From: Carnobacteriaceae bacterium zg-84
GTDB lineage: Bacteria; Bacillota; Bacilli; Lactobacillales; Aerococcaceae
DNA: 64,000 nucleotides
Direction of reading: 5' to 3'
Assembly (NCBI GenBank): GCA_013874835.1
Contig: CP059430.1
Coordinates: forward strand, 1,816,864-1,880,863
Shown here: positions 1 through 64,000 of the stretch, piece by piece
Layout: every line of letters begins with the position of its first letter
How positions within the stretch are numbered: position 1 is the first letter of the stretch
Translations under genes and position numbers: made by a program
Notes under the pieces: generated by a model
The model's input: the letters and a program-made list of their open reading frames with translations, nothing else
Database searches by the model: none
What the model was told of the DNA's origin: nothing

Positions 1-2
1 AG

Positions 3-521
3 AAAATTGTGTATATTCACAACTTTGACGGCCCAGGATTTAATGAGCAGATGTCAACAGATGAAGCGTTTGGACCAATTCAGAAAAAAATTAAAACATT
101 TGTTCCAGAAACAGCAATCGTTGGCATGATGTTAAACCATAACACACCTTACGATATCGTTAAAAGTAGTGCCACAAACGTCCTCCAACACGACACATAT
201 AGTTGGGAAATCGAAAGAAATGATTTTATTTACTTAGAAAAAAGAGATGCAACGAGCAAACATATTCAACGCTCTGTATCTGCTCTACTTACCCGTCTAT
301 CCACAGAAGAACGAAAAACATTAGGAAATGCCATTTATCAAATGATGCTTTCCGCAAATATTACCGATGTACGTGACTTTTCAGTCAATACACCTCATAA
401 ATTGCTCAAAATGATGAAAGCTTATGGCGAATTAGACAAAGAAACAAGTAAACTAATTACCGAAACCATTCAATTATTTGTCAAATCTATCACAAAAGAC
501 GTTCTCAAGAAAAAAGAGTAA
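3..521 (+). CDS. Mbeg1-like (DUF2974) protein, C-terminal part
   Basis: The reading frame is open to the left edge, so only the last 170 or so residues are present. The motif IHNFDGPGF near the start, followed by an alternating hydrophobic/charged region, resembles the DUF2974 (Mbeg1-like) family of alpha/beta-hydrolase-fold proteins common in Lactobacillales; their exact role is not known. No signal peptide or membrane segment is visible in this part. The gene ends before a strong bidirectional terminator and faces clpB tail to tail. The family assignment rests on recognising the motif and was not searched. Confidence 0.6.
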   Translation, partial: KIVYIHNFDGPGFNEQMSTDEAFGPIQKKIKTFVPETAIVGMMLNHNTPYDIVKSSATNVLQHDTYSWEIERNDFIYLEKRDATSKHIQRSVSALLTRLSTEERKTLGNAIYQMMLSANITDVRDFSVNTPHKLLKMMKAYGELDKETSKLITETIQLFVKSITKDVLKKKE

Positions 522-553
522 GATGATACTATCCTCCTAATCTAACGAAAAAT

Positions 554-600
554 AAAAGACAGGTCAAGCGACATCTGAAAGGTCGCTTGACCTGTCTTTT
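554..600. terminator. Bidirectional intrinsic terminator
   Basis: A perfect 19-bp inverted repeat (554-572 with 582-600, 9-nt loop) starts with AAAA and ends with TTTT. It sits between the convergent Mbeg1-like gene and clpB and can end transcripts from both sides. Confidence 0.9.
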
Positions 601-614
601 ATGATTAACAACAA

Positions 615-3212
615 TTATTCTTTAGATTGAAAAACAAGTTTTCCTTCTTGTAATATCGCAAGAACCGTTTTCCCTTTTATAATATGTCCTTTAATGACTT
701 CTTTTGCAAGTGGTGTTTCCAACTCTTTTGTCATAAATCGTTTCAAAGGTCTTGCCCCATAAATTGGGTCATAGGCACTATCTGCAATCCAGTCGAGAAC
801 ATCATCGTTTAATTCTAAGCGAATCTCTTGTGCTTGTAATCGAACACTTAAATCTTTTGCCAGTTTTTTAATAATATCTTTAACAACTGCTTTATTTAAT
901 GGGGTAAATAAAACTGTATCATCAATACGATTTAAAAATTCTGGTTTAAAATGTGCTTTTAACAAGCTCATCACATTTTCTTGTGCTTCTTGCGTGATTG
1001 TACCGTCATCTGTTACACCGTCTAATAAAACAGATGAACCGATATTACTCGTCATAATAAACACCGTGTTTTTGAAATCTACTGTTCTTCCTTTAGAGTC
1101 TGTTAAACGTCCGTCATCTAAAACTTGTAATAAAATATTAAACACATCTGGATGTGCTTTTTCAATTTCATCTAATAACACAATCGTATATGGACTACGA
1201 CGAACCGCCTCTGTTAATTGACCACCTTCTTCATAACCGACATACCCCGGAGGCGCTCCAACTAAACGAGATACAGCAAATTTTTCCATATACTCACTCA
1301 TATCAATACGAACCATGTGCGTGTCTGAATCAAACAACTGTTCTGCCAACGCTTTTGCCAATTCCGTTTTCCCGACACCAGTTGGGCCTAAGAATAAGAA
1401 ACTACCAATAGGTTTATTAGGATCTTGTAGCCCTGCACGACTTCTCAGTACCGCATCTGCAACACGTTGTACAGCCTCATCTTGTCCAATGACACGTTCG
1501 TGTAATGTAGCGTCTAATTTTAATAATTTTTCACGTTCACCTTCTACTAAACGTGTGACAGGAATACCTGTTAAACGCCCAACAACTTCAGCAATTTGTT
1601 CTTCCGTCACTGACTCTTGTGTTAAACGTTCCTCTTGTAAAGCATCTTGTTTTTCTTCCAAAACTTTTAATTCATGCTCTAATGTTGGGATTTTACCATG
1701 TCTTAACATCGCTGCTGTTTCCAAATCATAGGCACTTTCGGCTGTGTCTAATTCATGACGTGCTTGTTCTAACTCTTGACGTTTCGCACTCAGTGCATTA
1801 ACCTCTTCTTTTTCCGTTTCCCATTTCAACTTCAATGCATTCGTTTCTTCACGCAAATTTGCTAACTCTTCTTGCAAATCTAGTAAACGTTTTTTACTTG
1901 CATCATCATGCTCTTTCTTCAATGCAGCCTCTTCAATTTCTAGTTGCATCAATCGACGAATTGATTGATCTAGTTCTGTTGGCATTGAGTTTAATTCCAC
2001 ACGAATAGTTGCACATGCCTCGTCGACCAAATCAATGGCTTTATCTGGTAAGTATCTATCTGTAATGTAACGGTTTGATAATACTGCCGCCGCTACTAGA
2101 GCACTGTCGTGAATATTAACACTGTGATGAATTTCAAAACGCTCTTTTAAGCCACGTAAAATGCTAATCGCATCTTCTACCGTAGGTTCTGTTACTAATA
2201 CTTTTTGGAAACGACGTTCTAACGCTTTATCTTTTTCGACATTTTCACGATACTCATCTAATGTGGTTGCCCCAATACAATGTAACTCTCCTCTAGCTAA
2301 CATCGGCTTCAACAGATTTCCAGCATCCATGCTTCCTTCTGTTTTACCTGCACCGACAATCGTATGTATTTCATCAATGAATAAAATAATACGACCATCA
2401 CTTTCTTTTACCTCTTTTAAAACAGCTTTTAAACGTTCCTCAAACTCTCCTCGATATTTTGCACCAGCAATAAGTGCTCCCATATCTAATGAAATAATCG
2501 TTTTATCCCTTAAATTTTCAGGAACATCACGTTTCACAATACGCTGAGCCAACCCCTCGACGATCGCTGTTTTCCCAACTCCAGGTTCCCCGATGAGTAC
2601 TGGATTATTCTTTGTTTTACGTGATAAAATACGAATAACATCTCGAATTTCTTCATCACGACCAATCACTGGGTCTTGCTTCCCGCTTCTGACCGCTTCC
2701 GTTAAATCGACACCATATTTTTTCAATGCTTCATATTGCTCTTCTTGATTTTGTGACATCACACGTTGTCCTCCTCTCATATCATCAATTCTTTGTTTTA
2801 ACATATCTTGTGTTATGTTTTGTTTGATTAAGTATTGGCACAATACTTGTTGTGGACATGCAAATAGTGCTAATAAAACAACTTCTGTAGAAATATATGC
2901 ATCCTGAAATTGCTCACGAATAGCTTCTGCTTGTGCAAATAATTGAAATAGCTGCTGACTAATTGCTTGTCCGTATTGAATACTTTGCCCTTCAACAACG
3001 GATACTTTATCTAATTGTTCATCTACATACGTATTAAAAGTATCTACATTGACACCAATATCTTCATATAATTGTCTAGCAAAATGCCCATGCGTTAAAA
3101 ATACTTTCCATAAATGAATAGTATCGATTTCTTGATGTTTACGTAACATAGCGATTTGTTGTGCTTGCCCAATCGCTTGTTGCATGGTTGTTGTCATTTT
3201 TTCTATATTCAT
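615..3212 (-). CDS. clpB: ATP-dependent disaggregase chaperone ClpB
   Basis: Hsp100/AAA+ hexameric unfoldase that works with DnaK to rescue aggregated proteins in the cytoplasm. It has the full ClpB layout: N-terminal double Clp-N domain (about residues 1-150), first AAA+ module with Walker [10 protein letters not shown] near residue 205 and Walker B LFIDEIH, a coiled-coil middle domain (about 400-530) that separates ClpB from ClpC/ClpA, and a second AAA+ module with GPTGVGKTE and LLDEIEKAH. The open frame extends 25 codons further upstream, but those codons run through the promoter and operators. The ATG at 3212 has an AGAGG 8 nt upstream and gives a normal 865-residue protein. Regulated by adjacent HrcA and CtsR sites. 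Confidence 0.96.
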
Positions 3213-3232
3213 AGACATCACCTCTTTATGCT

Positions 3233-3259
3233 TTAGCACTCTATACCTTACAGTGCTAA
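3233..3259 (-). promoter_or_regulatory. CIRCE element (HrcA operator)
   Basis: TTAGCACTC (3233-3241), nine bases, CAGTGCTAA (3251-3259). The classic CIRCE is TTAGCACTC-N9-GAGTGCTAA, so only one base of the right arm differs. It lies just downstream of the clpB -10 box and covers the expected transcription start, the usual place for HrcA repression. Confidence 0.92.
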
Positions 3260-3287
3260 TTATAATGCGAAGGTCAAATAAAGTCAA
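3259..3287 (-). promoter_or_regulatory. clpB sigma-A promoter
   Basis: On the minus strand TTGACT (3282-3287) and TATAAT (3259-3264) are separated by exactly 17 bases. The -35 box lies inside the CtsR operator and the -10 box abuts CIRCE. Confidence 0.88.
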
Positions 3288-3288
3288 A
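3272..3288. promoter_or_regulatory. CtsR operator
   Basis: GGTCAAATAAAGTCAAA is a perfect fit to the CtsR heptad direct repeat (RGTCAAA-NAN-RGTCAAA). It covers the -35 region of the clpB promoter. Together with CIRCE it indicates dual class I plus class III heat-shock control of clpB. Confidence 0.92.
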
Positions 3289-3329
3289 TATTTTTTTGAT
3301 TGTTGTTTAAATTAAGCCTAAAGTCCAAT

Positions 3330-3357
3330 TTGTTTTTTTGTGTTTATTCGATATAAT
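3330..3357 (+). promoter_or_regulatory. Probable promoter for the ABC exporter pair
   Basis: TTGTTT (3330-3335), 16 bases, then a consensus TATAAT (3352-3357). The AGGAGG of the ATPase gene follows at 3374-3379. It diverges from the clpB promoter. Confidence 0.55.
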
Positions 3358-3383
3358 TATGATTAAGAAAAAAAGGAGGTTAT

Positions 3384-4100
3384 ATGATGTTATCAGTTCT
3401 TAACGTTAGTAAATCTTACGGTTCACATTTTGCAAACAAAAACGTAACATTTACTTTAGAAGATAGACAAATTACCGTTTTACTAGGAGAAAACGGAGCA
3501 GGGAAATCAACAATCATTAAATGTATTACTGGATTTTTAAATTATACAGGCTATATTTCATTAAATGATGTGTCAATCAATGACTTAAATGTCAAACGGC
3601 AAATTGCATATATCCCAGAAGTGCCAGAACTTTATAATGAATTAACGGTGTATCAGCATTTTCAATTTATTGCAAATGCTTATCACGTAGAGGATTATGA
3701 AGAAAAGGCAATGACTTATTTAGATATGTTCCATTTAACACCTAAAAAAGATGAATTATGTGGTAGCCTATCTAAAGGAATGAAACAAAAAGTAAGTATT
3801 ATTTGTGCTCTTATTTTAAATCCAAAAGTATTGATTTTAGACGAACCTTTAATCGGACTAGATCCAGACGCTATTAGAACACTAAAAGAAACATTAAGCA
3901 CATTGAAACAAGAGTGTTGTATTTTAATCAGTACACACTTGTTAGACAGTGTTTCTAACTTATGGGATCAAGTATTGATTATGAAGCACGGAGAAATTGT
4001 ATTCCACGCAACAAAAGATACATTTGATGATACAAACTCATTAGAAGATATTTACTTTGGCTATACAGAAAAAGTAGGTGAATCTGATGGCACTATATAA
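3384..4100 (+). CDS. ABC transporter ATP-binding protein
   Basis: 238-residue ABC ATPase powering an export-type transporter. Walker A GENGAGKST is near residue 38, the signature is LSKGMKQKV, and Walker B LILDEP is followed by the D-loop LIGLDP and switch histidine STH. The AGGAGG 4 nt before the ATG supports the start. The next gene, a large membrane protein, begins 14 nt before this one stops, so the two are translationally coupled subunits. Short single-domain ATPases of this type (EcsA/YxlF-like) pair with multi-spanning permeases; the substrate cannot be read from the sequence. Confidence 0.88.
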   Translation: MMLSVLNVSKSYGSHFANKNVTFTLEDRQITVLLGENGAGKSTIIKCITGFLNYTGYISLNDVSINDLNVKRQIAYIPEVPELYNELTVYQHFQFIANAYHVEDYEEKAMTYLDMFHLTPKKDELCGSLSKGMKQKVSIICALILNPKVLILDEPLIGLDPDAIRTLKETLSTLKQECCILISTHLLDSVSNLWDQVLIMKHGEIVFHATKDTFDDTNSLEDIYFGYTEKVGESDGTI

Positions 4101-5598
4101 ACAATATTTACTTTTCACCTTAAAAAACGCCCTTAGATTTCCAAGACAAGCTAGTAAAGTCATTCCTGGCGTTCTTCTGAGTCTACTTGGAATTGGCTAC
4201 ACCATTTACTTACTTGTAACAACACAACCTGCCTATGACACCTTAGGTGCTTTAAAAATAAGTTCCATTCCCGTTGTTGCAGTTATCTTAATATTTGGGC
4301 TTATTCTTTTAAGTATTTTTAACCAAAAAGCAATTGCTGGTTTCCGTTATGCAGATGCGAATTTTTTAATGCCCGCACCATTAACGCCATTTCAAACATT
4401 TATGTTTGTACAATTTAAGGCACTACTTCCAACTACAGGATTGATATTTTTCATTCTTCCTCTTCAAATGAGAGGTGCTATTGGATACTTGCCATTTTCA
4501 GTATTGCTTATTCCAATTATATTGGTACCTATTTGGTTTATATATCTGTCATCACTCGTACTTTACATCGTTCGATTAAGAAATCGTTTATTAGAAAAAT
4601 TAATTGTTTGCATAATCCTTGTTGGATTTGTAGGAATACTTCTGCATACATTTTTTACATCCGCAGAAAGTGTTGCAACATCCCCATTCATTTATCTATA
4701 CCCACTACTAGGTTGGGCAAGTGCTTTAATTTACGGTCTTGCATCACTTAATGTATTCTACATAATCATTGGATTTGTGCTTTTAACACTGAGTACTTTT
4801 TTACTTTATAAAGTAGGATTATCCATTGATGCATCTTATTACGAAACAGAATTAGCCTACATCAATAAAACAGAACAAACTATTGCTCGTGCTTCATCTG
4901 GCCAAAGCATGCAATTTAAAAATGTATTCAAACAATCGAAAAAAACATTCACAAGAAAAAGAGAAAAAGCCTTACTCGATAAAGCATGGATTACAGCCGG
5001 TAGATTATGGTTTGTCAACATTCCAAAATTTATTGCTATTGGTATTTTAATTGTCGGGAATATACTCTTACCTTCTTTAGAAATTTCTAAAGAAAATCTT
5101 ATTGGCCTTGCATCTGTATTCATCTTATATTCTCGTTTCTTTTTCCAAACAGTCAAAGATGAAACCATTATTAACGACACGTATTTACATTTATTACCGG
5201 TTAAAACCGTGTATAAAGTAACCTATCCCTTAATCGTTAAACTAGTACTTGAAGCGATTTATTGTATGGTCTTTACCCTTGTTTTTATGAATATATCTCA
5301 CGATATGTTTTTATCTTTATATATGGGTATCTTAGTATTTGGATTGAAAAGCATCGATATTTTCCGTGTTTATAATATACAAGCTATTCTATTCCATAAA
5401 TATTTTGGAAACTTTTTACAACAAATTATTCACATGATTCTAACAATAGTAACTCAATTACCATTTGCTCTACTTCTATTTGGGTTGAACACAACACCAT
5501 TGATAAGCACCATGGTATTAACATACGCTTTCGTTATTCTCTCTATTTATATGAGCATCGTTGTGTATCAACATTTTGAAAAAGGTAAATCTGAATAG
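4087..5598 (+). CDS. ABC exporter membrane subunit
   Basis: A 503-residue integral membrane protein with roughly ten hydrophobic helices in two groups, separated by a polar loop of about 50 residues (around 265-315) rich in Lys, Arg and Ser. It overlaps the ATPase gene by 14 nt. The upstream GTG at 4078 is in frame, but the ATG at 4087 is the more natural start. Size and layout resemble the putative ABC exporter family (PF16962-like) of Lactobacillales. The exported substrate is unknown. Confidence 0.7.
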   Translation: MALYKQYLLFTLKNALRFPRQASKVIPGVLLSLLGIGYTIYLLVTTQPAYDTLGALKISSIPVVAVILIFGLILLSIFNQKAIAGFRYADANFLMPAPLTPFQTFMFVQFKALLPTTGLIFFILPLQMRGAIGYLPFSVLLIPIILVPIWFIYLSSLVLYIVRLRNRLLEKLIVCIILVGFVGILLHTFFTSAESVATSPFIYLYPLLGWASALIYGLASLNVFYIIIGFVLLTLSTFLLYKVGLSIDASYYETELAYINKTEQTIARASSGQSMQFKNVFKQSKKTFTRKREKALLDKAWITAGRLWFVNIPKFIAIGILIVGNILLPSLEISKENLIGLASVFILYSRFFFQTVKDETIINDTYLHLLPVKTVYKVTYPLIVKLVLEAIYCMVFTLVFMNISHDMFLSLYMGILVFGLKSIDIFRVYNIQAILFHKYFGNFLQQIIHMILTIVTQLPFALLLFGLNTTPLISTMVLTYAFVILSIYMSIVVYQHFEKGKSE

Positions 5599-5600
5599 TA

Positions 5601-5637
5601 AACTGTGTTGGTGGATTACCCCACCAACACAGTTTTT
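5601..5637 (+). terminator. Intrinsic terminator
   Basis: 14-bp perfect stem AACTGTGTTGGTGG (5601-5614) with its complement at 5621-5634, 6-nt loop, then T-rich DNA. It ends the ABC exporter operon. Confidence 0.85.
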
Positions 5638-5725
5638 ATGTCAATTCATATTCTTGTTTTACTTCCAATTTTGATACTTTCAACGTATAATAGAAAAGTA
5701 AATTTTTAAAGAAAAGAGTGAAAAT

Positions 5726-6445
5726 ATGGGACGTAAATGGGCAAATATTGTCGCAAAGAAAACAGCCAAAGATGCAAATAATAGTCGTATCTATGCAAAA
5801 TTCGGTATTGAAATTTATGTGGCAGCAAAACAGGGTGATCCTGACCCACAAACAAACCAAAAATTAAAATTCGTTATCGAACGTGCAAAAACATACAATG
5901 TGCCAAAACACGTTATTGATAAAGCCATTGATAAAGCTAAAGGTGGCGGAGAAGAAAACTACTCTGAACTACGCTATGAAGGATTTGGTCCAAATGGTTC
6001 TATGATTATTGTAGATGCTCTAACAAACAATGTGAACCGTACAGCTTCTGACGTTCGTGCAGCTTACGGAAAAAATGGCGGAAACATGGGTGTAAGTGGT
6101 GCTGTATCTTATTTATTTGATAACACAGCCGTCTTTGGTATTGAAGGCAAAAATGCTGAAGCATTATTTGAAGCGTTAATTGAAGCAGATATTGATGTAC
6201 GTGACGTCGTTCAAGAAGACGCCCAAGCTATCATCTATGCTGAACCAAGTGATTTCCATGCTGTTCAAGTCGCTTTACAAAATATGGGAATTACAGATTT
6301 TACAGTTGCGGAAATTGAAATGGTTCCTCAAAATGAAGTCGTGCTAACAGGAGATGATTTAGTCAAATTTGAAAAACTAATTGATGCTCTAGAAGAATTA
6401 GATGACGTACAAAAAGTATACCACAATGTTGATTTAAGCGAATAA
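5726..6445 (+). CDS. YebC/PmpR-family protein
   Basis: 239-residue YebC-family protein starting MGRKWANI, typical of the second YebC subfamily (YeeN-like) in Gram-positives. Conserved blocks present: the N-terminal helical domain with the AKFGIEIY region, the KGGGEENY loop, YEGFGPNG and [14 protein letters not shown]. The family was annotated as transcriptional regulators; later work ties YebC proteins to helping ribosomes through proline-rich stretches. A TATAAT lies at 5686-5691 with no convincing -35 box. It is a single gene flanked by terminators. Confidence 0.92.
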
Positions 6446-6447
6446 GC

Positions 6448-6481
6448 AAAAAGAGTTGCCTACACCTAGGTAACTCTTTTT
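6448..6481 (+). terminator. Intrinsic terminator
   Basis: 15-bp stem (6448-6462 with 6467-6481) containing one G-U pair, CACC loop, then a T-tract. It lies immediately after the YebC-family gene. Confidence 0.85.
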
Positions 6482-6585
6482 ACATTCTCTTTACATTTTA
6501 CGCAAACCATCACTTTTTGATACCTAAAACAATGGTTTCATGGTATCATAGTCAGGACGGACATAAAAAAGAAAGGAGCGTTCAT

Positions 6586-7083
6586 GTGTTATTAGATAAT
6601 TTCCCACTGATTGCATCATTAGTTTCTATTTTAGTGGCACAGTTGGTAAAAATTCCTATTGCCTATTTTTCTAACAGCAATAGAGCTTCTTTAAAATTAG
6701 CCGTTTCAACCGGAGGAATGCCTAGTTCACACTCAGCGGCTGTTAGTTCTTTAATTACAGCTCTTGCTATTCAATACGGCATGGATTCTCCTTATGTGGC
6801 CATTGCGACGACTTTTGGCGTTATCATCATGTTTGATGCTATGGGTGTTCGTCGACAAAGTGGTGAACAAGGTATTGTGATTGAACGACTAACAGAAGAA
6901 CTAGAAAACAAAAAAGTCATTGAAACATTAACATTTAAAGATCCTGATGACGACGATGACCTAGATTTACGTGAAATGATTATTACCAAATATCTAGGAC
7001 ATAAACCAACCGAAGTCTTTGCCGGACTTTTCACAGGCGTGCTTACTGCTATTATTTTAGATTTTTTTATTCATCATATTTAA
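6586..7083 (+). CDS. Divergent PAP2 family membrane protein
   Basis: 165-residue membrane protein of the divergent PAP2 (DUF212, YuiD-like) family, related to acid phosphatase/haloperoxidase enzymes. The diagnostic motif STGGMPSSHSAAVSSL is near residue 45, followed by IMFDAMGVRRQSGEQ. Three to four hydrophobic helices are visible. The frame stays open upstream, but the GTG at 6586 is preceded by AAAGGAG with 7-nt spacing and gives the family's usual length. Lies 13 bp before the ferredoxin reductase gene and is probably co-transcribed with it. Exact substrate unknown. Confidence 0.85.
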   Translation: MLLDNFPLIASLVSILVAQLVKIPIAYFSNSNRASLKLAVSTGGMPSSHSAAVSSLITALAIQYGMDSPYVAIATTFGVIIMFDAMGVRRQSGEQGIVIERLTEELENKKVIETLTFKDPDDDDDLDLREMIITKYLGHKPTEVFAGLFTGVLTAIILDFFIHHI

Positions 7084-7096
7084 TTTTGGAGGAATT

Positions 7097-8068
7097 ATGA
7101 CAGAAATTTTTGACATTACCATTATTGGTGGAGGACCAATTGGTTTATTTACAGCTTTTTATGCACATTTGAGGCAAGCAAAAGTAAAAATCATCGAATC
7201 TTTACATCAACTAGGCGGTCAACCGATTATGCTTTATCCAGAAAAAACGATTTTAGACGTACCAGCCTATCCACGTTTAACTGGACAAACACTGTCTGAA
7301 AAATTATTGGAACAATTAAGTCCATTTGATACAACTGTTTGTTTAAATGAAACAGTGCTACATATTGAAAAAGAAAATGAACATTTTGTGTTAACGACAA
7401 ATCAAGGTACACATTTCACCAAAACAGTGATTATTGCGATTGGAGCGGGTGCTTTTAAACCTCGTACGCTTGATTTAGAAGGTATTGATACATTTGAAAA
7501 CATTCATTATCACGTTCAAAACATTGAACAATACAAAGATAAAGACGTTGTGGTACTTGGAGGTGGCGATTCAGCAGTCGATTGGTCGCTAGCCTTTGAA
7601 CCTATCGCAAAATCAACACGGATCGTTCACAGACGTGATGAGTTTCGTGCTATGGAACACAGTGTTGAACAATTAAAGCAATCATCAATCAATATTCACA
7701 CACCTCATCTTCCAACAAAATTGATAGGAAAAGATAAAAAATTATCGCACATCGAGCTAACAAAAGTAAAAACAGATGAAACAGTGACACTTCCTGTCGA
7801 TCATCTATTTGTCAATTACGGATTTAGTACGTCTGTTGGTAATTTGAAAAATTGGGGCTTAGAATTGAAAAGAAATGCCATTATTGTAGATACAAAACAA
7901 GAAAGCTCTATTTCAGGTATTTTTGCCGTTGGAGATTGCTGCACGTATGAAGGTAAAGTCGATTTAATCGCCTCTGGATTTGGAGAAGCACCTACGGCTG
8001 TCAATAACGCGATGGTCTTTATCAATCCAAAAGCGCGTGTTCAACCAATGCATACAACAAGTTTATAA
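7097..8068 (+). CDS. Ferredoxin--NADP reductase (YumC type)
   Basis: 323-residue FAD- and NADPH-binding oxidoreductase of the thioredoxin-reductase-like FNR class. The FAD Rossmann motif IIGGGPIGL is at residues 8-16 and the NADPH motif VVLGGGDSAVDW near 150; the C-terminal GIFAVGDC flavin motif is present. The CxxC redox pair of true thioredoxin reductases is absent, pointing to ferredoxin/flavodoxin reduction. GGAGG lies 6 nt before the ATG. Confidence 0.92.
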   Translation: MTEIFDITIIGGGPIGLFTAFYAHLRQAKVKIIESLHQLGGQPIMLYPEKTILDVPAYPRLTGQTLSEKLLEQLSPFDTTVCLNETVLHIEKENEHFVLTTNQGTHFTKTVIIAIGAGAFKPRTLDLEGIDTFENIHYHVQNIEQYKDKDVVVLGGGDSAVDWSLAFEPIAKSTRIVHRRDEFRAMEHSVEQLKQSSINIHTPHLPTKLIGKDKKLSHIELTKVKTDETVTLPVDHLFVNYGFSTSVGNLKNWGLELKRNAIIVDTKQESSISGIFAVGDCCTYEGKVDLIASGFGEAPTAVNNAMVFINPKARVQPMHTTSL

Positions 8069-8110
8069 TAAAAAACTCTATCTTAAACAGTGTTTACAGT
8101 AGAATAAAAC

Positions 8111-8136
8111 AAGGTTGATACACATGTATCAGCCTT
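8111..8136 (+). terminator. Possible terminator after the reductase gene
   Basis: 11-bp stem AAGGTTGATAC (8111-8121) with GTATCAGCCTT (8126-8136), ACAT loop, one G-U pair. There is no long T-run. A TATAAT with an upstream TG (8139-8147) overlaps its right flank, but it lies only about 14 bp before the next ATG. Confidence 0.45.
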
Positions 8137-8160
8137 ATTGCTATAATAGGAGGGCTAAAT

Positions 8161-8640
8161 ATGAATCACGAAACATGGACATACACATTACTCGACACAC
8201 TAAACATCCCGTATGAACGCTTGGATCACGAACCAATTTCATCTGTTAAAGATACAGATATTGTGCTCCCAGGGCAACAAGTAAAAAATTTATGCTTGAA
8301 AACAAAAAAAGGAAAAGATTACTATCTTATTATTTTAAAAGATGAAAAAATCGCCGATTTAAAACAATTAGCCACATTACTAGGGAAAAATCGACTTTCT
8401 TTTGTGAATGAAGAAGAACTCGCCAATCTCCTACACGTCACACCCGGAACTGTCACACCATTTGGTTTACACTTTGATACCGAACAAAAAATCCAAGTAA
8501 TTATTGATAAAGAGGTTGATCCAACATTAACGGTTGGTTTTCACCCTTTTATTAATACCACAACACTCAATATTGCATACAGTGACTTCTTACGATTTCT
8601 TGAGTATACAAATCATTCACCACTTATTATATCTTGCTAA
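8161..8640 (+). CDS. Prolyl-tRNA editing (YbaK/ProX) domain protein
   Basis: 159-residue free-standing editing-domain protein, predicted to deacylate mischarged tRNAs such as Ala-tRNA-Pro. The YbaK fold is recognisable from the N-terminal YERLDHEPISSV segment, KNLCLKTKKGKDYYLIIL, the LSFVNEEELANLLHVTPGTVTPFGL stretch (key GTVTPFG), and the C-terminal VGFHPFINTTTL block. GGAGG lies 7 nt upstream of the ATG. Probably monocistronic. Confidence 0.88.
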   Translation: MNHETWTYTLLDTLNIPYERLDHEPISSVKDTDIVLPGQQVKNLCLKTKKGKDYYLIILKDEKIADLKQLATLLGKNRLSFVNEEELANLLHVTPGTVTPFGLHFDTEQKIQVIIDKEVDPTLTVGFHPFINTTTLNIAYSDFLRFLEYTNHSPLIISC

Positions 8641-8895
8641 ATATAAGTCATGATAATCACAACCCCTATTTAAATAAGCAATAGGTTTAAACAAAGGAAG
8701 GTTTTTGTGATGATACAGCTCAACGTGAAAAGATTAGTCATAATGCTATATATTACTCTAAATCCCTTTATATAAAGCCCTGTTTTGATAAGTTTACCTT
8801 GTATCGTATTTTTCACAACCTCGTTGTTCAGTGATTTTTCTTTCTATAAAAACAACATGAAAAAACACTAAAATATGACGATAAACAAAAAAATC
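8641..8895. other. Gene-free spacer, no recognisable feature
   Basis: About 255 bp between the ProX-type gene and the dtd terminator. It contains the weak hairpin CCTATT/AATAGG (near 8667-8691) and short broken frames on both strands. I see no start codon with a ribosome binding site. It could be a decayed gene or IS remnant, but nothing identifies it. Confidence 0.4.
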
Positions 8896-8941
8896 AAAAA
8901 GAGGAATTCTGACGTTTTAAAATATCAGAATTCCTCTTTTT
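8896..8941. terminator. Bidirectional intrinsic terminator
   Basis: 17-bp perfect stem (8896-8912 with 8925-8941), A-rich on the left and T-rich on the right. Ends the relA-dtd transcript on the minus strand. Confidence 0.88.
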
Positions 8942-8969
8942 TGTTAAATAGGACATTATTTGAAGATTT

Positions 8970-9413
8970 TTATTCTTCTGTGTCAAAAATAATGGTAACG
9001 GGACCGTCATTGATAAGCGATACTTTCATATCAGCACCAAATTGTCCTGTTTCAACCACAAGTCCATTTTTTCTCAACTCTTCATTAAATAACTCGTAAA
9101 ATTGATTTGCTTTTTCTGGATTAGCTGCTTTTGTAAAACTTGGACGATTTCCCTTTTTTGTGCTTGCCAATAAAGTAAATTGTGAAATGGATAAAATACT
9201 TCCTTTTATATCCATAATACTTAAATTCATTTTATGCTGCTCATCTTCAAAAACACGTAATTGTGTAATTTTTCTAACTAAATACATAACATCATCTAAC
9301 GTGTCTGTTTCTGCTACACCAACAAGCAAGACAAATCCATGTTCGATTTGACCGATAATGGCATTATCCACACGCACATGTGCTTGTTGACAACGTTGTA
9401 CAACAACTTTCAT
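8970..9413 (-). CDS. dtd: D-aminoacyl-tRNA deacylase
   Basis: 147-residue DTD enzyme that hydrolyses D-Tyr and other D-aminoacyl-tRNAs. Diagnostic sequence: start MKVVVQRC, the [10 protein letters not shown] motif near residue 78, NRPSF near 92, and the C-terminal [11 protein letters not shown] containing the Gly-cisPro-type catalytic segment. It lies 35 bp downstream of relA on the same strand, the usual relA-dtd arrangement of Firmicutes. Confidence 0.95.
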
Positions 9414-9448
9414 TATAACCTCCTACTAATAACCTTCTATACAATCTC

Positions 9449-11650
9449 TTATGCAATCACCCGATGAACACGGTAAACATCTGTAATCATTTTAATTTTA
9501 TCGACTAGTTTGTCCAGTTCAGAAATATCTTGAATACCCACTCGAATGGTAATTGTCACAATTTGATTGTCGTCTACTTTCGCATTGATACTTTGCATAC
9601 GTTTCACAACACTGTTTACTGTATTCACAATATCCGTGAATAGTCCATTTCGATCATATGCCGTTACAACCAATTCTGTGTCATAATCTACGGTTTGTTT
9701 TGTCATGGAAGCATCCCACTCGACATCAATCAAACGATTACGTTCTTCACCAAACAACTGAACATTTGGGCAATCAGAACGGTGGACAGAAATACCGTGC
9801 CCTTTGGTAATATACCCGACAACCTTATCTCCCGGAACAGGACGACAACAACGACTAAGACGAATTAACAAATTATCTCCTCCGGCTACAATAATGCCAT
9901 TTTCATCTCGAATTTTCATCGCCGTTTGTGTTTGTTCAGGTTCGGCAAAGATTTTCTTTTCTTCGATTTCTTGTTCACGCTGGCGTCGTTCTTTTTCCGT
10001 TAAGCGATTGGCAACCGTAAGAGGAGATAGTTCTCCAAACCCAATAGATGCGTAAATATCGTCATCACTCGACATATTCATTTTGTCCACAATATCGAGA
10101 ATTTTTGATTTTGTCAAAAATTCTTTTGGATCAAATTCTAAATCTTGGATAGCTTTTTCAAGTAATGCCTTTCCTCGTTCAATGCTTACATCACGTTCTT
10201 GTAATTTAAAATAACGTTTAATTTTATTTTTAGCACGACTTGTAACAACAAAATTTAACCAGTCCGTTGACGGATTGGCATGATTACTCGTCCGAATGCC
10301 AACAATATCGCCATTTTTTAATTGAGTATCCAATCCTACATTACGTCCATTGACTGTAGCACCAACTGTTTTATTACCAAGTTCGGTATGGATACTATAA
10401 GCAAAATCAAGTGGTGTAGATCCTTTTGGTAACTCTGTCACATCGCCTTTTGGTGAAAATACATAAACTCTATCATAAAATAAATCAGTTTTTACACTTT
10501 CAACAAAATCACCCGCATTTTGTGAATCGTGTTGTAGTTCCAACATATCCCTAAACCAGTTGAAATGTTCTTGCAATGAATTGGATTGTACTTTTTGTGT
10601 CACACCCTCTTTATATGCCCAGTGTGCAGCTACCCCATTTTCTGCAATACGATGCATGTCAAAGGTACGAATTTGAATTTCAACAGGAGTACCTCCCGGC
10701 CCTAGTACTGTTGTATGGAGCGATTGATACATATTCGGTTTAGGCATCGCTATGTAATCTTTAAATCGCCCTGGTAAAGGTGTCCATTTTGTATGTACAG
10801 CACCCAATACAGCGTAACAGTCTTTTATATCTTCAACCAATACACGCACGGCAAGTAGGTCATAAATTTCACTAAATTCTTTTTTCTTGCCAACCATTTT
10901 TTTATAAATGGAATAAATATGTTTTGGTCGCCCAGTAATATCCGCTTGAATACTCATCTCCAAAATTGCTTTATGAATATCCACAATCGTATCATTGATT
11001 TGGCTTTCTCTTTCTTCACGACGGCTATTCATTAAACCAACAATTTCATAATATTTTTCTGCTTCTAAATAGCGTAAAGATAAGTCTTCTAGTTCCCATT
11101 TGATTTTACTCATCCCTAAACGGTGTGCCAAAGGTGCATAAATTTCCAATGTTTCTTCTGATTTTTGAGCTTGTTTTTCAGGCGTTTGGTACTCCATGGT
11201 TCTCATGTTGTGCAAACGGTCTGCTAATTTTACAATTATAACACGTAAATCATTTGCCATTGCCAACAACATTTTTCGATGATTCTCTGCTTTATTTTCT
11301 GCTTTTGATTGATATTCAACTTGTCCGATTTTCGTAACACCTTCAATTAAATCGGCAACTGTTTGAGAAAATTGTTCTACCATATCTTCATACGTGTAGT
11401 CTGTATCTTCTACAACATCATGTAAAAATCCTGTCGCAACCGTTGAAGGATCCATATGTAAATCCGCTAAAAGACCTGCGACTTGAATAGGATGTAAAAT
11501 ATAAGGCTCTCCAGATTTTCGTGTGACACCTTCATGTGCTTTTTCAGCAAAAGCATAGGCTTTCTTCACAAATGCCACATGGTCTTCATTCATATAAGAA
11601 GCACAAATATTAAAGACTTCTTGTGCTGTATAGTTTGTTTGCCTTGCCAT
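9449..11650 (-). CDS. relA: (p)ppGpp synthetase/hydrolase Rel
   Basis: 733-residue bifunctional RSH enzyme controlling the stringent response. Domains in order: HD hydrolase (HDVVEDTDYTYED near 70, ADRLHNMRT near 145), RelA/SpoT synthetase (GRPKHIYSIYKKM near 240), TGS (YVFSPKGDVTELPKGSTPLDF near 395), a zinc-finger region (CCRPVPGD) and a C-terminal ACT domain. An upstream in-frame ATG at 11668 exists, but GGAG 6 nt before the ATG at 11650 decides the start (MARQTNYT). A good promoter lies at 11687-11715; dtd follows in the same operon. Confidence 0.95.
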   Translation of the reverse strand: MARQTNYTAQEVFNICASYMNEDHVAFVKKAYAFAEKAHEGVTRKSGEPYILHPIQVAGLLADLHMDPSTVATGFLHDVVEDTDYTYEDMVEQFSQTVADLIEGVTKIGQVEYQSKAENKAENHRKMLLAMANDLRVIIVKLADRLHNMRTMEYQTPEKQAQKSEETLEIYAPLAHRLGMSKIKWELEDLSLRYLEAEKYYEIVGLMNSRREERESQINDTIVDIHKAILEMSIQADITGRPKHIYSIYKKMVGKKKEFSEIYDLLAVRVLVEDIKDCYAVLGAVHTKWTPLPGRFKDYIAMPKPNMYQSLHTTVLGPGGTPVEIQIRTFDMHRIAENGVAAHWAYKEGVTQKVQSNSLQEHFNWFRDMLELQHDSQNAGDFVESVKTDLFYDRVYVFSPKGDVTELPKGSTPLDFAYSIHTELGNKTVGATVNGRNVGLDTQLKNGDIVGIRTSNHANPSTDWLNFVVTSRAKNKIKRYFKLQERDVSIERGKALLEKAIQDLEFDPKEFLTKSKILDIVDKMNMSSDDDIYASIGFGELSPLTVANRLTEKERRQREQEIEEKKIFAEPEQTQTAMKIRDENGIIVAGGDNLLIRLSRCCRPVPGDKVVGYITKGHGISVHRSDCPNVQLFGEERNRLIDVEWDASMTKQTVDYDTELVVTAYDRNGLFTDIVNTVNSVVKRMQSINAKVDDNQIVTITIRVGIQDISELDKLVDKIKMITDVYRVHRVIA

Positions 11651-11686
11651 AAAGATCTCCATTCTCAATTTTATAATCTATGTGCT

Positions 11687-11715
11687 ATCATACTTGAAAA
11701 ACATTGAATTATCAA
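11687..11715 (-). promoter_or_regulatory. relA promoter with embedded inverted repeat
   Basis: Minus strand TTGATA (11710-11715), 17 bases, TATGAT (11687-11692). A perfect 12-bp inverted repeat GAAAAACATTGA/TCAATGTTTTTC (11696-11707 and 11712-11723) covers the -35 box and spacer, so it could be an operator as well as a hairpin. Confidence 0.7.
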
Positions 11716-11753
11716 TGTTTTTCTAAAAAAATCTTTTATTTTTCAGATAAAAA

Positions 11754-11775
11754 AAGCCTTGTTTTAACAAGACTT
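11754..11775 (-). terminator. Intrinsic terminator of the small upstream gene
   Basis: Minus strand AAGTCTTG, 6-nt loop, CAAGGCTT (one G-U pair), then a run of Ts. It directly follows the 113-residue gene. Confidence 0.7.
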
Positions 11776-11778
11776 CTC

Positions 11779-12120
11779 TTATCTGTGTAATTCTCCATAT
11801 AATCGTGCAACAGGTCTTGCTAAAGTGACGTCATTTTCAGATTTTAGCATAATCAAACGTAATTGTTTCCATTTTTCTGCTAAAAAAGCGTCTAACAATA
11901 CATGATGAACAATAATCGTGTATTCTAACTTCCCAACGCATTCAACAATCATTTTATTTAATAGGGATCCTTGATAATTCGTATTAACAAATGAGGGAAT
12001 ATACGTTTCGACAATTTCTTGTATTTCGAGTTCGTCGGACGTTTTATCTTCTTTTGTCATTAAATAAGAATTCATATCTATCATCACGTCAAGAATATCT
12101 GAACGATATGTTGCTAACAT
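11779..12120 (-). CDS. Unknown 113-residue protein
   Basis: A small acidic-to-neutral soluble protein, predicted largely helical, with no signal peptide, membrane segment or motif that I recognise. The ATG at 12120 is preceded by GGAGG (minus strand, about 7 nt), so it is very likely translated. It has its own terminator and lies upstream of relA on the same strand. I do not assign a function. Confidence 0.6.
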   Translation of the reverse strand: MLATYRSDILDVMIDMNSYLMTKEDKTSDELEIQEIVETYIPSFVNTNYQGSLLNKMIVECVGKLEYTIIVHHVLLDAFLAEKWKQLRLIMLKSENDVTLARPVARLYGELHR

Positions 12121-12199
12121 ATTATAGCCTCCTTTTCGTTATTCATATTATACTCCTTACCTCTTTTTTTGTAAACGCTTAACAGTGATGTTGTAAAAA

Positions 12200-12233
12200 A
12201 GTATGAAACAACCTCTCCAGATTGTTTCATACT
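12200..12233 (-). terminator. Intrinsic terminator of ABC exporter operon
   Basis: 12-bp perfect stem AGTATGAAACAA (12200-12211) with 12222-12233, 10-nt loop, followed on the minus strand by TTTTTT. Ends the downstream side of the ABC permease gene. Confidence 0.85.
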
Positions 12234-12282
12234 GACACATATATTCGTTTTTCTGATGTATAAAACACATGCACTATTCATA

Positions 12283-13065
12283 CTAGCTTCGCAATCCTCT
12301 TCCTGTTTTGATTAAATACCAATTTACCGTATATAAAATCGCAATAATCAATATTAAAACACCTATCGACACAACAAATGGAACGTCCTCAACACCTAAA
12401 AAGCCGTATCGAAATCCGGAAATCATGTACACAATAGGGTTAAATGAGGATACGGTTTTCCAAAATGGAGGTAATGCTGCAATGGAATAGAACACACCAC
12501 CTAAATAGGTTAAGGGCTGTAAGACGAAAGTCGACATAATGGACACATCGTCATAATTTCGAGCTAAAACGCCGTTTACTAAACCTCCTAACGAAAATAA
12601 AACAGCCGTCAATACTAAAACAAGAATAACAGCAAACCAGGAATGAACGTGTAGAGGAATAAAAAATAGCGACACCATTGTAACTAATGTACCGACAATC
12701 AGACTACGCCCTGTACCACCTGCAACAAATCCTAAAATAATCATAGACGCGGGTACGGGTGCAACTAAAATTTCCTCAATATTTCTTTGAAATTTTTGAG
12801 AAAAGAAAGACGATGATACATTTGAATAAGCACTTGTAATACTAGACATCATAATTAAACCAGGGACAATAAATGCCATATAAGAAAAACCACCCATATC
12901 CCCTACACGTGAGCCAACCATTTGCCCAAAGACAATAAAATACAGGGATGTTGTAATCACAGACGGTAAAAGTGTCTGAATCCAAATTCTTAAATAACGA
13001 TTGGTTTCTTTTGTGGCAATACTTTTAAAAGCAATCCAATATAGATATAACAAATTTTGCTTCAT
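12283..13065 (-). CDS. ABC-2 type permease (YadH-like)
   Basis: 260-residue membrane subunit with six hydrophobic helices, typical of the ABC-2 exporter permease family. The segment after the first helix, RNIEEILVAPVP, is the conserved ABC-2 box. It overlaps the ATPase gene by 4 nt (ATGA), so the two proteins are made together. The substrate is not evident; relatives export lipids, polysaccharides or drugs. Confidence 0.85.
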   Translation of the reverse strand: MKQNLLYLYWIAFKSIATKETNRYLRIWIQTLLPSVITTSLYFIVFGQMVGSRVGDMGGFSYMAFIVPGLIMMSSITSAYSNVSSSFFSQKFQRNIEEILVAPVPASMIILGFVAGGTGRSLIVGTLVTMVSLFFIPLHVHSWFAVILVLVLTAVLFSLGGLVNGVLARNYDDVSIMSTFVLQPLTYLGGVFYSIAALPPFWKTVSSFNPIVYMISGFRYGFLGVEDVPFVVSIGVLILIIAILYTVNWYLIKTGRGLRS

Positions 13066-13976
13066 TGACTTTCCTCCGTTAAGCGTAAAAATAGTTCTTC
13101 TAAACGATTTGATTTATTTCTCATGGATACCACTTGAATACCTTGTGCATTCAGTTGCTCAAACACACCATTGATACCTTGATTTCTTTCGACTTCAACA
13201 ACCAATGTTTGCTCGTCTTGCATACGATAACCATAACCATCTAAATAACATGCAGGTTGATTTGGTGCTAAATCAAAAATAAATGTTTCATATTGTAATT
13301 TAGACAATAAATCTTTCATACTCGTATTTTCAATCAATTTCCCAGATTGAATAATGCCAATATTTCGGCATAGCATCTCTGCCTCTTCTAAATAATGTGT
13401 TGTTAAAATAATCGTTGTCCCATTATCATTTAACTCTTTTAAAAACGTCCACATCTCACGTCTTAATTCAATATCTACTCCTGCTGTTGGCTCATCTAAA
13501 ATCAATAATTTAGGCTCATGCATCAACGCACGCGCAATCATCAATCGACGTTTCATTCCTCCCGACAACATTCTGGCACGTGTATGACGTTTTTCCCATA
13601 AATTCGATTGCTTCAAATATTTTTCACTACGTTTTAACGCTTCTTGTCGAGGTACACCATAATAACCTGCTTGATTGACGACAATTTGCTCTACTGTTTC
13701 AAACTGACTAAAATTAAACTCTTGTGGCACAATCCCAATGTGTTGCTTTACTTGAACAAGTTGCGTATCTAAATCATACCCAAAAACAGACACACTACCC
13801 GACGTTTTATTTACCAATGACGTCACAATACCAATCGTCGTTGACTTTCCTGCTCCATTCGGTCCTAATAACGCATAAAAATCGCCTTCTTCAACACGTA
13901 AATCAATACCTTTTAATGCTTCTGTACCAGACGCATAGACTTTTTTTAATCCTTTTATATCTAGTGCATAGACCAT
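13062..13976 (-). CDS. ABC transporter ATP-binding protein (YadG-like)
   Basis: 304-residue ABC ATPase. Walker A GPNGAGKST is near residue 38, signature MLSGGMKRRL, Walker B LLILDEPTAGVD, switch TTHYLEEAE. The roughly 80-residue C-terminal extension is typical of CcmA/YadG ATPases that pair with ABC-2 permeases. GGAGG lies upstream of the ATG. Its leader contains a terminator-like hairpin (14018-14057), suggesting control by attenuation. Confidence 0.88.
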   Translation of the reverse strand: MVYALDIKGLKKVYASGTEALKGIDLRVEEGDFYALLGPNGAGKSTTIGIVTSLVNKTSGSVSVFGYDLDTQLVQVKQHIGIVPQEFNFSQFETVEQIVVNQAGYYGVPRQEALKRSEKYLKQSNLWEKRHTRARMLSGGMKRRLMIARALMHEPKLLILDEPTAGVDIELRREMWTFLKELNDNGTTIILTTHYLEEAEMLCRNIGIIQSGKLIENTSMKDLLSKLQYETFIFDLAPNQPACYLDGYGYRMQDEQTLVVEVERNQGINGVFEQLNAQGIQVVSMRNKSNRLEELFLRLTEESQ

Positions 13977-14017
13977 TTCTACACCCTCCTATCCGTTTCT
14001 ATCTTCCCAAACAAAAA

Positions 14018-14057
14018 GGTTCACTATATACTGCTAAAACAGTGTCATAGTTGAACC
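14018..14057 (-). promoter_or_regulatory. Terminator-like hairpin in the ABC exporter leader
   Basis: Imperfect 40-bp inverted repeat: GGTTCA/TGAACC at the base, then ACTAT/ATAGT and ACTG/CAGT. On the minus strand it is followed by TTTTTGTTT, like an intrinsic terminator, yet it lies between the promoter and the ATPase start. It overlaps the perfect 12-bp palindrome AACCATATGGTT (14054-14065), which could form an alternative fold or a protein site. Confidence 0.5.
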
Positions 14058-14081
14058 ATATGGTTGGTAATCTTTCATTAA

Positions 14082-14110
14082 AGTATAGCATAGTCTATAG
14101 CTATATTCAA
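14082..14110 (-). promoter_or_regulatory. Promoter of ABC exporter operon
   Basis: Minus strand TTGAAT (14105-14110), 17 bases, TATACT (14082-14087) with an extending TG before it. Confidence 0.65.
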
Positions 14111-14225
14111 ATAATGCTACCCCATACCTTAAATAACGTCTACTATTTCGGCACGCTACATACATTCTAAACAATATCTTTCTCAAAAAAATAACCGCTA
14201 TATTTTGTTGAGCAACTTTAAAAAA

Positions 14226-14309
14226 TGGGGCTGGATAAAATCAGAAATTCTAACAAATTTAAGATAAAAATATTGTTGTTAAAATTTATGAATTTTCTAC
14301 TCAGACCCA
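14226..14309. repeat. Possible small intergenic inverted-repeat element
   Basis: The ends resemble each other in inverse orientation: TGGGGCTGGATAAAATCAG at the left, and TGGGTCTGAGTAGAAAATTC reading in from the right. The core is AT-rich and non-coding. Similar TGGGGCTGG-type intergenic repeats are familiar from streptococci and relatives. No second copy is seen in this window. Confidence 0.35.
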
Positions 14310-14342
14310 CTAAAAGATAAAATCAACGAACATAAAGAATCA

Positions 14343-15149
14343 CTACGATAATATCAAAGAATCGCTTGTCATAAATTCCCCACTTCTTTGGTGGAAGAGT
14401 TCCATCAACTGTGGTACAGTTAAATGTTTCTTCTCTTCTCCAGCTATGTCCACAACAACACGTCCACTTTGTAACATAATCAAACGATTTCCATAGCGAA
14501 TAGCATTTTCCATATTATGTGTAATCATAATAGTAGTGAGATGATGTTGTGTGACTATTTTCTCTGTTAAAGCCATAACCATTTCACTCGTTTTAGGATC
14601 TAAGGCTGCTGTATGTTCATCTAAAAGGAGCAATTTCGGACTAGCTAAAGATGCCATCAACAATGTTAATGCTTGTCTTTGTCCACCCGATAAAAATTCC
14701 ACACTTGTTTTTAAGCGATTTTCTAATCCTAAATCGAGCTCTTTTAATACCTCTTGATAAAAGGTTCTATTTTTTTCTTTAACACCCCACGACAAGCCTC
14801 TTGATTGCCCACGTTTCATCGCGATAGCTAAATTTTGCTCAATCGTCATACGACTTGCTGTTCCCATTTTTGTATCTTGAAACACACGGCTTATTTTTTT
14901 TGAACGTTTTCTAACAGGTTGCGTTGTAATATCTGTATCTTCTAAAACAATCTGTCCCATATCCGCTTGTAAAACACCTGCAATCACATTCATTAAGGTT
15001 GATTTTCCAGCACCATTACCTCCAATAACTGAAATAAAATCTCCCTCCATAACATCTAGTGAAAGACCTTTTAATACATGATTTTCATTGATTGTCCCCA
15101 GTTCAAAGGTTTTGTGCACATTTTTTAATGATAATATTGTACGCATCAT
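14343..15149 (-). CDS. Amino-acid ABC transporter ATP-binding protein (TrpZ-like)
   Basis: 268-residue ABC ATPase of the TrpXYZ-type uptake family. Walker A GGNGAGKST near residue 42, signature LSGGQRQAL, Walker B LLLLDEHTAALDP (Glu-His in place of the usual Glu-Pro), switch MITHN. The C-terminus has no extra domain. Overlaps the permease gene by 4 nt. Last gene of a four-gene operon read leftwards from the leader at 18.4 kb. Confidence 0.88.
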   Translation of the reverse strand: MMRTILSLKNVHKTFELGTINENHVLKGLSLDVMEGDFISVIGGNGAGKSTLMNVIAGVLQADMGQIVLEDTDITTQPVRKRSKKISRVFQDTKMGTASRMTIEQNLAIAMKRGQSRGLSWGVKEKNRTFYQEVLKELDLGLENRLKTSVEFLSGGQRQALTLLMASLASPKLLLLDEHTAALDPKTSEMVMALTEKIVTQHHLTTIMITHNMENAIRYGNRLIMLQSGRVVVDIAGEEKKHLTVPQLMELFHQRSGEFMTSDSLILS

Positions 15150-16039
15150 GCTTTCTCCTTACTTATTCTTGGTTTGATTTTTAATGCTTTTTGCACTTCA
15201 GGCACATACAAAATAACTGCCAATAAAATAGCCGATACAAGTTTCACCATTTGTGTATCCATACCTGGTATTTCTAATACAAAAACGATAATTAAACGGT
15301 ACACAATAGACCCTAGAATGACAGAAGCGAATCGCCAACCTAAACTCAAATTTTTAATCATGACTTCTGCAATAATAATCGATGCCAAACCAATCACAAT
15401 AGTTCCAACACCCATATTCAAATCAGCAAATCCATTATTTTGTGTTAAAAGTGCACCTGATAAAGCAATCAATCCATTACTAAGCATATAGCCTAAAATT
15501 TTCATAGCAGATACATTGATACCATTCGCTTCACTCATTGGCACATTATCTCCTGTCGCTAAAAAACCGAATCCAATTTCGGTTTTCATAAATAATGTGA
15601 CGAAAGTAGACATAACCCCTACAAAAATCAATCCAATGACAATCACTGCAAAAGACTTATCTAATCCCAAAGATTGTACTTGAGTGACTAATGTTTCTTG
15701 TTTCAACAATGCGACATTCGCTTTTCCTAAAATTTTCAAATTGATTGTATACAATCCCGTCAAGGTAATAATCCCCGTTAACAGCGCAGGAATTTTCATT
15801 TTTGTATGAATAAAACCAGAAATAGCACCTGCTATCATACCTCCTAACATACCTAAACAAGTTGCTAATAATGGATGCCCTCCATTAACTAACACACTTG
15901 CACAAATCGCTGCACCAAGAGGAAAACTTCCCTCTGCTGTTAAATCCGCAATATCTAATAATCGGTATGTAATATAGACACCAATCGCCATAACAGACCA
16001 TAACAGACCTTGCGATATACTTGATACAATCATATCCAT
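15146..16039 (-). CDS. Amino-acid ABC transporter permease (TrpY-like)
   Basis: 297-residue permease with about eight to nine hydrophobic helices, of the branched-chain/LIV-like permease superfamily found with ABC_sub_bind lipoproteins. The N-terminal MDMIVSSISQGLLWSVMAIG opens directly into a helix, and GEGSFPLG-like TAEGSFPLGA is the conserved early loop. It lies 12 bp after the second binding-protein gene. Confidence 0.87.
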   Translation of the reverse strand: MDMIVSSISQGLLWSVMAIGVYITYRLLDIADLTAEGSFPLGAAICASVLVNGGHPLLATCLGMLGGMIAGAISGFIHTKMKIPALLTGIITLTGLYTINLKILGKANVALLKQETLVTQVQSLGLDKSFAVIVIGLIFVGVMSTFVTLFMKTEIGFGFLATGDNVPMSEANGINVSAMKILGYMLSNGLIALSGALLTQNNGFADLNMGVGTIVIGLASIIIAEVMIKNLSLGWRFASVILGSIVYRLIIVFVLEIPGMDTQMVKLVSAILLAVILYVPEVQKALKIKPRISKEKA

Positions 16040-16051
16040 TTTATATTCCTC

Positions 16052-17002
16052 CTAATTTTTTAAAAGTATCGATGTGTCAATCCCCAACACTTTCGCTATC
16101 TCCTCATTAACATAAAGATTGACGACTTCCGGATACTCTACTGCCATTGTTTCTATTTTTTCACCTTTTAATAAACGAATAGCCATTTTAGCTGTTTGTC
16201 GTCCTAAAAATTCATAATCTGTACCATAGGTAAACAAACCGCCCTCTTTCACCATATCTATGGACCCTCCAATAATAGGCACCTTATACTTCGTAGATAA
16301 ATCACCTAGTAACGTCATCGTACTAGCAATCAAATTATCTGTAGGTACCATGATGACCTCTACTTCTTTCATCAAACGACTGGCTGTATCTTGTATATCA
16401 TGGCTATTCGTAACACCTTTAACAACAACTTCAATCTGTTCCTTGTTTAATAATTGCGTTAATTCCTCCACTTGAATGTGTGAATTTTGTTCACTCGTAT
16501 GATATAAAACTCCCACTTTTTGAATAGTTGGATATAAAACCTTCATCAACATCACTTGTTTATCCAACGGCACTCTATCACTTGTCCCACTCAACAAGCC
16601 AGACGGATTTTCCAAAGATGTTACTAACTCAGCAGATACCGGATCTGTTACTGCCGTAAATAGAACCGGTACTTTTTCAGAAACCATTGCCAATGTCTGT
16701 GCAGACGGTGTTGCAATCGCTAAAATAAAATCACTATCTCTAACAAGCTGCTCAGCCATCGTTTGCAACTGTTGCTGTTCACCCTGTGCATTTTGTACCG
16801 TTAGCACAACCTCTTCGCCATTTTTATATCCTTGTTGTGCTAATTCTTCCTCAAATCCTTTACGTGCTGCTGTCAAAGAATTATGCTCTACATATTGTAA
16901 AACCCCTATTCGTACAGCAGACTTACTTGTTTTTTGTGACATATTACATGCTCCTAAAGTCACCATAACCAATAAAACAACTATCCATTTTTTACACATC
17001 AT
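16052..17002 (-). CDS. ABC substrate-binding lipoprotein (TrpX-like, copy 2)
   Basis: 316-residue ABC_sub_bind (PF04392-type) lipoprotein. The signal peptide ends in the lipobox LGAC (Cys at about residue 19). Conserved blocks: RIGVLQYVEHNSLTAARKGFEEEL, FTAVTDPVSAELV, GVLYHTSEQNS and the C-terminal EYPEVVNLYVNEEIAKVLGI. It is clearly paralogous to the next gene upstream. Family members bind tryptophan or other aromatic or hydrophobic amino acids; specificity here is inferred partly from the Tyr/Phe leader. Confidence 0.87.
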   Translation of the reverse strand: MMCKKWIVVLLVMVTLGACNMSQKTSKSAVRIGVLQYVEHNSLTAARKGFEEELAQQGYKNGEEVVLTVQNAQGEQQQLQTMAEQLVRDSDFILAIATPSAQTLAMVSEKVPVLFTAVTDPVSAELVTSLENPSGLLSGTSDRVPLDKQVMLMKVLYPTIQKVGVLYHTSEQNSHIQVEELTQLLNKEQIEVVVKGVTNSHDIQDTASRLMKEVEVIMVPTDNLIASTMTLLGDLSTKYKVPIIGGSIDMVKEGGLFTYGTDYEFLGRQTAKMAIRLLKGEKIETMAVEYPEVVNLYVNEEIAKVLGIDTSILLKN

Positions 17003-17050
17003 ACTATCTCTCCTATGTCTATTTTTAAACGTAGGAAAAAGAAATATAGT

Positions 17051-18070
17051 TTACTCGATACCTAATGCTTTTTCTAATTGGACAATATCTAAACCTAGTG
17101 AAGCTGCCATTTCTTTGTTTATTTTAATTGACGGATTTTGTGGTTGTTGAACAGGAACTTCGCTTACTTTTTTACCTTTTAAAATTTCTACGGCTTGTTT
17201 TCCTGCTTGCTTACCAATTTCTTTGTAATCTACACCATACGTCACAAGCATCCCTTTTAAAACAGCTTCATCACCACCAAGAGCTGGTATTTTTTTCTCC
17301 ATTAAAACATCTTTAATGGTTGAAATCGTTGATGCAACTGTTGTATCTGTTGGGAAGTAAATAGCATCCACATGACTTGCAAGTGATGTTAATACTTGTT
17401 GTACATCATTTGTATTCGTTACAGTCATTTCAACAGCTTCAATTCCTTTACTTGCTAAAAACTGTTTTGCTGCATTTGCTTGAGATTCTGAATTCACTTC
17501 ACTAGAGTTATAAAAAATACCAACTTTTTTAGCATTCGGAACAACTGATAATAATTTCTCAACTTGTTTATCAACTGGTGTTAAATCGGTTGTCCCCGTC
17601 GCATTCCCATCTGGTTTTTCCACATCACTCACAAGCCCTGCTGATACAGGATCTGTCACTGCTGTAAATACGGTCGGTGTTTTAGCATCTACATTCACAA
17701 GTCCTTGTGCAGCCGGTGTTGCAATCGCAAAATGAATATTTTGCTTACCAGCTATTTTCTCACTCATACTTTGCAATTGACTTTGATCTCCCATCGCATT
17801 TTGTAATGTCACCGTCAAATTATCACCTTCTTTATAACCGGCTTCACGCAATGACTCTAAAAATCCTTCACGTGCACTTGTTAGAGCATCGTGTTCTGCA
17901 AATTGTAAAATACCAATTTTTACATGTTCCGTTTCTTTAACAGATGTAGATGACTGTTGACTACAACCTACCAATAATAAACTTAGTCCCATAAGTGCTG
18001 TTGCACCTATTTTTTTTACATTCCATTTTTTATTTTTCAATTGTTCCTGACTAAATCGAGTTTTTTCCAT
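17051..18070 (-). CDS. ABC substrate-binding lipoprotein (TrpX-like, copy 1)
   Basis: 339-residue paralogue of the neighbouring binding protein and first gene of the operon. A basic N-terminus and hydrophobic segment end in LLVGC, giving a lipidated Cys near residue 36. The ABC_sub_bind blocks KIGILQFAEHDALTSAREGF, FTAVTDPVSAGLV, GIFYNSSEVNS and VTYGVDY are present. AGGAGTGAG precedes the ATG. The mRNA begins about 318 nt upstream with a leader peptide and terminator. Two binding proteins sharing one permease/ATPase suggest two related ligands. Confidence 0.88.
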   Translation of the reverse strand: MEKTRFSQEQLKNKKWNVKKIGATALMGLSLLLVGCSQQSSTSVKETEHVKIGILQFAEHDALTSAREGFLESLREAGYKEGDNLTVTLQNAMGDQSQLQSMSEKIAGKQNIHFAIATPAAQGLVNVDAKTPTVFTAVTDPVSAGLVSDVEKPDGNATGTTDLTPVDKQVEKLLSVVPNAKKVGIFYNSSEVNSESQANAAKQFLASKGIEAVEMTVTNTNDVQQVLTSLASHVDAIYFPTDTTVASTISTIKDVLMEKKIPALGGDEAVLKGMLVTYGVDYKEIGKQAGKQAVEILKGKKVSEVPVQQPQNPSIKINKEMAASLGLDIVQLEKALGIE

Positions 18071-18112
18071 TATTTCTCACTCCTATATTTTGTATTATTT
18101 TTTGATTAAACA

Positions 18113-18142
18113 TGAAAAACCGTTTAGAAAATCTAAACGGTT
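18113..18142 (-). terminator. Attenuator terminator of the TrpXYZ-like operon
   Basis: Minus strand AACCGTTTAG, ATTTT loop, CTAAACGGTT followed by TTT, only about 45 nt before the first structural gene and inside the leader RNA. Its 5' arm ACCGTTTAGA can pair instead over ten bases (one G-U) with TCTAAGCGGT further upstream (about 18190-18199), an apparent antiterminator. Confidence 0.8.
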
Positions 18143-18188
18143 CATCTATATCTAAATGTCTATCACATAAAAAGATGATTGATGTACT

Positions 18189-18271
18189 ACCGCTTAGAAT
18201 CTTCATCTATGCGGATAAACACATATCAAACTGCCTTAGCCCCATAGATACAAACTTTTATTGTTTGTATC
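18189..18271 (-). promoter_or_regulatory. Alternative hairpins of the attenuator leader
   Basis: Two hairpins lie between leader peptide and terminator: GATACAAAC/GTTTGTATC (perfect 9 bp, 18247-18255 with 18263-18271) and CCGC-A-TAGA/TCTA-A-GCGG (about 18191-18214). The second sequesters the antiterminator strand TCTAAGCGGT. In addition GTTTGATAT (about 18222-18230) is complementary to ATATCAAAC inside the leader-peptide reading frame, so ribosome position on the peptide can change the fold. Confidence 0.6.
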
Positions 18272-18290
18272 CATTGACTGAACACAAACA

Positions 18291-18356
18291 TTATCTAAAG
18301 TAGCTAAAGTAATAACGATTTGTACGGTTCATTTGCTGTTTGATATTGCTAGTCAT
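18291..18356 (-). CDS. Aromatic leader peptide (21 codons)
   Basis: A tiny reading frame with a strong ribosome binding site (AAAGGGAG, 7 nt before ATG) just after the promoter. The peptide starts MTSNIKQQMN and ends NRYYFSYFR: three Tyr and two Phe codons among the last seven. It ends 220 nt before the first transporter gene, with alternating hairpins and an intrinsic terminator in between. This is the architecture of ribosome-mediated amino-acid attenuation, sensing Tyr-tRNA and/or Phe-tRNA. It is not a T-box: no specifier loop or TGG-N-ACCGCG motif is present. Confidence 0.75.
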   Translation of the reverse strand: MTSNIKQQMNRTNRYYFSYFR

Positions 18357-18394
18357 CTACAATCTCCCTTTCATGTATTTTTAATCTTGGGATT

Positions 18395-18423
18395 ACTATA
18401 TCCTAATTTTTTTGAAAAGTCAA
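18395..18423 (-). promoter_or_regulatory. Promoter of the leader-peptide/TrpXYZ-like operon
   Basis: Minus strand TTGACT (18418-18423), 17 bases, TATAGT (18395-18400). The start of transcription falls near 18388, about 30 nt before the leader-peptide ATG. Confidence 0.85.
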
Positions 18424-18573
18424 GTAGAAAAATAATTATTTTTTGAATGAGCAAATGCTTGTTACCATATTTCACAAAAAACTTGGTATATATATCAATC
18501 TTCATTTTTTTAATTTAGTAAACATCAAATAGACTAAAACGTTAAAAAATAGTGGTTTTTTATGGCAAAACTC

Positions 18574-18602
18574 TTGTTCAACATAATGGAGGGGGGTATA
18601 AT
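18574..18602 (+). promoter_or_regulatory. Promoter of the first surface-protein gene
   Basis: TTGTTC (18574-18579), 17 bases, TATAAT (18597-18602). It is followed by a 136-nt untranslated leader. Confidence 0.7.
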
Positions 18603-18626
18603 ACAAATAGATTTGTCTAAAAGGGA

Positions 18627-18719
18627 GAATGCTATCCACAAAACAATACTATAACGGATTTTGTGTACGCTAACATACTCCAAATAGTAAACTACGAATA
18701 AAATGATTGAATAGCATTC
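18627..18719 (+). promoter_or_regulatory. Structured 5' untranslated region
   Basis: A perfect 9-bp long-range pair GAATGCTAT (18627-18635) with ATAGCATTC (18711-18719) encloses a hairpin CACAAAA (18637-18643)/TTTTGTG (18659-18665). The outer stem closes 7 nt before the GGAAGGA ribosome binding site of the surface-protein gene. It matches no riboswitch class that I know. Confidence 0.4.
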
Positions 18720-18738
18720 ATTAGGAAGGACATTAAAA

Positions 18739-21015
18739 ATGGGACTGAAACATTTTTTACATAAAATAAATCAAACACTACTCATTACAACGCTTGCTGC
18801 AAGCAGCTTACTTTCACCATTGATAATTTTAGCAGAAGAAAATCCCTCAGCAACAGAAAACCATATAACATCTACCTATGAAGATGAGTGTAAAGTTGGA
18901 AGAAACGTCAACAAAACTTTTACTGATGTTAAAATTGAACATAAAAAGTGGGACGGTGAAAAAGTAGATGGTATTCCAAAAGGCTACTCAGATTCGAATG
19001 ATAAAATTTGGGAGATAAATGACGAACAAACGATTCATACTTTTTTTGACGGAACATTAAAAAACGAAAATCTTTCACTAAAAAAAGGAGATTTTTTCAC
19101 AGTTCAATTACCTCCTGAAACGCGTTTTGAAGATTTACTTCAACAAGATCTCGCTCGAGCAAAAGATATTTACACAAAAGATAACGATAACGCATTAGTC
19201 GCAACAGCCCACTATGATTCAACAACGAATATCATTACTTATATTTTTACAGACTATGTTGAAACTCACAAAGATATTCAAATTCATACAGAATATGTTG
19301 AAACACTGAACCAAGACAAACTTCGTGGAAACCAAGACTATACATTTACAGGAAACTATGTAGGTCATGAGTCTTCTTATAGATACTACTTAGACAACTG
19401 GTCCGAAAATGATGTTACCCGTTTTAAGAGTGTCAACTCGCAAAATCCCTCAGAAGTTGTCGTTAAACTAACAGAAGTCAATCCTATAAACAAGATGTTT
19501 AAAACGGTGATGAATGCAAAAGTTTCTGGTACTGGCAGCAAATTAACATTTACTTATGATCAAGATTCGAGAGTGTCACGAAATGCCGATACACATTTAA
19601 CTATCTATGCTGTTCCAGAAAACGAAATACTCGACGGAAGTTTCCGCTCTCATAATAATACATGGGAAGATGTGACTCATACTTTTACTAGAACAGAAAA
19701 CGGGAAAAATCTTGAATACACTACCCAAAATAACACGCATACAAAATATGTTGTTGTCGCAAGCGGGAATTATAATCCAGAATTTGGTATTTGGGTTCAA
19801 TTGATCACTACTTATACAGATACCATTTCAGGACAAACGAAATCCTCAGGAATTGTAGCCTACATGTCAAAAGAACCTACTCAAGAGTGGGCAAAAGCCA
19901 TTGAAAGTGGTGATTTAATACCAGTAGAAAGATGCGTTCCTCATAAAGATTTAAAAATCAAAAAAATTGACAGTATTGATAAAAACAAAGGTCTAGCAGG
20001 GGCCAAATTTATAGTGCGTAACGAGGCAGGAATTGAATACCCTGTCACAACAGATGATAAAGGTGAAGCCACTGTTTCCAATCTTAAATTAGGTAAATAC
20101 ACTATCACAGAAACAGAAGCTCCTAGCGGATATATTCTTGACAAAGAACCAAAAACAGTTGTTCTTGATGACACAACTCCAGCGATTGTACCTTACCAAG
20201 TTGAAAACATTGGAAAACGTAGTGTTAAAATAACAAAGGTCGATGCAGACGATAATACAAAATTGTTAGCAGATGTTGTCTTTGTCTTGAAACAAGGAAA
20301 TGTTGAAGTAAAAGAAGTAAGAACAGACAAAAATGGAGTAGCACTTTTTGAAGATATTCCATATGGTGACTACACGCTTGCTGAAAAATCAACCATTACG
20401 GGATACGACTTAAATCAAGAAACACGTCAAGTAAGCATTACTGAACCAGGTGAACCACTTGACCTTGGTATATTTACGAATCATAAAACAATAATACCAA
20501 CATTTGTTACACTTGAAGCAGAAAAAATGCTAATTGAAAAACAATTAGAAGCAGAACAATTTAAATTTGTACTCAAAGGTAACGGCATTGAACAAAAAAT
20601 AGCTACCAATGATAAATCAGGTCATATTACATTCCCAAAATTGACATTTAACAAAGAGGGAACTTATACGTATACAATTACCGAAGAAAATGACGGTCAG
20701 ACTAACATCACTTACGATATAAATGAAGTAAAAGTTCTTATCACAGTCACGAAAGATAAAAATAGTCAACTTGTTGCTAAAGTAATGTATGATAACTCGG
20801 ATAAATTACCAACTTTTACCAATAAGTATACTTATCCTATACCGCCAAGTACCACTCGAGTAACGAGTACAACTTCTACTCCTAATCCATCAAAAATACC
20901 AAATACAAAAACTCTTCCGCATACAGGTGAATCAACAGTAATGTGGATAGAAATACTTGGAATAACAATAATTATTTTAACTGGCTTTGTTTATAAAAGA
21001 AAAAACATAAAATAA
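18739..21015 (+). CDS. LPXTG-anchored Cna_B/FctA-type surface protein
   Basis: 758-residue cell-wall protein. Signal peptide at residues 1-32 (ending LIILAEE), then an adhesin-like N-terminal region of about 370 residues with one early Cys (position 51). Next come two SpaA/Cna_B prealbumin-like domains (KIKKIDSIDKNKGLAGAKF near 410; VKITKVDADDNTKLLADVVF near 495) and a Spy0128/FctA-type domain ending in TYTYTITEEN and TNKYTYP (about 590-695). The C-terminus has the sorting motif LPHTG, a hydrophobic helix and YKRKNIK. SpaA and FctA folds usually carry Lys-Asn isopeptide bonds and occur in pilins and stalks. No sortase gene is in the window. Confidence 0.88.
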   Translation: MGLKHFLHKINQTLLITTLAASSLLSPLIILAEENPSATENHITSTYEDECKVGRNVNKTFTDVKIEHKKWDGEKVDGIPKGYSDSNDKIWEINDEQTIHTFFDGTLKNENLSLKKGDFFTVQLPPETRFEDLLQQDLARAKDIYTKDNDNALVATAHYDSTTNIITYIFTDYVETHKDIQIHTEYVETLNQDKLRGNQDYTFTGNYVGHESSYRYYLDNWSENDVTRFKSVNSQNPSEVVVKLTEVNPINKMFKTVMNAKVSGTGSKLTFTYDQDSRVSRNADTHLTIYAVPENEILDGSFRSHNNTWEDVTHTFTRTENGKNLEYTTQNNTHTKYVVVASGNYNPEFGIWVQLITTYTDTISGQTKSSGIVAYMSKEPTQEWAKAIESGDLIPVERCVPHKDLKIKKIDSIDKNKGLAGAKFIVRNEAGIEYPVTTDDKGEATVSNLKLGKYTITETEAPSGYILDKEPKTVVLDDTTPAIVPYQVENIGKRSVKITKVDADDNTKLLADVVFVLKQGNVEVKEVRTDKNGVALFEDIPYGDYTLAEKSTITGYDLNQETRQVSITEPGEPLDLGIFTNHKTIIPTFVTLEAEKMLIEKQLEAEQFKFVLKGNGIEQKIATNDKSGHITFPKLTFNKEGTYTYTITEENDGQTNITYDINEVKVLITVTKDKNSQLVAKVMYDNSDKLPTFTNKYTYPIPPSTTRVTSTTSTPNPSKIPNTKTLPHTGESTVMWIEILGITIIILTGFVYKRKNIK

Positions 21016-21065
21016 TGGTTCTATCATAAATCGTATTGGTGGGAATAATCCATCAACAATCTGCT

Positions 21066-21109
21066 AAAAAACTCTCGTATTCAGTAAAAGCTGAATACGA
21101 GAGTTTTTT
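21066..21109. terminator. Bidirectional intrinsic terminator
   Basis: Perfect 19-bp stem (21066-21084 with 21091-21109), A6 on the left and T-run on the right, between two convergent surface-protein genes. Confidence 0.92.
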
Positions 21110-24100
21110 TATTGTTCATTTTTCCTATAAAGAACATACCCCATAAGCATAGACAATATACCTATGCCTGCAACAAACATTGATACTGATGTATCTGTAC
21201 CTGTTTTAGGCAATGATTGATTTGTTGCATTCATTTCATGGTTATTTGAAGATGTTGTTTCTTTATCAGATTCTGGTGTCGAAGGTTCATCTGATTTATC
21301 TGGTATTCTCACATAAACATAAGTGTTCGTAATCACATAGTCTTCAATTTCAGTTTTATAACCTTTAACCTCTTCTTCTGAAACAGAATAAACAATTTCT
21401 TGTCCGTTTTCATATTTCGGTAAATCTTTAAACGTATATGACCATTCATTAACTTTTTCTTCAGTTTCTGGTGCTTTTACCACTTGAGTATCAATGACTT
21501 TATCTCCACGTTTCAAATTTATCGTAATAGATTCTGGACGTTTATTAAACACATTATCGTAGTCTTTCCACACTTTTTTACCAATAACATCAATTGTTTC
21601 TGGTATATGAGTATTTGTAATAGTGATTTCACCATCTACGCTTGTTTCATATGTTGCTTCATAATCTTTAACCGGTACTTCTCGGACAGAATAGGCAATT
21701 TCTTGTCCGTTTTCATATACTGGTAGTTCTTTAAATTGATATCCCCATTCTGAAGCAGTTGTATTATCTTCAGGAGCTTTAACAATTTGTTTTTGAACAA
21801 CTTTGTCGCCATTCATCAACTCAAGCGTAATAGATTCTGGACGTTTACCATCTTGGTTGTTTGCATCGTCCCATACTTTTTTACCTTGAATATCTTTCAC
21901 TTCAGGAGTATGGGTATTCGTAATGACATACTTAGTGATATCCGTTGCATATCCATCAACACTTACTTCCTCGACTGTATAGACAATTTCTTGTCCTGCT
22001 TTATATTTTGGTTGATTTTGGAATGTGAATGACCATTCATTTGGTGTGTCAGACTGTCTTATGACTTGTTCTGATACAAGTGTTCCATCTGCTAACAAGC
22101 GTACCGTGATTGTTTCTGGACGTTTTCCGTCTTGGTTGTTTGCATCATTCCATACTTTTTTACCTACAATATCAATCATTTCTGGCTTGTGTGTATTCGT
22201 AATCGTATATCCATTGACGAATTTTGTATAAATATCTCCTGACAATTCTTCATCAACCGTATACTCAACTTTTGTGCTTTTTTCGTAAAGAGGTAATTCT
22301 TCAAACGTGTACTGCCATGTATTATCGTCTGTTTGATTTGCAATAGTTAATTCTTTTCTTATAACTTCAGTAGACTTACCATCTATTTTTTTAGATAGAA
22401 CAACTGTCACAGTTTCTGGACGTTTTCCGTCTTGATTATTTGAATCTTCCCATGTTTTCGTTACAGTCACTGATGTTTTCTTAGATGCATATGTAAATGT
22501 TACAACACTAGCTGTTTCTACGTACTCACCTTTCGGTTGACCTTCTGTCTTAATTAACTCATAACCTTCAACATCTGTTCTTGGAGAAAACTCATACGTC
22601 TTACCAATAATATCTGTTTTTGTTTCCGTAGAATTTTTCTCTTCATTGCCAATAAATACATGATTTACTGTTACTGTTGATCTCTTAGGAATGACTAATC
22701 CTGCATTTACTACTTTGACTTTTTGTGTTGGAGAGAGAGTAAAACTATTTTCGGCTCTATCATTAATATCCGTACCAATAATATTATCTGTACTTGGAAC
22801 CAGAGTAGCAACGGTTTCTTCATCTTCTAAAGTAACCTTCACTTTATAATTACCTCTTAACTCAACAACATCCTCAAATGTATACTGTCCATTGGAATTT
22901 GTTTTTGTTGCAGCAATTTCTTTTTCTGTACCATCTTGAGAAACACTATATAATGTTACTTTACGTTCAGGCACAAGAGTATCACCGCCATTGTAAATAC
23001 CATCTTTATTGACATCATCAAAAATCGTTCCTCTGACAGTGTATTCATTAAATAATAGAATAGCTCTTTTAGACTCAACAGCTGATGTTATATCGTTACC
23101 ATAATAATATGCTGCTGTATTTACCGCTTTTTGTTTGTCGGTCACTGATACTGTGCTTGGTACTGCCACATCAAATGTTAGCGAATCAGTGTTGCCACTA
23201 TTTAACATGTAGCCTTGCTTCATCACAGCTTTAAACATCGTTACTTTTGAAAAATCGCTCACTTGATCAGCACTAAGCCAAGTACTTCTTGCATTTTCTG
23301 ATAGTGTCTGTTTTGGTGTATCTGTTGAATAATACACATCATAATTTTCAGTTGCGACAATCGGCCCATTCAATGTCACTGGAAATTCAGTTTCACGGGG
23401 GAGGTAGTCACCATCTTGATTGGCAACCGTTTGTAAATCATCTAGCTTTGGTAAAACATCAATAATCGAGATGTTAGACACCGGATTATCGAGCACATTG
23501 ATTAACGACACTTTATAATTGGCTGTACCCGTTCCATCAACATTCGCACCACTTGTATACTGCGTTTCTTCTGGTAATTTTACTGTTTTTGTAATAATCA
23601 ATTCTTTAGGTGGTGCAAATGAAAACTTATTTGTCGCCTTAACGATTTTATCGTCTGTCTTACCATTGTCATTTGTGTCTAATTCATCAGGATTTGATCC
23701 TAAATACCAAGCTTCTTCACCATTTCTTTCATTATTCGTCCACGACAGATAAGTTTCAATCGAGTTTGATCCTTCAGCTAACTCACGCGTAGCCTTGAAG
23801 ATTGGCCCCATATACATATATAACGTTTCATCTTTTTCAGTTTGAGTCAATGTCACCGGAAAAATATAAGCTGTTTTCCCCGTGTTTTTATAATTGTAAA
23901 TGATATCATAATTTTCTGTATCAACTTTTAATCGCTCATCATCAAACACTGAAAATTCTTGAAATTCTAAACCTTCTGGTACTAAAAAAATAACTTTCCC
24001 TTGTTCCATCATATTAGATTGAATCGTACGATTTTGCGCAATTTTAAATCGTGTTAGCGGACGGACCGTATCTCCTACAAGAGCAGCTGTAGAACGTGAG

Positions 24101-25794
24101 GTACCATTTATTAATAAAATATTTTCAAACACAGATATATTAGCACTATTCCCAACTAAATAAATTTTATTTTTTTCATCTGTTATAGGTGAATTTCCAT
24201 TTCCAACTGAAGAGGTTGAACTGAATTTATTTATAACCGGATAAGGATCTGTACTTCCTTTTTCTAAACGTTCTCTCAAGGTTGTTTTAACTAATTCATG
24301 TCCTGCTTTTGTTAGCTGTGTCTGATACTGCAAGTGAATTTGTGTCTGTCTATAATAAGGGATACTCACTTCTTTATCAAAGACTAATTTAACTGTTTTA
24401 TATTCTTTAACAGGTATTTCTTGAAACGGTATTGTTGAATATTTTGCCCCGACATAATTCCTAAACGCATCATTTCCAGTTGCTTCTGTGGGTTTAATAT
24501 TTGTTGCGATAACTTCTTCTGTCCCATCTGGTAAAATACCAATCAATTTATTTGCAGATAAAGCTGCAATCGTACTCTCGTCGTAGTGGTCTTTATAATG
24601 CAGAACATATTTATAACCTTTAAATGCTAGTATATTTTCATGTGGCGAATCTTCAATAGATTTAAAGACTACTCTCAAATTAGAACTATCTTGGCCGTCA
24701 AGTTGATCTTTAAATCCCCATGCAATATCCCATTCGAATGTTTGGAAATTATCTTCATCAAAAACTCGAACATCTTTATCACCAGTAGCAATTTTTCTAT
24801 CAAGTGCCTGCTTTTGAATAATACCTGCAGAATTTGTTGCAATATATTGATGGGTACGATCAGTTGAATTGACTTGTCTTCCATCATCTACAACCACACC
24901 CTTTTCATTGACAAATTGCCGCGTAACATTGTAGACAACCTTGTCTCCGATTGTAAAATCATTAGAATATTTAAAATCAACATGTTTATATTCATCTTTG
25001 CTTATTGTAGGTACAATCATTGAAACGGTTTTTGTTTCACTATTATAGGTCCACTCCCTATTATTTGGTAAGGTTGGATCGAAAATGACATGTTCTGGTA
25101 CAGATATCTCTATTTTTGTGGATCGACTATCACCTAAAGTTTTACTGTAGAAATCACCCGACACACTAACCCTCATTGTATCAATATAATCAGAACTTAA
25201 TTTTGTATGAGTCTCATCGGTATCTTTATCAAATACATCAAACAAGCCAGAAGAAGGGTACTTTTCCCCTGCAATAAATACATAATATACCCGAGTATTT
25301 GCTTCTAGTGTTACAGAACTATCCTCAGATAGTAATACATTATTTTTACTATACAATTCCGTTTTTATTGTAGACTTTTCACCTTTGTACCAAGCACGAT
25401 TTGTTAAGATTGCATTAAATGGTACCGAAATTGATGCCCCTGCAGCAAGTAACGTATAATTCAAACGAATAATATAGTGTGTTTCATTTTCAGTAATCTC
25501 TACACTAGATAATCCTTCTGCTGTTGAAACATTTTCAGAATTAGGTTGATTAAATTTTGTCTTATCTAAATAGACAAGTGAATATGGACTATCCGTTGTT
25601 TCACTGGATCCCGTTGCAGACACATATACTGTTGCTGTAGAACCTGTATCAAACTTAGTTTGATCATCTAATGTATATAATCTTGTTGAAACAGATGCAA
25701 TATTAGGCACCTCTTCTGCAAAAACACGCACTGTTTGCATCACTGTAGCAAACAATAATGTTATACACAACAAGACGTTTATTATTTTTTTCAT
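21109..25794 (-). CDS. Large LPXTG surface adhesin with SdrB-, MucBP- and Cna_B-type domains
   Basis: 1561-residue wall-anchored protein. Signal peptide ending VRVFAEE (about residue 27); a long N-terminal adhesive region to about residue 900 containing isopeptide-type folds; an SdrD/SdrB-like domain (GTIFDDVNKDGIYNGGDTL near 935); a MucBP-like segment (TVNHVFIGNEEKNSTETK near 1040); and four Cna_B repeats marked KTWEDSNNQDGKRPE, KKVWNDANNQDGKRPE, KKVWDDANNQDGKRPE and KKVWKDYDNVFNKRPE. The C-terminus is LPKTG, hydrophobic helix, YRKNEQ. AAAGGAG precedes the ATG. Intact and presumably expressed; ligand unknown. Confidence 0.9.
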   Translation of the reverse strand: MKKIINVLLCITLLFATVMQTVRVFAEEVPNIASVSTRLYTLDDQTKFDTGSTATVYVSATGSSETTDSPYSLVYLDKTKFNQPNSENVSTAEGLSSVEITENETHYIIRLNYTLLAAGASISVPFNAILTNRAWYKGEKSTIKTELYSKNNVLLSEDSSVTLEANTRVYYVFIAGEKYPSSGLFDVFDKDTDETHTKLSSDYIDTMRVSVSGDFYSKTLGDSRSTKIEISVPEHVIFDPTLPNNREWTYNSETKTVSMIVPTISKDEYKHVDFKYSNDFTIGDKVVYNVTRQFVNEKGVVVDDGRQVNSTDRTHQYIATNSAGIIQKQALDRKIATGDKDVRVFDEDNFQTFEWDIAWGFKDQLDGQDSSNLRVVFKSIEDSPHENILAFKGYKYVLHYKDHYDESTIAALSANKLIGILPDGTEEVIATNIKPTEATGNDAFRNYVGAKYSTIPFQEIPVKEYKTVKLVFDKEVSIPYYRQTQIHLQYQTQLTKAGHELVKTTLRERLEKGSTDPYPVINKFSSTSSVGNGNSPITDEKNKIYLVGNSANISVFENILLINGTSRSTAALVGDTVRPLTRFKIAQNRTIQSNMMEQGKVIFLVPEGLEFQEFSVFDDERLKVDTENYDIIYNYKNTGKTAYIFPVTLTQTEKDETLYMYMGPIFKATRELAEGSNSIETYLSWTNNERNGEEAWYLGSNPDELDTNDNGKTDDKIVKATNKFSFAPPKELIITKTVKLPEETQYTSGANVDGTGTANYKVSLINVLDNPVSNISIIDVLPKLDDLQTVANQDGDYLPRETEFPVTLNGPIVATENYDVYYSTDTPKQTLSENARSTWLSADQVSDFSKVTMFKAVMKQGYMLNSGNTDSLTFDVAVPSTVSVTDKQKAVNTAAYYYGNDITSAVESKRAILLFNEYTVRGTIFDDVNKDGIYNGGDTLVPERKVTLYSVSQDGTEKEIAATKTNSNGQYTFEDVVELRGNYKVKVTLEDEETVATLVPSTDNIIGTDINDRAENSFTLSPTQKVKVVNAGLVIPKRSTVTVNHVFIGNEEKNSTETKTDIIGKTYEFSPRTDVEGYELIKTEGQPKGEYVETASVVTFTYASKKTSVTVTKTWEDSNNQDGKRPETVTVVLSKKIDGKSTEVIRKELTIANQTDDNTWQYTFEELPLYEKSTKVEYTVDEELSGDIYTKFVNGYTITNTHKPEMIDIVGKKVWNDANNQDGKRPETITVRLLADGTLVSEQVIRQSDTPNEWSFTFQNQPKYKAGQEIVYTVEEVSVDGYATDITKYVITNTHTPEVKDIQGKKVWDDANNQDGKRPESITLELMNGDKVVQKQIVKAPEDNTTASEWGYQFKELPVYENGQEIAYSVREVPVKDYEATYETSVDGEITITNTHIPETIDVIGKKVWKDYDNVFNKRPESITINLKRGDKVIDTQVVKAPETEEKVNEWSYTFKDLPKYENGQEIVYSVSEEEVKGYKTEIEDYVITNTYVYVRIPDKSDEPSTPESDKETTSSNNHEMNATNQSLPKTGTDTSVSMFVAGIGILSMLMGYVLYRKNEQ

Positions 25795-25810
25795 AATGAC
25801 TCCTTTAGTC

Positions 25811-25856
25811 CAAACAAAGAAAGATACTTTATCAACAAGTATCTTCTTTGTTTGTG
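25811..25856 (-). terminator. Intrinsic terminator between surface-protein genes
   Basis: Near-perfect inverted repeat CAAACAAAGAAAGATACTT/AAGTATCTTCTTTGTTTG around a 7-nt loop. It lies just downstream of the IS-interrupted LPRTG gene and upstream of the 1561-residue gene. Confidence 0.75.
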
Positions 25857-26333
25857 ACTAGCTTAATTTTTTTTAGATTTTCTAATCATAACACTAGAAC
25901 CTAAAATAGATAATGCTCCTGCAAGAGTTGCAAATACTGACATTGTTTCCCCTGTGCGTGGCAATGTTTTTTCTGGTGATTTTGCTACTGGTGTAACTTG
26001 ATCACTTGTTTCTTCACCTTTAGCTACTTCTAATGGTTTTGTGCTTGGTGGGAAAACAGGTGCTGGACTTGGTGGAAACACTGGTTTTGGAAGTGATGGG
26101 GAAACTGGTTCTGGTTCTCCAACTGTATATAATTTTTCAGCATTGAAAATATATCCGAATTGTACTTCATCTGTACCTGTTTCATCTGTTTTAGTTGTTT
26201 TTGTAAATAAAACTCTAATTCCTGTATTACCATGCTGGTTAATAGACTCAATACGATCTCCTAAGCCCATTTCTGTTAAATATGCTGTAATACGTTTTGA
26301 GAATAAAGCAACTTCTTCTTCTGTAAATCTATC

Positions 26334-26348
26334 ATTATTTTCTCTTGC
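26334..26348. repeat. 15-bp target-site duplication, left copy
   Basis: ATTATTTTCTCTTGC, repeated exactly at 27638-27652 on the other side of the IS. Confidence 0.92.
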
Positions 26349-27637
26349 CGAGTTGTAAAATAAAGTGCAAAAGCAAAATAGTGTTATAAAAACAAAAAAA
26401 GACAGATAATTAACTTACTAAGATTCACCACAAAATTAGAAAGGTCATTATCATGTCTAAAACAAATTATAACACAAAAAAACAATATAAACAGCTATCA
26501 TTGGTTGAACGTACAAAAATTGAAACGTTATTAAACGAAAAAAAGCCAATACGATATATCGCTGAACGACTCGGAAGAAATGTATCCACAATTTATAGAG
26601 AAATTAAACGAGGAAGCGTTAATCAAATTGTTAATCGAAATGGTATCCAACGTGACGAATTAAAATATTACGCTGAAACAAGCCATTACATCTATAAAGC
26701 TAAGCAACAAAATAAATATCATCATGATTTAACTGAAAAATTTAGTCAACAATTTTTCAAAGACTTACAACAGGTAGTTACTGAAAAATATAGAACCCAT
26801 AGTATTGATACCTTTGTACATTGGTATCGGCAAAATCATCCTAATGAAAAAGTCCCTTGTACGAAAACGGTTTATACGTTTGTTCATCAAGGTATTATCC
26901 CTATCAAACCAATTGATTTACCCAAAATGGTAAGCATTAGAAAACGACCGAAAAAAGAGAACACCAAAACATACAAGAAAAATATGGGTACATCTATCGA
27001 AAATCGACCAGACGTAGCGAATAATCGTACAGAATTTGGACATTGGGAAATTGATTTAGTCTTATTTAAGAAGACAAAAAATGAAGCACTATTATTAACG
27101 TTAGTAGAACGACAAACACGTTATACAATTATACGTAAAATGAATGATAAAACAGCACAATGTGTCTTACGGACATTAAAGAATATTTTTAAACAATATA
27201 GGAAATCAACCTTCAAGAGTATTACATCTGATAATGGGTCAGAATTCGCCTCGTTATCTGAATTAGAATCGACATATTTAAGCATTTACTATGCACACCC
27301 TTATTCATCTTATGAGCGTGGTACTAACGAAAATCATAACGGACAGATACGGGAGTTTTTACCTAAGGGTAAATCTATCAATACCGTTAAAAAGTCAACT
27401 ATTCGTAAAATAGAATCCTGCTTAAATCAGAAAATACGGCGTAAATTAGGTTATCGTACACCTGCAGAGTTATTTTTATTGCGGGTAGATTAATAGTTTA
27501 ATAAAAACAGGTTTCCCGTCAAGGCACACTTTGTTTTTCGCCTTGACTAGAAAACCTTTGTTTTTATTGTTTGGTTATTAACCCCGCAAAAGAGAAAGTA
27601 ATTATCTGTTTTTTTGCACTTTACTTTACAATTGGAG
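26349..27637 (+). mobile_element. IS30-family insertion sequence, copy A1 (1289 bp)
   Basis: Bounded by exact 15-bp direct repeats. The terminal inverted repeats are TTGTAAAATAAAGTGCAAAA (26353-26372) and, read inwards from the right, TTGTAAAGTAAAGTGCAAAA (27612-27631): 19 of 20 identical. A terminator-like hairpin GTCAAGGC/GCCTTGAC (27518-27547) follows the transposase gene. A second copy lies at 61780-63067. Confidence 0.93.
26453..27493 (+). CDS. IS30-family transposase, intact
   Basis: 346-residue DDE transposase. N-terminal helix-turn-helix region (IRYIAERLGRNVSTIYREIKRG) and the catalytic triad of the IS30 family: D in FGHWEIDLV (about residue 199), D in TSDNGSEFA (about 260), E in YERGTNENHNG (about 296). 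AGAAAGG lies upstream of the ATG. The frame is complete, so this copy could be the active source for its frameshifted twin. Confidence 0.95.
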   Translation: MSKTNYNTKKQYKQLSLVERTKIETLLNEKKPIRYIAERLGRNVSTIYREIKRGSVNQIVNRNGIQRDELKYYAETSHYIYKAKQQNKYHHDLTEKFSQQFFKDLQQVVTEKYRTHSIDTFVHWYRQNHPNEKVPCTKTVYTFVHQGIIPIKPIDLPKMVSIRKRPKKENTKTYKKNMGTSIENRPDVANNRTEFGHWEIDLVLFKKTKNEALLLTLVERQTRYTIIRKMNDKTAQCVLRTLKNIFKQYRKSTFKSITSDNGSEFASLSELESTYLSIYYAHPYSSYERGTNENHNGQIREFLPKGKSINTVKKSTIRKIESCLNQKIRRKLGYRTPAELFLLRVD

Positions 27638-27652
27638 ATTATTTTCTCTTGC
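27638..27652. repeat. 15-bp target-site duplication, right copy
   Basis: Identical to 26334-26348. On the coding strand it encodes ARENN of the interrupted surface protein. Confidence 0.92.
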
Positions 27653-28782
27653 TAATTTCTCTAAAGGTTTTGCTTTTAATGCTTGATCGACTTTATATTG
27701 CAATTGTTCAGAAACATCAACAGTTCTTGTTAATACTTCACCCTCAGCATTGACTAATTTAAATTCTAATGTTTGATTTTCATTTACCACATCAAATTTA
27801 TTTTTTCTATAATTTGGATCTTGAATGTTTAATCCATAGGCATACTTGTTAGCTCTAGCTGCCTGTAAATTATATTCTTTACCATCATAAGTCGCTGTGG
27901 CTGTACCGTCAGCAGGTCCTGCAAAACTTGCTGTTGATAAAAATTCATTTGTTATTTGAATATTTGTACGTTGAATAGCATTAATATCAATGACTGATTG
28001 AACACTTAGTACTACATTCACTCGGTAATGATCTAATTCTGGATATTTTCCTGTAAGATCAATATCTTTCGTTACAATAAATTGTTTCAAATTAGGTAAA
28101 TATTTAACATTATCAGCTGTAATTTCAAGACCATGTTCGTTAAATCGTTTTACAATTTTCTCAATAACAGCATTTTGTTCGTCGGTTGTTAATGCATCTG
28201 GATCTGCTACTCTCGTTTTATCAATCGGGTATTTAGTCACTCTCATTAACACTGTTGCTGGTTGAGGTAAATTATATGTTTTCTTAACACCATCTTTTGT
28301 AAATACAACTTTCAATGGATTGTAGCTTACATCTTTACCAAAACGTTGATCTAAAGTATATGTTGATGTTCCATCTCCATTTGCTTTTTCTTTTAATTGA
28401 TACAATGGTTCAGAATCATCGGATTGATCATATTCAACCTCCACTGTACTTTCAGATTCTCCAATAACTGTTACTTTTAATTGAGTTGGAGTCATTTCTG
28501 AATTGATAGTTCTTTTAAAATCTGCTGCATATGCAACTGGTGATACTTCATTCCCTTGTACAATAGATGGTGCATGTAACAATGCAAAGCCAACCATTAT
28601 AGAGCCTAATCCATAAGCTGTTTTTCTAACAAGGTATTTTACACTTTCTTTCTTAAACATTATATAGCTACTCTCTAATAAATATATAAAGGAAAAGTTC
28701 TTATGATAACTATATGCATAAGTAAATCCTTAGGCTAAGTATACAAGTGCGACCTATAAAAAGCAACACTTTTTTGAAAATA

Positions 28783-29478
28783 CTATTTTTTAAGCCATTT
28801 TAACGATTTGTCATACCGATTCTCCACTAAAGTATAACTTTGTTCAATCAATAATAAGATGGTTTCATCAGATAAACATTCATCCAAACAAATACTATAC
28901 CAATGTGTTTTATTCATATGGTAGGCAGGAAAAAAGGAAATATTATCAATTCGCTGGGCTAGAGCATCAGGCATTATCTTTACATTGACAATATCGACTG
29001 TCCCATTTTTATTCAAATCCAATTTAGAAGCATCAATTGTCATCACTAACGCAAACCACTTATTTGTAAAGGGTGTTTTAAATGCTGCATATAATGGATA
29101 CTTTTTAAAAGGAAAAGTAGGTTCTATATTATACTTCTTTTTAATAAGTGTCATCACACGTAGTACTTGTGTTTCAGTTCTATCAAAACAATATTCGGTA
29201 ACTTCTGATAAAATAAGCTGGCAAGCTTCTTGAACAGTTGTTACAAAGGTTCCTACCGCTCTAGATTGATAAATAGGTAAAAATATCTCCTGCGTATCCC
29301 TATCATAAACAAACATACGGCTGCTTCCGTTTTTCAAAATATCCACTCGCAACAAAAATGAATCTTCTAACATTAAAAACTCTTTTGTGTAATATTCTCC
29401 CCTGTCTAGAAAGCCATACTCTATCAATTTTCCTTTATTGTATCGTTTCCCTTTAAAGAAATCATCTAGTACTATCAT
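28783..29478 (-). CDS. MmcQ/YjbR-like protein
   Basis: 231-residue cytoplasmic protein, no signal or membrane segment. The C-terminal half, with NVKIMPDALAQRID, SFFPAYHMNKTHWYSICLD and ECLSDETILLLIEQSYTLV, matches the MmcQ/YjbR fold; the N-terminal half is less familiar. The frame is open to 29505, but that region overlaps the preceding terminator hairpin, and the ATG at 29478 sits 5 nt after GAGGGAG. Lies between two IS-damaged surface-protein genes. Family members are poorly characterised. Confidence 0.75.
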   Translation of the reverse strand: MIVLDDFFKGKRYNKGKLIEYGFLDRGEYYTKEFLMLEDSFLLRVDILKNGSSRMFVYDRDTQEIFLPIYQSRAVGTFVTTVQEACQLILSEVTEYCFDRTETQVLRVMTLIKKKYNIEPTFPFKKYPLYAAFKTPFTNKWFALVMTIDASKLDLNKNGTVDIVNVKIMPDALAQRIDNISFFPAYHMNKTHWYSICLDECLSDETILLLIEQSYTLVENRYDKSLKWLKK

Positions 29479-29504
29479 CATATCTCCCTCATGTAAACAA
29501 AACA

Positions 29505-29537
29505 CCAGAAAAATACATCTTTTATGTATTTCTCTGG
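29505..29537 (-). terminator. Intrinsic terminator
   Basis: 14-bp stem CCAGAAAAATACAT (29505-29518) with ATGTATTTCTCTGG (29524-29537), one G-U pair on the minus strand, followed there by TGTTTTGTTT. Ends the large interrupted surface-protein gene. Confidence 0.8.
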
Positions 29538-32373
29538 CATCATTCTAGTTTAATCTATGTGTTTTTTTCTATCACATACTACCCCAAATCCGATCATCAA
29601 AATGCCTAATCCGATTATTGTCATATTATACTCTCGACTTCCCGTTTTTGGTAATGTTGGTTTATCTGGTATGGTTGATGTTGTCGTTTCTTTTGATATC
29701 GTCGAAGTTGTTGTGATTTCAGGCGTTTCCTTGTTCGGAATCGGCGTTGGTTTTTTTGGTTCTTCTTTAAGTGTATTCGTTAAATCAAAACCATTTATTG
29801 TTATTTCATAAAATGGTACTACATCTTCTTTAATGGTGTACTCAATTTTCTGTCCGTTTTCATATTCCAACACATTCGCAAATACATACATCCAATTCAT
29901 TTCTCTTGTGATGTCTTGTGTACGGACAATCTCTCCATTCGCCAATAAATGTACCGTAATTTGTTCAGGACGTTTGCCGTCTTGGTTATCATTATCTACC
30001 CATTGTTTTGTCACTGGAATATTGATACGATTTACAGAACGTGTATTCGTAACAGTCGTTCCCGATACATTTGCCGTATAGCCCTCAACAGCATCCTCAC
30101 TCACTGTATACACAATGCGTTTGCCATCTTTAAATTCTGGAACATCTTTAAAGACATGCTGCCATTGACTATCTTTTGTAACGGTCACACTATCCACTTG
30201 TTCACCATTTGCCAATAAATGTAAAGTTACTGATTTCGGACGTTTGCCGTCACGGTCATGATCATCTTCCCACACTTTATTGACAGGCACATCAATGAAT
30301 GATGGCTTATGTATGTTCATAATCGTTGTATCGTTGACAACTGTTTCATACCCCTCAACAGCATCTTCCGTTACCGTATAGTTAATTTCTTGTCCGTTTT
30401 CATATACTGGTAAATTCTCAAATGTATATGTCCAAGCATTTGCTTCAGTTACAAATACTTGCTGTTTTTCTATTCCATTCGCGAATAAATGTACCGTGAT
30501 TTTATCTGGGCGTTTGCCATCTTGATCATTATTATCGTTCCATATTTTATTAACCGTTACAGACTTCGTTTTTGGTATGTACTTATTCGTAATTGTATAG
30601 CCATCAACAGATGATTCATACTCTGATACAACATCTTCTTTGACGGTATACTCAATTTTTTGTCCATTTTCATATTCTGGCACATTCTCAAATATATACA
30701 TCCAATTCATTTCTTTTGTGATATTTTGTGTACGGATAACTTCTCCATTCGCCAATAAATGTGCCTTAATGCTTTCAGGACGTTTACCATCTTGATTATT
30801 ATTATCGTCCCATACTTTATTCACCGTAATTGATTTCATTTTTGGCGTATGGCGATTAGTAATGGTATACCCATCAACAACAGATTCATACCCTGCAACA
30901 GCCTCTTCCGTCACCGTGTAGTTAATTTCTTGTCCGTTTTCATACACTGGTAAATTCGTAAATGTATACATCCAATTTTCTTCATTAGATAGCACCACCG
31001 TTTGTTTCTCTGTTCCGTTAGCTAATAAATGAACTTGAATAGTGTTTGGACGTTGACCGTCTTGATTATCATGATCATTCCATACTTTATTTACGGTAAT
31101 AGATTTCACTTCTGGTGTATGAACATTTGTAATAGTATATCCGTCGATTGTCGTTTCATAACCTTCAACAGCATCTTCCGTTACCGTATATGCAATTTCT
31201 TGTCCGTTTTCATACACTGGTAAATACTCAAATGTATGCGTCCAATTATCTTCATTAGTTAAAGTAGCCGTTTCTCTTTCTACTCCATTTGCAAATAAAT
31301 GGACGTGAATGGTGTTTGGACGTTTGCCGTCTTGATCATTATTATCGTTCCATATTTTATTTATTGTAATAGATTTAACTTCAGGAATGTGGCGATTGGT
31401 AATCGTATAACCATTAATGGTTGTTTCATAATCCGCAACAGCATCTTCCGTTACTGTGTACGCAATTTTTTGACCATTTTCATATGCTGGTAAATCCATA
31501 AATGTATGTGTCCAATTTTCTGCATTAGACAACGTTACCGCTTGTTTTTCTGCTCCATTCGCTAATAAATGAACTTGAATTGTATTTGGACGTTTAGCAT
31601 CTCGATTATCGTCATCATCCCATACTTTGTTCACCGTCACGGAAATAAGTGGCACATTGGCTAACTCTAATGTTGTTGTTTCATCTTCTACAATCTCCAC
31701 TTGATGTTCGGTTGTATCCAACAGATACCCTGTTGGTGCTGTTTTTTCTACAACTTTATACGTTCCTAAAGGTAAAACTTGTTCAACGACACCATTTTTA
31801 TTCGTTGTTAATTCATAGGTTACCTCAGGATTATCCATACGTGTAACGGTAAATACTGCACCTGCAAGAAGTGTACCCTCTACTGATTTTTTCACAATTT
31901 TTAATGGAGAAGATGGTATGTACATCTCATTCCACACTAAATTTGTTGGTGTAGGTTGGTTCGTATTTGTTGCAATAGAGAAGTTATTCCATGCACGATC
32001 TCCTAAATTAGCCATTTCAGGTGCTTTCATTGGTACTTCGACCTCAAGCAACTCTCCTTTATTAAATGTTTGACCGTCTTTTAAGCGTACTCTAATTGCT
32101 GTTACCTGTGCATAATCAGCTACCGTTTCACTAAACGATAATGTATTAGATGATTGGTCAACAGGACCAGTTATCTCATCCGTTGAATACTCTACCGTAA
32201 ACTTATGTGCATTCGGTGTTGTAATATGTATCGGGCCTGTTAACGTATTGCTAAATTTAGACTGGCGTGGCTCTAATTGCCCAGATGTCGCAGATGCAGC
32301 TGTTGAAAAATCATTTAGATGCGGTAAAACATCTAATATTTCATAAGACGATACGTTTGTTAATAAATTATTA

Positions 32374-32388
32374 TAATTCCACAATTTA
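32374..32388. repeat. 15-bp target-site duplication, left copy
   Basis: TAATTCCACAATTTA, repeated exactly at 33444-33458; encodes KLWN(Y) of the adhesin on the minus strand. Confidence 0.92.
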
Positions 32389-33443
32389 GTAAATTATATA
32401 ATTAAGTTAGCCAGTAGTACAAAAAAAGCATCTCATAGGATATACTTTTAGTAACTACAAAAAAAGGATACCAAGAGATGCAAGAATACTATAACACAAA
32501 AGGCAAACATATAACAGAAAAAGAACGTTACTTCATCGAAAAATGGAAAAAAGAAGGTAAAAGCAATAGAGAAATCGGTCGATTATTGGGAAAAAATCAC
32601 CAAACCATCAATAATGAAATCAAACGTGGACTTATCGATTTATCTTTTCATGGTGGCACTAAAGAATACTCTGCTCAAAAGGCACAAAACGATTATCGCC
32701 GTTTACGTTTAGCCGTAGGTAGAACAGATACGTGGACGGTAGAAAAAGAAGCCCTCATCAGAGAAAAAATCATGGATAAATATTCCCCTGAAATGATTAG
32801 TCAACTACCTGATATGCCCTCTTGTACAACGATTTACACATGGGTATACAAAGGATGGATTACAGGTATTTCGCGTAAACATTTACTTTATCCTAGAAAA
32901 CATAAACCGCTAAAATCCAATGAAAAACGACCACCAAGAAAGACTAATGCACTCTCTATCGAACAGCGACCACAAGAGATTAACGAGAGAAAAGAAATTG
33001 GGCATTTTGAAATAGATTTAGTGATTTTAAACAAGAAACGTGGACAACAATTATTGACATTAACAGACAGAAAAACACGCTATGAAATTATTCGTCTGAT
33101 TCCTGATAAAACGGCTCAAAGTGTGAATATCGCTTTGACGTCTATTCAACAAGACTATTTAATCCGCTCTTTAACAGCTGATAATGGTTCTGAATTTTTA
33201 AGATTAGACGAAGCCATCACTTGTCCTATTTATTATGCACATCCATTCTCTTCTTATGAACGAGGTAGCAACGAAAATGCAAATCGATTGATTAGACGAT
33301 GGTTCCCAAAAGGCACAACAACCGTTACTCCTAACGAAGTAACGGCTGTTGAACAATGGATGAATCGTTATCCACGTAAATTATTTAACTATGTATGTCC
33401 TTATGATTTGCCTGAGGTGGCTAACTTACTATTGTAATTTGTG
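32389..33443 (+). mobile_element. IS30-family insertion sequence, type B (1055 bp)
   Basis: Flanked by exact 15-bp direct repeats. The terminal inverted repeats start AAATTATATAATTAAGTTAG at the left and AAATTACAATAGTAAGTTAG reading in from the right; over 23 bp (through CCA) 19 positions match. One transposase gene. Its terminal repeats and transposase differ from the 1289-bp element, so it is a different IS of the same family. Confidence 0.9.
32478..33437 (+). CDS. IS30-family transposase (type B)
   Basis: 319-residue DDE transposase. N-terminal HTH (SNREIGRLLGKNHQTINNEIKRG) and catalytic residues in GHFEIDLV (about residue 176), LTADNGSEFL (about 236) and SYERGSNENANR (about 270). The stop lies 6 bp before the right end of the element. 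The frame is complete. Confidence 0.94.
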   Translation: MQEYYNTKGKHITEKERYFIEKWKKEGKSNREIGRLLGKNHQTINNEIKRGLIDLSFHGGTKEYSAQKAQNDYRRLRLAVGRTDTWTVEKEALIREKIMDKYSPEMISQLPDMPSCTTIYTWVYKGWITGISRKHLLYPRKHKPLKSNEKRPPRKTNALSIEQRPQEINERKEIGHFEIDLVILNKKRGQQLLTLTDRKTRYEIIRLIPDKTAQSVNIALTSIQQDYLIRSLTADNGSEFLRLDEAITCPIYYAHPFSSYERGSNENANRLIRRWFPKGTTTVTPNEVTAVEQWMNRYPRKLFNYVCPYDLPEVANLLL

Positions 33444-33458
33444 TAATTCCACAATTTA
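33444..33458. repeat. 15-bp target-site duplication, right copy
   Basis: Identical to 32374-32388. Confidence 0.92.
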
Positions 33459-35786
33459 TAGCGGAATGGTGCTCCTACACCTGTTTTCAATCCATCTCTT
33501 GTCCAGTTATTTACCGTTTCACGTGCAATATATTTGCGAGCTAACACTTCATATCGACCCGTATATTCATAATAAGCGGACGCTGCTGCAAATGTTTCAT
33601 TCACATCGCCGTCTTGGTCAATATCTCGCTCATCTTTATAAGGCATTGAGAAATAACCACTCATGTGGTTTTTATCTTTAGTTGTGACAATAGAACCATC
33701 TATACTTGCTAAGACATAGTTTGTATTATGCCCTGGAACAGAATTTGCATTGACAGTCGTCACAATTTGAATGGCATCTGAATTATCCATATAGCGATTT
33801 AATTGGTTCACACTAATACGATCCCATTTAATAATAACAGCATTCAAACCGGATTCTCGATAATTCGGCACGTACGTTACCGTTGGTCGAGGTGCTCCCC
33901 AACCACCATTTAAAGTAGTTGATTTATAGGTTACTCCTTCAGGTAGTAGGTCGATAAATTCAACATTCGTTAAGGTTGCTCTATCTTCCATACCTTTAAT
34001 CGTACCGTCCCAAGTACCTTTCAATGTCCAAATCGCAAACTCATTATCTGAACGAATCTTCTCATCTCTTCTAGGCGTAAACCAGCCTGTACCTAATTTT
34101 TCAGACAGTTCTTTTTCAATACCGACATCAACCTTTTGCCCAACCAATTTAAATTTGGCCGTATCTTTTCCAGTAAACGAGTAAGAACTTCCATTCGTAC
34201 GTGTATACGTTGCGGTATAACCACCACTATTAACGTACTCATTTTCTAAATCGACAGCACTTACTACCGGCGCTTCTCTAAAAGCTGTCTTAATGGTAAA
34301 ACTAACAACTTTTTGATGTGGTAATGTATAACCATTCGGGAAATCAAAATATAATTGTTTAATATTTCTAGCGATTGTACGGTCAAAATTCAACGTACGT
34401 CCACTCGCAACAGTACCTAAAACACGTTCACTACCATCGGCTAACACTCCACGAACTGTCACATTGGATAAACGTGCGTATTCCACACCATTAAAATAAT
34501 CTAAAACAATATCGTCTGTTCTAGGCATACTTACGCCCGTGTAATACAAACGACTATCTAAATCATAGTCTTTAAACTCTGTAAAAGTGATCGTTTCTGA
34601 CGTTGTATTCGCAACAGTTAAACGCCAATTAACACCTTTTGATGTACGTGAAGATACATTTGTCACAGTATGAAGCTGCGTTCCATTATCTCTAGCATCT
34701 TCTGGCTCATTTGCAAAATATTTTCTAAATGGTACCCCATTTGTGCTATCCGGTCTAAACCGGTAAGAAACCGTGTTACTTTGCGTCACGTCCGCTTCAT
34801 TTACCCCTTTATTTTGTGGGTGAAATACCATTGTCGAGTTTGCCATATAAGCGGTATCCACACTTGCTCCTGGGAATGTCAAAATAAGTGACACCGGATT
34901 ATATCCATTTACATCATTATAATCTTTTCGGTTTAATGTATACGTTGCAGTATTCGTTGCAGCATTATATGTCCAGTTTGGATTTTTAGATGCATCAAAT
35001 TTAGCAAATGGTGGCAACGGTTGTGTTAACGTAATTGTATTGTATACACGTTGTCCATAATCTGAGTTACTCGGAGTAGCATATTCATCCTTAGAACTTT
35101 TTGCAAATGTCTGATAGTCAAAGACAACATCAACAAGTCCTTTCTCATCTAATGTTTGAGTATCGTTCTTTACAAGCCCACCAATTTGATTTTGTCCTCC
35201 ACGAACAGTCATCGTATACGTTGCTTCTCCCGCCTTCGCTAAAAACGTAACTGTTTCTGCTGTTTTTACAACTGTTCCGTCAGCTTTTTTCAAAGTTGTG
35301 GTTATTGGTAAAATTGTTTTGTCAGGCGTTACATACGTTTTAAACTTCGTAAAAATCGGAATTTGTACTTCTCTAGCATCATCAGATGCTTTTAACGGAA
35401 TACGCCATGTCGTTGCATTGACTTTTGTTGCTCGCCCAAAGACTTCTGAATCCAATGAAACATTCGGCTCTAAACTCTCCACAAACGAAGCGACATCAGA
35501 CGGGACGGCTAATTCAATATAAGCTCCTGCATATTCTGATTCAGGCAAATTCGCTTTTAACGTTAAAACAGACTGCATAATCTCTCCCGTTAAAAACTCC
35601 CTTGTATCCGTTCTCGTAGATGGTACTTGCGTTTGAGTTAAAGTAATCCCCTCATCAGCAGCTCGAAGTACTTGCGTGGGCAAAAGTCCAATAACAAGAA
35701 CGACCACCATTAAAAGCGATAATAAACGCTGTAATTTTTTCATTTCTTTTCTCCCTTCGTATCCATTTAGTCAAAATGGTATCTAT

Positions 35787-35840
35787 GAGTACAGCACAAA
35801 ATATTGTGTATATATAATTTATATATTATGTGTTGTACTC
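35787..35840. promoter_or_regulatory. Long imperfect palindrome upstream of the giant adhesin gene
   Basis: GAGTACAGCACA (35787-35798) and TGTGTTGTACTC (35829-35840) pair at 11 of 12 positions around a self-complementary AT-rich core. It lies 44-97 bp before the ATG, in the promoter/leader region. Could be an operator, a leader hairpin or a small repeat element. The rest of 35744-36278 has no gene. Confidence 0.4.
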
Positions 35841-35919
35841 AACCTACCCCATTCGTTGTCTTTTTATCTTATCACATTATCTGTCATTTATGTACCCCTC
35901 TTCACAAAATATAAAATGA

Positions 35920-35976
35920 TAAATTATATAATTAAGTTATCTCATAGTACAAAAAAGCATCTCATATATATACTTC
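35920..35976 (+). mobile_element. Relic of a type B IS30 left end
   Basis: About 55 bp starting AAATTATATAATTAAGTTA and continuing TAGTACAAAAAAGCATCTCATA closely match the left end of the element at 32389 (AAATTATATAATTAAGTTA, then AGTACAAAAAAAGCATCTCATA), with small indels. No transposase or right end is present. Confidence 0.7.
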
Positions 35977-36147
35977 ATGTTTTTTATAATTTCAAATTCT
36001 ATCCCATCTCCAAAAATCTTCGAGTATTATTCTAAAATAAAAAGCATTTGTAAATCCGTTACTTATAAAAAAATCCTGTTTACACCTCTAGAAAATTCCA
36101 CACCCCTTTTTATTTTTTGACACCCTTAGAAATTAAGAGCAAAATAA

Positions 36148-36173
36148 AAAAGCCTTCAATTCATTTAAAGGCT
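36148..36173 (-). terminator. Terminator-like hairpins downstream of the decayed R-M cluster
   Basis: AGCCTT (36151-36156)/AAGGCT (36168-36173) followed on the minus strand by TTTTTTATTTT. A second hairpin, TAGGGTTGATG/CATCAACCCTA at about 36184-36213, lies just upstream on that strand. Confidence 0.6.
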
Positions 36174-36278
36174 CTATGTCAAATAGGGTTGATGTCTTAT
36201 GCCATCAACCCTAAAAATTATACAGCTATTTTAAATTGAGGACTACTAACAACATCTATATTTCAAGCTATTTTCTAT

Positions 36279-36641
36279 TTAGTTTTGTATCAAAATCGAT
36301 ATCTTCTTCTCAATATAGATAACATCAATTTTACCTTTATGGGTTTTTTCAAGAAGTTTTAGAGAATGTAAATTATCTCCCTCTAATAAAAAATTATATC
36401 CGTCATTTTCATCAGCTATGATTTTCTTACCTTCATCTTCACAAAATACAGGTATATTATGTTCTAACATTTCATCAACTTTTTCAGTATGTTTTTCCCA
36501 TACTAGTCCATATTTTTTCTCGTTGAGTACTGTTTCAATTTCTCCCAAAGCTCTTAGACTATCATCATCTTGATGTTCTTGTTTTAGTTTATTTAAAAAC
36601 TCTAGCATTTTCTGCCTTTTTTGCTGTGATATATTTGCCAT
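36279..36641 (-). pseudogene. Type III DNA methyltransferase (Mod) N-terminal stub
   Basis: 120 codons matching the start of type III restriction-modification Mod proteins: NFLLEGDNLHSLKLLEKTHKGKIDVIYI. In a functional enzyme this runs straight into the catalytic DPPYNTG motif. Here it changes to EKKISILIQN and stops, so catalytic and target-recognition domains are missing, probably by deletion. GAGGTAAAAT precedes the ATG. It starts 3 bp after the ORF6N gene, same strand. Confidence 0.85.
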
Positions 36642-36644
36642 ATT

Positions 36645-37535
36645 TTACCTCACTCTTCTTAAAAGACTTTCTATCAAGTCCTTATCTTCTATCTTCGTCA
36701 TTCCAAAACTCTTTTTACCTGCATCCTTTATCGAAGCTCCTATATGATAAACTTCAGCATTGTCTAATATCAAAAATCTATCGTGAAAATCTGTATTTAT
36801 TTTTATAGTTAGTGTTGGATATTGTGCGTTAAATTTATTAATATCTTTTGTTGTTAAATCACCTTTTCCAGAAGTATAAACTTGAATATTTACTCCGTTA
36901 TTTTTCTTACATAGAATGTTCAAAGTATTAATATCTACATAGTTATCAATTAATATAATTTTCTTATTTGCTTTTTGTATAATTTTCACAAAAAAACGAA
37001 ATGCATCGTATATTTGACCATTGAAAAATATTTTTTGTTTCGCTTCTGTGTTAGTTGCAATATAATTAAATACTTTTTCTAATTTTTTATCTATTTTCAG
37101 TTGCTTTAGTTCTACTCGATCTAGTCTTGCAAACATTTCTTGATTGGATAGTAAAAATTTTCTCATCTCCACAAAACTATTCATAATTTTTATGCTCACT
37201 TCAACGGCTATATCACTTTTTAACACAGTTGAAAGCATGGGAATACCTTGTTCTGTGAATACATATGGTAAATATCGTCTACCACCATGCTTATTAGAAC
37301 TTGAGGTGGCAAATTGTGACCTCAAGTTTTTAAATTCTTCTTCAGTTAATTGGAAACGAAATGATTCAGGAAATCTATTCAAATTTCTTTTCACTGCTTA
37401 ATTAAATACTTTCGTTTCAACATTATATAAAGCAGCTAAATCACTATCCACCATCACTTGTTTTCCTCTAAATGTATAAATCATATTTCTAATGTCATCA
37501 ACATCAGAAACGATTATGTTTGAATTATGTTCCAT
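36645..37535 (-). pseudogene. ORF6N-domain protein with an in-frame stop
   Basis: Starts at the ATG 37535 after GGAGG. The ORF6N (KilA-N-like) domain reads ...DSDLAALYNVETKVFN, then TAA at 37398-37400, then AVKRNLNRFPESFRFQLTEEE. Relatives read VFNQAVKRN, so a single CAA-to-TAA change explains the stop. The remaining 249 codons contain the rest of ORF6N, a coiled segment and a C-terminal nuclease/phospholipase-D-like segment (KIILIDNYVDINTL, NTDFHDRFLIL) common in such proteins. Associated with phage and restriction islands. Restart at the GTG 37394 could give a truncated product. Confidence 0.85.
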
Positions 37536-37563
37536 AAAAACCTCCTATTATCCAAAGTAAAAT

Positions 37564-37764
37564 CTATTTAACTATATTAACCATATCCCCAAAATCTACA
37601 TCTCATTCTTTACCAATTTTATAAAGAACTTCCATACCTACGAGTTCTCCTCGCCCCATTTTTCCAGCTGTAGCTGGTGCAATTCCAACTTTCTCTTTTA
37701 ACTCTTTTTTATTCATTCCTTTATCTATGAATGTTTTCCACAAGCCATTGTAGCTTACCTTCAT
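37564..37764 (-). pseudogene. XRE/Cro-type HTH regulator with an in-frame stop
   Basis: ATG at 37764 begins MKVSYNGLWKTFIDKGMNKK, then the helix-turn-helix KEKVGIAPATAGKMGRGELV. After YKIGKE a TGA (37603-37605) interrupts, and the frame continues DVDFGDMVNIVK to a TAG, exactly like the end of intact small XRE regulators (around 66 residues). A single base change, for example from TTA, would produce the stop. It lies directly upstream of the broken ORF6N and Mod genes, same strand. Confidence 0.8.
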
Positions 37765-38079
37765 ATTATTCTCAAAATTCAAATATCTGAATTGATTTAG
37801 TTATATTTTATCATATTTGTATCATTTTTCATCTCAAACATAAAAGATATCGAATTCGATTCCTTATAACTCTATATCCATATTTTTTGTGTTAGTGGAG
37901 AGGATTTGAGTTTTTAAAGAAAAATAATACGTTATAACATTAAGCTATGAAGATAAAACCATAGCTTTTCATATACTAAAAATAACCTAGCGATTACTCA
38001 CTAGGTTATTCAATAATTTAATTTGCAAGCCCCCTACTCACAAAACGTCTATTCATAAGACTTTAGAGCCTATTTTTAA
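37765..38079. other. AT-rich spacer with terminators
   Basis: No gene. Contains the hairpin AAGCTATG/CATAGCTT (about 37943-37969) and, at 37981-38010, AATAACCTAG/CTAGGTTATT with TTTTT on the minus strand, a plausible terminator for guaA. Confidence 0.55.
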
Positions 38080-39633
38080 TCACTCCCACTCAATCGTTGC
38101 AGGCGGTTTACTCGTAATATCATACACCACTCGGTTGACGTGTGCTACTTCATTGACAATTCTAGCACTAATCGTTTGTAGCACGTCCCATGGCAAGCGA
38201 GCGAAGTCGCTTGTCATGCCGTCAATACTTGTGACAGCACGGATACCGATTGTGTAGTCGTAAGTACGACCGTCACCCATAACACCGACACTACGAATAC
38301 CTGGTAAGACTGTGAAATATTGCCATACGTCACGTTCTAAGCCGGCTTTTGCGATTTCTTCACGTAAAATAGCATCACTTTCACGCACAATGTCTAGTTT
38401 TTCTTCTGTAATCTCACCAAGGACACGGATACCTAAACCTGGTCCAGGGAATGGTTGACGCCACACTAAACTATCTGGCATGCCTAGAGCTGTTCCTAAG
38501 GCACGTACTTCATCTTTGAACAATGTGTTTAATGGTTCAATCAATTCAAATTGCATATCTTCTGGTAATCCACCTACATTGTGGTGTGATTTAATCGTTT
38601 GTGCCGTGTCTGTTCCAGATTCGATAATATCTGTGTATAGCGTTCCTTGTGCTAAGAAGTCTACACCTTGTAATTTTGATGCTTCATCATCAAACACGTA
38701 TACAAATTCATTTCCGATAATTTTACGTTTTTGTTCAGGGTCGCTAACGCCTTGTAATTTTGATAAGAAGCGGTCTTTTGCGTCTACACGAATAATGTTT
38801 AAGCCAAATTTACCTCCAAGGCTTTCCATGACTTGATCACCCTCGCCTTTACGTAATAAGCCATGATCGACAAAAATACATGTTAATTGATTTCCAATAG
38901 CTTTTTGTAATAACACACCCACGACACTTGAATCCACCCCACCGGATAATCCAAGCAATACTTTTTTATCGCCAACACGTTCACGAATTTTGGCAATTTC
39001 TAAATCAATGAAGTTTTCCATTGACCAGTCGCCTGTTGCACCACACACATGGAACACAAAGTTTTTCAACATCTCATTGCCGTGTACACTATGGCGTACT
39101 TCTGGGTGGAATTGCACCCCAAAAATACGACGTTCTTTGTTTTCAAACGCTGCAAATGGGCAGTTTGGGTTACTTGCCGTCACAGTAAAACCGGCTGGAA
39201 TTTCTGTAATACGATCGCCATGGCTCATCAAGACTTCTTCATTTTCAGATAAACCTTGGAATAGTCCTGTTTCTGTTTGGAATACATCAATCTGAGCTGT
39301 CCCATATTCACGATGTGTCGTTGCAGGCTCTACTTTACCACCTAGTAAATGTGTTGTTAGTTGCATACCATAACACACACCCAAAATAGGTAATCCTAAA
39401 TCAAAAATCTTTTTATCTACTGTAAATGCATCTTTTTCGTACACACTATTTGGTCCACCAGAAAAAATAATGCCTTTTACATTTCCTTTTGACATAATCT
39501 CCTCTGCCGTTAGTTTATGTGACACTAACTCTGAAAATACACCAAACTCACGGATACGTCGTGTAATTAACTGATTATATTGTGAACCAAAATCTAATAC
39601 AATAATTTTTTCTAATTCGTTTAACGCCTTCAT
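38080..39633 (-). CDS. guaA: GMP synthase (glutamine-hydrolysing)
   Basis: 517-residue enzyme converting XMP to GMP. The class I glutamine amidotransferase domain comes first, with catalytic Cys in GVCYGMQ (about residue 87) and His/Glu in GVQFHPEV (about 175). Then the ATP pyrophosphatase domain with the P-loop [10 protein letters not shown] (about 230) and the C-terminal GMP synthase dimerisation domain ending [15 protein letters not shown] precedes the ATG. It follows coaA by 40 bp on the same strand. Confidence 0.97.
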
Positions 39634-39673
39634 AACACCCTCCTCATCACTATATGCCTCATTATATCACGGT

Positions 39674-40588
39674 CTAATAATTCTTCAACAACACATAATC
39701 AATTAAATGATTTTCTGTTTTATGGAGCACCAAATCCGCTCTTGTTTTCGTCGGTAAAATAAACTCTACTAAATTTTTCAAATTCGTATTTTTCCAAACT
39801 TCCTTTGCCATAGCAATCGCGTCCTCTCGTTTTCCAATGGCATATTTATAATAATAATTACTCGGATTATTTTTTGCCAAATCCATTAACATTTCAAATC
39901 TCTGCAAGTACCACTTCTCTATATTCACAGGCTCAGCATCCACATAAATCGCCCAATCAAAAAAATCACTCACATAAATATCCCGATTAGGAGGCAGTTG
40001 CAACACATTGATTCCCTCAACAATCAACACATCAGGCTGCTGCACCGTTTGATACGTATCGGGAATAATATCATAAATTTCATGCGAATAAACAGGCGCC
40101 AGTACCGGCTCATCACTCGTTTTAACAGCCATTAAAAACGATACAAGACGCTCCATATCATAACTTTCTGGGAACCCCTTTTTGTCTAAAATGCCCCTTT
40201 CTTTTAAAGTAGCTGTCGTTAATAAAAAGCCGTCAGTAGTCATTAACTCTATCTGTTTCTTCGGATAAAGTTGCTGTAACATGGTCTGGAGTAGTCTAGC
40301 TGTCGTACTCTTTCCTACCGATACACTCCCAGAAATGCCAATAATAAATGGTACTTTCCGTTTCGATTGATGTAAAAAATCTTGTAAACTCGATTGCTTT
40401 TCAATATGATGTTTCAAATACAAATCAAACAAACGCACCATAGGCATATAAATATCCGTCACATCATCTAAAGATACTCTGTCATTTAACGACGTCAATT
40501 TTTTTAACGTATCCTCTGTTAAATGAATGTCATACGCCACTCCAAATGTTTTCCACGCCTCACGTGAAAATTGACTATAATGTTCCAT
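39674..40588 (-). CDS. coaA: Pantothenate kinase type I
   Basis: 304-residue kinase catalysing the first step of coenzyme A synthesis. P-loop GISGSVSVGKST near residue 85, TTDGFL near 122, and the PDVLIVEGINVLQ segment near 185 are all typical of CoaA. Its gene is divergent from the mevalonate operon and upstream of guaA. A TATAGT with preceding TG lies about 55 bp upstream of the start. Confidence 0.96.
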   Translation of the reverse strand: MEHYSQFSREAWKTFGVAYDIHLTEDTLKKLTSLNDRVSLDDVTDIYMPMVRLFDLYLKHHIEKQSSLQDFLHQSKRKVPFIIGISGSVSVGKSTTARLLQTMLQQLYPKKQIELMTTDGFLLTTATLKERGILDKKGFPESYDMERLVSFLMAVKTSDEPVLAPVYSHEIYDIIPDTYQTVQQPDVLIVEGINVLQLPPNRDIYVSDFFDWAIYVDAEPVNIEKWYLQRFEMLMDLAKNNPSNYYYKYAIGKREDAIAMAKEVWKNTNLKNLVEFILPTKTRADLVLHKTENHLIDYVLLKNY

Positions 40589-40725
40589 ACCAACTCTTTA
40601 CCTCTTCATCAAAATCGTTCTATATTACTATACCACAATTCAGAAAACTTATAAATTTTTTTAAAACCTTAGAAAAATACAGACATTTCATGTAAAATAC
40701 ATATAGACAAGAAAAGGAGAACATT

Positions 40726-41730
40726 ATGATTGGGATTGCCCGTGCACACACAAATATTGCCTTAATAAAATATTGGGGAAAACGTGATAAAAAGCTCTTT
40801 TTACCAATGAATAGCAGTTTATCATTAACACTGGATGCCTTTTACACGGATACAAAAGTAACCTTTGATCAAACGCTGACAAAAGATACTTTTTTCTTAA
40901 ACAATAAAGAAGAAACAACCGAAAAAATCACACCATTTTTAGATTTATTTCGAGAAAAAATGTCCTCACCTCGCTTTGCCAAAGTAGAAAGTTTAAACTT
41001 TGTCCCTACCGCAGCTGGTTTAGCTAGTTCAGCTTCTGCTTTTGCTGCTCTAGCCGGAGCCATAAATCAAGCAAGTGGCTTACATTTAGATACACAAACA
41101 CTCTCAACATTCGCTCGACGTGGCAGTGGTAGCGCAACACGCAGTCTGTACGGTGGCTTTGTTGAATGGAACAAAGGGACAGACTCTCACAATTCTATGG
41201 CAATCCCAATAGACGATGCTAGCTGGGATATTGCTATGATTATCATTGTCGTTAACCAAGCGAAAAAGACGATTTCAAGTCGTGACGGTATGGCATTAAC
41301 TGTTCAAACTTCCCCTTTTTATCAAGCATGGGTAGAAAGTGCAGAAAAAGACTTACAAAATATCAAACAAGCGATTGCCAATAAAGATTTTATTACTTTA
41401 GGAGAAATCACTGAATTTAATGGTATGAAAATGCACGGTACCATGCTTGGTAGTAATCCTCCATTTTGTTATTTTGAACCAGAAACGATTATTGCTCAAC
41501 AAGCCATTCGACAATTAAGAGCAGAAGGGATTCCTGCCTATATGACAATGGATGCTGGCCCAAATGTTAAAGTATTATGCCAAACATCAACTATTCCAAC
41601 CATTTTATCTCATTTAGAAACGCTGTTTTCTAAAGATAAACTCATCATCTCTAAAGTTGGAAAAGCCATGCATTACTTAACACAAGACGACTGGGAACAA
41701 TCTCTACAATCATTCGAGGACACATTATGA
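40726..41730 (+). CDS. mvaD: Diphosphomevalonate decarboxylase
   Basis: 334-residue GHMP-superfamily enzyme making isopentenyl diphosphate from mevalonate diphosphate. Characteristic N-terminus AHTNIALIKYWGKRD, the ATP loop SLNFVPTAAGLASSASAFAAL (GLASSAS), GSGSATRSL and MDAGPNVKVL near the C-terminus. AAGGAG precedes the ATG. First gene of the operon mvaD-mvaK2-fni; it overlaps the next gene by 4 nt. Confidence 0.96.
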   Translation: MIGIARAHTNIALIKYWGKRDKKLFLPMNSSLSLTLDAFYTDTKVTFDQTLTKDTFFLNNKEETTEKITPFLDLFREKMSSPRFAKVESLNFVPTAAGLASSASAFAALAGAINQASGLHLDTQTLSTFARRGSGSATRSLYGGFVEWNKGTDSHNSMAIPIDDASWDIAMIIIVVNQAKKTISSRDGMALTVQTSPFYQAWVESAEKDLQNIKQAIANKDFITLGEITEFNGMKMHGTMLGSNPPFCYFEPETIIAQQAIRQLRAEGIPAYMTMDAGPNVKVLCQTSTIPTILSHLETLFSKDKLIISKVGKAMHYLTQDDWEQSLQSFEDTL

Positions 41731-42782
41731 TAACCGTAAACGTACCTGGAAAATTATTTATTGTGGGAGAATATGCCGTGACATCACCTCATCAGCCTGC
41801 CATTATCGCACCTGTCGAGCGTTTTTTGACGGCACGTATTGACGACTATCACGACAATATTATTTTTTCAGAACAACATAAACACACACTCGTTCACTTC
41901 ACAAGGGAGAAGGAACAGATTTCAGCAACACCAAATCTATATCCGCTCATAACAACAGCCATTCACATAACAGAAAGTTATTTAACGATTACACCAAAGC
42001 CGTTCCGTTTAGATATTTCATCGGATTTAGATGCACCAGATGGAACAAAATATGGTTTAGGTTCTAGTGGTGCCGTTACCGTCGCAACCATTAAAGCCGT
42101 GGGCGCTTTCTACGGAAAAACACTAGACAATCTTACCGTCTATAAATTGGCTGTCTTAACACATCTATCTTTAAATAGCGTCGGTTCTTTTGGTGACATT
42201 GCCACTATTGCATTCGGCAAGCTAATCGCCTATACGATGTGTGATATTGACTGGTTAAAGCACCAACAACACACATGCTCCATTCAAGAAATTATTCATC
42301 AAAAATGGAAAGACTTATCTATTGAATGCCTTACTTTACCTAAAAACCTTTCTTTTTTAATCGGTTGGACTGGTACTCCTGCTAGTACCGAATTACTCGT
42401 TAAAGAAATGAAAAAACAAAAAGAAAGTGCACTTTATCAAACATTTCTAATGGATAATAAAGACTGTACAAATCAATGCATTCAAGCCATTAAAGAACAG
42501 AATATTTCCGTTATAAAAGCATGTATACAAAAAAACAGAAATCAACTACAACAATTATCCCGCTACATTGAAACACCAACATTAAAAACTCTTTGTGACA
42601 TTGCTGAACGCTATGGAAGTGTGGCGAAAACATCGGGTGCCGGTGGGGGAGATTGTGGCATTTGTTTAGTTGAAAATGTACAGCAGAAAGAAAACATTAT
42701 AAGCGCTTGGAATCAAGCAGCTATCTTACATTTAGGAGAAATTGGAGGCAATTATGACACAGCAAGTCAATCGAAAAGATGA
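41727..42782 (+). CDS. mvaK2: Phosphomevalonate kinase
   Basis: 351-residue GHMP kinase. N-terminal VNVPGKLFIVGEYAV, the ATP-binding loop KYGLGSSGAVTVATIKA, and the C-terminal KTSGAGGGDCGICL. It phosphorylates mevalonate 5-phosphate, and its product feeds MvaD. ATGA overlap with mvaD and a 29-nt overlap with fni show tight coupling. Confidence 0.95.
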   Translation: MITVNVPGKLFIVGEYAVTSPHQPAIIAPVERFLTARIDDYHDNIIFSEQHKHTLVHFTREKEQISATPNLYPLITTAIHITESYLTITPKPFRLDISSDLDAPDGTKYGLGSSGAVTVATIKAVGAFYGKTLDNLTVYKLAVLTHLSLNSVGSFGDIATIAFGKLIAYTMCDIDWLKHQQHTCSIQEIIHQKWKDLSIECLTLPKNLSFLIGWTGTPASTELLVKEMKKQKESALYQTFLMDNKDCTNQCIQAIKEQNISVIKACIQKNRNQLQQLSRYIETPTLKTLCDIAERYGSVAKTSGAGGGDCGICLVENVQQKENIISAWNQAAILHLGEIGGNYDTASQSKR

Positions 42783-43809
42783 GCATATCCAGCATGCTCT
42801 TGAACAATTTGTTCAGGAATCGACACCCGAGTTTGCACAAACACAATTTGTCCATCACTCATTCCCTGAAATAGCGTATGAGGATGTTAATATTCATACA
42901 AACTTGGATACTTTATTATTATCTGCTCCATTTTTCATCAATGCGATGACTGGGGGTAGTCAAAAAGCCTATGACATCAACCGCCAATTAGCTTTTATTG
43001 CCAAGGAAACCGACATACCTCTAGCAACTGGGAGTGTAAGCGTTGCTTTAAAAGAACCTGACACGGCAGAAAGTTTTCGTGTTGTCAGACAAATCAATCC
43101 AAATGGCTTAATCTTTGCAAATTTAGGTGCACATCACTCCGTGGAAAACGCTAAAAGAGCGGTCGACTTACTCGAAGCGGATGCCCTACAAATTCATGTG
43201 AATACCCCACAAGAAATGGTTATGCCCGAAGGAGAACGAGATTTTACAGGTTGGCTGCATCACATCGAACAAATTGTCGCCGAATTAAACATACCCATTA
43301 TCGTCAAAGAAGTTGGATTCGGCATGTCAAAAGAAACAGTAACCCAATTAACAAATATTGGCGTGCGTATCATTGATATTTCTGGTAAGGGTGGAACAAA
43401 TTTTGTCGACATTGAAAACAATCGCCGTATAACATCGTCATATAACATGCTCTCGGCATGGGGACAATCAACGCTCATTTCCTTATTAGAAGCCCAAAGC
43501 GTCCCCCATCCTACATTGATTGCATCTGGTGGAATCAAAAATGCACTAGACATAACTAAATGCATTGCTTTGGGCGCGAATGCCGTTGGGTTATCTGGAC
43601 AAATACTCTATTTGCTAGAACGTCATGGTATGGAGCAAACAATAAACTACATTCGCCAAACAAAAGAACACATACGCACCATTATGACCTTACTTGGTGC
43701 AAAAAATATCTCTGAGTTACAACAAAAAGCTGTTGTTGTAGCACCGACTATCCAAAACTGGTGCCATGCTCGCCATATAGACTGGCAATATTTTGCAAAT
43801 CGTAATTAA
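42754..43809 (+). CDS. fni: Isopentenyl-diphosphate isomerase type 2
   Basis: 351-residue FMN- and NADPH-dependent isomerase interconverting IPP and DMAPP. Start MTQQVNRKDEHIQHAL with GGAGG 6 nt before, preferred to an open frame four codons longer. Conserved segments: PFFINAMTGGS, ATGSVSVALK, IVKEVGFGMS, DISGKGGTNF and the C-terminal IASGGIKNALD. Overlaps the end of mvaK2 and closes the operon. Confidence 0.96.
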   Translation: MTQQVNRKDEHIQHALEQFVQESTPEFAQTQFVHHSFPEIAYEDVNIHTNLDTLLLSAPFFINAMTGGSQKAYDINRQLAFIAKETDIPLATGSVSVALKEPDTAESFRVVRQINPNGLIFANLGAHHSVENAKRAVDLLEADALQIHVNTPQEMVMPEGERDFTGWLHHIEQIVAELNIPIIVKEVGFGMSKETVTQLTNIGVRIIDISGKGGTNFVDIENNRRITSSYNMLSAWGQSTLISLLEAQSVPHPTLIASGGIKNALDITKCIALGANAVGLSGQILYLLERHGMEQTINYIRQTKEHIRTIMTLLGAKNISELQQKAVVVAPTIQNWCHARHIDWQYFANRN

Positions 43810-43810
43810 C

Positions 43811-43854
43811 AAAAACAGTGAACGGACGTTTGGGAGCGTCCGTTCACTGTTTTT
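43811..43854 (+). terminator. Intrinsic terminator of the mevalonate operon
   Basis: Perfect 18-bp stem (43811-43828 with 43837-43854), 8-nt loop, ending in TTTTT. Confidence 0.92.
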
Positions 43855-43973
43855 GATATTGTTTTTTAAATAAATACTGACTTATACCAAATAATAAAAG
43901 TATACCTAAAACTATCTAGGTACACTTTCTCACATATTCTATTAAACATTGGCTCCATCCAATTTTTATCGCT

Positions 43974-44804
43974 TTACACTTTAGCTTTTTGTTGTTGATA
44001 CCACTTTTTCACAAAAATAATCACATTAACAAAAACTAATACTGTCACAAAAATCAGTGTAATGGTTGCACCTGGAGGGGTACTGTATTCATAAGAAGCA
44101 TATAACCCACCTACCATACCTAAAAAACCAATACACATTGCCCATAAAATGACACTTGTAAAACTATTTGAGAAACGCATGCTAATTGCTGTAGGTAAAA
44201 TTAAAATGGAGGCAACAAGTAGAGCGCCTGCAATCGGCATCATTACACTAATGGTCACACCCGTGACAATATTGATTAACAATGACATCAATCGAACAGG
44301 TAATCCGGCTGTAAAAGCTGTGTCTTCATCAAACAATAGTACATATAAAGGTTTTCTAAACAGAATATACAATCCACCAATAAAAATGACTAAACCAATT
44401 AAAATAGACACCTGTTCACTAGATACGGTAACCAATGAACCAAATAAATATTGTTCAACTTTAATACCCGCTGCATTTTTTCTAAGGGACATCAAAATCA
44501 ATGCAACTGCTAATCCCGTAGACATCAAAATGGCAACCGATATTTCAGAGTAGCTTTTATAGACACGACTTAAATACTCCATAATCAATGCAGCAATCAT
44601 CACAACAACAATCGTTGTCACTGTTGGTGAAACACCAATCAACAATCCTAAAGCAACCCCTGATAAAGAAACATGCGATAATGTGTCTGCCAATAAAGAC
44701 TGTTTACGCAAAATTAATAATAAACCTAAAATAGGAGCAATACACGCAATACAAATCGCTGCTAAGAACGCTCTTTGCATGAAATCATACTGAAACATCT
44801 CCAT
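43974..44804 (-). CDS. adcB: Zinc/manganese-type ABC transporter permease
   Basis: 276-residue ABC-3 family permease with eight to nine hydrophobic helices. Conserved core DTLSHVSLSGVALGLL and the later PTAISMRFSNSF. AAGGAG lies 8 nt before the ATG at 44804, which overlaps the ATPase gene by 43 nt. With the His-rich binding protein this makes a zinc importer (AdcABC/ZnuABC). Confidence 0.88.
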   Translation of the reverse strand: MEMFQYDFMQRAFLAAICIACIAPILGLLLILRKQSLLADTLSHVSLSGVALGLLIGVSPTVTTIVVVMIAALIMEYLSRVYKSYSEISVAILMSTGLAVALILMSLRKNAAGIKVEQYLFGSLVTVSSEQVSILIGLVIFIGGLYILFRKPLYVLLFDEDTAFTAGLPVRLMSLLINIVTGVTISVMMPIAGALLVASILILPTAISMRFSNSFTSVILWAMCIGFLGMVGGLYASYEYSTPPGATITLIFVTVLVFVNVIIFVKKWYQQQKAKV

Positions 44805-45457
44805 GGTGAATGCTCCTTTCTCACTAAATGTACATGTTTGTCAATATAATCATCTAATATATCGTCCTCATGGGTTACCATTAAAACAGCTTTATGGTGG
44901 TGTTGGCAACTATGTTTTAACAAATCATAAAACTGTTTCCGTGATTGAATATCCATACCAGTTGTTGGTTCATCTAAAATCAATAAATCTGGATCTGTAG
45001 CAAATAAACGCGCTAAAAAAATTCTTTGTTTTTGCCCACCAGATAAATCCCCAATACGTTTATACTTCAAGTCCCACATACCAACCGATTTTAATGATTT
45101 TTCAATATGCTCTTTATCATGTGCATCTAAACGTTTGAACCATTTTCCATTTGCATATCGTCCTGATGCAACTAAATCATACACACGACTAGGAAACCCC
45201 ACATTGAATGAAGCAATTTGTTGTGGAGCATATCCAATTAACATTTTTTGTCCAAATTGATTCACTGGACTAATATGTGCTGAACCTTCTTGAGGTTTTA
45301 ATAAACCTAAAATCAACTTTAATAACGTCGACTTAGCTGCACCATTTTCTCCAGTTAAAATGGCAAACTCTCCAGCTTCTAATTGAAAGGATATATTATC
45401 TAAAACTCTTTCAGCATCATAGGAAAAAGATAACTGATGAACGTCAATATACGCCAT
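44762..45457 (-). CDS. adcC: Zinc ABC transporter ATP-binding protein
   Basis: 231-residue ATPase. Walker A is GENGAAKST (Ala in place of the usual Gly, a variant known in AdcC proteins), signature LSGGQKQRI, Walker B LLILDEPTTGMD, switch VTHE. It lies between adcA and adcB on the same strand and overlaps adcB. Confidence 0.9.
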   Translation of the reverse strand: MAYIDVHQLSFSYDAERVLDNISFQLEAGEFAILTGENGAAKSTLLKLILGLLKPQEGSAHISPVNQFGQKMLIGYAPQQIASFNVGFPSRVYDLVASGRYANGKWFKRLDAHDKEHIEKSLKSVGMWDLKYKRIGDLSGGQKQRIFLARLFATDPDLLILDEPTTGMDIQSRKQFYDLLKHSCQHHHKAVLMVTHEDDILDDYIDKHVHLVRKEHSPWRCFSMISCKERS

Positions 45458-45539
45458 TTTCTCACTCCTTTTTCAGTAGAAAAAGCACCAACTTGTGTCA
45501 GTGCTATTCTTTATTATATACTAATTCGATCTTGTTTTT

Positions 45540-46484
45540 CTACTTAATTGATTTTTGTAATGATACTAAGTTTTCTTCTAAAATTTGTAAGAAATCTTTA
45601 CCTTCTACTTTTGATTCCATTGTATACAATGTTTCAATACTTGCACCTGTTTCTTTTGCAACAGCGTTTGCTGTAGCTTGAGAACTACCTGGATCAACAT
45701 AAATTGTTGTTAATTTATGCTCTTTCATTTCTTCAACAACTTCTGCAATATCTTGTGCTGTTGGCTCTTTTGCTTGTAAACCAGAAATGGCTTCTTGTTC
45801 TAAGTCATAACGATGTGCAATGTATCCAAATGCAGCATGTTGTGTAACAAATGCTTTGTTTGTAGCATTTTTAAAAGCAGCATCATATTTTTTAGCTAAA
45901 ACATCTAATTTTTCAAGTAACATATCACGATTTTTTTCATAATCTGCTTTATGAGCAGTATCCGCTGCAATTAAACCTTCTGCAATAGTTTTTACTTGTG
46001 CTTTTGCTGTTTCTGGATCTAACCAAATATGTGGATCCAACGCATCCTCATCTTCATCATGGTCATCTTTATGATCTCCATCATGATCATGATGATGTCC
46101 TTTTCCTTTTATAAAGGAAACATCTTTACCAGATTCAATAAATGCCACTTTTGATTCTTTACCTAAACCATCTTGTACACTTTTCACCCATGTTTCCATG
46201 TTGTTACTACTATATACAAATACTTTAGCTTTATCAATTAGTGCAATATCTTTTGCACTTGGCTCAAAATCATGTGGCTCTACCGCTCCCTCAATCAACA
46301 TGCTGACGTTAGCATGTTCACCTGCAATCGCTTGTGTCATATAATACACAGGATAAAAACTTGTCACAACAGACAATTTTTCCATTTTTGGTGCTTCAGT
46401 CATTTCTTGTTTCTTACTTGGTGCTTGACATGCAGCCAATACAAGTACCAAAATAAAGAAACTTAATTTTTTTAAATGTTTCAT
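45540..46484 (-). CDS. adcA: Zinc-binding lipoprotein AdcA/ZnuA-like
   Basis: 314-residue metal-binding lipoprotein of the cluster A-I family. Lipobox LAAC at about residues 16-19. The metal site is assembled from EPHDFEPS (His), the DPHIWLDP loop, QHAAFGY (His) and YVDPGSS. A loop at about 125-145 is rich in His and Asp (KGHHHDHDGDHKDDHDEDED), the usual sign of a zinc rather than manganese transporter. First gene of adcA-adcC-adcB. Confidence 0.93.
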   Translation of the reverse strand: MKHLKKLSFFILVLVLAACQAPSKKQEMTEAPKMEKLSVVTSFYPVYYMTQAIAGEHANVSMLIEGAVEPHDFEPSAKDIALIDKAKVFVYSSNNMETWVKSVQDGLGKESKVAFIESGKDVSFIKGKGHHHDHDGDHKDDHDEDEDALDPHIWLDPETAKAQVKTIAEGLIAADTAHKADYEKNRDMLLEKLDVLAKKYDAAFKNATNKAFVTQHAAFGYIAHRYDLEQEAISGLQAKEPTAQDIAEVVEEMKEHKLTTIYVDPGSSQATANAVAKETGASIETLYTMESKVEGKDFLQILEENLVSLQKSIK

Positions 46485-46525
46485 AATATCTCCTTTTTAT
46501 CGAAATAGTAATACTTACGATTTAT

Positions 46526-46554
46526 ATTTTAACATATTTTACTAAAAAATTCAA
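46526..46554 (-). promoter_or_regulatory. adcA promoter
   Basis: Minus strand TTGAAT (46549-46554), 17 bases, TAAAAT (46526-46531). The spacer reads TTTTTAGTAAAATATGT; only one GTTAA-like half of an AdcR site (TTAAC-N2-GTTAA) is visible, so zinc control is not proven. Confidence 0.6.
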
Positions 46555-46634
46555 GTTTTTTATACACTGTAGTATTTGTATTCATAATTCTTTTTTGATA
46601 TACTTTTTTTATCGTACATAAAAGGAGATTGATT

Positions 46635-47225
46635 ATGTCAACAAAACAAAGTCATATCAAACAATTAACACTATTTTCTTTATTTACAGCTATTTTAATC
46701 ATGCAAACATTCATTCCCGTTTTAGGATATATTCATCTAGGCTTTGTCGACTTTACTATCGTTCATATTACTGTTATTTTAGCTGCCTGTCTTTTAGGTT
46801 CAAAATTAGGAACAGGGATTGGCTTAACATGGGGATTGCTTTCAATGATAAAAGCCTACACAACAGCAGGTATTTTAAATCCCCTATTTTATAATCCTCT
46901 TATCTCCGTCCTACCTAGAATGCTTGTAGGTTTATTGGCAGGAGTTCTTTTTCAATTATTAAGTAAAAAAATTAGCTTAACCATGTCTGCGGTCATTGCC
47001 TCATTCATTGGGACCATCACAAATACAGGACTTGTCCTAGGTGGATTTTATGTCTTTGGCTATCAATTTATCGCCAACACACTCCCAAATCCATCTCAAT
47101 CAGGAGATGTTGTTCTCGGATTTATTTTGACACTTATTTCTACAAATACATTATTTGAATTATTATCAGCAATTATTGTAACACCCGCATTAGTCAAACC
47201 TTTATCATCCCTATTCAAAAAATAA
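46635..47225 (+). CDS. ECF transporter substrate-binding S component
   Basis: 196-residue membrane protein with six hydrophobic helices. The N-terminal LTLFSLFTAILIMQTFIPVLGYI and the loop HITVILAACLLGSKLGTGIGLTWGL are typical of S components that dock on a shared EcfAA'T module. It resembles the PanT (pantothenate) group, and coaA is in the same window, but the substrate is an inference. GGAG 7 nt before the ATG at 46635 decides the start over an in-frame TTG 6 nt upstream. Confidence 0.8.
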   Translation: MSTKQSHIKQLTLFSLFTAILIMQTFIPVLGYIHLGFVDFTIVHITVILAACLLGSKLGTGIGLTWGLLSMIKAYTTAGILNPLFYNPLISVLPRMLVGLLAGVLFQLLSKKISLTMSAVIASFIGTITNTGLVLGGFYVFGYQFIANTLPNPSQSGDVVLGFILTLISTNTLFELLSAIIVTPALVKPLSSLFKK

Positions 47226-47253
47226 TGAAAAACTCAATTTTCCAAACAAACAC

Positions 47254-47321
47254 AAATAAGCCGACATCAACATGTCGGCTTATTTGGTGTTGGTGGCTCC
47301 CTTTGGGAAGCCACCAACACT
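47254..47321 (+). terminator. Tandem terminator hairpins
   Basis: Perfect 14-bp stem AAATAAGCCGACAT (47254-47267) with 47272-47285, then a second hairpin GTGTTGGTGGCT/AGCCACCAACAC (about 47287-47320). They separate the ECF gene from the convergent epuA-murA operon. Confidence 0.85.
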
Positions 47322-47347
47322 CATTGTCATATATTGTCATAACGATA

Positions 47348-47575
47348 TTATTTTAAAAAGTCTAATATATGTTGCCATGTATGCCAATTAAAGACATCAA
47401 AGGCATTGCCATCGCCTAAAATAGAATAGCCAATCATCAGCCCTATCACAAGAAACACGCCTACTAAGACAAGCATAAAAATACAATAAAATAAAATACG
47501 CAACATATCGTTTTCTAAAAATACTAATTGTGTTGCAGATACTGTTTTTAACGATTTTTTATTGTCTTTGCTCAC
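47348..47575 (-). CDS. epuA: EpuA-family small membrane protein
   Basis: 75-residue protein with a charged N-terminus and a single strong transmembrane helix (MLRILFYCIFMLVLVGVFLV), followed by IGLMIGYSILGDG, the signature of the EpuA family (mis-annotated at times as an RNA polymerase beta subunit). GTG start with AGGAG 9 nt upstream. It lies 13 bp downstream of murA, the same order as in streptococci. Confidence 0.85.
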   Translation of the reverse strand: MSKDNKKSLKTVSATQLVFLENDMLRILFYCIFMLVLVGVFLVIGLMIGYSILGDGNAFDVFNWHTWQHILDFLK

Positions 47576-47588
47576 TATGATTCACTCC

Positions 47589-48890
47589 TTATGATATAAA
47601 TAATTGATGTATCTCGTCCATGCTCAATACATTTGGTACTCGTACAATATCGGCACCTAATGCTTTTAACTTTTCATGGAATTTATAATAACCTCTATCT
47701 AAATAAACCAACTCCACAACTTGTGTAAAGCCTTCTGCACGCAAACCCGCTAACACTAACGCTGCTGCTGCACGCAAATCAGATGCTGCTACTTCTGCTC
47801 CTTGCAAGTCATGTGACGGATTCATAAAAACGGTTTGTCCTTCGATTCTAAAATCGGCATTCATACGACGCAATTCTTCAAAGTGCATAAAACGATTTTC
47901 AAAAACGGTTTCGGTCATGCTTGTCCCTTTATTAGACAATAACTGCGCAATCGTCATTTGAGCTTGCATATCTGTTGGAAAGCCCGGATGAGGCATTGTT
48001 TTTACATCGGTTCCTTTTAATACGTCTGGCCCAATGACACGAATACCATTATCTTGCTCTTTAAAAACAACACCCATTTCTGTTAACTTAGACATCAATG
48101 GTTTGTTATGATCGGCAATGGCATCTTCAATAAAAATATCTCCTTTTGTAATGGCTGCCGCCATCATAAAGGTACCTGTTTCAATCCTATCTGGAATCAC
48201 ATAATGTGAAGCACCTTTTAATCGTTCCACCCCAACAATACGAATGGTATCTGTACCTGCACCATATACTTTTACACCCATTTTATTTAAAATATTCGCT
48301 AAATCAACAATTTCTGGTTCTCTAGCAACATTTTCAATTACAGTCGTCCCATCTGCTAAAGTTGCTGCCATCATAATATTTTGCGTTGCACCAACACTTG
48401 GGAAATCTAAATAAATATGCGCACCTTTTAAAGTTTCAGCGCTTGCTTCAATAAAACCAGCATCTACATTGATTGTGGCACCCAAAGCCTCAAAGCCCTT
48501 TAAATGCAAATCAATCGGACGTGTACCAATTGCACAACCTCCCGGTAAGGATACTTTCGCATAGCCTTTACGTGCCAATAACGGCCCCATGACAACAATC
48601 GAAGCACGCATTTTACTCACATATTCAAATGGTGCTGTCGTTAACAAGTCCCCCGTTGCATCAATCTCCATCGTATTTGTTTTTTCATCAAACACAAGCG
48701 ATACATTTAACGCTTTTAAAACATCATTCATTAAATAGACATCAGATAATACAGGAACATTCGCCAAATTTGTCTTTCCTGTTTCTGCTAATAAACTAGA
48801 GGCTAAAATAGGCAATACCGCATTTTTAGCACCCTCTACTTTTACTGTTCCGGATAACGATTTACCACCTCGAACAATAATTCTCTCCAT
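47589..48890 (-). CDS. murA: UDP-N-acetylglucosamine 1-carboxyvinyltransferase
   Basis: 433-residue enzyme for the first committed step of peptidoglycan synthesis. N-terminal [15 protein letters not shown] and the catalytic Cys loop [18 protein letters not shown] (Cys near 119), the target of fosfomycin; C-terminal [17 protein letters not shown] precedes the ATG, and an extended -10 (TGCTATAAT, minus strand, about 48977-48985) lies upstream. Operon with epuA. Confidence 0.96.
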
Positions 48891-49037
48891 AGTAACAACT
48901 CCAAATTTTTATTTATCTCTTATCAAATATCCCGTTAAAATAACATGTAACAAGTTCAAGTAAACTCGCACAATCATTATAGCATACTTTACTTAAAAAG
49001 GTAGTCTTTCTTACCTGTCACCCTTTTTAAATAAAGG

Positions 49038-49066
49038 TTGACAAAAAAAGATAAATACGCTACTCT
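49038..49066 (+). promoter_or_regulatory. birA-bioY promoter
   Basis: Consensus TTGACA (49038-49043), 17 bases, TACTCT (49061-49066). It is followed by AGGAGGG before the TTG start. Confidence 0.7.
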
Positions 49067-49087
49067 ATCCAAAAAGGAGGGCTAATA

Positions 49088-50035
49088 TTGAGTACAAAAA
49101 GTTCTGTATTATCCATATTACAGTGCCAGACAGACTATATTTCTGGGACGACATTATCACATCAACTCGATGTGACACGTAATACCATTTGGAAAGCCAT
49201 TCAAGCATTAAAACAAGAAGGATATATCATTGACACAAATGCCAAAGGTTATAAACTGACTGTCACACCAACACAATTAAACCAAACTTTAATACAAGCA
49301 GCATTCCCACAAGGTGATATGTTCACTTACGACAGCATTACATCAACCAATTCTCAAGCAAAGCAATATGCCGATACACTAAAAAAAGACTTTGCTGTAT
49401 TTATCGCAAACGAACAAACAATGGGAAAAGGCCGATTTGGTAGACCTTTTTACTCCCCTAAACAATCTGGACTATATATGAGTTTACTCTACCCGTCAAA
49501 AGATATTCAAACATATTTACATTTAGTCACACCCTTAACAGCCATTGCTGTTTTAAAAGCAATTAAAACTGTTACCGGTATCACTCCCTCTATTAAATGG
49601 GTGAACGATTTATTTTACCACCAAAAAAAAATAACGGGGATCCTCACAGAAGCCATAACAAATATTGAAACAGGACAAGTTGAACATATCATTATTGGAA
49701 TTGGCATCAATCTATATAAACCTACCGATTTACCCAACGAATTAAAACATATTTTTGGATACATTAGTGACACACCCATTAACGTCAATGCGTTAGTCAT
49801 TGCCATTATAGACAATATACTTACCTTATTGGCACAACTCCCAAATACATCCTTTTTGGAAGACTATAAAAAGCATTGTTTTATTCTAGGAAAAAACATC
49901 ACCGTATATCCTACACAACAAACACACTATACTGCAAAAGCCATTGACATTGACGACAACGGCCAACTAATTATCCAAACAGACGACACACAACTTCACA
50001 CATTACAATTCGGCGAAATCTCTATTCGCTTTTAA
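49088..50035 (+). CDS. birA: Biotin--protein ligase / biotin repressor BirA
   Basis: 315-residue bifunctional protein. N-terminal winged helix (ISGTTLSHQLDVTRNTIWKAIQALKQEGY), ligase core with the biotinyl-AMP loop GKGRFGRPF (GRGRxGR-type) near residue 120 and KWVNDL near 177, and an SH3-like C-terminal domain. TTG start supported by AGGAGGG 7 nt upstream. Followed 11 bp later by bioY, so biotin use and uptake are linked. The HTH suggests it also represses biotin genes. Confidence 0.94.
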   Translation: MSTKSSVLSILQCQTDYISGTTLSHQLDVTRNTIWKAIQALKQEGYIIDTNAKGYKLTVTPTQLNQTLIQAAFPQGDMFTYDSITSTNSQAKQYADTLKKDFAVFIANEQTMGKGRFGRPFYSPKQSGLYMSLLYPSKDIQTYLHLVTPLTAIAVLKAIKTVTGITPSIKWVNDLFYHQKKITGILTEAITNIETGQVEHIIIGIGINLYKPTDLPNELKHIFGYISDTPINVNALVIAIIDNILTLLAQLPNTSFLEDYKKHCFILGKNITVYPTQQTHYTAKAIDIDDNGQLIIQTDDTQLHTLQFGEISIRF

Positions 50036-50046
50036 AGGAGAACACT

Positions 50047-50556
50047 ATGAAACCAAAAGACATCACACTCATCAGCCTATTTGCTGTCTTAACATTCGTC
50101 AGCAGTTATTTTATACTACCCATTGGACCCGTTCCAGTTACAACACAAACCTTTTTCATTATCGTCACAGGACTCCTATTAAAACCGTTCTCAGCATGTT
50201 TAACACAAATCATCAACATCATGCTTATGTGCGTGTTCAAATCGGCGTTTGCTTCACCCACCTTTGGTTTTCTATTAGGTTTTGTTGTCAGTGCAACCAT
50301 TTTATCACTTCTGACATACCGTAAGAAAAACATGCTTCTAATGGTTGTCGCAACAATGATTGCATCTATTTGTATCTATCTAGTCGGTATCCCATATTTT
50401 GTAGCAACCACACATGGAAAATACACCTTTATAACCGCACTGAGTGTTACATTAACACCTTTTATTATAGGTGACACAATCAAAGCAATAATGGCCATCA
50501 TTGTTGCCAAAACATTAAGACCTCTTGTCAAAGAGGCTAACTCAAAAAAACAATAA
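50047..50556 (+). CDS. bioY: Biotin transporter BioY
   Basis: 169-residue S component for biotin with five to six hydrophobic helices. Diagnostic PIGPVPVTTQTFFIIVTGLL at about residues 26-45 and GVPYFVATT-like GIPYFVATTH near 120. AAGGAG precedes the ATG. Depends on a general ECF energising module not found in this window. Confidence 0.93.
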   Translation: MKPKDITLISLFAVLTFVSSYFILPIGPVPVTTQTFFIIVTGLLLKPFSACLTQIINIMLMCVFKSAFASPTFGFLLGFVVSATILSLLTYRKKNMLLMVVATMIASICIYLVGIPYFVATTHGKYTFITALSVTLTPFIIGDTIKAIMAIIVAKTLRPLVKEANSKKQ

Positions 50557-50700
50557 AATAAAAGCCTTTTATATAAACATTTTATCAACATAAAATAAGT
50601 AGTGTTCTAACCATGTTAGATATTAGAGTACTATTTTTTTACTACTACAGCTACCCTCTACCAACATAATTTATGCTATACTAATAAAAAAGATAAAAAG

Positions 50701-51032
50701 ATGAAAATAAAGACACAATTATCGACTATATCGAATCGTTTGAACCAACGAAAACACCTTATTTATGGATAAAACAAAATGGCGTTTTTCATATTTTTGA
50801 TAGTAAAACAAAAACAACACAAGAAACACCTTACAAAAAAACATGGCCTATCACGATTACATCCTCCGATGTAACCATATCCCCATATTCATTCTTTTTA
50901 GCAACATCTGATGAAGAACACTATGTATTGGTTAACGCAACTCAATCCTTTACACTGCCAATCAACAAAGACATCTCCATTCAATCACAAATAAAAGCAA
51001 GCATTAAAAACGGTGACATAATATTAGAATAA
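50701..51032 (+). pseudogene. Small unknown gene with a frameshift after the start codon
   Basis: A 106-codon frame from 50712 to the TAA at 51030-51032 reads DTIIDYIESFEPTKTPYLW and so on, but has no start codon in frame. An ATG at 50701 is one base out of frame: adding one A to the A4 tract (50704-50707) gives MKNKDTIIDYIES and a 110-residue protein. An extended -10 (TGCTATACT, about 50674-50682) precedes it. Either a pseudogene, a sequencing slip or slippage-controlled. I do not recognise the family; the sequence is soluble and beta-rich in appearance. Confidence 0.5.
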
Positions 51033-51039
51033 CATATGA

Positions 51040-51078
51040 AAAGAGGTAGAAAATGGACGAGCCATTTTCTACCTCTTT
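51040..51078. terminator. Bidirectional intrinsic terminator
   Basis: Perfect 17-bp stem AAAGAGGTAGAAAATGG (51040-51056) with 51062-51078, ACGAG loop. Lies at the end of fba (minus) and of the small frame to its left. Confidence 0.85.
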
Positions 51079-51093
51079 GTCTATCAATACTGA

Positions 51094-51951
51094 TTATGCT
51101 TTGTTTGTTGAACCAAAGATATCCATTGTTTCTTTTGTTACTTTCACGATAGCATCAAAACCTGGTTTGATAACTTTACGTGGATCGTATACATCTTTAT
51201 CTGCATCTAATTTTGCACGAACAGCTGCTGTCCATTGTTGTTGTAATTCTGTGTTAACATTGATTTTAGCATGTCCACGTTCAATCGCTTTTTTGATTTG
51301 ATATTCTGGAATACCTGAACCACCATGTAATACTAATGGAGCACCAGTTGCATTAGAGATTGCTTCCATTTCATCAAAACCTAAAACTGGTTCACCAGCA
51401 TACGTACCGTGCACAGAACCTAAAGCTGCTGCTAAAGCATCAATATTTGCTTCAGATACCATACGTTTGCATTCTTCTAAATCAGCATATTTAACACCGC
51501 CTGTTACGCCGTCTTCAGTACCACCAACAGTACCCACTTCTGCTTCAACAGACGCACCTCTAGGATGTGCGTATGCAACAACTTCTTTTGTTAATTCAAT
51601 ATTTTCATCAATTGGGAAATGAGAATGGTCAAACATTACTGAGCTGAAACCTGCATCAATATATTGTTTACATACGTCAACACTTGATCCATGATCTAAG
51701 TGTAATGCTACTGGAACTGTAATATTCATTGTTTCTAACAAAGCATTTACCATAGCTGATACAACTTTAGCACCACCCATATATTTACCAGCACCTTCAG
51801 ACACACCTAAAATAATTGGTGAATTTGCTTCTTGTGCTGCTGTTAATACTGCTTGTGTCCATTCTAAGTTATTGATATTGAATTGACCAACAGCATATTT
51901 TCCTTCTTTAGCTTTGTTTAACATTTCTGTCATACTTACTAAACGACTCAT
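51094..51951 (-). CDS. fba: Fructose-bisphosphate aldolase class II
   Basis: 285-residue zinc-dependent glycolytic aldolase. N-terminal [15 protein letters not shown], zinc ligands in HLDHGSS (about residue 85), EAEVGTVGG, and the [11 protein letters not shown] and LHGGSGIP phosphate-binding segments. GGAGG lies 8 nt before the ATG. Monocistronic with its own terminator and an extended -10 (TGCTAGAAT, minus, about 52003-52011). Confidence 0.96.
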
Positions 51952-52118
51952 GTCATGTTCCTCCTATTGTGTGAATACACATCACTTATTTTTTACATTT
52001 ACATTCTAGCAAATTTCATCTTTTTTTTCTATATAATTGTATTTTTATATACGCTATCATTTTAAATTTAATATAAATGTAATGTTAATCCCTTACATCT
52101 TATTTACATATACTCAAA

Positions 52119-52162
52119 AAACCCGACAAAGACACGTGTTGGTACGTGTCTTTGTCGGGTTT
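52119..52162 (-). terminator. Intrinsic terminator of secG
   Basis: Perfect 19-bp stem (52119-52137 with 52144-52162), 6-nt loop. On the minus strand it is followed by TTTTGAG. Confidence 0.88.
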
Positions 52163-52173
52163 AAACTGTATGA

Positions 52174-52413
52174 TTATAAACCTTTTGATGTTAAATACAT
52201 CATAATGAATGTAATGATAAAGAATACAGATAATAATACAAATGTTGCACGTTGCATAAATGCTTCAAAACCACGTGCTTTACGACGAACGAATAATTCC
52301 TCTGCTCCCCCTGATAACGAATTTGCTGCATTCGTTTTCGTTGGTTGCATCACAACGGCAATAATAATGATAATAGATAAAATAATTAACAATACTGATA
52401 AAAGACTATACAT
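52174..52413 (-). CDS. secG: Preprotein translocase subunit SecG
   Basis: 79-residue protein with two transmembrane helices around the conserved loop MQPTKTNAANSLSGGAEELFVRRKARG. Stabilises the SecYEG channel. GGAGGAAATT precedes the ATG. Divergent from mvaA. Confidence 0.95.
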   Translation of the reverse strand: MYSLLSVLLIILSIIIIIAVVMQPTKTNAANSLSGGAEELFVRRKARGFEAFMQRATFVLLSVFFIITFIMMYLTSKGL

Positions 52414-52520
52414 AATTTCCTCCTACACATTTCAATCAAACCCATTCTAGCATATAACACTACGAATTACTAGATATTTATGATAAACTAACTATAAAAT
52501 ATCATTTTACGAGGTTAAAT

Positions 52521-53801
52521 ATGACCCAATTTAAACAATTTTATAAAAAAACACAACGTCAAAGACAAGAAATCCTTGCTTCTTTACCCACACTAACCGA
52601 ACAAGATAAACAACTTTTATTTCAAAACAACAGTTTATCCAGTGATATAGCAAATACCATTACAGAAAATAATATTGGTCTTTACGCCATTCCTCTAGGC
52701 GTTGCCCCCGATATAGTCATTGATGGAAAAACATATTTAGCGCCTATGGCAACAGAAGAACCCTCCGTCATTGCTGCGGCTAGTTTTGGTGCACAAATCA
52801 TCAAAAAAGCTGGTGGGTTTCACATTCTAAAAAATGACCGCTATATGATTGGCGAAATCGCCCTTTGTCAACTCGATGATATAGAGCACGCTAAAATGAA
52901 TATTGAAGCACAAAAAGACACACTTTTGTCACTAGCCAATCAATCGTATCCATCCATTGTTAAACGAGGCGGGGGTGCAAAAAATCTCTTTATAGACATC
53001 AAAACAAGTCAAGACAAGACGCATACTTTTTTAATCATTTACTTAATGGTCGATACCAAAGAAGCGATGGGAGCGAACATATTAAACACAATGCTAGAAG
53101 CGATAAAGCCAACCATTGAAACACTGGCGAACCAATCTGCAATTATGTCTATTTTATCAAATTATGCCAACCATTCTTTAACGAGTATCTCTTGCCAAAT
53201 ACCCGTATCTCTTTTAACTACTTTAAACACAAATCTAACAGGTGAACAAGTTCGTGATAAAATCATTCAAGCCTATCAGTTAGCAACAGCAGATATTTAT
53301 CGTGCAACGACGCATAACAAAGGCATTATGAATGGCATTTCTGCGGTAGTGCTAGCAACGGGAAACGATACACGTGCCATTGAAGCAGGTGCACACGCCT
53401 TTGCAACACATACCGGAACTTATCAGCCTTTAACCGTTTGGGAAAAAGCAGATAATGGTGACTTAAAAGGAACGATTACCATTCCTTTGCCAATCGGATA
53501 TGTTGGTGGCTCGATTAACATTCATCCGAGCGCTGTGCTATCTCAACACATTTCTCAAACCACAAACGCAAAAGAATTAGCAACTTTAATCGCAAGCGTC
53601 GGTTTAGCACAAAACTTAGCCGCTTTACGAGCTCTCGTTAGTGAAGGTATTCAACACGGACACATGGCATTACAGCTAAAATCGCTAGCCTTATCCGTTG
53701 GGGCGACACAAGACGAAATCCCTCTTTTAGTTGAAAAACTAAAACAAGAAAAAGTCGTCAATCAAGAAATCGCTAAAAAACTTTTACAAACATTAAAATA
53801 A
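52521..53801 (+). CDS. mvaA: Hydroxymethylglutaryl-CoA reductase, class II
   Basis: 426-residue enzyme making mevalonate. It has the ENNIGLYAIPLGVAPDIVIDG segment and PMATEEPSVIAAAS (catalytic Glu), DTKEAMGANILNTMLE (catalytic Lys/Asp region) and the GTYQPLTVWE region of bacterial class II HMG-CoA reductases. It supplies mevalonate for mvaD-mvaK2-fni, found 10 kb away in a separate operon. GAGG precedes the ATG. Confidence 0.95.
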   Translation: MTQFKQFYKKTQRQRQEILASLPTLTEQDKQLLFQNNSLSSDIANTITENNIGLYAIPLGVAPDIVIDGKTYLAPMATEEPSVIAAASFGAQIIKKAGGFHILKNDRYMIGEIALCQLDDIEHAKMNIEAQKDTLLSLANQSYPSIVKRGGGAKNLFIDIKTSQDKTHTFLIIYLMVDTKEAMGANILNTMLEAIKPTIETLANQSAIMSILSNYANHSLTSISCQIPVSLLTTLNTNLTGEQVRDKIIQAYQLATADIYRATTHNKGIMNGISAVVLATGNDTRAIEAGAHAFATHTGTYQPLTVWEKADNGDLKGTITIPLPIGYVGGSINIHPSAVLSQHISQTTNAKELATLIASVGLAQNLAALRALVSEGIQHGHMALQLKSLALSVGATQDEIPLLVEKLKQEKVVNQEIAKKLLQTLK

Positions 53802-53842
53802 TTTGCATATAGTATCAATACATAAATCATTTTGGAGGCATT

Positions 53843-54520
53843 ATGTTATTTATTATTGGTACTATTTTTGCATCTTTTACACAAGCCATCGCTCATCGCT
53901 ACGCTCAACAAACACAAACATCTCACCGATCTATGTGTCACCATTGTCATCAACAACTTTATTGGTATCACCTTATCCCCATTTTATCGTACATCCTCAC
54001 AACTGGAAAATGTACCTTTTGCAAAAAACGTATTCCGTTCTACTATCCATGTATGGAATGTTTAGGCGGATTACTGGCGCTCTTTTTACCACATTGTAAC
54101 ACATCTTACACACTCATTCTTATCGCCTTTTTTATTTTTGCACAAATTGATTTAGAATATCAAATCGTACCAAACACATGGCAAGGCCTCTATTTTATTG
54201 TAACTCTATTATATTGTGCCATTCCACATCATCGCTTTTATATCAGTGTATTGATGCTCTTTTTATATGGCACCATTGATAAACATCTCCCAAATAAAAT
54301 AGGTGGTGCAGATGTCAAACTATTGCTCATAACATATTTAAACATCGGCATGCTTTCAACCATGTATATCCTATTATACGCCAGTATTTTCGCACTTTTG
54401 TATATGTGTATTAAACATCGTTTCAAACAATCTATCGCTTTTGTTCCCTTTTTATGTTTAGGTGCATGTTTACACAGTTATCTTTTATTTATCCACAATT
54501 TATATCCACTTATCCACTGA
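53843..54520 (+). CDS. Type IV prepilin peptidase (ComC/PilD family)
   Basis: 225-residue polytopic membrane aspartyl protease that trims and methylates type IV pilin-like precursors. Cytoplasmic zinc-binding Cys pairs CHHC (about residue 32) and CTFC...CMEC; catalytic aspartates in QIDLEYQIVPN (about 113) and GGADVKLL (about 155, the GxGD-type motif with Ala). GGAGG lies before the ATG. In Firmicutes this enzyme serves the competence pseudopilus. It is close to a SigH/ComX-like gene. Its last codons contain part of the DnaA-box cluster. Confidence 0.9.
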   Translation: MLFIIGTIFASFTQAIAHRYAQQTQTSHRSMCHHCHQQLYWYHLIPILSYILTTGKCTFCKKRIPFYYPCMECLGGLLALFLPHCNTSYTLILIAFFIFAQIDLEYQIVPNTWQGLYFIVTLLYCAIPHHRFYISVLMLFLYGTIDKHLPNKIGGADVKLLLITYLNIGMLSTMYILLYASIFALLYMCIKHRFKQSIAFVPFLCLGACLHSYLLFIHNLYPLIH

Positions 54521-54613
54521 TTTTTGTGGATAACTTTGTTCCACAAGATAAAAACACACTTTTTGACTATGTTTCACAAGTTTGTTTTCCACAAATTAAC
54601 AAAATTGTCCACA
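54489..54613. promoter_or_regulatory. Cluster of DnaA-box-like 9-mers
   Basis: Within 125 bp: TTATCCACA (54489-54497, perfect), TTATCCACT (54510-54518), TGTGGATAA (54525-54533, perfect, opposite strand), TGTTCCACA (54537-54545), TGTTTCACA (54570-54578), TTTTCCACA (54585-54593) and TTGTCCACA (54605-54613). No dnaA or dnaN gene is near, and the flanking genes are convergent. Confidence 0.65.
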
Positions 54614-54716
54614 TTTTTCTTTATCATACGTGAATAAATGAATAATCGTGCCAGTATTTTTATTGACCAACACGATTTTCACCTACGGGAGCATTTATTG
54701 CTCACACTAAATATTA

Positions 54717-55271
54717 TTATTTTGATTTGATATATCGCCTTATCTTATATTTAGAGCGATATAAACTGTTCATCCACTTTTTTTCACATTTATATGGATA
54801 TTTTTGACTATAATAAAAAACTTGCTTTTCTTGATTGGATAATGTTTCATACGCTTCGTCAAAAGTTTCTCGAACAACTAGTATATCAATCGGATTAAGT
54901 GCTTGATTATACCGAATGCCCGTATAATTCTCATAAAAGGCATCATCTTGATTCACCATTAAAAAATCTCCCAATCTCTTTGATGCATAATGGTATCTTA
55001 ATAACTGCTTAAAATGATTATTTAATAAAAAACGGTAAAATGTACTAAACTTAACATTTTTTTGTAAATCATACTTCATAATTGCATCATACATTACAAC
55101 ACAACATTCTTGTATAAAATCTTCTTTTTCCATATTCGGTAAATAATATTTATTCGCCATTTTGTTCATCAGCGGCGTATATTTTTTTACCAACACATTA
55201 AAAGATTGTTCTTCACCCAATAAAAACCGATGAATAAATACTGTATCGTCGATTAACTCATGACTATCCAA
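54717..55271 (-). CDS. sigH: Sigma-70 family factor, SigH/ComX-like
   Basis: 184-residue alternative sigma factor. Region 2: FNVLVKKYTPLMNKMANKYYL then EDFIQECCVVMYDAIMKYDLQKNVKFSTFYRFLLNNHF. Region 4 is weak (YETLSNQEKQVFYYSQKYPY...RSKYKIRRYIKSK). TTG start at 55271 with GGAAGGGG 8 nt upstream. It lies directly after mrnC-rlmB, where Bacillus and relatives have sigH, so SigH/ComX identity rests on both sequence and position. It probably drives competence genes. Confidence 0.75.
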   Translation of the reverse strand: MDSHELIDDTVFIHRFLLGEEQSFNVLVKKYTPLMNKMANKYYLPNMEKEDFIQECCVVMYDAIMKYDLQKNVKFSTFYRFLLNNHFKQLLRYHYASKRLGDFLMVNQDDAFYENYTGIRYNQALNPIDILVVRETFDEAYETLSNQEKQVFYYSQKYPYKCEKKWMNSLYRSKYKIRRYIKSK

Positions 55272-55297
55272 TAAACATACCCCTTCCTATCAAGGAA

Positions 55298-56131
55298 TTA
55301 TGATAAACGTCTACCTCTAAATACTTCATACAATAAAATACCCGTAGCCACACTCGCATTTAAACTTTGAACATGCCCTACCATTGGAATAGTTAATAAT
55401 GCATCTGCACTTTCTTTCACTAAGCGTGACACACCTTTTCCCTCATTTCCAATAACCAACGCTAACGCACCTTTTACTTGCCACGACGTATAAGACTGGC
55501 CGCTCATATCTGTTGCAAAAATCCAAACCCCACGTTGTTTCAGATGCTCAATCGTTTGATGTAAATTCGTTACACGCACAACTGGTACATGCTCAATAGC
55601 ACCCGTAGATGTTTTCGCCACTGTAGATGTTAAACCGACTGCTCGACGTTTTGGAATAATAATGCCATGAACACCTACCGCATCTGCTGTTCTCATAATC
55701 GACCCTAAATTATGCGGATCTTCTATGCCATCTAAAATAAGAAAAAAAGGATCTTCTTGTTTGTCTTCTGCTTTCTTAAACAAATCCTCTAATGTGGCAT
55801 AATCATACGCTGCAACGGCTGCGATAACGCCTTGATGCACACCACCTTGAGATATAGTATCTAATTTCGTTTTAGGCACCGTTTGTATCTGTATCCCTTT
55901 TTGTTTTGCTAAAGATATTATGTCAGAAATTTTATCGCCAGACAATGTTTCTTGAATAAACAAACGATTCACATCACGATTTCCTTTTAACAACTCAATA
56001 ATTGGTATGCGACCCATAACAAAATCGTCTAAATCCGGCATCACATGCTGTTCATTCGGTTTTTTTATTGTTTGAACGTGTTTTTTGTCATTATAACGCT
56101 CTTTTCGTCTATTTAACGGTTGCTTTTTCAT
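55298..56131 (-). CDS. rlmB: 23S rRNA (guanosine-2'-O-)-methyltransferase RlmB
   Basis: 277-residue SpoU/TrmH-family enzyme. A basic N-terminal extension, a substrate-binding domain (MGRIPIIELLKGNRDVNRLFI), then the knotted SPOUT domain with motifs LDGIEDPHNLGSIMRTADA, VIGNEGKGVS and MVGHVQSLNASVATGILLYE. AGGAG precedes the ATG. Overlaps the end of mrnC by 23 nt. Confidence 0.95.
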   Translation of the reverse strand: MKKQPLNRRKERYNDKKHVQTIKKPNEQHVMPDLDDFVMGRIPIIELLKGNRDVNRLFIQETLSGDKISDIISLAKQKGIQIQTVPKTKLDTISQGGVHQGVIAAVAAYDYATLEDLFKKAEDKQEDPFFLILDGIEDPHNLGSIMRTADAVGVHGIIIPKRRAVGLTSTVAKTSTGAIEHVPVVRVTNLHQTIEHLKQRGVWIFATDMSGQSYTSWQVKGALALVIGNEGKGVSRLVKESADALLTIPMVGHVQSLNASVATGILLYEVFRGRRLS

Positions 56132-56522
56132 CTTCTTCTCCTATTGTTCTTACACACCAATTTAAAAGGGTATTTAAACGCTCTTCTTCTTTACAAATAT
56201 GTAAATAACCCATGACCGCCTCAAAACCCGTAGCAATACGATACGTCATAATATCCGTATTTTTAGCACTCGTATGACTTTTCGTATTTCGTCCTCGCTT
56301 ATAAATATCTATTTCTTTTTCTGTTAAAAATGCCTCTATCGATAACATGCGCATCATCAAAAACGCTTGTGCCTTAGCTGATACATATCGCGTTGCAGCT
56401 CTATGTAAATGATTTGGCTTTGTTAATCCTGTAGTTAATAAATAATCTCTAATAAATACTTCATAGACAGCATCTCCTATATATGCCAACGTCAGCCCAT
56501 TCAAATGTTCAAAATTTTCCAT
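56109..56522 (-). CDS. mrnC: Mini-ribonuclease III
   Basis: 137-residue RNase III-like nuclease lacking the dsRNA-binding domain; it matures 23S rRNA ends. Catalytic-site sequence LAYIGDAVYEVFIRDYLL near residue 12, and RGRNTKS. AGGAG 5 nt before the ATG at 56522 marks the start; the open frame runs 17 codons further upstream. Operon with rlmB and probably the sigma factor. cysS, usually upstream, is absent here. Confidence 0.93.
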   Translation of the reverse strand: MENFEHLNGLTLAYIGDAVYEVFIRDYLLTTGLTKPNHLHRAATRYVSAKAQAFLMMRMLSIEAFLTEKEIDIYKRGRNTKSHTSAKNTDIMTYRIATGFEAVMGYLHICKEEERLNTLLNWCVRTIGEEDEKATVK

Positions 56523-56680
56523 TGATTCTCCTTTTATGACGAATATATTCATTGATAGTATACCACACATCATAAAACTTTATGAAAATGAATATATTCG
56601 TAATAAAAAAGAGGGTGAACAGAGCTTTTAAGCTACCCATTCACCACTTCATTTAGCTATATCCATTAAAGTCTATACAA

Positions 56681-57844
56681 CTATGATAATCTATCTAATA
56701 AATACGAAACTTCATACAACACGCCTAAACGTAACACACGCTCATCAATATCAAATTTTTCATGATGATGTCCGTATGCCGTACGTTCATCACTTTGAGA
56801 ACCTAGTAACGCATATACTCCCGGTACATGTACCAAATAGTCCGCAAAATCATCGGCACCCATACTTTTTCCATAATCAACTACTACACGTTCGATACCC
56901 TCAACACGTTGACCAACTTCTGCTGCACATTGCGCCATTTGCTCATCATTGATAACAGGTGCTGCCGCATCATACCAATCAATTTCCACATCACAACGAT
57001 GTGTTGTTGCAATCCCTTTAACAATACGTGTCACCGCTTCTTGTAAGTGAGCTCTTGTTTCATGACTAAAAGCACGAATAGTTCCCTCTAATATTGCCTC
57101 ATTTGCAACAATATTATATCTTGAACCTGAATGGAATTTACCAATACCAACAACAGCATTATCTGTTGGAGCTACCTCACGTGCCACAATTGTTTGTAAT
57201 GCCACAACCACTTCACTTCCTGTTACAAGAGCATCTCGGCCTAGCTGTGGTAACCCAACATGTGAACTACGCCCCGTAATACGAATTTTAAAAATATCAC
57301 ACGAAGCATTAACAGCACCGCCTCGAACATTTAATTGTCCCACAGGTAATCCAGAGTTGACATGGATTGCAAAGGCCTCCTCAACATCAGCAACTTTCCC
57401 ATGTTTGATAAATTGTTTCGCACCCGCTCCAATTTCTTCAGCAGGTTGAAAGGCAATTTTAACAGTTCCTGAAAAAGTCTGTTTTAACTCATTCAACACA
57501 ATGGCTGTTCCTAGTCCCATTGTCGTATGCGCATCATGCCCACAAGCATGGCTTAATCCCTCACGCTTGGAAGCATACACCGCACCCGTTTTTTCTTCAA
57601 TTTCTAAAGCATCAATATCTGCACGTAATAAAATCGTTTTTCCATTTCCTTTTTCCCCTTTCACAATCGCCAAAACACCTGTTTCATCGACTGTTTCATA
57701 AGGAATATTATGCTTATCTAATACCTCTTGAATAAATTTACTCGTTTCATATTCTTTCAAACTTGGTTCTGGGTACTGATGAAAATGTCGTCTTAACTCA
57801 ATTAAATACGGTTCTAACGCCTCTACACGTTGCTGTAATGTCAT
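56681..57844 (-). CDS. M20-family amidohydrolase
   Basis: 387-residue metallohydrolase of the hippurate/N-acyl-amino-acid hydrolase group. Metal-binding motifs RRHFHQYPEPSLKE, LLRADIDALEIEE, SHACGHDAHTTMG and QPAEEIGAGAK are present, followed by the dimerisation domain (about 180-290) and the GADDFADYL/GHHHEKFDID end. It follows the two metQ genes on the same strand, so it may release methionine or another amino acid from N-acyl precursors. N-acetyl-diaminopimelate deacetylase is an alternative. Confidence 0.85.
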   Translation of the reverse strand: MTLQQRVEALEPYLIELRRHFHQYPEPSLKEYETSKFIQEVLDKHNIPYETVDETGVLAIVKGEKGNGKTILLRADIDALEIEEKTGAVYASKREGLSHACGHDAHTTMGLGTAIVLNELKQTFSGTVKIAFQPAEEIGAGAKQFIKHGKVADVEEAFAIHVNSGLPVGQLNVRGGAVNASCDIFKIRITGRSSHVGLPQLGRDALVTGSEVVVALQTIVAREVAPTDNAVVGIGKFHSGSRYNIVANEAILEGTIRAFSHETRAHLQEAVTRIVKGIATTHRCDVEIDWYDAAAPVINDEQMAQCAAEVGQRVEGIERVVVDYGKSMGADDFADYLVHVPGVYALLGSQSDERTAYGHHHEKFDIDERVLRLGVLYEVSYLLDRLS

Positions 57845-57872
57845 ATTTACGCCTTCTTTCTAAAACACAAAG

Positions 57873-57893
57873 AGCCGAGATGACATCTCAGCT
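57873..57893 (-). terminator. Weak hairpin between metQ and the M20 gene
   Basis: AGCCGAGA/TCTCAGCT around TGACA, with CTTTG after it on the minus strand. It may act as a partial terminator or mRNA processing site. Confidence 0.4.
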
Positions 57894-57906
57894 ACCTTGT
57901 CTGTCA

Positions 57907-58755
57907 TTATTTTAATGTTGCTTTTTCCCAAACTGGAATACTTGCACCTTTTGTAGATTCTTCAATGATTTTAGCTGTTTCTTTTGTTTGATAGTATTTA
58001 ATAATCGTTTTGAAAATCTCTTCATTTTCACGACCTTCTTTAACAGCAATAACATTGTAGTATGGTTGAGAAGAATCTGTTACTTCTTCTAAAAATTTTG
58101 CTTCTGTTTTTGGATCTAAACCTGCTTCAACCGCATAGCCTGAATTGATAACAGAAATTGCCACTTCATCTAAAGCACGATATGTTTGACCTGCTGGTAA
58201 TTCTATAATATCAATATTTTTAGGATTTTCAACAATATTATCTTTTGTCACCAATGTATTTTTCACATCATCTAATTTAATTACACCAGCTGCGTGTAAT
58301 AAACGTAAAGCACGAGAATTATTTGATGTATCATTTGGAATAGCGACTTTATCTCCGTCTTTTAATTCTGATAATGCAGATAATTTTTTAGAATATACAC
58401 CCATTGGTGCAATCACTGTGTACGCAATTGGTTTCACATGCGTTCCTTTTTCTTTATTGAATTTTTCTAAATAAATAATCGTTTGGAATGCATTTAAATC
58501 TACACTACCATCTTCAACAGCTGTATTTGGTGTCACATAGTCTTCAAACTCTTTAATTTCTAATTCAATATTTTCTTTCTCTTTTAATTCTTTTTGTAAA
58601 TAATCCCATTGTTCATGCTTTGTACCATTTACACCAACAACAACCTTTTTAGGCGCTTCTGTTGTTTTTGAACCTTCTTTCGTTGGCGTTGCTGACCCAC
58701 ATGCTGCTAATGTAATCAATGCTAAACCTGCTACAAAAATATTTTTTAATTTCAT
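57907..58755 (-). CDS. metQ: Methionine-binding lipoprotein MetQ (copy 2)
   Basis: 282-residue NlpA-family lipoprotein; lipobox LAACGSAT (Cys near residue 20). Conserved NlpA blocks include EFEDYVTPNTAVEDGSVDLNAFQT, IPNDTSNNSRALRLLHAAGVI, and the ASIPVWEKA end. Highly similar to its upstream neighbour. GGAG 9 nt before the ATG. Confidence 0.93.
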   Translation of the reverse strand: MKLKNIFVAGLALITLAACGSATPTKEGSKTTEAPKKVVVGVNGTKHEQWDYLQKELKEKENIELEIKEFEDYVTPNTAVEDGSVDLNAFQTIIYLEKFNKEKGTHVKPIAYTVIAPMGVYSKKLSALSELKDGDKVAIPNDTSNNSRALRLLHAAGVIKLDDVKNTLVTKDNIVENPKNIDIIELPAGQTYRALDEVAISVINSGYAVEAGLDPKTEAKFLEEVTDSSQPYYNVIAVKEGRENEEIFKTIIKYYQTKETAKIIEESTKGASIPVWEKATLK

Positions 58756-58789
58756 AATAAAATTCTCCTCTTCTTTATCTATTTATATA

Positions 58790-59644
58790 TTATTTTGCTT
58801 CATTCCAAATAGGAATACTTGCACCCTTTGTAGATTCTTCTAAAACTTTTGCGACTGCATCTGTTTGATAATATTTCACAATAGTTTTTAACACAGCATC
58901 ATCTTTATTTTTCTCATGTGCCGCAATAAAATTATAATACGGTTTTGATTTCTCCGTTACTTTTTCCAAGAAAATAGCATCTTGTTTTGGTGATTTGCCT
59001 GCATCAATCGCTACATCTCCATTAGCAATAGCTACCGCTGCATCATCTAATGAACGAATCGTTTGTGCTGCCGTTACCTCTTTAATATTTAAATTCAATT
59101 TATTTTCAGTAATATCTGAAATAGCTGGCAATACACCTTTTGATGCGTCAACTTTAATTAAACCTGCTTCTTGAAGTAAAAGCAATGCACGTCCTCCATT
59201 TGAAGCCCCATCTGGAATAATTACCGTATCATTTTCTTTTAATTCAGATACATTTTTGATTTTATTTGAATAAATACCAAGTGGTTGTAATAGTGTCCAA
59301 CCGATCGGTACAATATGTGTTTTATGTTCTTTATTAAATGTTTCTAAATAACCAACGGTTTGGAAAGCGTTGATATCAACACTACCTTCTTCCAAAGCTG
59401 TATTTGGTGTCACATAATCTGTAAATTTCACCAATTCCAACTCAATATTTTCTTTTTCTTTCAATTCTTTTTTCAAATAATCCCAATCTTCATTTTTTTC
59501 GCCGTATAACCCAACTTTAACCACTTTTGGTTGAGAATTTGCTTCGGATTTTTCTGAAGATTGTGTTGCACTATTTGTTCCCGTACCACAAGCTCCTAAT
59601 GTAAAAAGAGCTAATGTACTAATCGCTAATTTTTTCAATGACAT
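58790..59644 (-). CDS. metQ: Methionine-binding lipoprotein MetQ (copy 1)
   Basis: 284-residue NlpA-family protein with lipobox LGACGTGT. Same blocks as copy 2 (KFTDYVTPNTALEEGSVDINAFQT; IPDGASNGGRALLLLQEAGLI; ASIPIWNEA). Of two close ATGs, the second (59644), 8 nt after GGAGG, is the likely start. A tandem duplication gives two binding proteins for one MetNI transporter, perhaps with different preference for L-, D- or oxidised methionine. Confidence 0.92.
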   Translation of the reverse strand: MSLKKLAISTLALFTLGACGTGTNSATQSSEKSEANSQPKVVKVGLYGEKNEDWDYLKKELKEKENIELELVKFTDYVTPNTALEEGSVDINAFQTVGYLETFNKEHKTHIVPIGWTLLQPLGIYSNKIKNVSELKENDTVIIPDGASNGGRALLLLQEAGLIKVDASKGVLPAISDITENKLNLNIKEVTAAQTIRSLDDAAVAIANGDVAIDAGKSPKQDAIFLEKVTEKSKPYYNFIAAHEKNKDDAVLKTIVKYYQTDAVAKVLEESTKGASIPIWNEAK

Positions 59645-59667
59645 ATTCATATCCTCCCTTATATTTT

Positions 59668-60345
59668 TTATTTTGTTGCTCGTCTTTCTAAAAACGATCC
59701 AATTGCTTGACTAATAAATACAATGATTAAAATAATGAGTGTGGCAACAATCATCACATCTCCTTGGAAACGATTGTATCCTCTTGAAATTGCTAGGTTT
59801 CCTAAACCACCCGCTCCAAAAGCACCTGCCATCGTTGTTAATCCGATTAAACTAATAATCGTTAATGAAGAAGCTCGAATTAAACTAGGTAGACCTTCTT
59901 TTAAATAAACTCTAAAAATAATATCAACAGGTGTACATCCCATGGCAACAGACGCCTCAATCACACCATAATCAACTTCTAATAAAGCCAACTCAACTTG
60001 TCGTGCAAAAAACGGAATGGTTGCTACTGTTAATGGAACAATCGCACCCGCAATACCGATACTTGTACCAACCAATAATCGTGTAAATGGAATAATTAAC
60101 ATGGATAAAATTAAAAACGGAATCGAACGAAATACATTGACTAATTTATCCAAAAGATAATACAAAGTTTTATTTTCTAAAATACCTTGACGTCTTGTCA
60201 CAACAAGAGAAACACCCAACGCAATCCCTAAAACAAAAGCAATACCTCCTGAAATTAACGTCATTAAAATCGTTTCACTCGTACTTTTAATAATCTCCTG
60301 AAACACACGCTCATCAATATTTGGAAATACTGGTCTTAAATCCAT
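59668..60345 (-). CDS. metI: Methionine ABC transporter permease MetI
   Basis: 225-residue permease with five hydrophobic helices and the binding-protein-dependent EAA motif region EASVAMGCTPVDIIFRVYLKEGLPSLI. The start overlaps the metN stop by one base (shared A of ATG/TAA region). Part of the T-box-controlled operon. Confidence 0.94.
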   Translation of the reverse strand: MDLRPVFPNIDERVFQEIIKSTSETILMTLISGGIAFVLGIALGVSLVVTRRQGILENKTLYYLLDKLVNVFRSIPFLILSMLIIPFTRLLVGTSIGIAGAIVPLTVATIPFFARQVELALLEVDYGVIEASVAMGCTPVDIIFRVYLKEGLPSLIRASSLTIISLIGLTTMAGAFGAGGLGNLAISRGYNRFQGDVMIVATLIILIIVFISQAIGSFLERRATK

Positions 60346-61397
60346 TATACTTGCCCTCCTTTTCTTAAATCTTGTAAAATATCAGCTTTTGCACCACTCT
60401 CTTGAATATACTCTAGTGCATTCGTTACATTTTCATGTAACCCAGACAGCGCAACAAGTAATGTTCCAACCGCTGTTTCTTGAACCACTTCCACATTCCC
60501 AAATAAAATATTCGCTGAAACTTGATAATGTGTCGATAACTTCGTAATCAAAGGCTCTCCTGTCGATGTCCCAACAAATGAAATCTTCACTAACACATCT
60601 CCGTCATTTAAATTTAATAAATGTTGATGACTTAGTACCGTTTCAATACCTTTATTGATATGTGTCGCCGTATCAATAAAATCTTTCGTCAAATCATTCT
60701 TCGGATTTGTAAAAATATCTAAAACCGTTCCTTTTTCAATGACACGCCCATTTTCCATAATGGCAACTTTATTACAAATCTCTTTTACCACCTGCATCTC
60801 ATGTGTGATAATCACAATCGTTATACCCAATTTTTGATTCACTTCTTTTAATAATTCCAAAATAGAATACGTCGTTTTTGGGTCTAGCGCACTCGTTGCC
60901 TCATCACACAACAACACATCCGGATCATTCGCCAACGCTCTAGCAATGGCAACTCTTTGCTTTTGTCCACCAGATAACTGACGTGGATAAGATGCCGACT
61001 TATCTAAAAGCCCAACTAATTGTAATAATCCATCTACTTTTTCTTTAATTTCTGTTTTGGATAAATTTGATTTTTTCAGTGGAAATGCCACATTATCAAA
61101 TACAGAAAGATTATTCATTAAATTAAAATGTTGAAAAATCATTCCTATTTTTTTACGTGCCTCACGCAATCCACTAGGACTTAGCTCCGTTAAATCGACA
61201 CCGGATACCGTTACCTTTCCCGTTGTTAATTTTTGCAACAAATTGATTGTACGAACCAATGTACTCTTACCAGCACCACTATATCCAATAATGCCGTAAA
61301 TATCACCATCTTCAATCGTTAAATTCACATTATCCACAGCAACAATCTCTTTACTTCCTTGATGAAACGTTACCCCTACATCCTTTAAAACAATCAT
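60345..61397 (-). CDS. metN: Methionine ABC transporter ATPase MetN
   Basis: 350-residue ATPase. Walker A GYSGAGKST near residue 39, signature LSGGQKQRV, Walker B LLCDEATSALDP, ITHE switch, and the C-terminal NIL domain (about 270-345) that binds methionine and inhibits transport. First gene after the T-box leader; AAGGAG precedes the ATG. Confidence 0.95.
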   Translation of the reverse strand: MIVLKDVGVTFHQGSKEIVAVDNVNLTIEDGDIYGIIGYSGAGKSTLVRTINLLQKLTTGKVTVSGVDLTELSPSGLREARKKIGMIFQHFNLMNNLSVFDNVAFPLKKSNLSKTEIKEKVDGLLQLVGLLDKSASYPRQLSGGQKQRVAIARALANDPDVLLCDEATSALDPKTTYSILELLKEVNQKLGITIVIITHEMQVVKEICNKVAIMENGRVIEKGTVLDIFTNPKNDLTKDFIDTATHINKGIETVLSHQHLLNLNDGDVLVKISFVGTSTGEPLITKLSTHYQVSANILFGNVEVVQETAVGTLLVALSGLHENVTNALEYIQESGAKADILQDLRKGGQV

Positions 61398-61416
61398 GTC
61401 AATCTCCTTTCAAAAC

Positions 61417-61664
61417 AAAAAACTCGTCCTTTTACTAGTCTTGCTAGTAAAAGGACGAGCGTTATATCATTATAATCTCGTGTTACCACCTTTATTCGCT
61501 TATATATCACTATATAAGCCTCACCCAGTACGATATACACACGTATATTTATACTGTGTCACTGTAACGGGTGCATCCGTGTTACCTTAATCATTCGGGT
61601 AACCCACTCAGTAGCCATTTTCAAACAAATACTTGTACTTACTTTCACCACACGTAAGCTCTCT
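61417..61664 (-). promoter_or_regulatory. Methionine-type T-box riboswitch
   Basis: Leader RNA read on the minus strand. Stem I begins AGAGAGCTTACG (about 61664). The specifier region reads GAAAATGGCTACTGAGTGGG with an ATG (Met) codon. The T-box sequence AAAGGTGGTAACACGAG lies at 61477-61493. The terminator is a perfect 16-bp stem (61423-61438 with 61444-61459) followed by TTTTTT. Uncharged tRNA-Met should favour the antiterminator and turn on metNIQ. Confidence 0.9.
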
Positions 61665-61713
61665 AAAACAATTTTTTGATTTACTTTCTACTTCATTGTG
61701 TTTCGATACGTTG

Positions 61714-61742
61714 ACTATACAAGAAACTTAATCATCTGTCAA
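61714..61742 (-). promoter_or_regulatory. Promoter of the T-box/met operon
   Basis: Minus strand consensus TTGACA (61737-61742), 17 bases, TATAGT (61714-61719). It lies 38 bp from the IS insertion and overlaps the former end of the neighbouring 5'-nucleotidase gene. Confidence 0.88.
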
Positions 61743-61764
61743 CACTTTTTTTATTTTTATTTAA

Positions 61765-61779
61765 TATTCTTAAACTTGC
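61765..61779. repeat. 15-bp target-site duplication, left copy
   Basis: TATTCTTAAACTTGC, repeated exactly at 63068-63082. Confidence 0.92.
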
Positions 61780-63067
61780 CGAGTTGTAAAATAAAGTGCA
61801 AAAGCAAAATAGTGTTATAAAAACAAAAAAAGACAGATAATTAACTTACTAAGATTCACCACAAAATTAGAAAGGTCATTATCATGTCTAAAACAAATTA
61901 TAACACAAAAAAACAATATAAACAGCTATCATTGGTTGAACGTACAAAAATTGAAACGTTATTAAACGAAAAAAAGCCAATACGATATATCGCTGAACGA
62001 CTCGGAAGAAATGTATCCACAATTTATAGAGAAATTAAACGAGGAAGCGTTAATCAAATTGTTAATCGAAATGGTATCCAACGTGACGAATTAAAATATT
62101 ACGCTGAAACAAGCCATTACATCTATAAAGCTAAGCAACAAAATAAATATCATCATGATTTAACTGAAAAATTTAGTCAACAATTTTTCAAAGACTTACA
62201 ACAGGTAGTTACTGAAAAATATAGAACCCATAGTATTGATACCTTTGTACATTGGTATCGGCAAAATCATCCTAATGAAAAAGTCCCTTGTACGAAAACG
62301 GTTTATACGTTTGTTCATCAAGGTATTATCCCTATCAAACCAATTGATTTACCCAAAATGGTAAGCATTAGAAAACGACCGAAAAAAGAGAACACCAAAA
62401 CATACAAGAAAAATATGGGTACATCTATCGAAAATCGACCAGACGTAGCGAATAATCGTACAGAATTTGGACATTGGGAAATTGATTTAGTCTTATTTAA
62501 GAAGACAAAAAATGAAGCACTATTATTAACGTTAGTAGAACGACAAACACGTTATACAATTATACGTAAAATGAATGATAAAACAGCACAATGTGTCTTA
62601 CGGACATTAAAGAATATTTTAAACAATATAGGAAATCAACCTTCAAGAGTATTACATCTGATAATGGGTCAGAATTCGCCTCGTTATCTGAATTAGAATC
62701 GACATATTTAAGCATTTACTATGCACACCCTTATTCATCTTATGAGCGTGGTACTAACGAAAATCATAACGGACAGATACGGGAGTTTTTACCTAAGGGT
62801 AAATCTATCAATACCGTTAAAAAGTCAACTATTCGTAAAATAGAATCCTGCTTAAATCAGAAAATACGGCGTAAATTAGGTTATCGTACACCTGCAGAGT
62901 TATTTTTATTGCGGGTAGATTAATAGTTTAATAAAAACAGGTTTCCCGTCAAGGCACACTTTGTTTTTCGCCTTGACTAGAAAACCTTTGTTTTTATTGT
63001 TTGGTTATTAACCCCGCAAAAGAGAAAGTAATTATCTGTTTTTTTGCACTTTACTTTACAATTGGAG
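61780..63067 (+). mobile_element. IS30-family insertion sequence, copy A2 (1288 bp)
   Basis: Same element as 26349-27637, apparently identical apart from one missing T in the transposase gene. Same ends, same orientation, and an exact 15-bp direct repeat on both sides. Confidence 0.93.
61884..62923 (+). pseudogene. IS30-family transposase, frameshifted
   Basis: Identical to the intact 346-residue transposase until a run of T near 62615-62620, which has four Ts where copy A1 has five (AATATTTTAAAC versus AATATTTTTAAAC). After the shift the original frame ends early at 62696, and the true C-terminal part, with the second Asp and the Glu of the DDE triad, is in another frame to 62923. This copy should not make active transposase alone. 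Confidence 0.92.
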
Positions 63068-64000
63068 TATTCTTAAACTTGCTCCCATAAAAATAGTACC
63101 CACAAATAAAATAACAAACGACTGATGTTCACCTGTTTTTGGTAATAATGCTTCTTTTGTTTTAGCATCTGATTTTTCTGAAACAGCTACTGTTGTAGTC
63201 GTAGACGGTACTCTTATAAAAGGAAAACGGAAAATTGGTTTTTCTTCGGCAAAAGCTGGTGCTCCCGTTTCATGTACACGTGCTTTTTCTATATCTTCTT
63301 TTGATTTGTAAACTTTTCTACCTTCAGCGGATGAAGATACTTTTTCACCTTTAGCTTCTAAGTTTTTAATATATTGAACAAAAACTTCTGTATCTGGATC
63401 AATAGCACCTAATAATGTTGCTTTAGGGAAAACACTAAATCCATCTCCACCACCATATAAAAAGTCATTTATGACAACTTTATATGTTTTTGTTAAATCT
63501 AATGGTTGCCCATCTTCTGTATAAACTTTATGTACTTTATACTTGATACCCTCTGCATTATCATCCGCATCCGTATACTCATATCTCAAACCAGAAACTT
63601 GTAAGAAATAGCGTTCTTCTTCATCATATTGTTGATTTAATGCATCAACAATTTGTTGACCCGTTAAAGACACCACTTGCAAAATATTACCAAATGGTTG
63701 TACGGCTTGAGCAGCACCCCACGTAATACTACCGTCTTCTTGTACAGCCAAATCTGCACGAATACCACCATTATTTGTCATCGCAAAATCAACATCATAG
63801 CCAGATAATTTAGCAATCGCTCTTTGTGCATCAGTCACAAGATTACCCACAGCTGATTCTTTTGTAGATGATAAATCTTTAGTAATCGACTGATTTGTTT
63901 CTGCCGTACCAATTTTAGAATCTGTTACTTGCTTAGCTAATGCTGTTGCTTCATCAACAAGAGCTTTAACTTCATTATTTTCTGGTAAATCACTCGTTAC
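63056..64000 (-). CDS. LPXTG-anchored 5'-nucleotidase, C-terminal part, tail altered by IS
   Basis: The frame is open to the right edge. The 5'-nucleotidase C-terminal domain is clear: SAVGNLVTDAQRA, FAMTNNGGIRADL, WGAAQAVQPFGN, INDFLYGGGDGFSVF. Then a linker and the sorting signal LPKTGEHQSF with a hydrophobic helix. The native end was ASLRILNKNKKSVDR (readable across the IS left flank, stop at 61732-61734). The IS replaces everything after ASLRI with LQL, removing four Lys/Arg of the charged tail. The enzyme hydrolyses extracellular nucleotides and can produce adenosine. Confidence 0.88.
   Translation of the reverse strand, partial: VTSDLPENNEVKALVDEATALAKQVTDSKIGTAETNQSITKDLSSTKESAVGNLVTDAQRAIAKLSGYDVDFAMTNNGGIRADLAVQEDGSITWGAAQAVQPFGNILQVVSLTGQQIVDALNQQYDEEERYFLQVSGLRYEYTDADDNAEGIKYKVHKVYTEDGQPLDLTKTYKVVINDFLYGGGDGFSVFPKATLLGAIDPDTEVFVQYIKNLEAKGEKVSSSAEGRKVYKSKEDIEKARVHETGAPAFAEEKPIFRFPFIRVPSTTTTVAVSEKSDAKTKEALLPKTGEHQSFVILFVGTIFMGASLRILQL
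63068..63082. repeat. 15-bp target-site duplication, right copy
   Basis: Identical to 61765-61779; encodes ASLRI at the end of the nucleotidase. Confidence 0.92.

Follow-up and report, generated by a model that had tools for sequence, protein, structure and literature searches.

Introduction

In the trp, his and phe leader-peptide attenuators of proteobacteria, stalling of the ribosome at the cognate codons of a short reading frame selects an antiterminator or a terminator. Attenuators of the leader-peptide kind are usually viewed as separate inventions, one per operon. An earlier sequence-only reading of the locus described here took classical attenuation to be typical of proteobacteria, but it is not confined to them: his leader peptides are known in Firmicutes (PMC2965389, PMC9413887), including Erysipelotrichales and others (PMC9413887), and ilv leader peptides are known in Staphylococcus and Listeria (PMC5794164, PMC5864092). 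For aromatic amino acids, two uORFs with F and Y have been described at shikimate genes in five genomes including Clostridium novyi, with no Lactobacillales among them in the accessible part of that report (PMC6429828), and a Phe uORF has been described before aroF (PMC8632094). The T-box, which is widespread in Lactobacillales (PMC2494555), uses one scaffold with the specificity given by a codon.

Two further RNA families come into consideration. The Enterococcus faecium RNA sRNA_2410 is 195 nt long, was detected by RNA-seq and Northern blot as two transcripts and is raised under daptomycin (PMC5593968). The trpB motif (SRC-39-1) occurs in Firmicutes and Fusobacteria before trpB and before an amino-acid ABC transporter; it was published as a riboswitch candidate with the ligand unassigned, and the accessible text of the report does not mention a uORF (PMC11109978).

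Here we describe a leader from Carnobacteriaceae bacterium zg-84 that is very probably a ribosome-mediated transcription attenuator of the Tyr/Phe type and a member of a homologous, codon-swappable family in Lactobacillales. The principle, stalling at cognate codons that chooses the fold, is shared with the proteobacterial trp, his and phe leaders and with the his and ilv leaders of Firmicutes. Three features set the family apart from the known leader peptides. One homologous scaffold is used with Tyr, Phe, Trp, Ile or Leu codons, and with His codons outside the order; the codon strand takes part in base pairing with a strand further downstream; and the Tyr/Phe and Ile/Leu types have a two-step hairpin chain. 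Whereas the T-box reads the tRNA without a ribosome, this scaffold is ribosome-based. The mechanism class is already known, and the large codon-swappable scaffold would be new within it. A literature search, with most subscription journals outside its reach, did not find the leader family described as leader-peptide attenuators.

Results

Organization of the leader

The window, by which we mean the whole 64,000-nucleotide stretch of DNA that was analysed, carries the Tyr/Phe leader frame, the hairpins, the terminator and the TrpX-like operon that the sequence-only reading had described; the leader elements lie at 18423-18115 on the minus strand, and the operon follows them (Table 1). The frame has 21 codons and ends with NRYYFSYFR before the stop. 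The promoter that had been called a consensus one is a consensus-like site with 10 of 12 consensus matches and a 17-nt spacer; however, a promoter scan found 3 sites as compared with 3.0 in shuffled sequences, and the promoter match alone is at chance level. The intrinsic terminator (18143-18117, its arms F and G at 18141-18119 and the T tract reaching 18115) is the only one that the scan detected in this region, and shuffled sequences gave 0.0 on average. Strand E is complementary to the terminator 5' arm at 10 of 10 positions, one of them a G-U pair, in agreement with the proposal that this arm can pair with a strand hidden in a hairpin. The leader holds a mutually exclusive antiterminator and intrinsic terminator, as an attenuator should.

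Table 1. Features of the leader and of the operon behind it (window coordinates).
Feature	Coordinates	Strand	Remarks
Promoter-like site TTGACT-17-TATAGT	18395..18423	-	-35 TTGACT 18423-18418; -10 TATAGT 18400-18395
Shine-Dalgarno AAGGGAG of leader frame	18364..18370	-	
Leader reading frame MTSNIKQQMNRTNRYYFSYFR and stop	18291..18356	-	ATG 18356; stop 18293-18291
Regulatory codons Tyr Tyr Phe Ser Tyr Phe	18297..18314	-	A-site -7 to -2 relative to stop
Strand A' (codon strand)	18292..18308	-	Partner C' when ribosome absent; family swap test
Strand A	18279..18289	-	Pairs with B; hairpin A:B of 11 pairs including G-U (18289-18279 with 18273-18263)
Strand B	18263..18273	-	Partners: A or C
Strand C/C' (GTTTGTATCTATGGGGCTAAGG)	18234..18255	-	Partners: B, A' or D; C proper spans 18255-18243
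Strand D	18205..18214	-	Partners: C' or E; hairpin D:E 18214-18205 / 18198-18189
Strand E (TCTAAGCGGT)	18189..18198	-	Partners: D or F
Strand F (terminator 5' arm)	18132..18141	-	E:F = antiterminator
Strand G (terminator 3' arm and T tract)	18115..18128	-	
First gene behind leader, ABC_sub_bind / TrpX-like binding protein	17051..18070	-	
Second TrpX-like binding protein	16052..17002	-	
Permease (BPD_transp_2)	15146..16039	-	
ABC ATPase	14343..15149	-	

Distribution of the leader family

A DNA search found relatives of the leader in 57 of 100 genomes, the matches mostly covering the last codons through strand C. We then used a covariance model (R1) of 48 Tyr/Phe-type leaders, which begins at the stop codon so that the codons are excluded from it. 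The model matched in 262 of 395 Lactobacillales genomes and in 61 of 80 genera (E<=0.01), with up to five matches in one genome. Among the matches listed from a pattern scan were Enterococcus, Streptococcus, Vagococcus, Tetragenococcus, Trichococcus, Alkalibacterium and others.

A leader frame with a Shine-Dalgarno (SD) sequence was present at 103 of 105 R1 matches, its stop lying from 5 bases before to 14 bases after the model start; the 105 matches come from 40 genomes that were themselves picked among genomes with matches, and exclude antisense rows, G075:C1:490519 and the greater part of the rows with E above 0.001. An ATG-started frame with an SD of at least 4 was found at 97 of the 105 matches, against 2% of 1690 positions drawn at random from these loci; under a looser frame rule 23% of the random positions qualified. 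Some members have lost the first stop, and reading continues for a few codons. The related leaders across the order and the excess of frames over random positions place the window element above chance. One of the two frameless matches (G011:C21) has visible YYFSYFR codons and no start by the rule used. The other lies in the genome of the window (G000:C1:1774230-1774354, E 0.013); considered as a third leader of that genome, it is weak and frameless and probably a chance match.

A named set of at least 120 loci was picked by a pattern that holds the codons S-Y-F-R, and was excluded from the codon counts. Five of 120 named-set loci have no frame, including both Pedobacter and both Shewanella loci, which are probably chance matches. 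Outside Lactobacillales and within the same class, matches were found in six genomes (G108, G128, G219, G247, G257, G268), with 398 genomes searched in all, and a phylum search of 299 genomes gave no scaffold match outside the order; both searches used stricter filters by which weak matches are lost. The scaffold is rare outside Lactobacillales.

Codon classes and the genes behind the leaders

The sequence-only reading expected aromatic codons to be conserved in homologous leaders. They are kept in the Tyr/Phe class, where the frames end with YYFSYFR, FYFSYFR or YFYSYFR, with a Tyr-only form YYYSYYG and a Phe-only form FFGFFR, but they are swapped elsewhere, for Trp codons (WQNWRR, WQSWHR) or for Ile/Leu codons (IISIIIR, LLLLSLIIR). 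Strands A, B, C and D are common to the Tyr/Phe, Trp and Ile/Leu types in a 33-member mixed alignment, which argues for homology and not merely for similar design. In one genome outside the order (G128) a His type, ending FHHHHRFKGL, is followed by a HisZ-like gene (Pfam tRNA-synt_His, 320 aa) and then, by our reading of the translation, by a probable hisG-like gene.

For the downstream genes, which were searched on the leader's own strand only, proteins were clustered by blastp and one or two representatives per cluster were named. Branched-chain amino acid genes were found behind 18 of 18 Ile/Leu frames (10 LivJ-like binding proteins, 3 IlvA, 3 IlvE and 2 IlvB) as compared with 0 of 85 other frames (Fisher 2e-20). 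Behind the Trp frames the ABC_sub_bind cluster was found 16 times and TrpB twice. The Tyr/Phe frames precede the ABC_sub_bind cluster (53), AroE (5), a PheA-like protein (1) and, in 8 cases, some other transporter or a dehydrogenase. For the named Tyr/Phe leaders a gene was found in 109 of 115 cases: 60 binding proteins, 31 AroE, 6 DAHP synthases, 5 AroB-like proteins, 3 chorismate synthases, 1 shikimate kinase and 3 others, one of which (L057) is probably unrelated. Outside the order, Tyr/Phe-type leaders of G247, G257 and G268 precede DAHP synthase-like genes, the profile search having been made on the G268 gene only. Codon identity follows the gene behind the leader, and from the codons we infer the substrate of the binding proteins.

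Several loci are of interest on their own. In G326 (L236) and G386 (L220, L245) tandem binding-protein genes 1.4-1.9 kb apart have a Tyr-only leader on one and a Phe-only leader on the other. In G219, outside the order, Tyr/Phe-type leaders (L324, L325) stand before an aminotransferase and before a transketolase, an enzyme that could supply erythrose 4-phosphate for aromatic synthesis. Three Tyr/Phe-type leaders (L282, L285, L288) precede a CitMHS-like transporter (L282 was profiled), for which the codons would predict an aromatic substrate.

The genome of the window carries both Tyr/Phe-type and Trp-type leaders. Its Trp-type leader (L157, G000:C1:579176-579306), with the frame MTQTKQCVYLSVNSWQSQ ending NSWQSQ, has a single Trp codon, which would be unusual for a sensor, and lies in front of a TrpX binding-protein gene. 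On the NCBIfam TrpX model (NF041285, cut-off 390) this Trp-leader binding protein scored 435.7, above the cut-off, while the two binding proteins of the window scored 296.8 and 304.0, both below it. The cut-off was passed by 7 of 10 Trp-type proteins and by 0 of 10 Tyr/Phe-type proteins, with overlapping scores: the three Trp-type failures scored 314-352 and the best Tyr/Phe-type protein 356. A tree was built from 65 of the 70 cluster 0 proteins. In it the 15 proteins behind Trp frames (of 16 Trp-codon binding proteins) lie on one side of one branch with a support of 100/100, separate from every Tyr/Phe-codon protein; when the codon labels were shuffled, the mean number of label changes on the tree was 13.7. 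In Streptococcus suis, trpXYZ is under a Trp T-box (PMC9382623), and three Tyr/Phe leaders stand before binding-protein genes scoring 287-294 on TrpX, which would fit a division of labour between trpX and the Tyr/Phe-leader binding proteins. The proposal that the window transporter carries Tyr or Phe rather than Trp thus gains comparative support, the genome having a separate Trp-codon leader before its TrpX protein, and Tyr/Phe would be the substrate to expect.

Pairing and co-variation

Pairing was analysed in 151 non-redundant members (119 Tyr/Phe, 17 Trp, 15 Ile/Leu) of 213 leaders, 5 of 218 having been dropped for short flanks; where a pairing involved D, E or F, 128 of the 151 were used. 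In the swap test, each strand was paired with its own partner or with the partner of another member. For A':C' the median was -17.5 kcal/mol with the own partner and -10.5 kcal/mol with C' of another class, the own partner being better in 92% of the swaps; it was better in 80% against all partners and, within class, in 77% (Tyr/Phe), 70% (Ile/Leu) and 55% (Trp). Upstream control codons gave 50% in the same test. For E:F the values were -13.5 own and -8.2 swapped, with the own partner better in 86%. Both pairings co-vary, the kind of compensatory change that the sequence-only reading proposed to look for. Other stems gave 93% (D:E), 99% (F:G), 71% (A:B) and 59% (B:C), C':D was modest at 65%, and the control pairs D:F and E:G gave 45% and 48%. 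The D:E strands in these tests came from an automatic detection that was wrong for some members, in which it took E:F or longer hairpins; a motif-based redetection recovered D:E in 149 of 151.

The conserved codon-strand pairing joins UUUAGCUAYUUUAGAUA with UAUCUAUGRUGGCUAAAG. A compensating change is seen in several Streptococcus members (L038, L053, L106, L146), where UUU-AGC has become UAC-AGC or UAC-GGC together with a change of GGCUAAAG to GGCUGUAG or GGCUGUGG; L125 carries GGCUGUCC in place of GGCUAAAG. In the window itself the A':C' pairing is weak (0.17 without ribosome). Another match proposed by the sequence-only reading, between ATATCAAAC in the peptide frame and GTTTGATAT downstream, is present (18346-18338 / 18231-18223) and stabilises the no-ribosome fold of the window, but the pairing there is specific to the window. 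As a family trait, pairing of this region was rejected (real versus swapped, P = 0.488), the window being among 5 of 151 members that low.

RNAalifold, given nothing but the alignments, formed A:B and C':D for the Tyr/Phe leaders; for the mixed alignment it formed B:C and D:E. These two predicted structures correspond to the folds proposed for the on and the off state. In both alignments the co-variation score was above 500 of 500 shuffles, with the structures taken from the same alignments and the shuffles ignoring relatedness. Neither further pair types on alignment A2 (453 of 500 shuffles as high) nor pairs changed on both sides on alignment A1 (60 of 500 as high) stood above the shuffles.

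Folding with the ribosome in place

Then, how does the position of the ribosome affect the choice of fold? The transcript was cut just before E, the ribosome footprint was removed and pairs across the ribosome were forbidden. In the Tyr/Phe class (n=118) the mean probability of C':D was 0.18 without ribosome. With the ribosome A-site at codons -12 to -10 relative to the stop it was 0.24-0.28, rising to 0.45 at -9, 0.69 at -8 and 0.77-0.78 at -7 to -3, and falling to 0.52 at -2 and 0.32 at the stop. This plateau falls on the Tyr/Phe codons; 108 members went up, 3 down and 7 stayed flat. The Ile/Leu class (n=15) behaved similarly, with 0.03 without ribosome, 0.38-0.46 at -12 to -10, 0.68-0.81 at -7 to -3 and 0.40 at the stop. 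The positional effect was weak in the Trp class (n=16), with 0.46-0.49 stalled, 0.33 at the stop and 0.41-0.53 at -12 to -7 (9 up, 3 down, 4 flat, p=0.15). An earlier ribosome model that allowed pairs across the ribosome gave the same curve shape with lower values. When the last 21 bases of the Tyr/Phe frames were replaced by those of Ile/Leu or Trp frames, the no-ribosome probability of C':D rose from 0.18 to 0.50 and was higher in 75 of 118, which suggests that the codon strand itself helps to hold the untranslated system off.

The window follows the class in the first switch, as the attenuation scheme predicts: the probability of C':D was 0 without ribosome, 1.0 at -7 to -3 (Tyr15 to Tyr19) and 0.09 at the stop. 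It also reached 0.6-1.0 with the ribosome stalled at -12 to -8, ahead of the Tyr codons. For the second switch of the window (E:F against D:E), equilibrium folding gave no separation of the ribosome states: the probability of E:F stayed at 0-0.05 throughout if pairs across the ribosome were allowed, and near 0.8 for every ribosome position, the stop included, if they were forbidden. The cost of E:F in the window was 5.5-6 kcal/mol relative to the free fold, without ribosome or with a stalled one; a fold forced onto bases under the ribosome, as for A:B at the stop, is meaningless. In the Tyr/Phe class the E:F step, as compared with the stop, went up in 63, down in 5 and was flat in 33 of 101 members.

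Relation to Rfam families

At gathering cut-offs Rfam gave nothing at the window leader, and the relationship is visible only below them. With a loose threshold RF02863 (sRNA_2410) matched each of the 11 Lactobacillales loci tried; four reached its cut-off of 61, and the window, at 53.3 bits (E 4e-6), stayed below it. A leader of this kind in Enterococcus lactis scored 206 bits, the model starting within the leader frame and ending at the terminator foot. sRNA_2410 would be the same element as the leader family, from which it differs in being filed as an sRNA; its transcripts would fit premature termination, the link being made through the E. lactis leader and not through the E. faecium locus.

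RF04312 (trpB motif) with a loose threshold matched one of the 11 loci, weakly. At its gathering cut-off of 59 it had no match in the window, and the Trp-type copy in the genome of the window scored 56.7, below the cut-off. Each of the 7 matches that exceed the cut-off is preceded, at a distance of 18-24 bases, by the end of a Trp-codon frame with an SD. Five weaker matches comprise two with Trp frames, one with His, one with Tyr/Phe codons and no start by the rule, and one without a frame. The trpB motif has the same architecture just after the stop of a short frame, with the window leader as its Tyr/Phe relative. Judged from these matches, sRNA_2410 and the trpB motif appear to be members or close relatives of the leader family.

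A T-box (RF00230) had no match at the leader; its only match in the window, at 61448-61705 on the minus strand (128 bits), lies before an ABC ATPase with a NIL domain, a permease and an NlpA lipoprotein. We take these three genes to be a methionine uptake set.

Discussion

The comparative evidence favours ribosome-mediated attenuation by Tyr/Phe codons, as the sequence-only reading had it. Homology, the frame, the match of codons and genes, the alternative pairings with their co-variation and the first switch are supported by computation. In the proposed mechanism, a frame without ribosome would let A' pair with C' and A with B, leaving D:E and the terminator F:G in the off state; the window variant would instead fold mainly into B:C and its window-specific stem. 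When charged tRNA-Tyr and tRNA-Phe are plentiful, the ribosome would reach the stop and cover A' and A, so that B:C, D:E and the terminator form and the operon is off. When Tyr or Phe is scarce, the ribosome would stall with a Tyr/Phe codon in the A-site, covering A' and leaving A free; A:B and C':D would then form, E would pair with F, and RNA polymerase would continue into the transporter operon. Four points of this scheme are our inference: that the ribosome stalls, that termination occurs and is relieved in vivo, that the second switch operates in the window, and which substrate is transported.

Other explanations of the same RNA have to be considered. In a metabolite-binding riboswitch the RNA after the stop would bind the amino acid directly and the short frame would be incidental. 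The trpB motif was indeed classed as a strong riboswitch candidate, with a classic attenuator left open (PMC11109978), and the RNA is conserved beyond the frame. Yet the SD-preceded frame ends near the motif start in 103 of the 105 matches and its codon class agrees with the gene, and the conserved strands form mutually exclusive pairings common to members predicted to sense different amino acids, which makes a riboswitch very unlikely. Arrest by the nascent peptide, for which TnaC is the model case, would have the peptide sense the free amino acid in the ribosome tunnel and not starvation at the codons. The peptide ends are conserved within a class (YFSYFR before the stop), but the conserved Ser (AGC) and Arg (AGA) codons are accounted for by the pairing with C', the whole peptide end is swapped (YYFSYFR, IISIIIR, WQNWRR) on one RNA scaffold, and the predicted switching is maximal over the cognate codons in two of three classes; arrest is therefore even less probable.

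In Enterococcus, sRNA_2410 carries the annotation of a trans-acting small RNA, and such a role would account for discrete E. faecium transcripts that are altered under daptomycin (PMC5593968). Attenuation itself, however, leaves discrete short transcripts, and a small RNA would not call for an amino-acid gene behind nearly every leader (the leader's strand being searched), an embedded frame, or alternative pairings that lead to a terminator. We hold this the least probable of the three, while a terminated leader could possibly have a role in trans.

Taking attenuation at the leader codons as the preferred reading, we consider it likely that a single Lactobacillales scaffold has been re-targeted by codon swaps and compensating changes of the partner strand to Tyr, Phe, Trp, Ile and Leu, and to His outside the order. 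Such a scaffold would be the ribosome-based equivalent of a T-box; it would explain sRNA_2410 and the trpB motif, and transporter substrates could be read from its codons. The amino-acid meaning would then have been rewritten on one homologous scaffold, as in T-boxes, and the evolution of specificity could be traced in sequence. The trpB motif, an orphan riboswitch candidate, and the sRNA family sRNA_2410 each receive a suggested function, and unassigned ABC transporters receive a substrate prediction, Tyr or Phe where similarity alone suggests Trp, the tandem Tyr-only and Phe-only leaders of G326 and G386 being further cases. The sensor should also be re-programmable with few changes of codons and partner strand.

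The surroundings of the attenuated operon deserve a brief mention. Next to it, a plus-strand gene (18739-21015) encodes a pilin-like protein that has an LPXTG anchor and SpaA/FctA domains, and a minus-strand gene (21109-25794) encodes a protein of 1561 aa in which Cna_B repeats occur.
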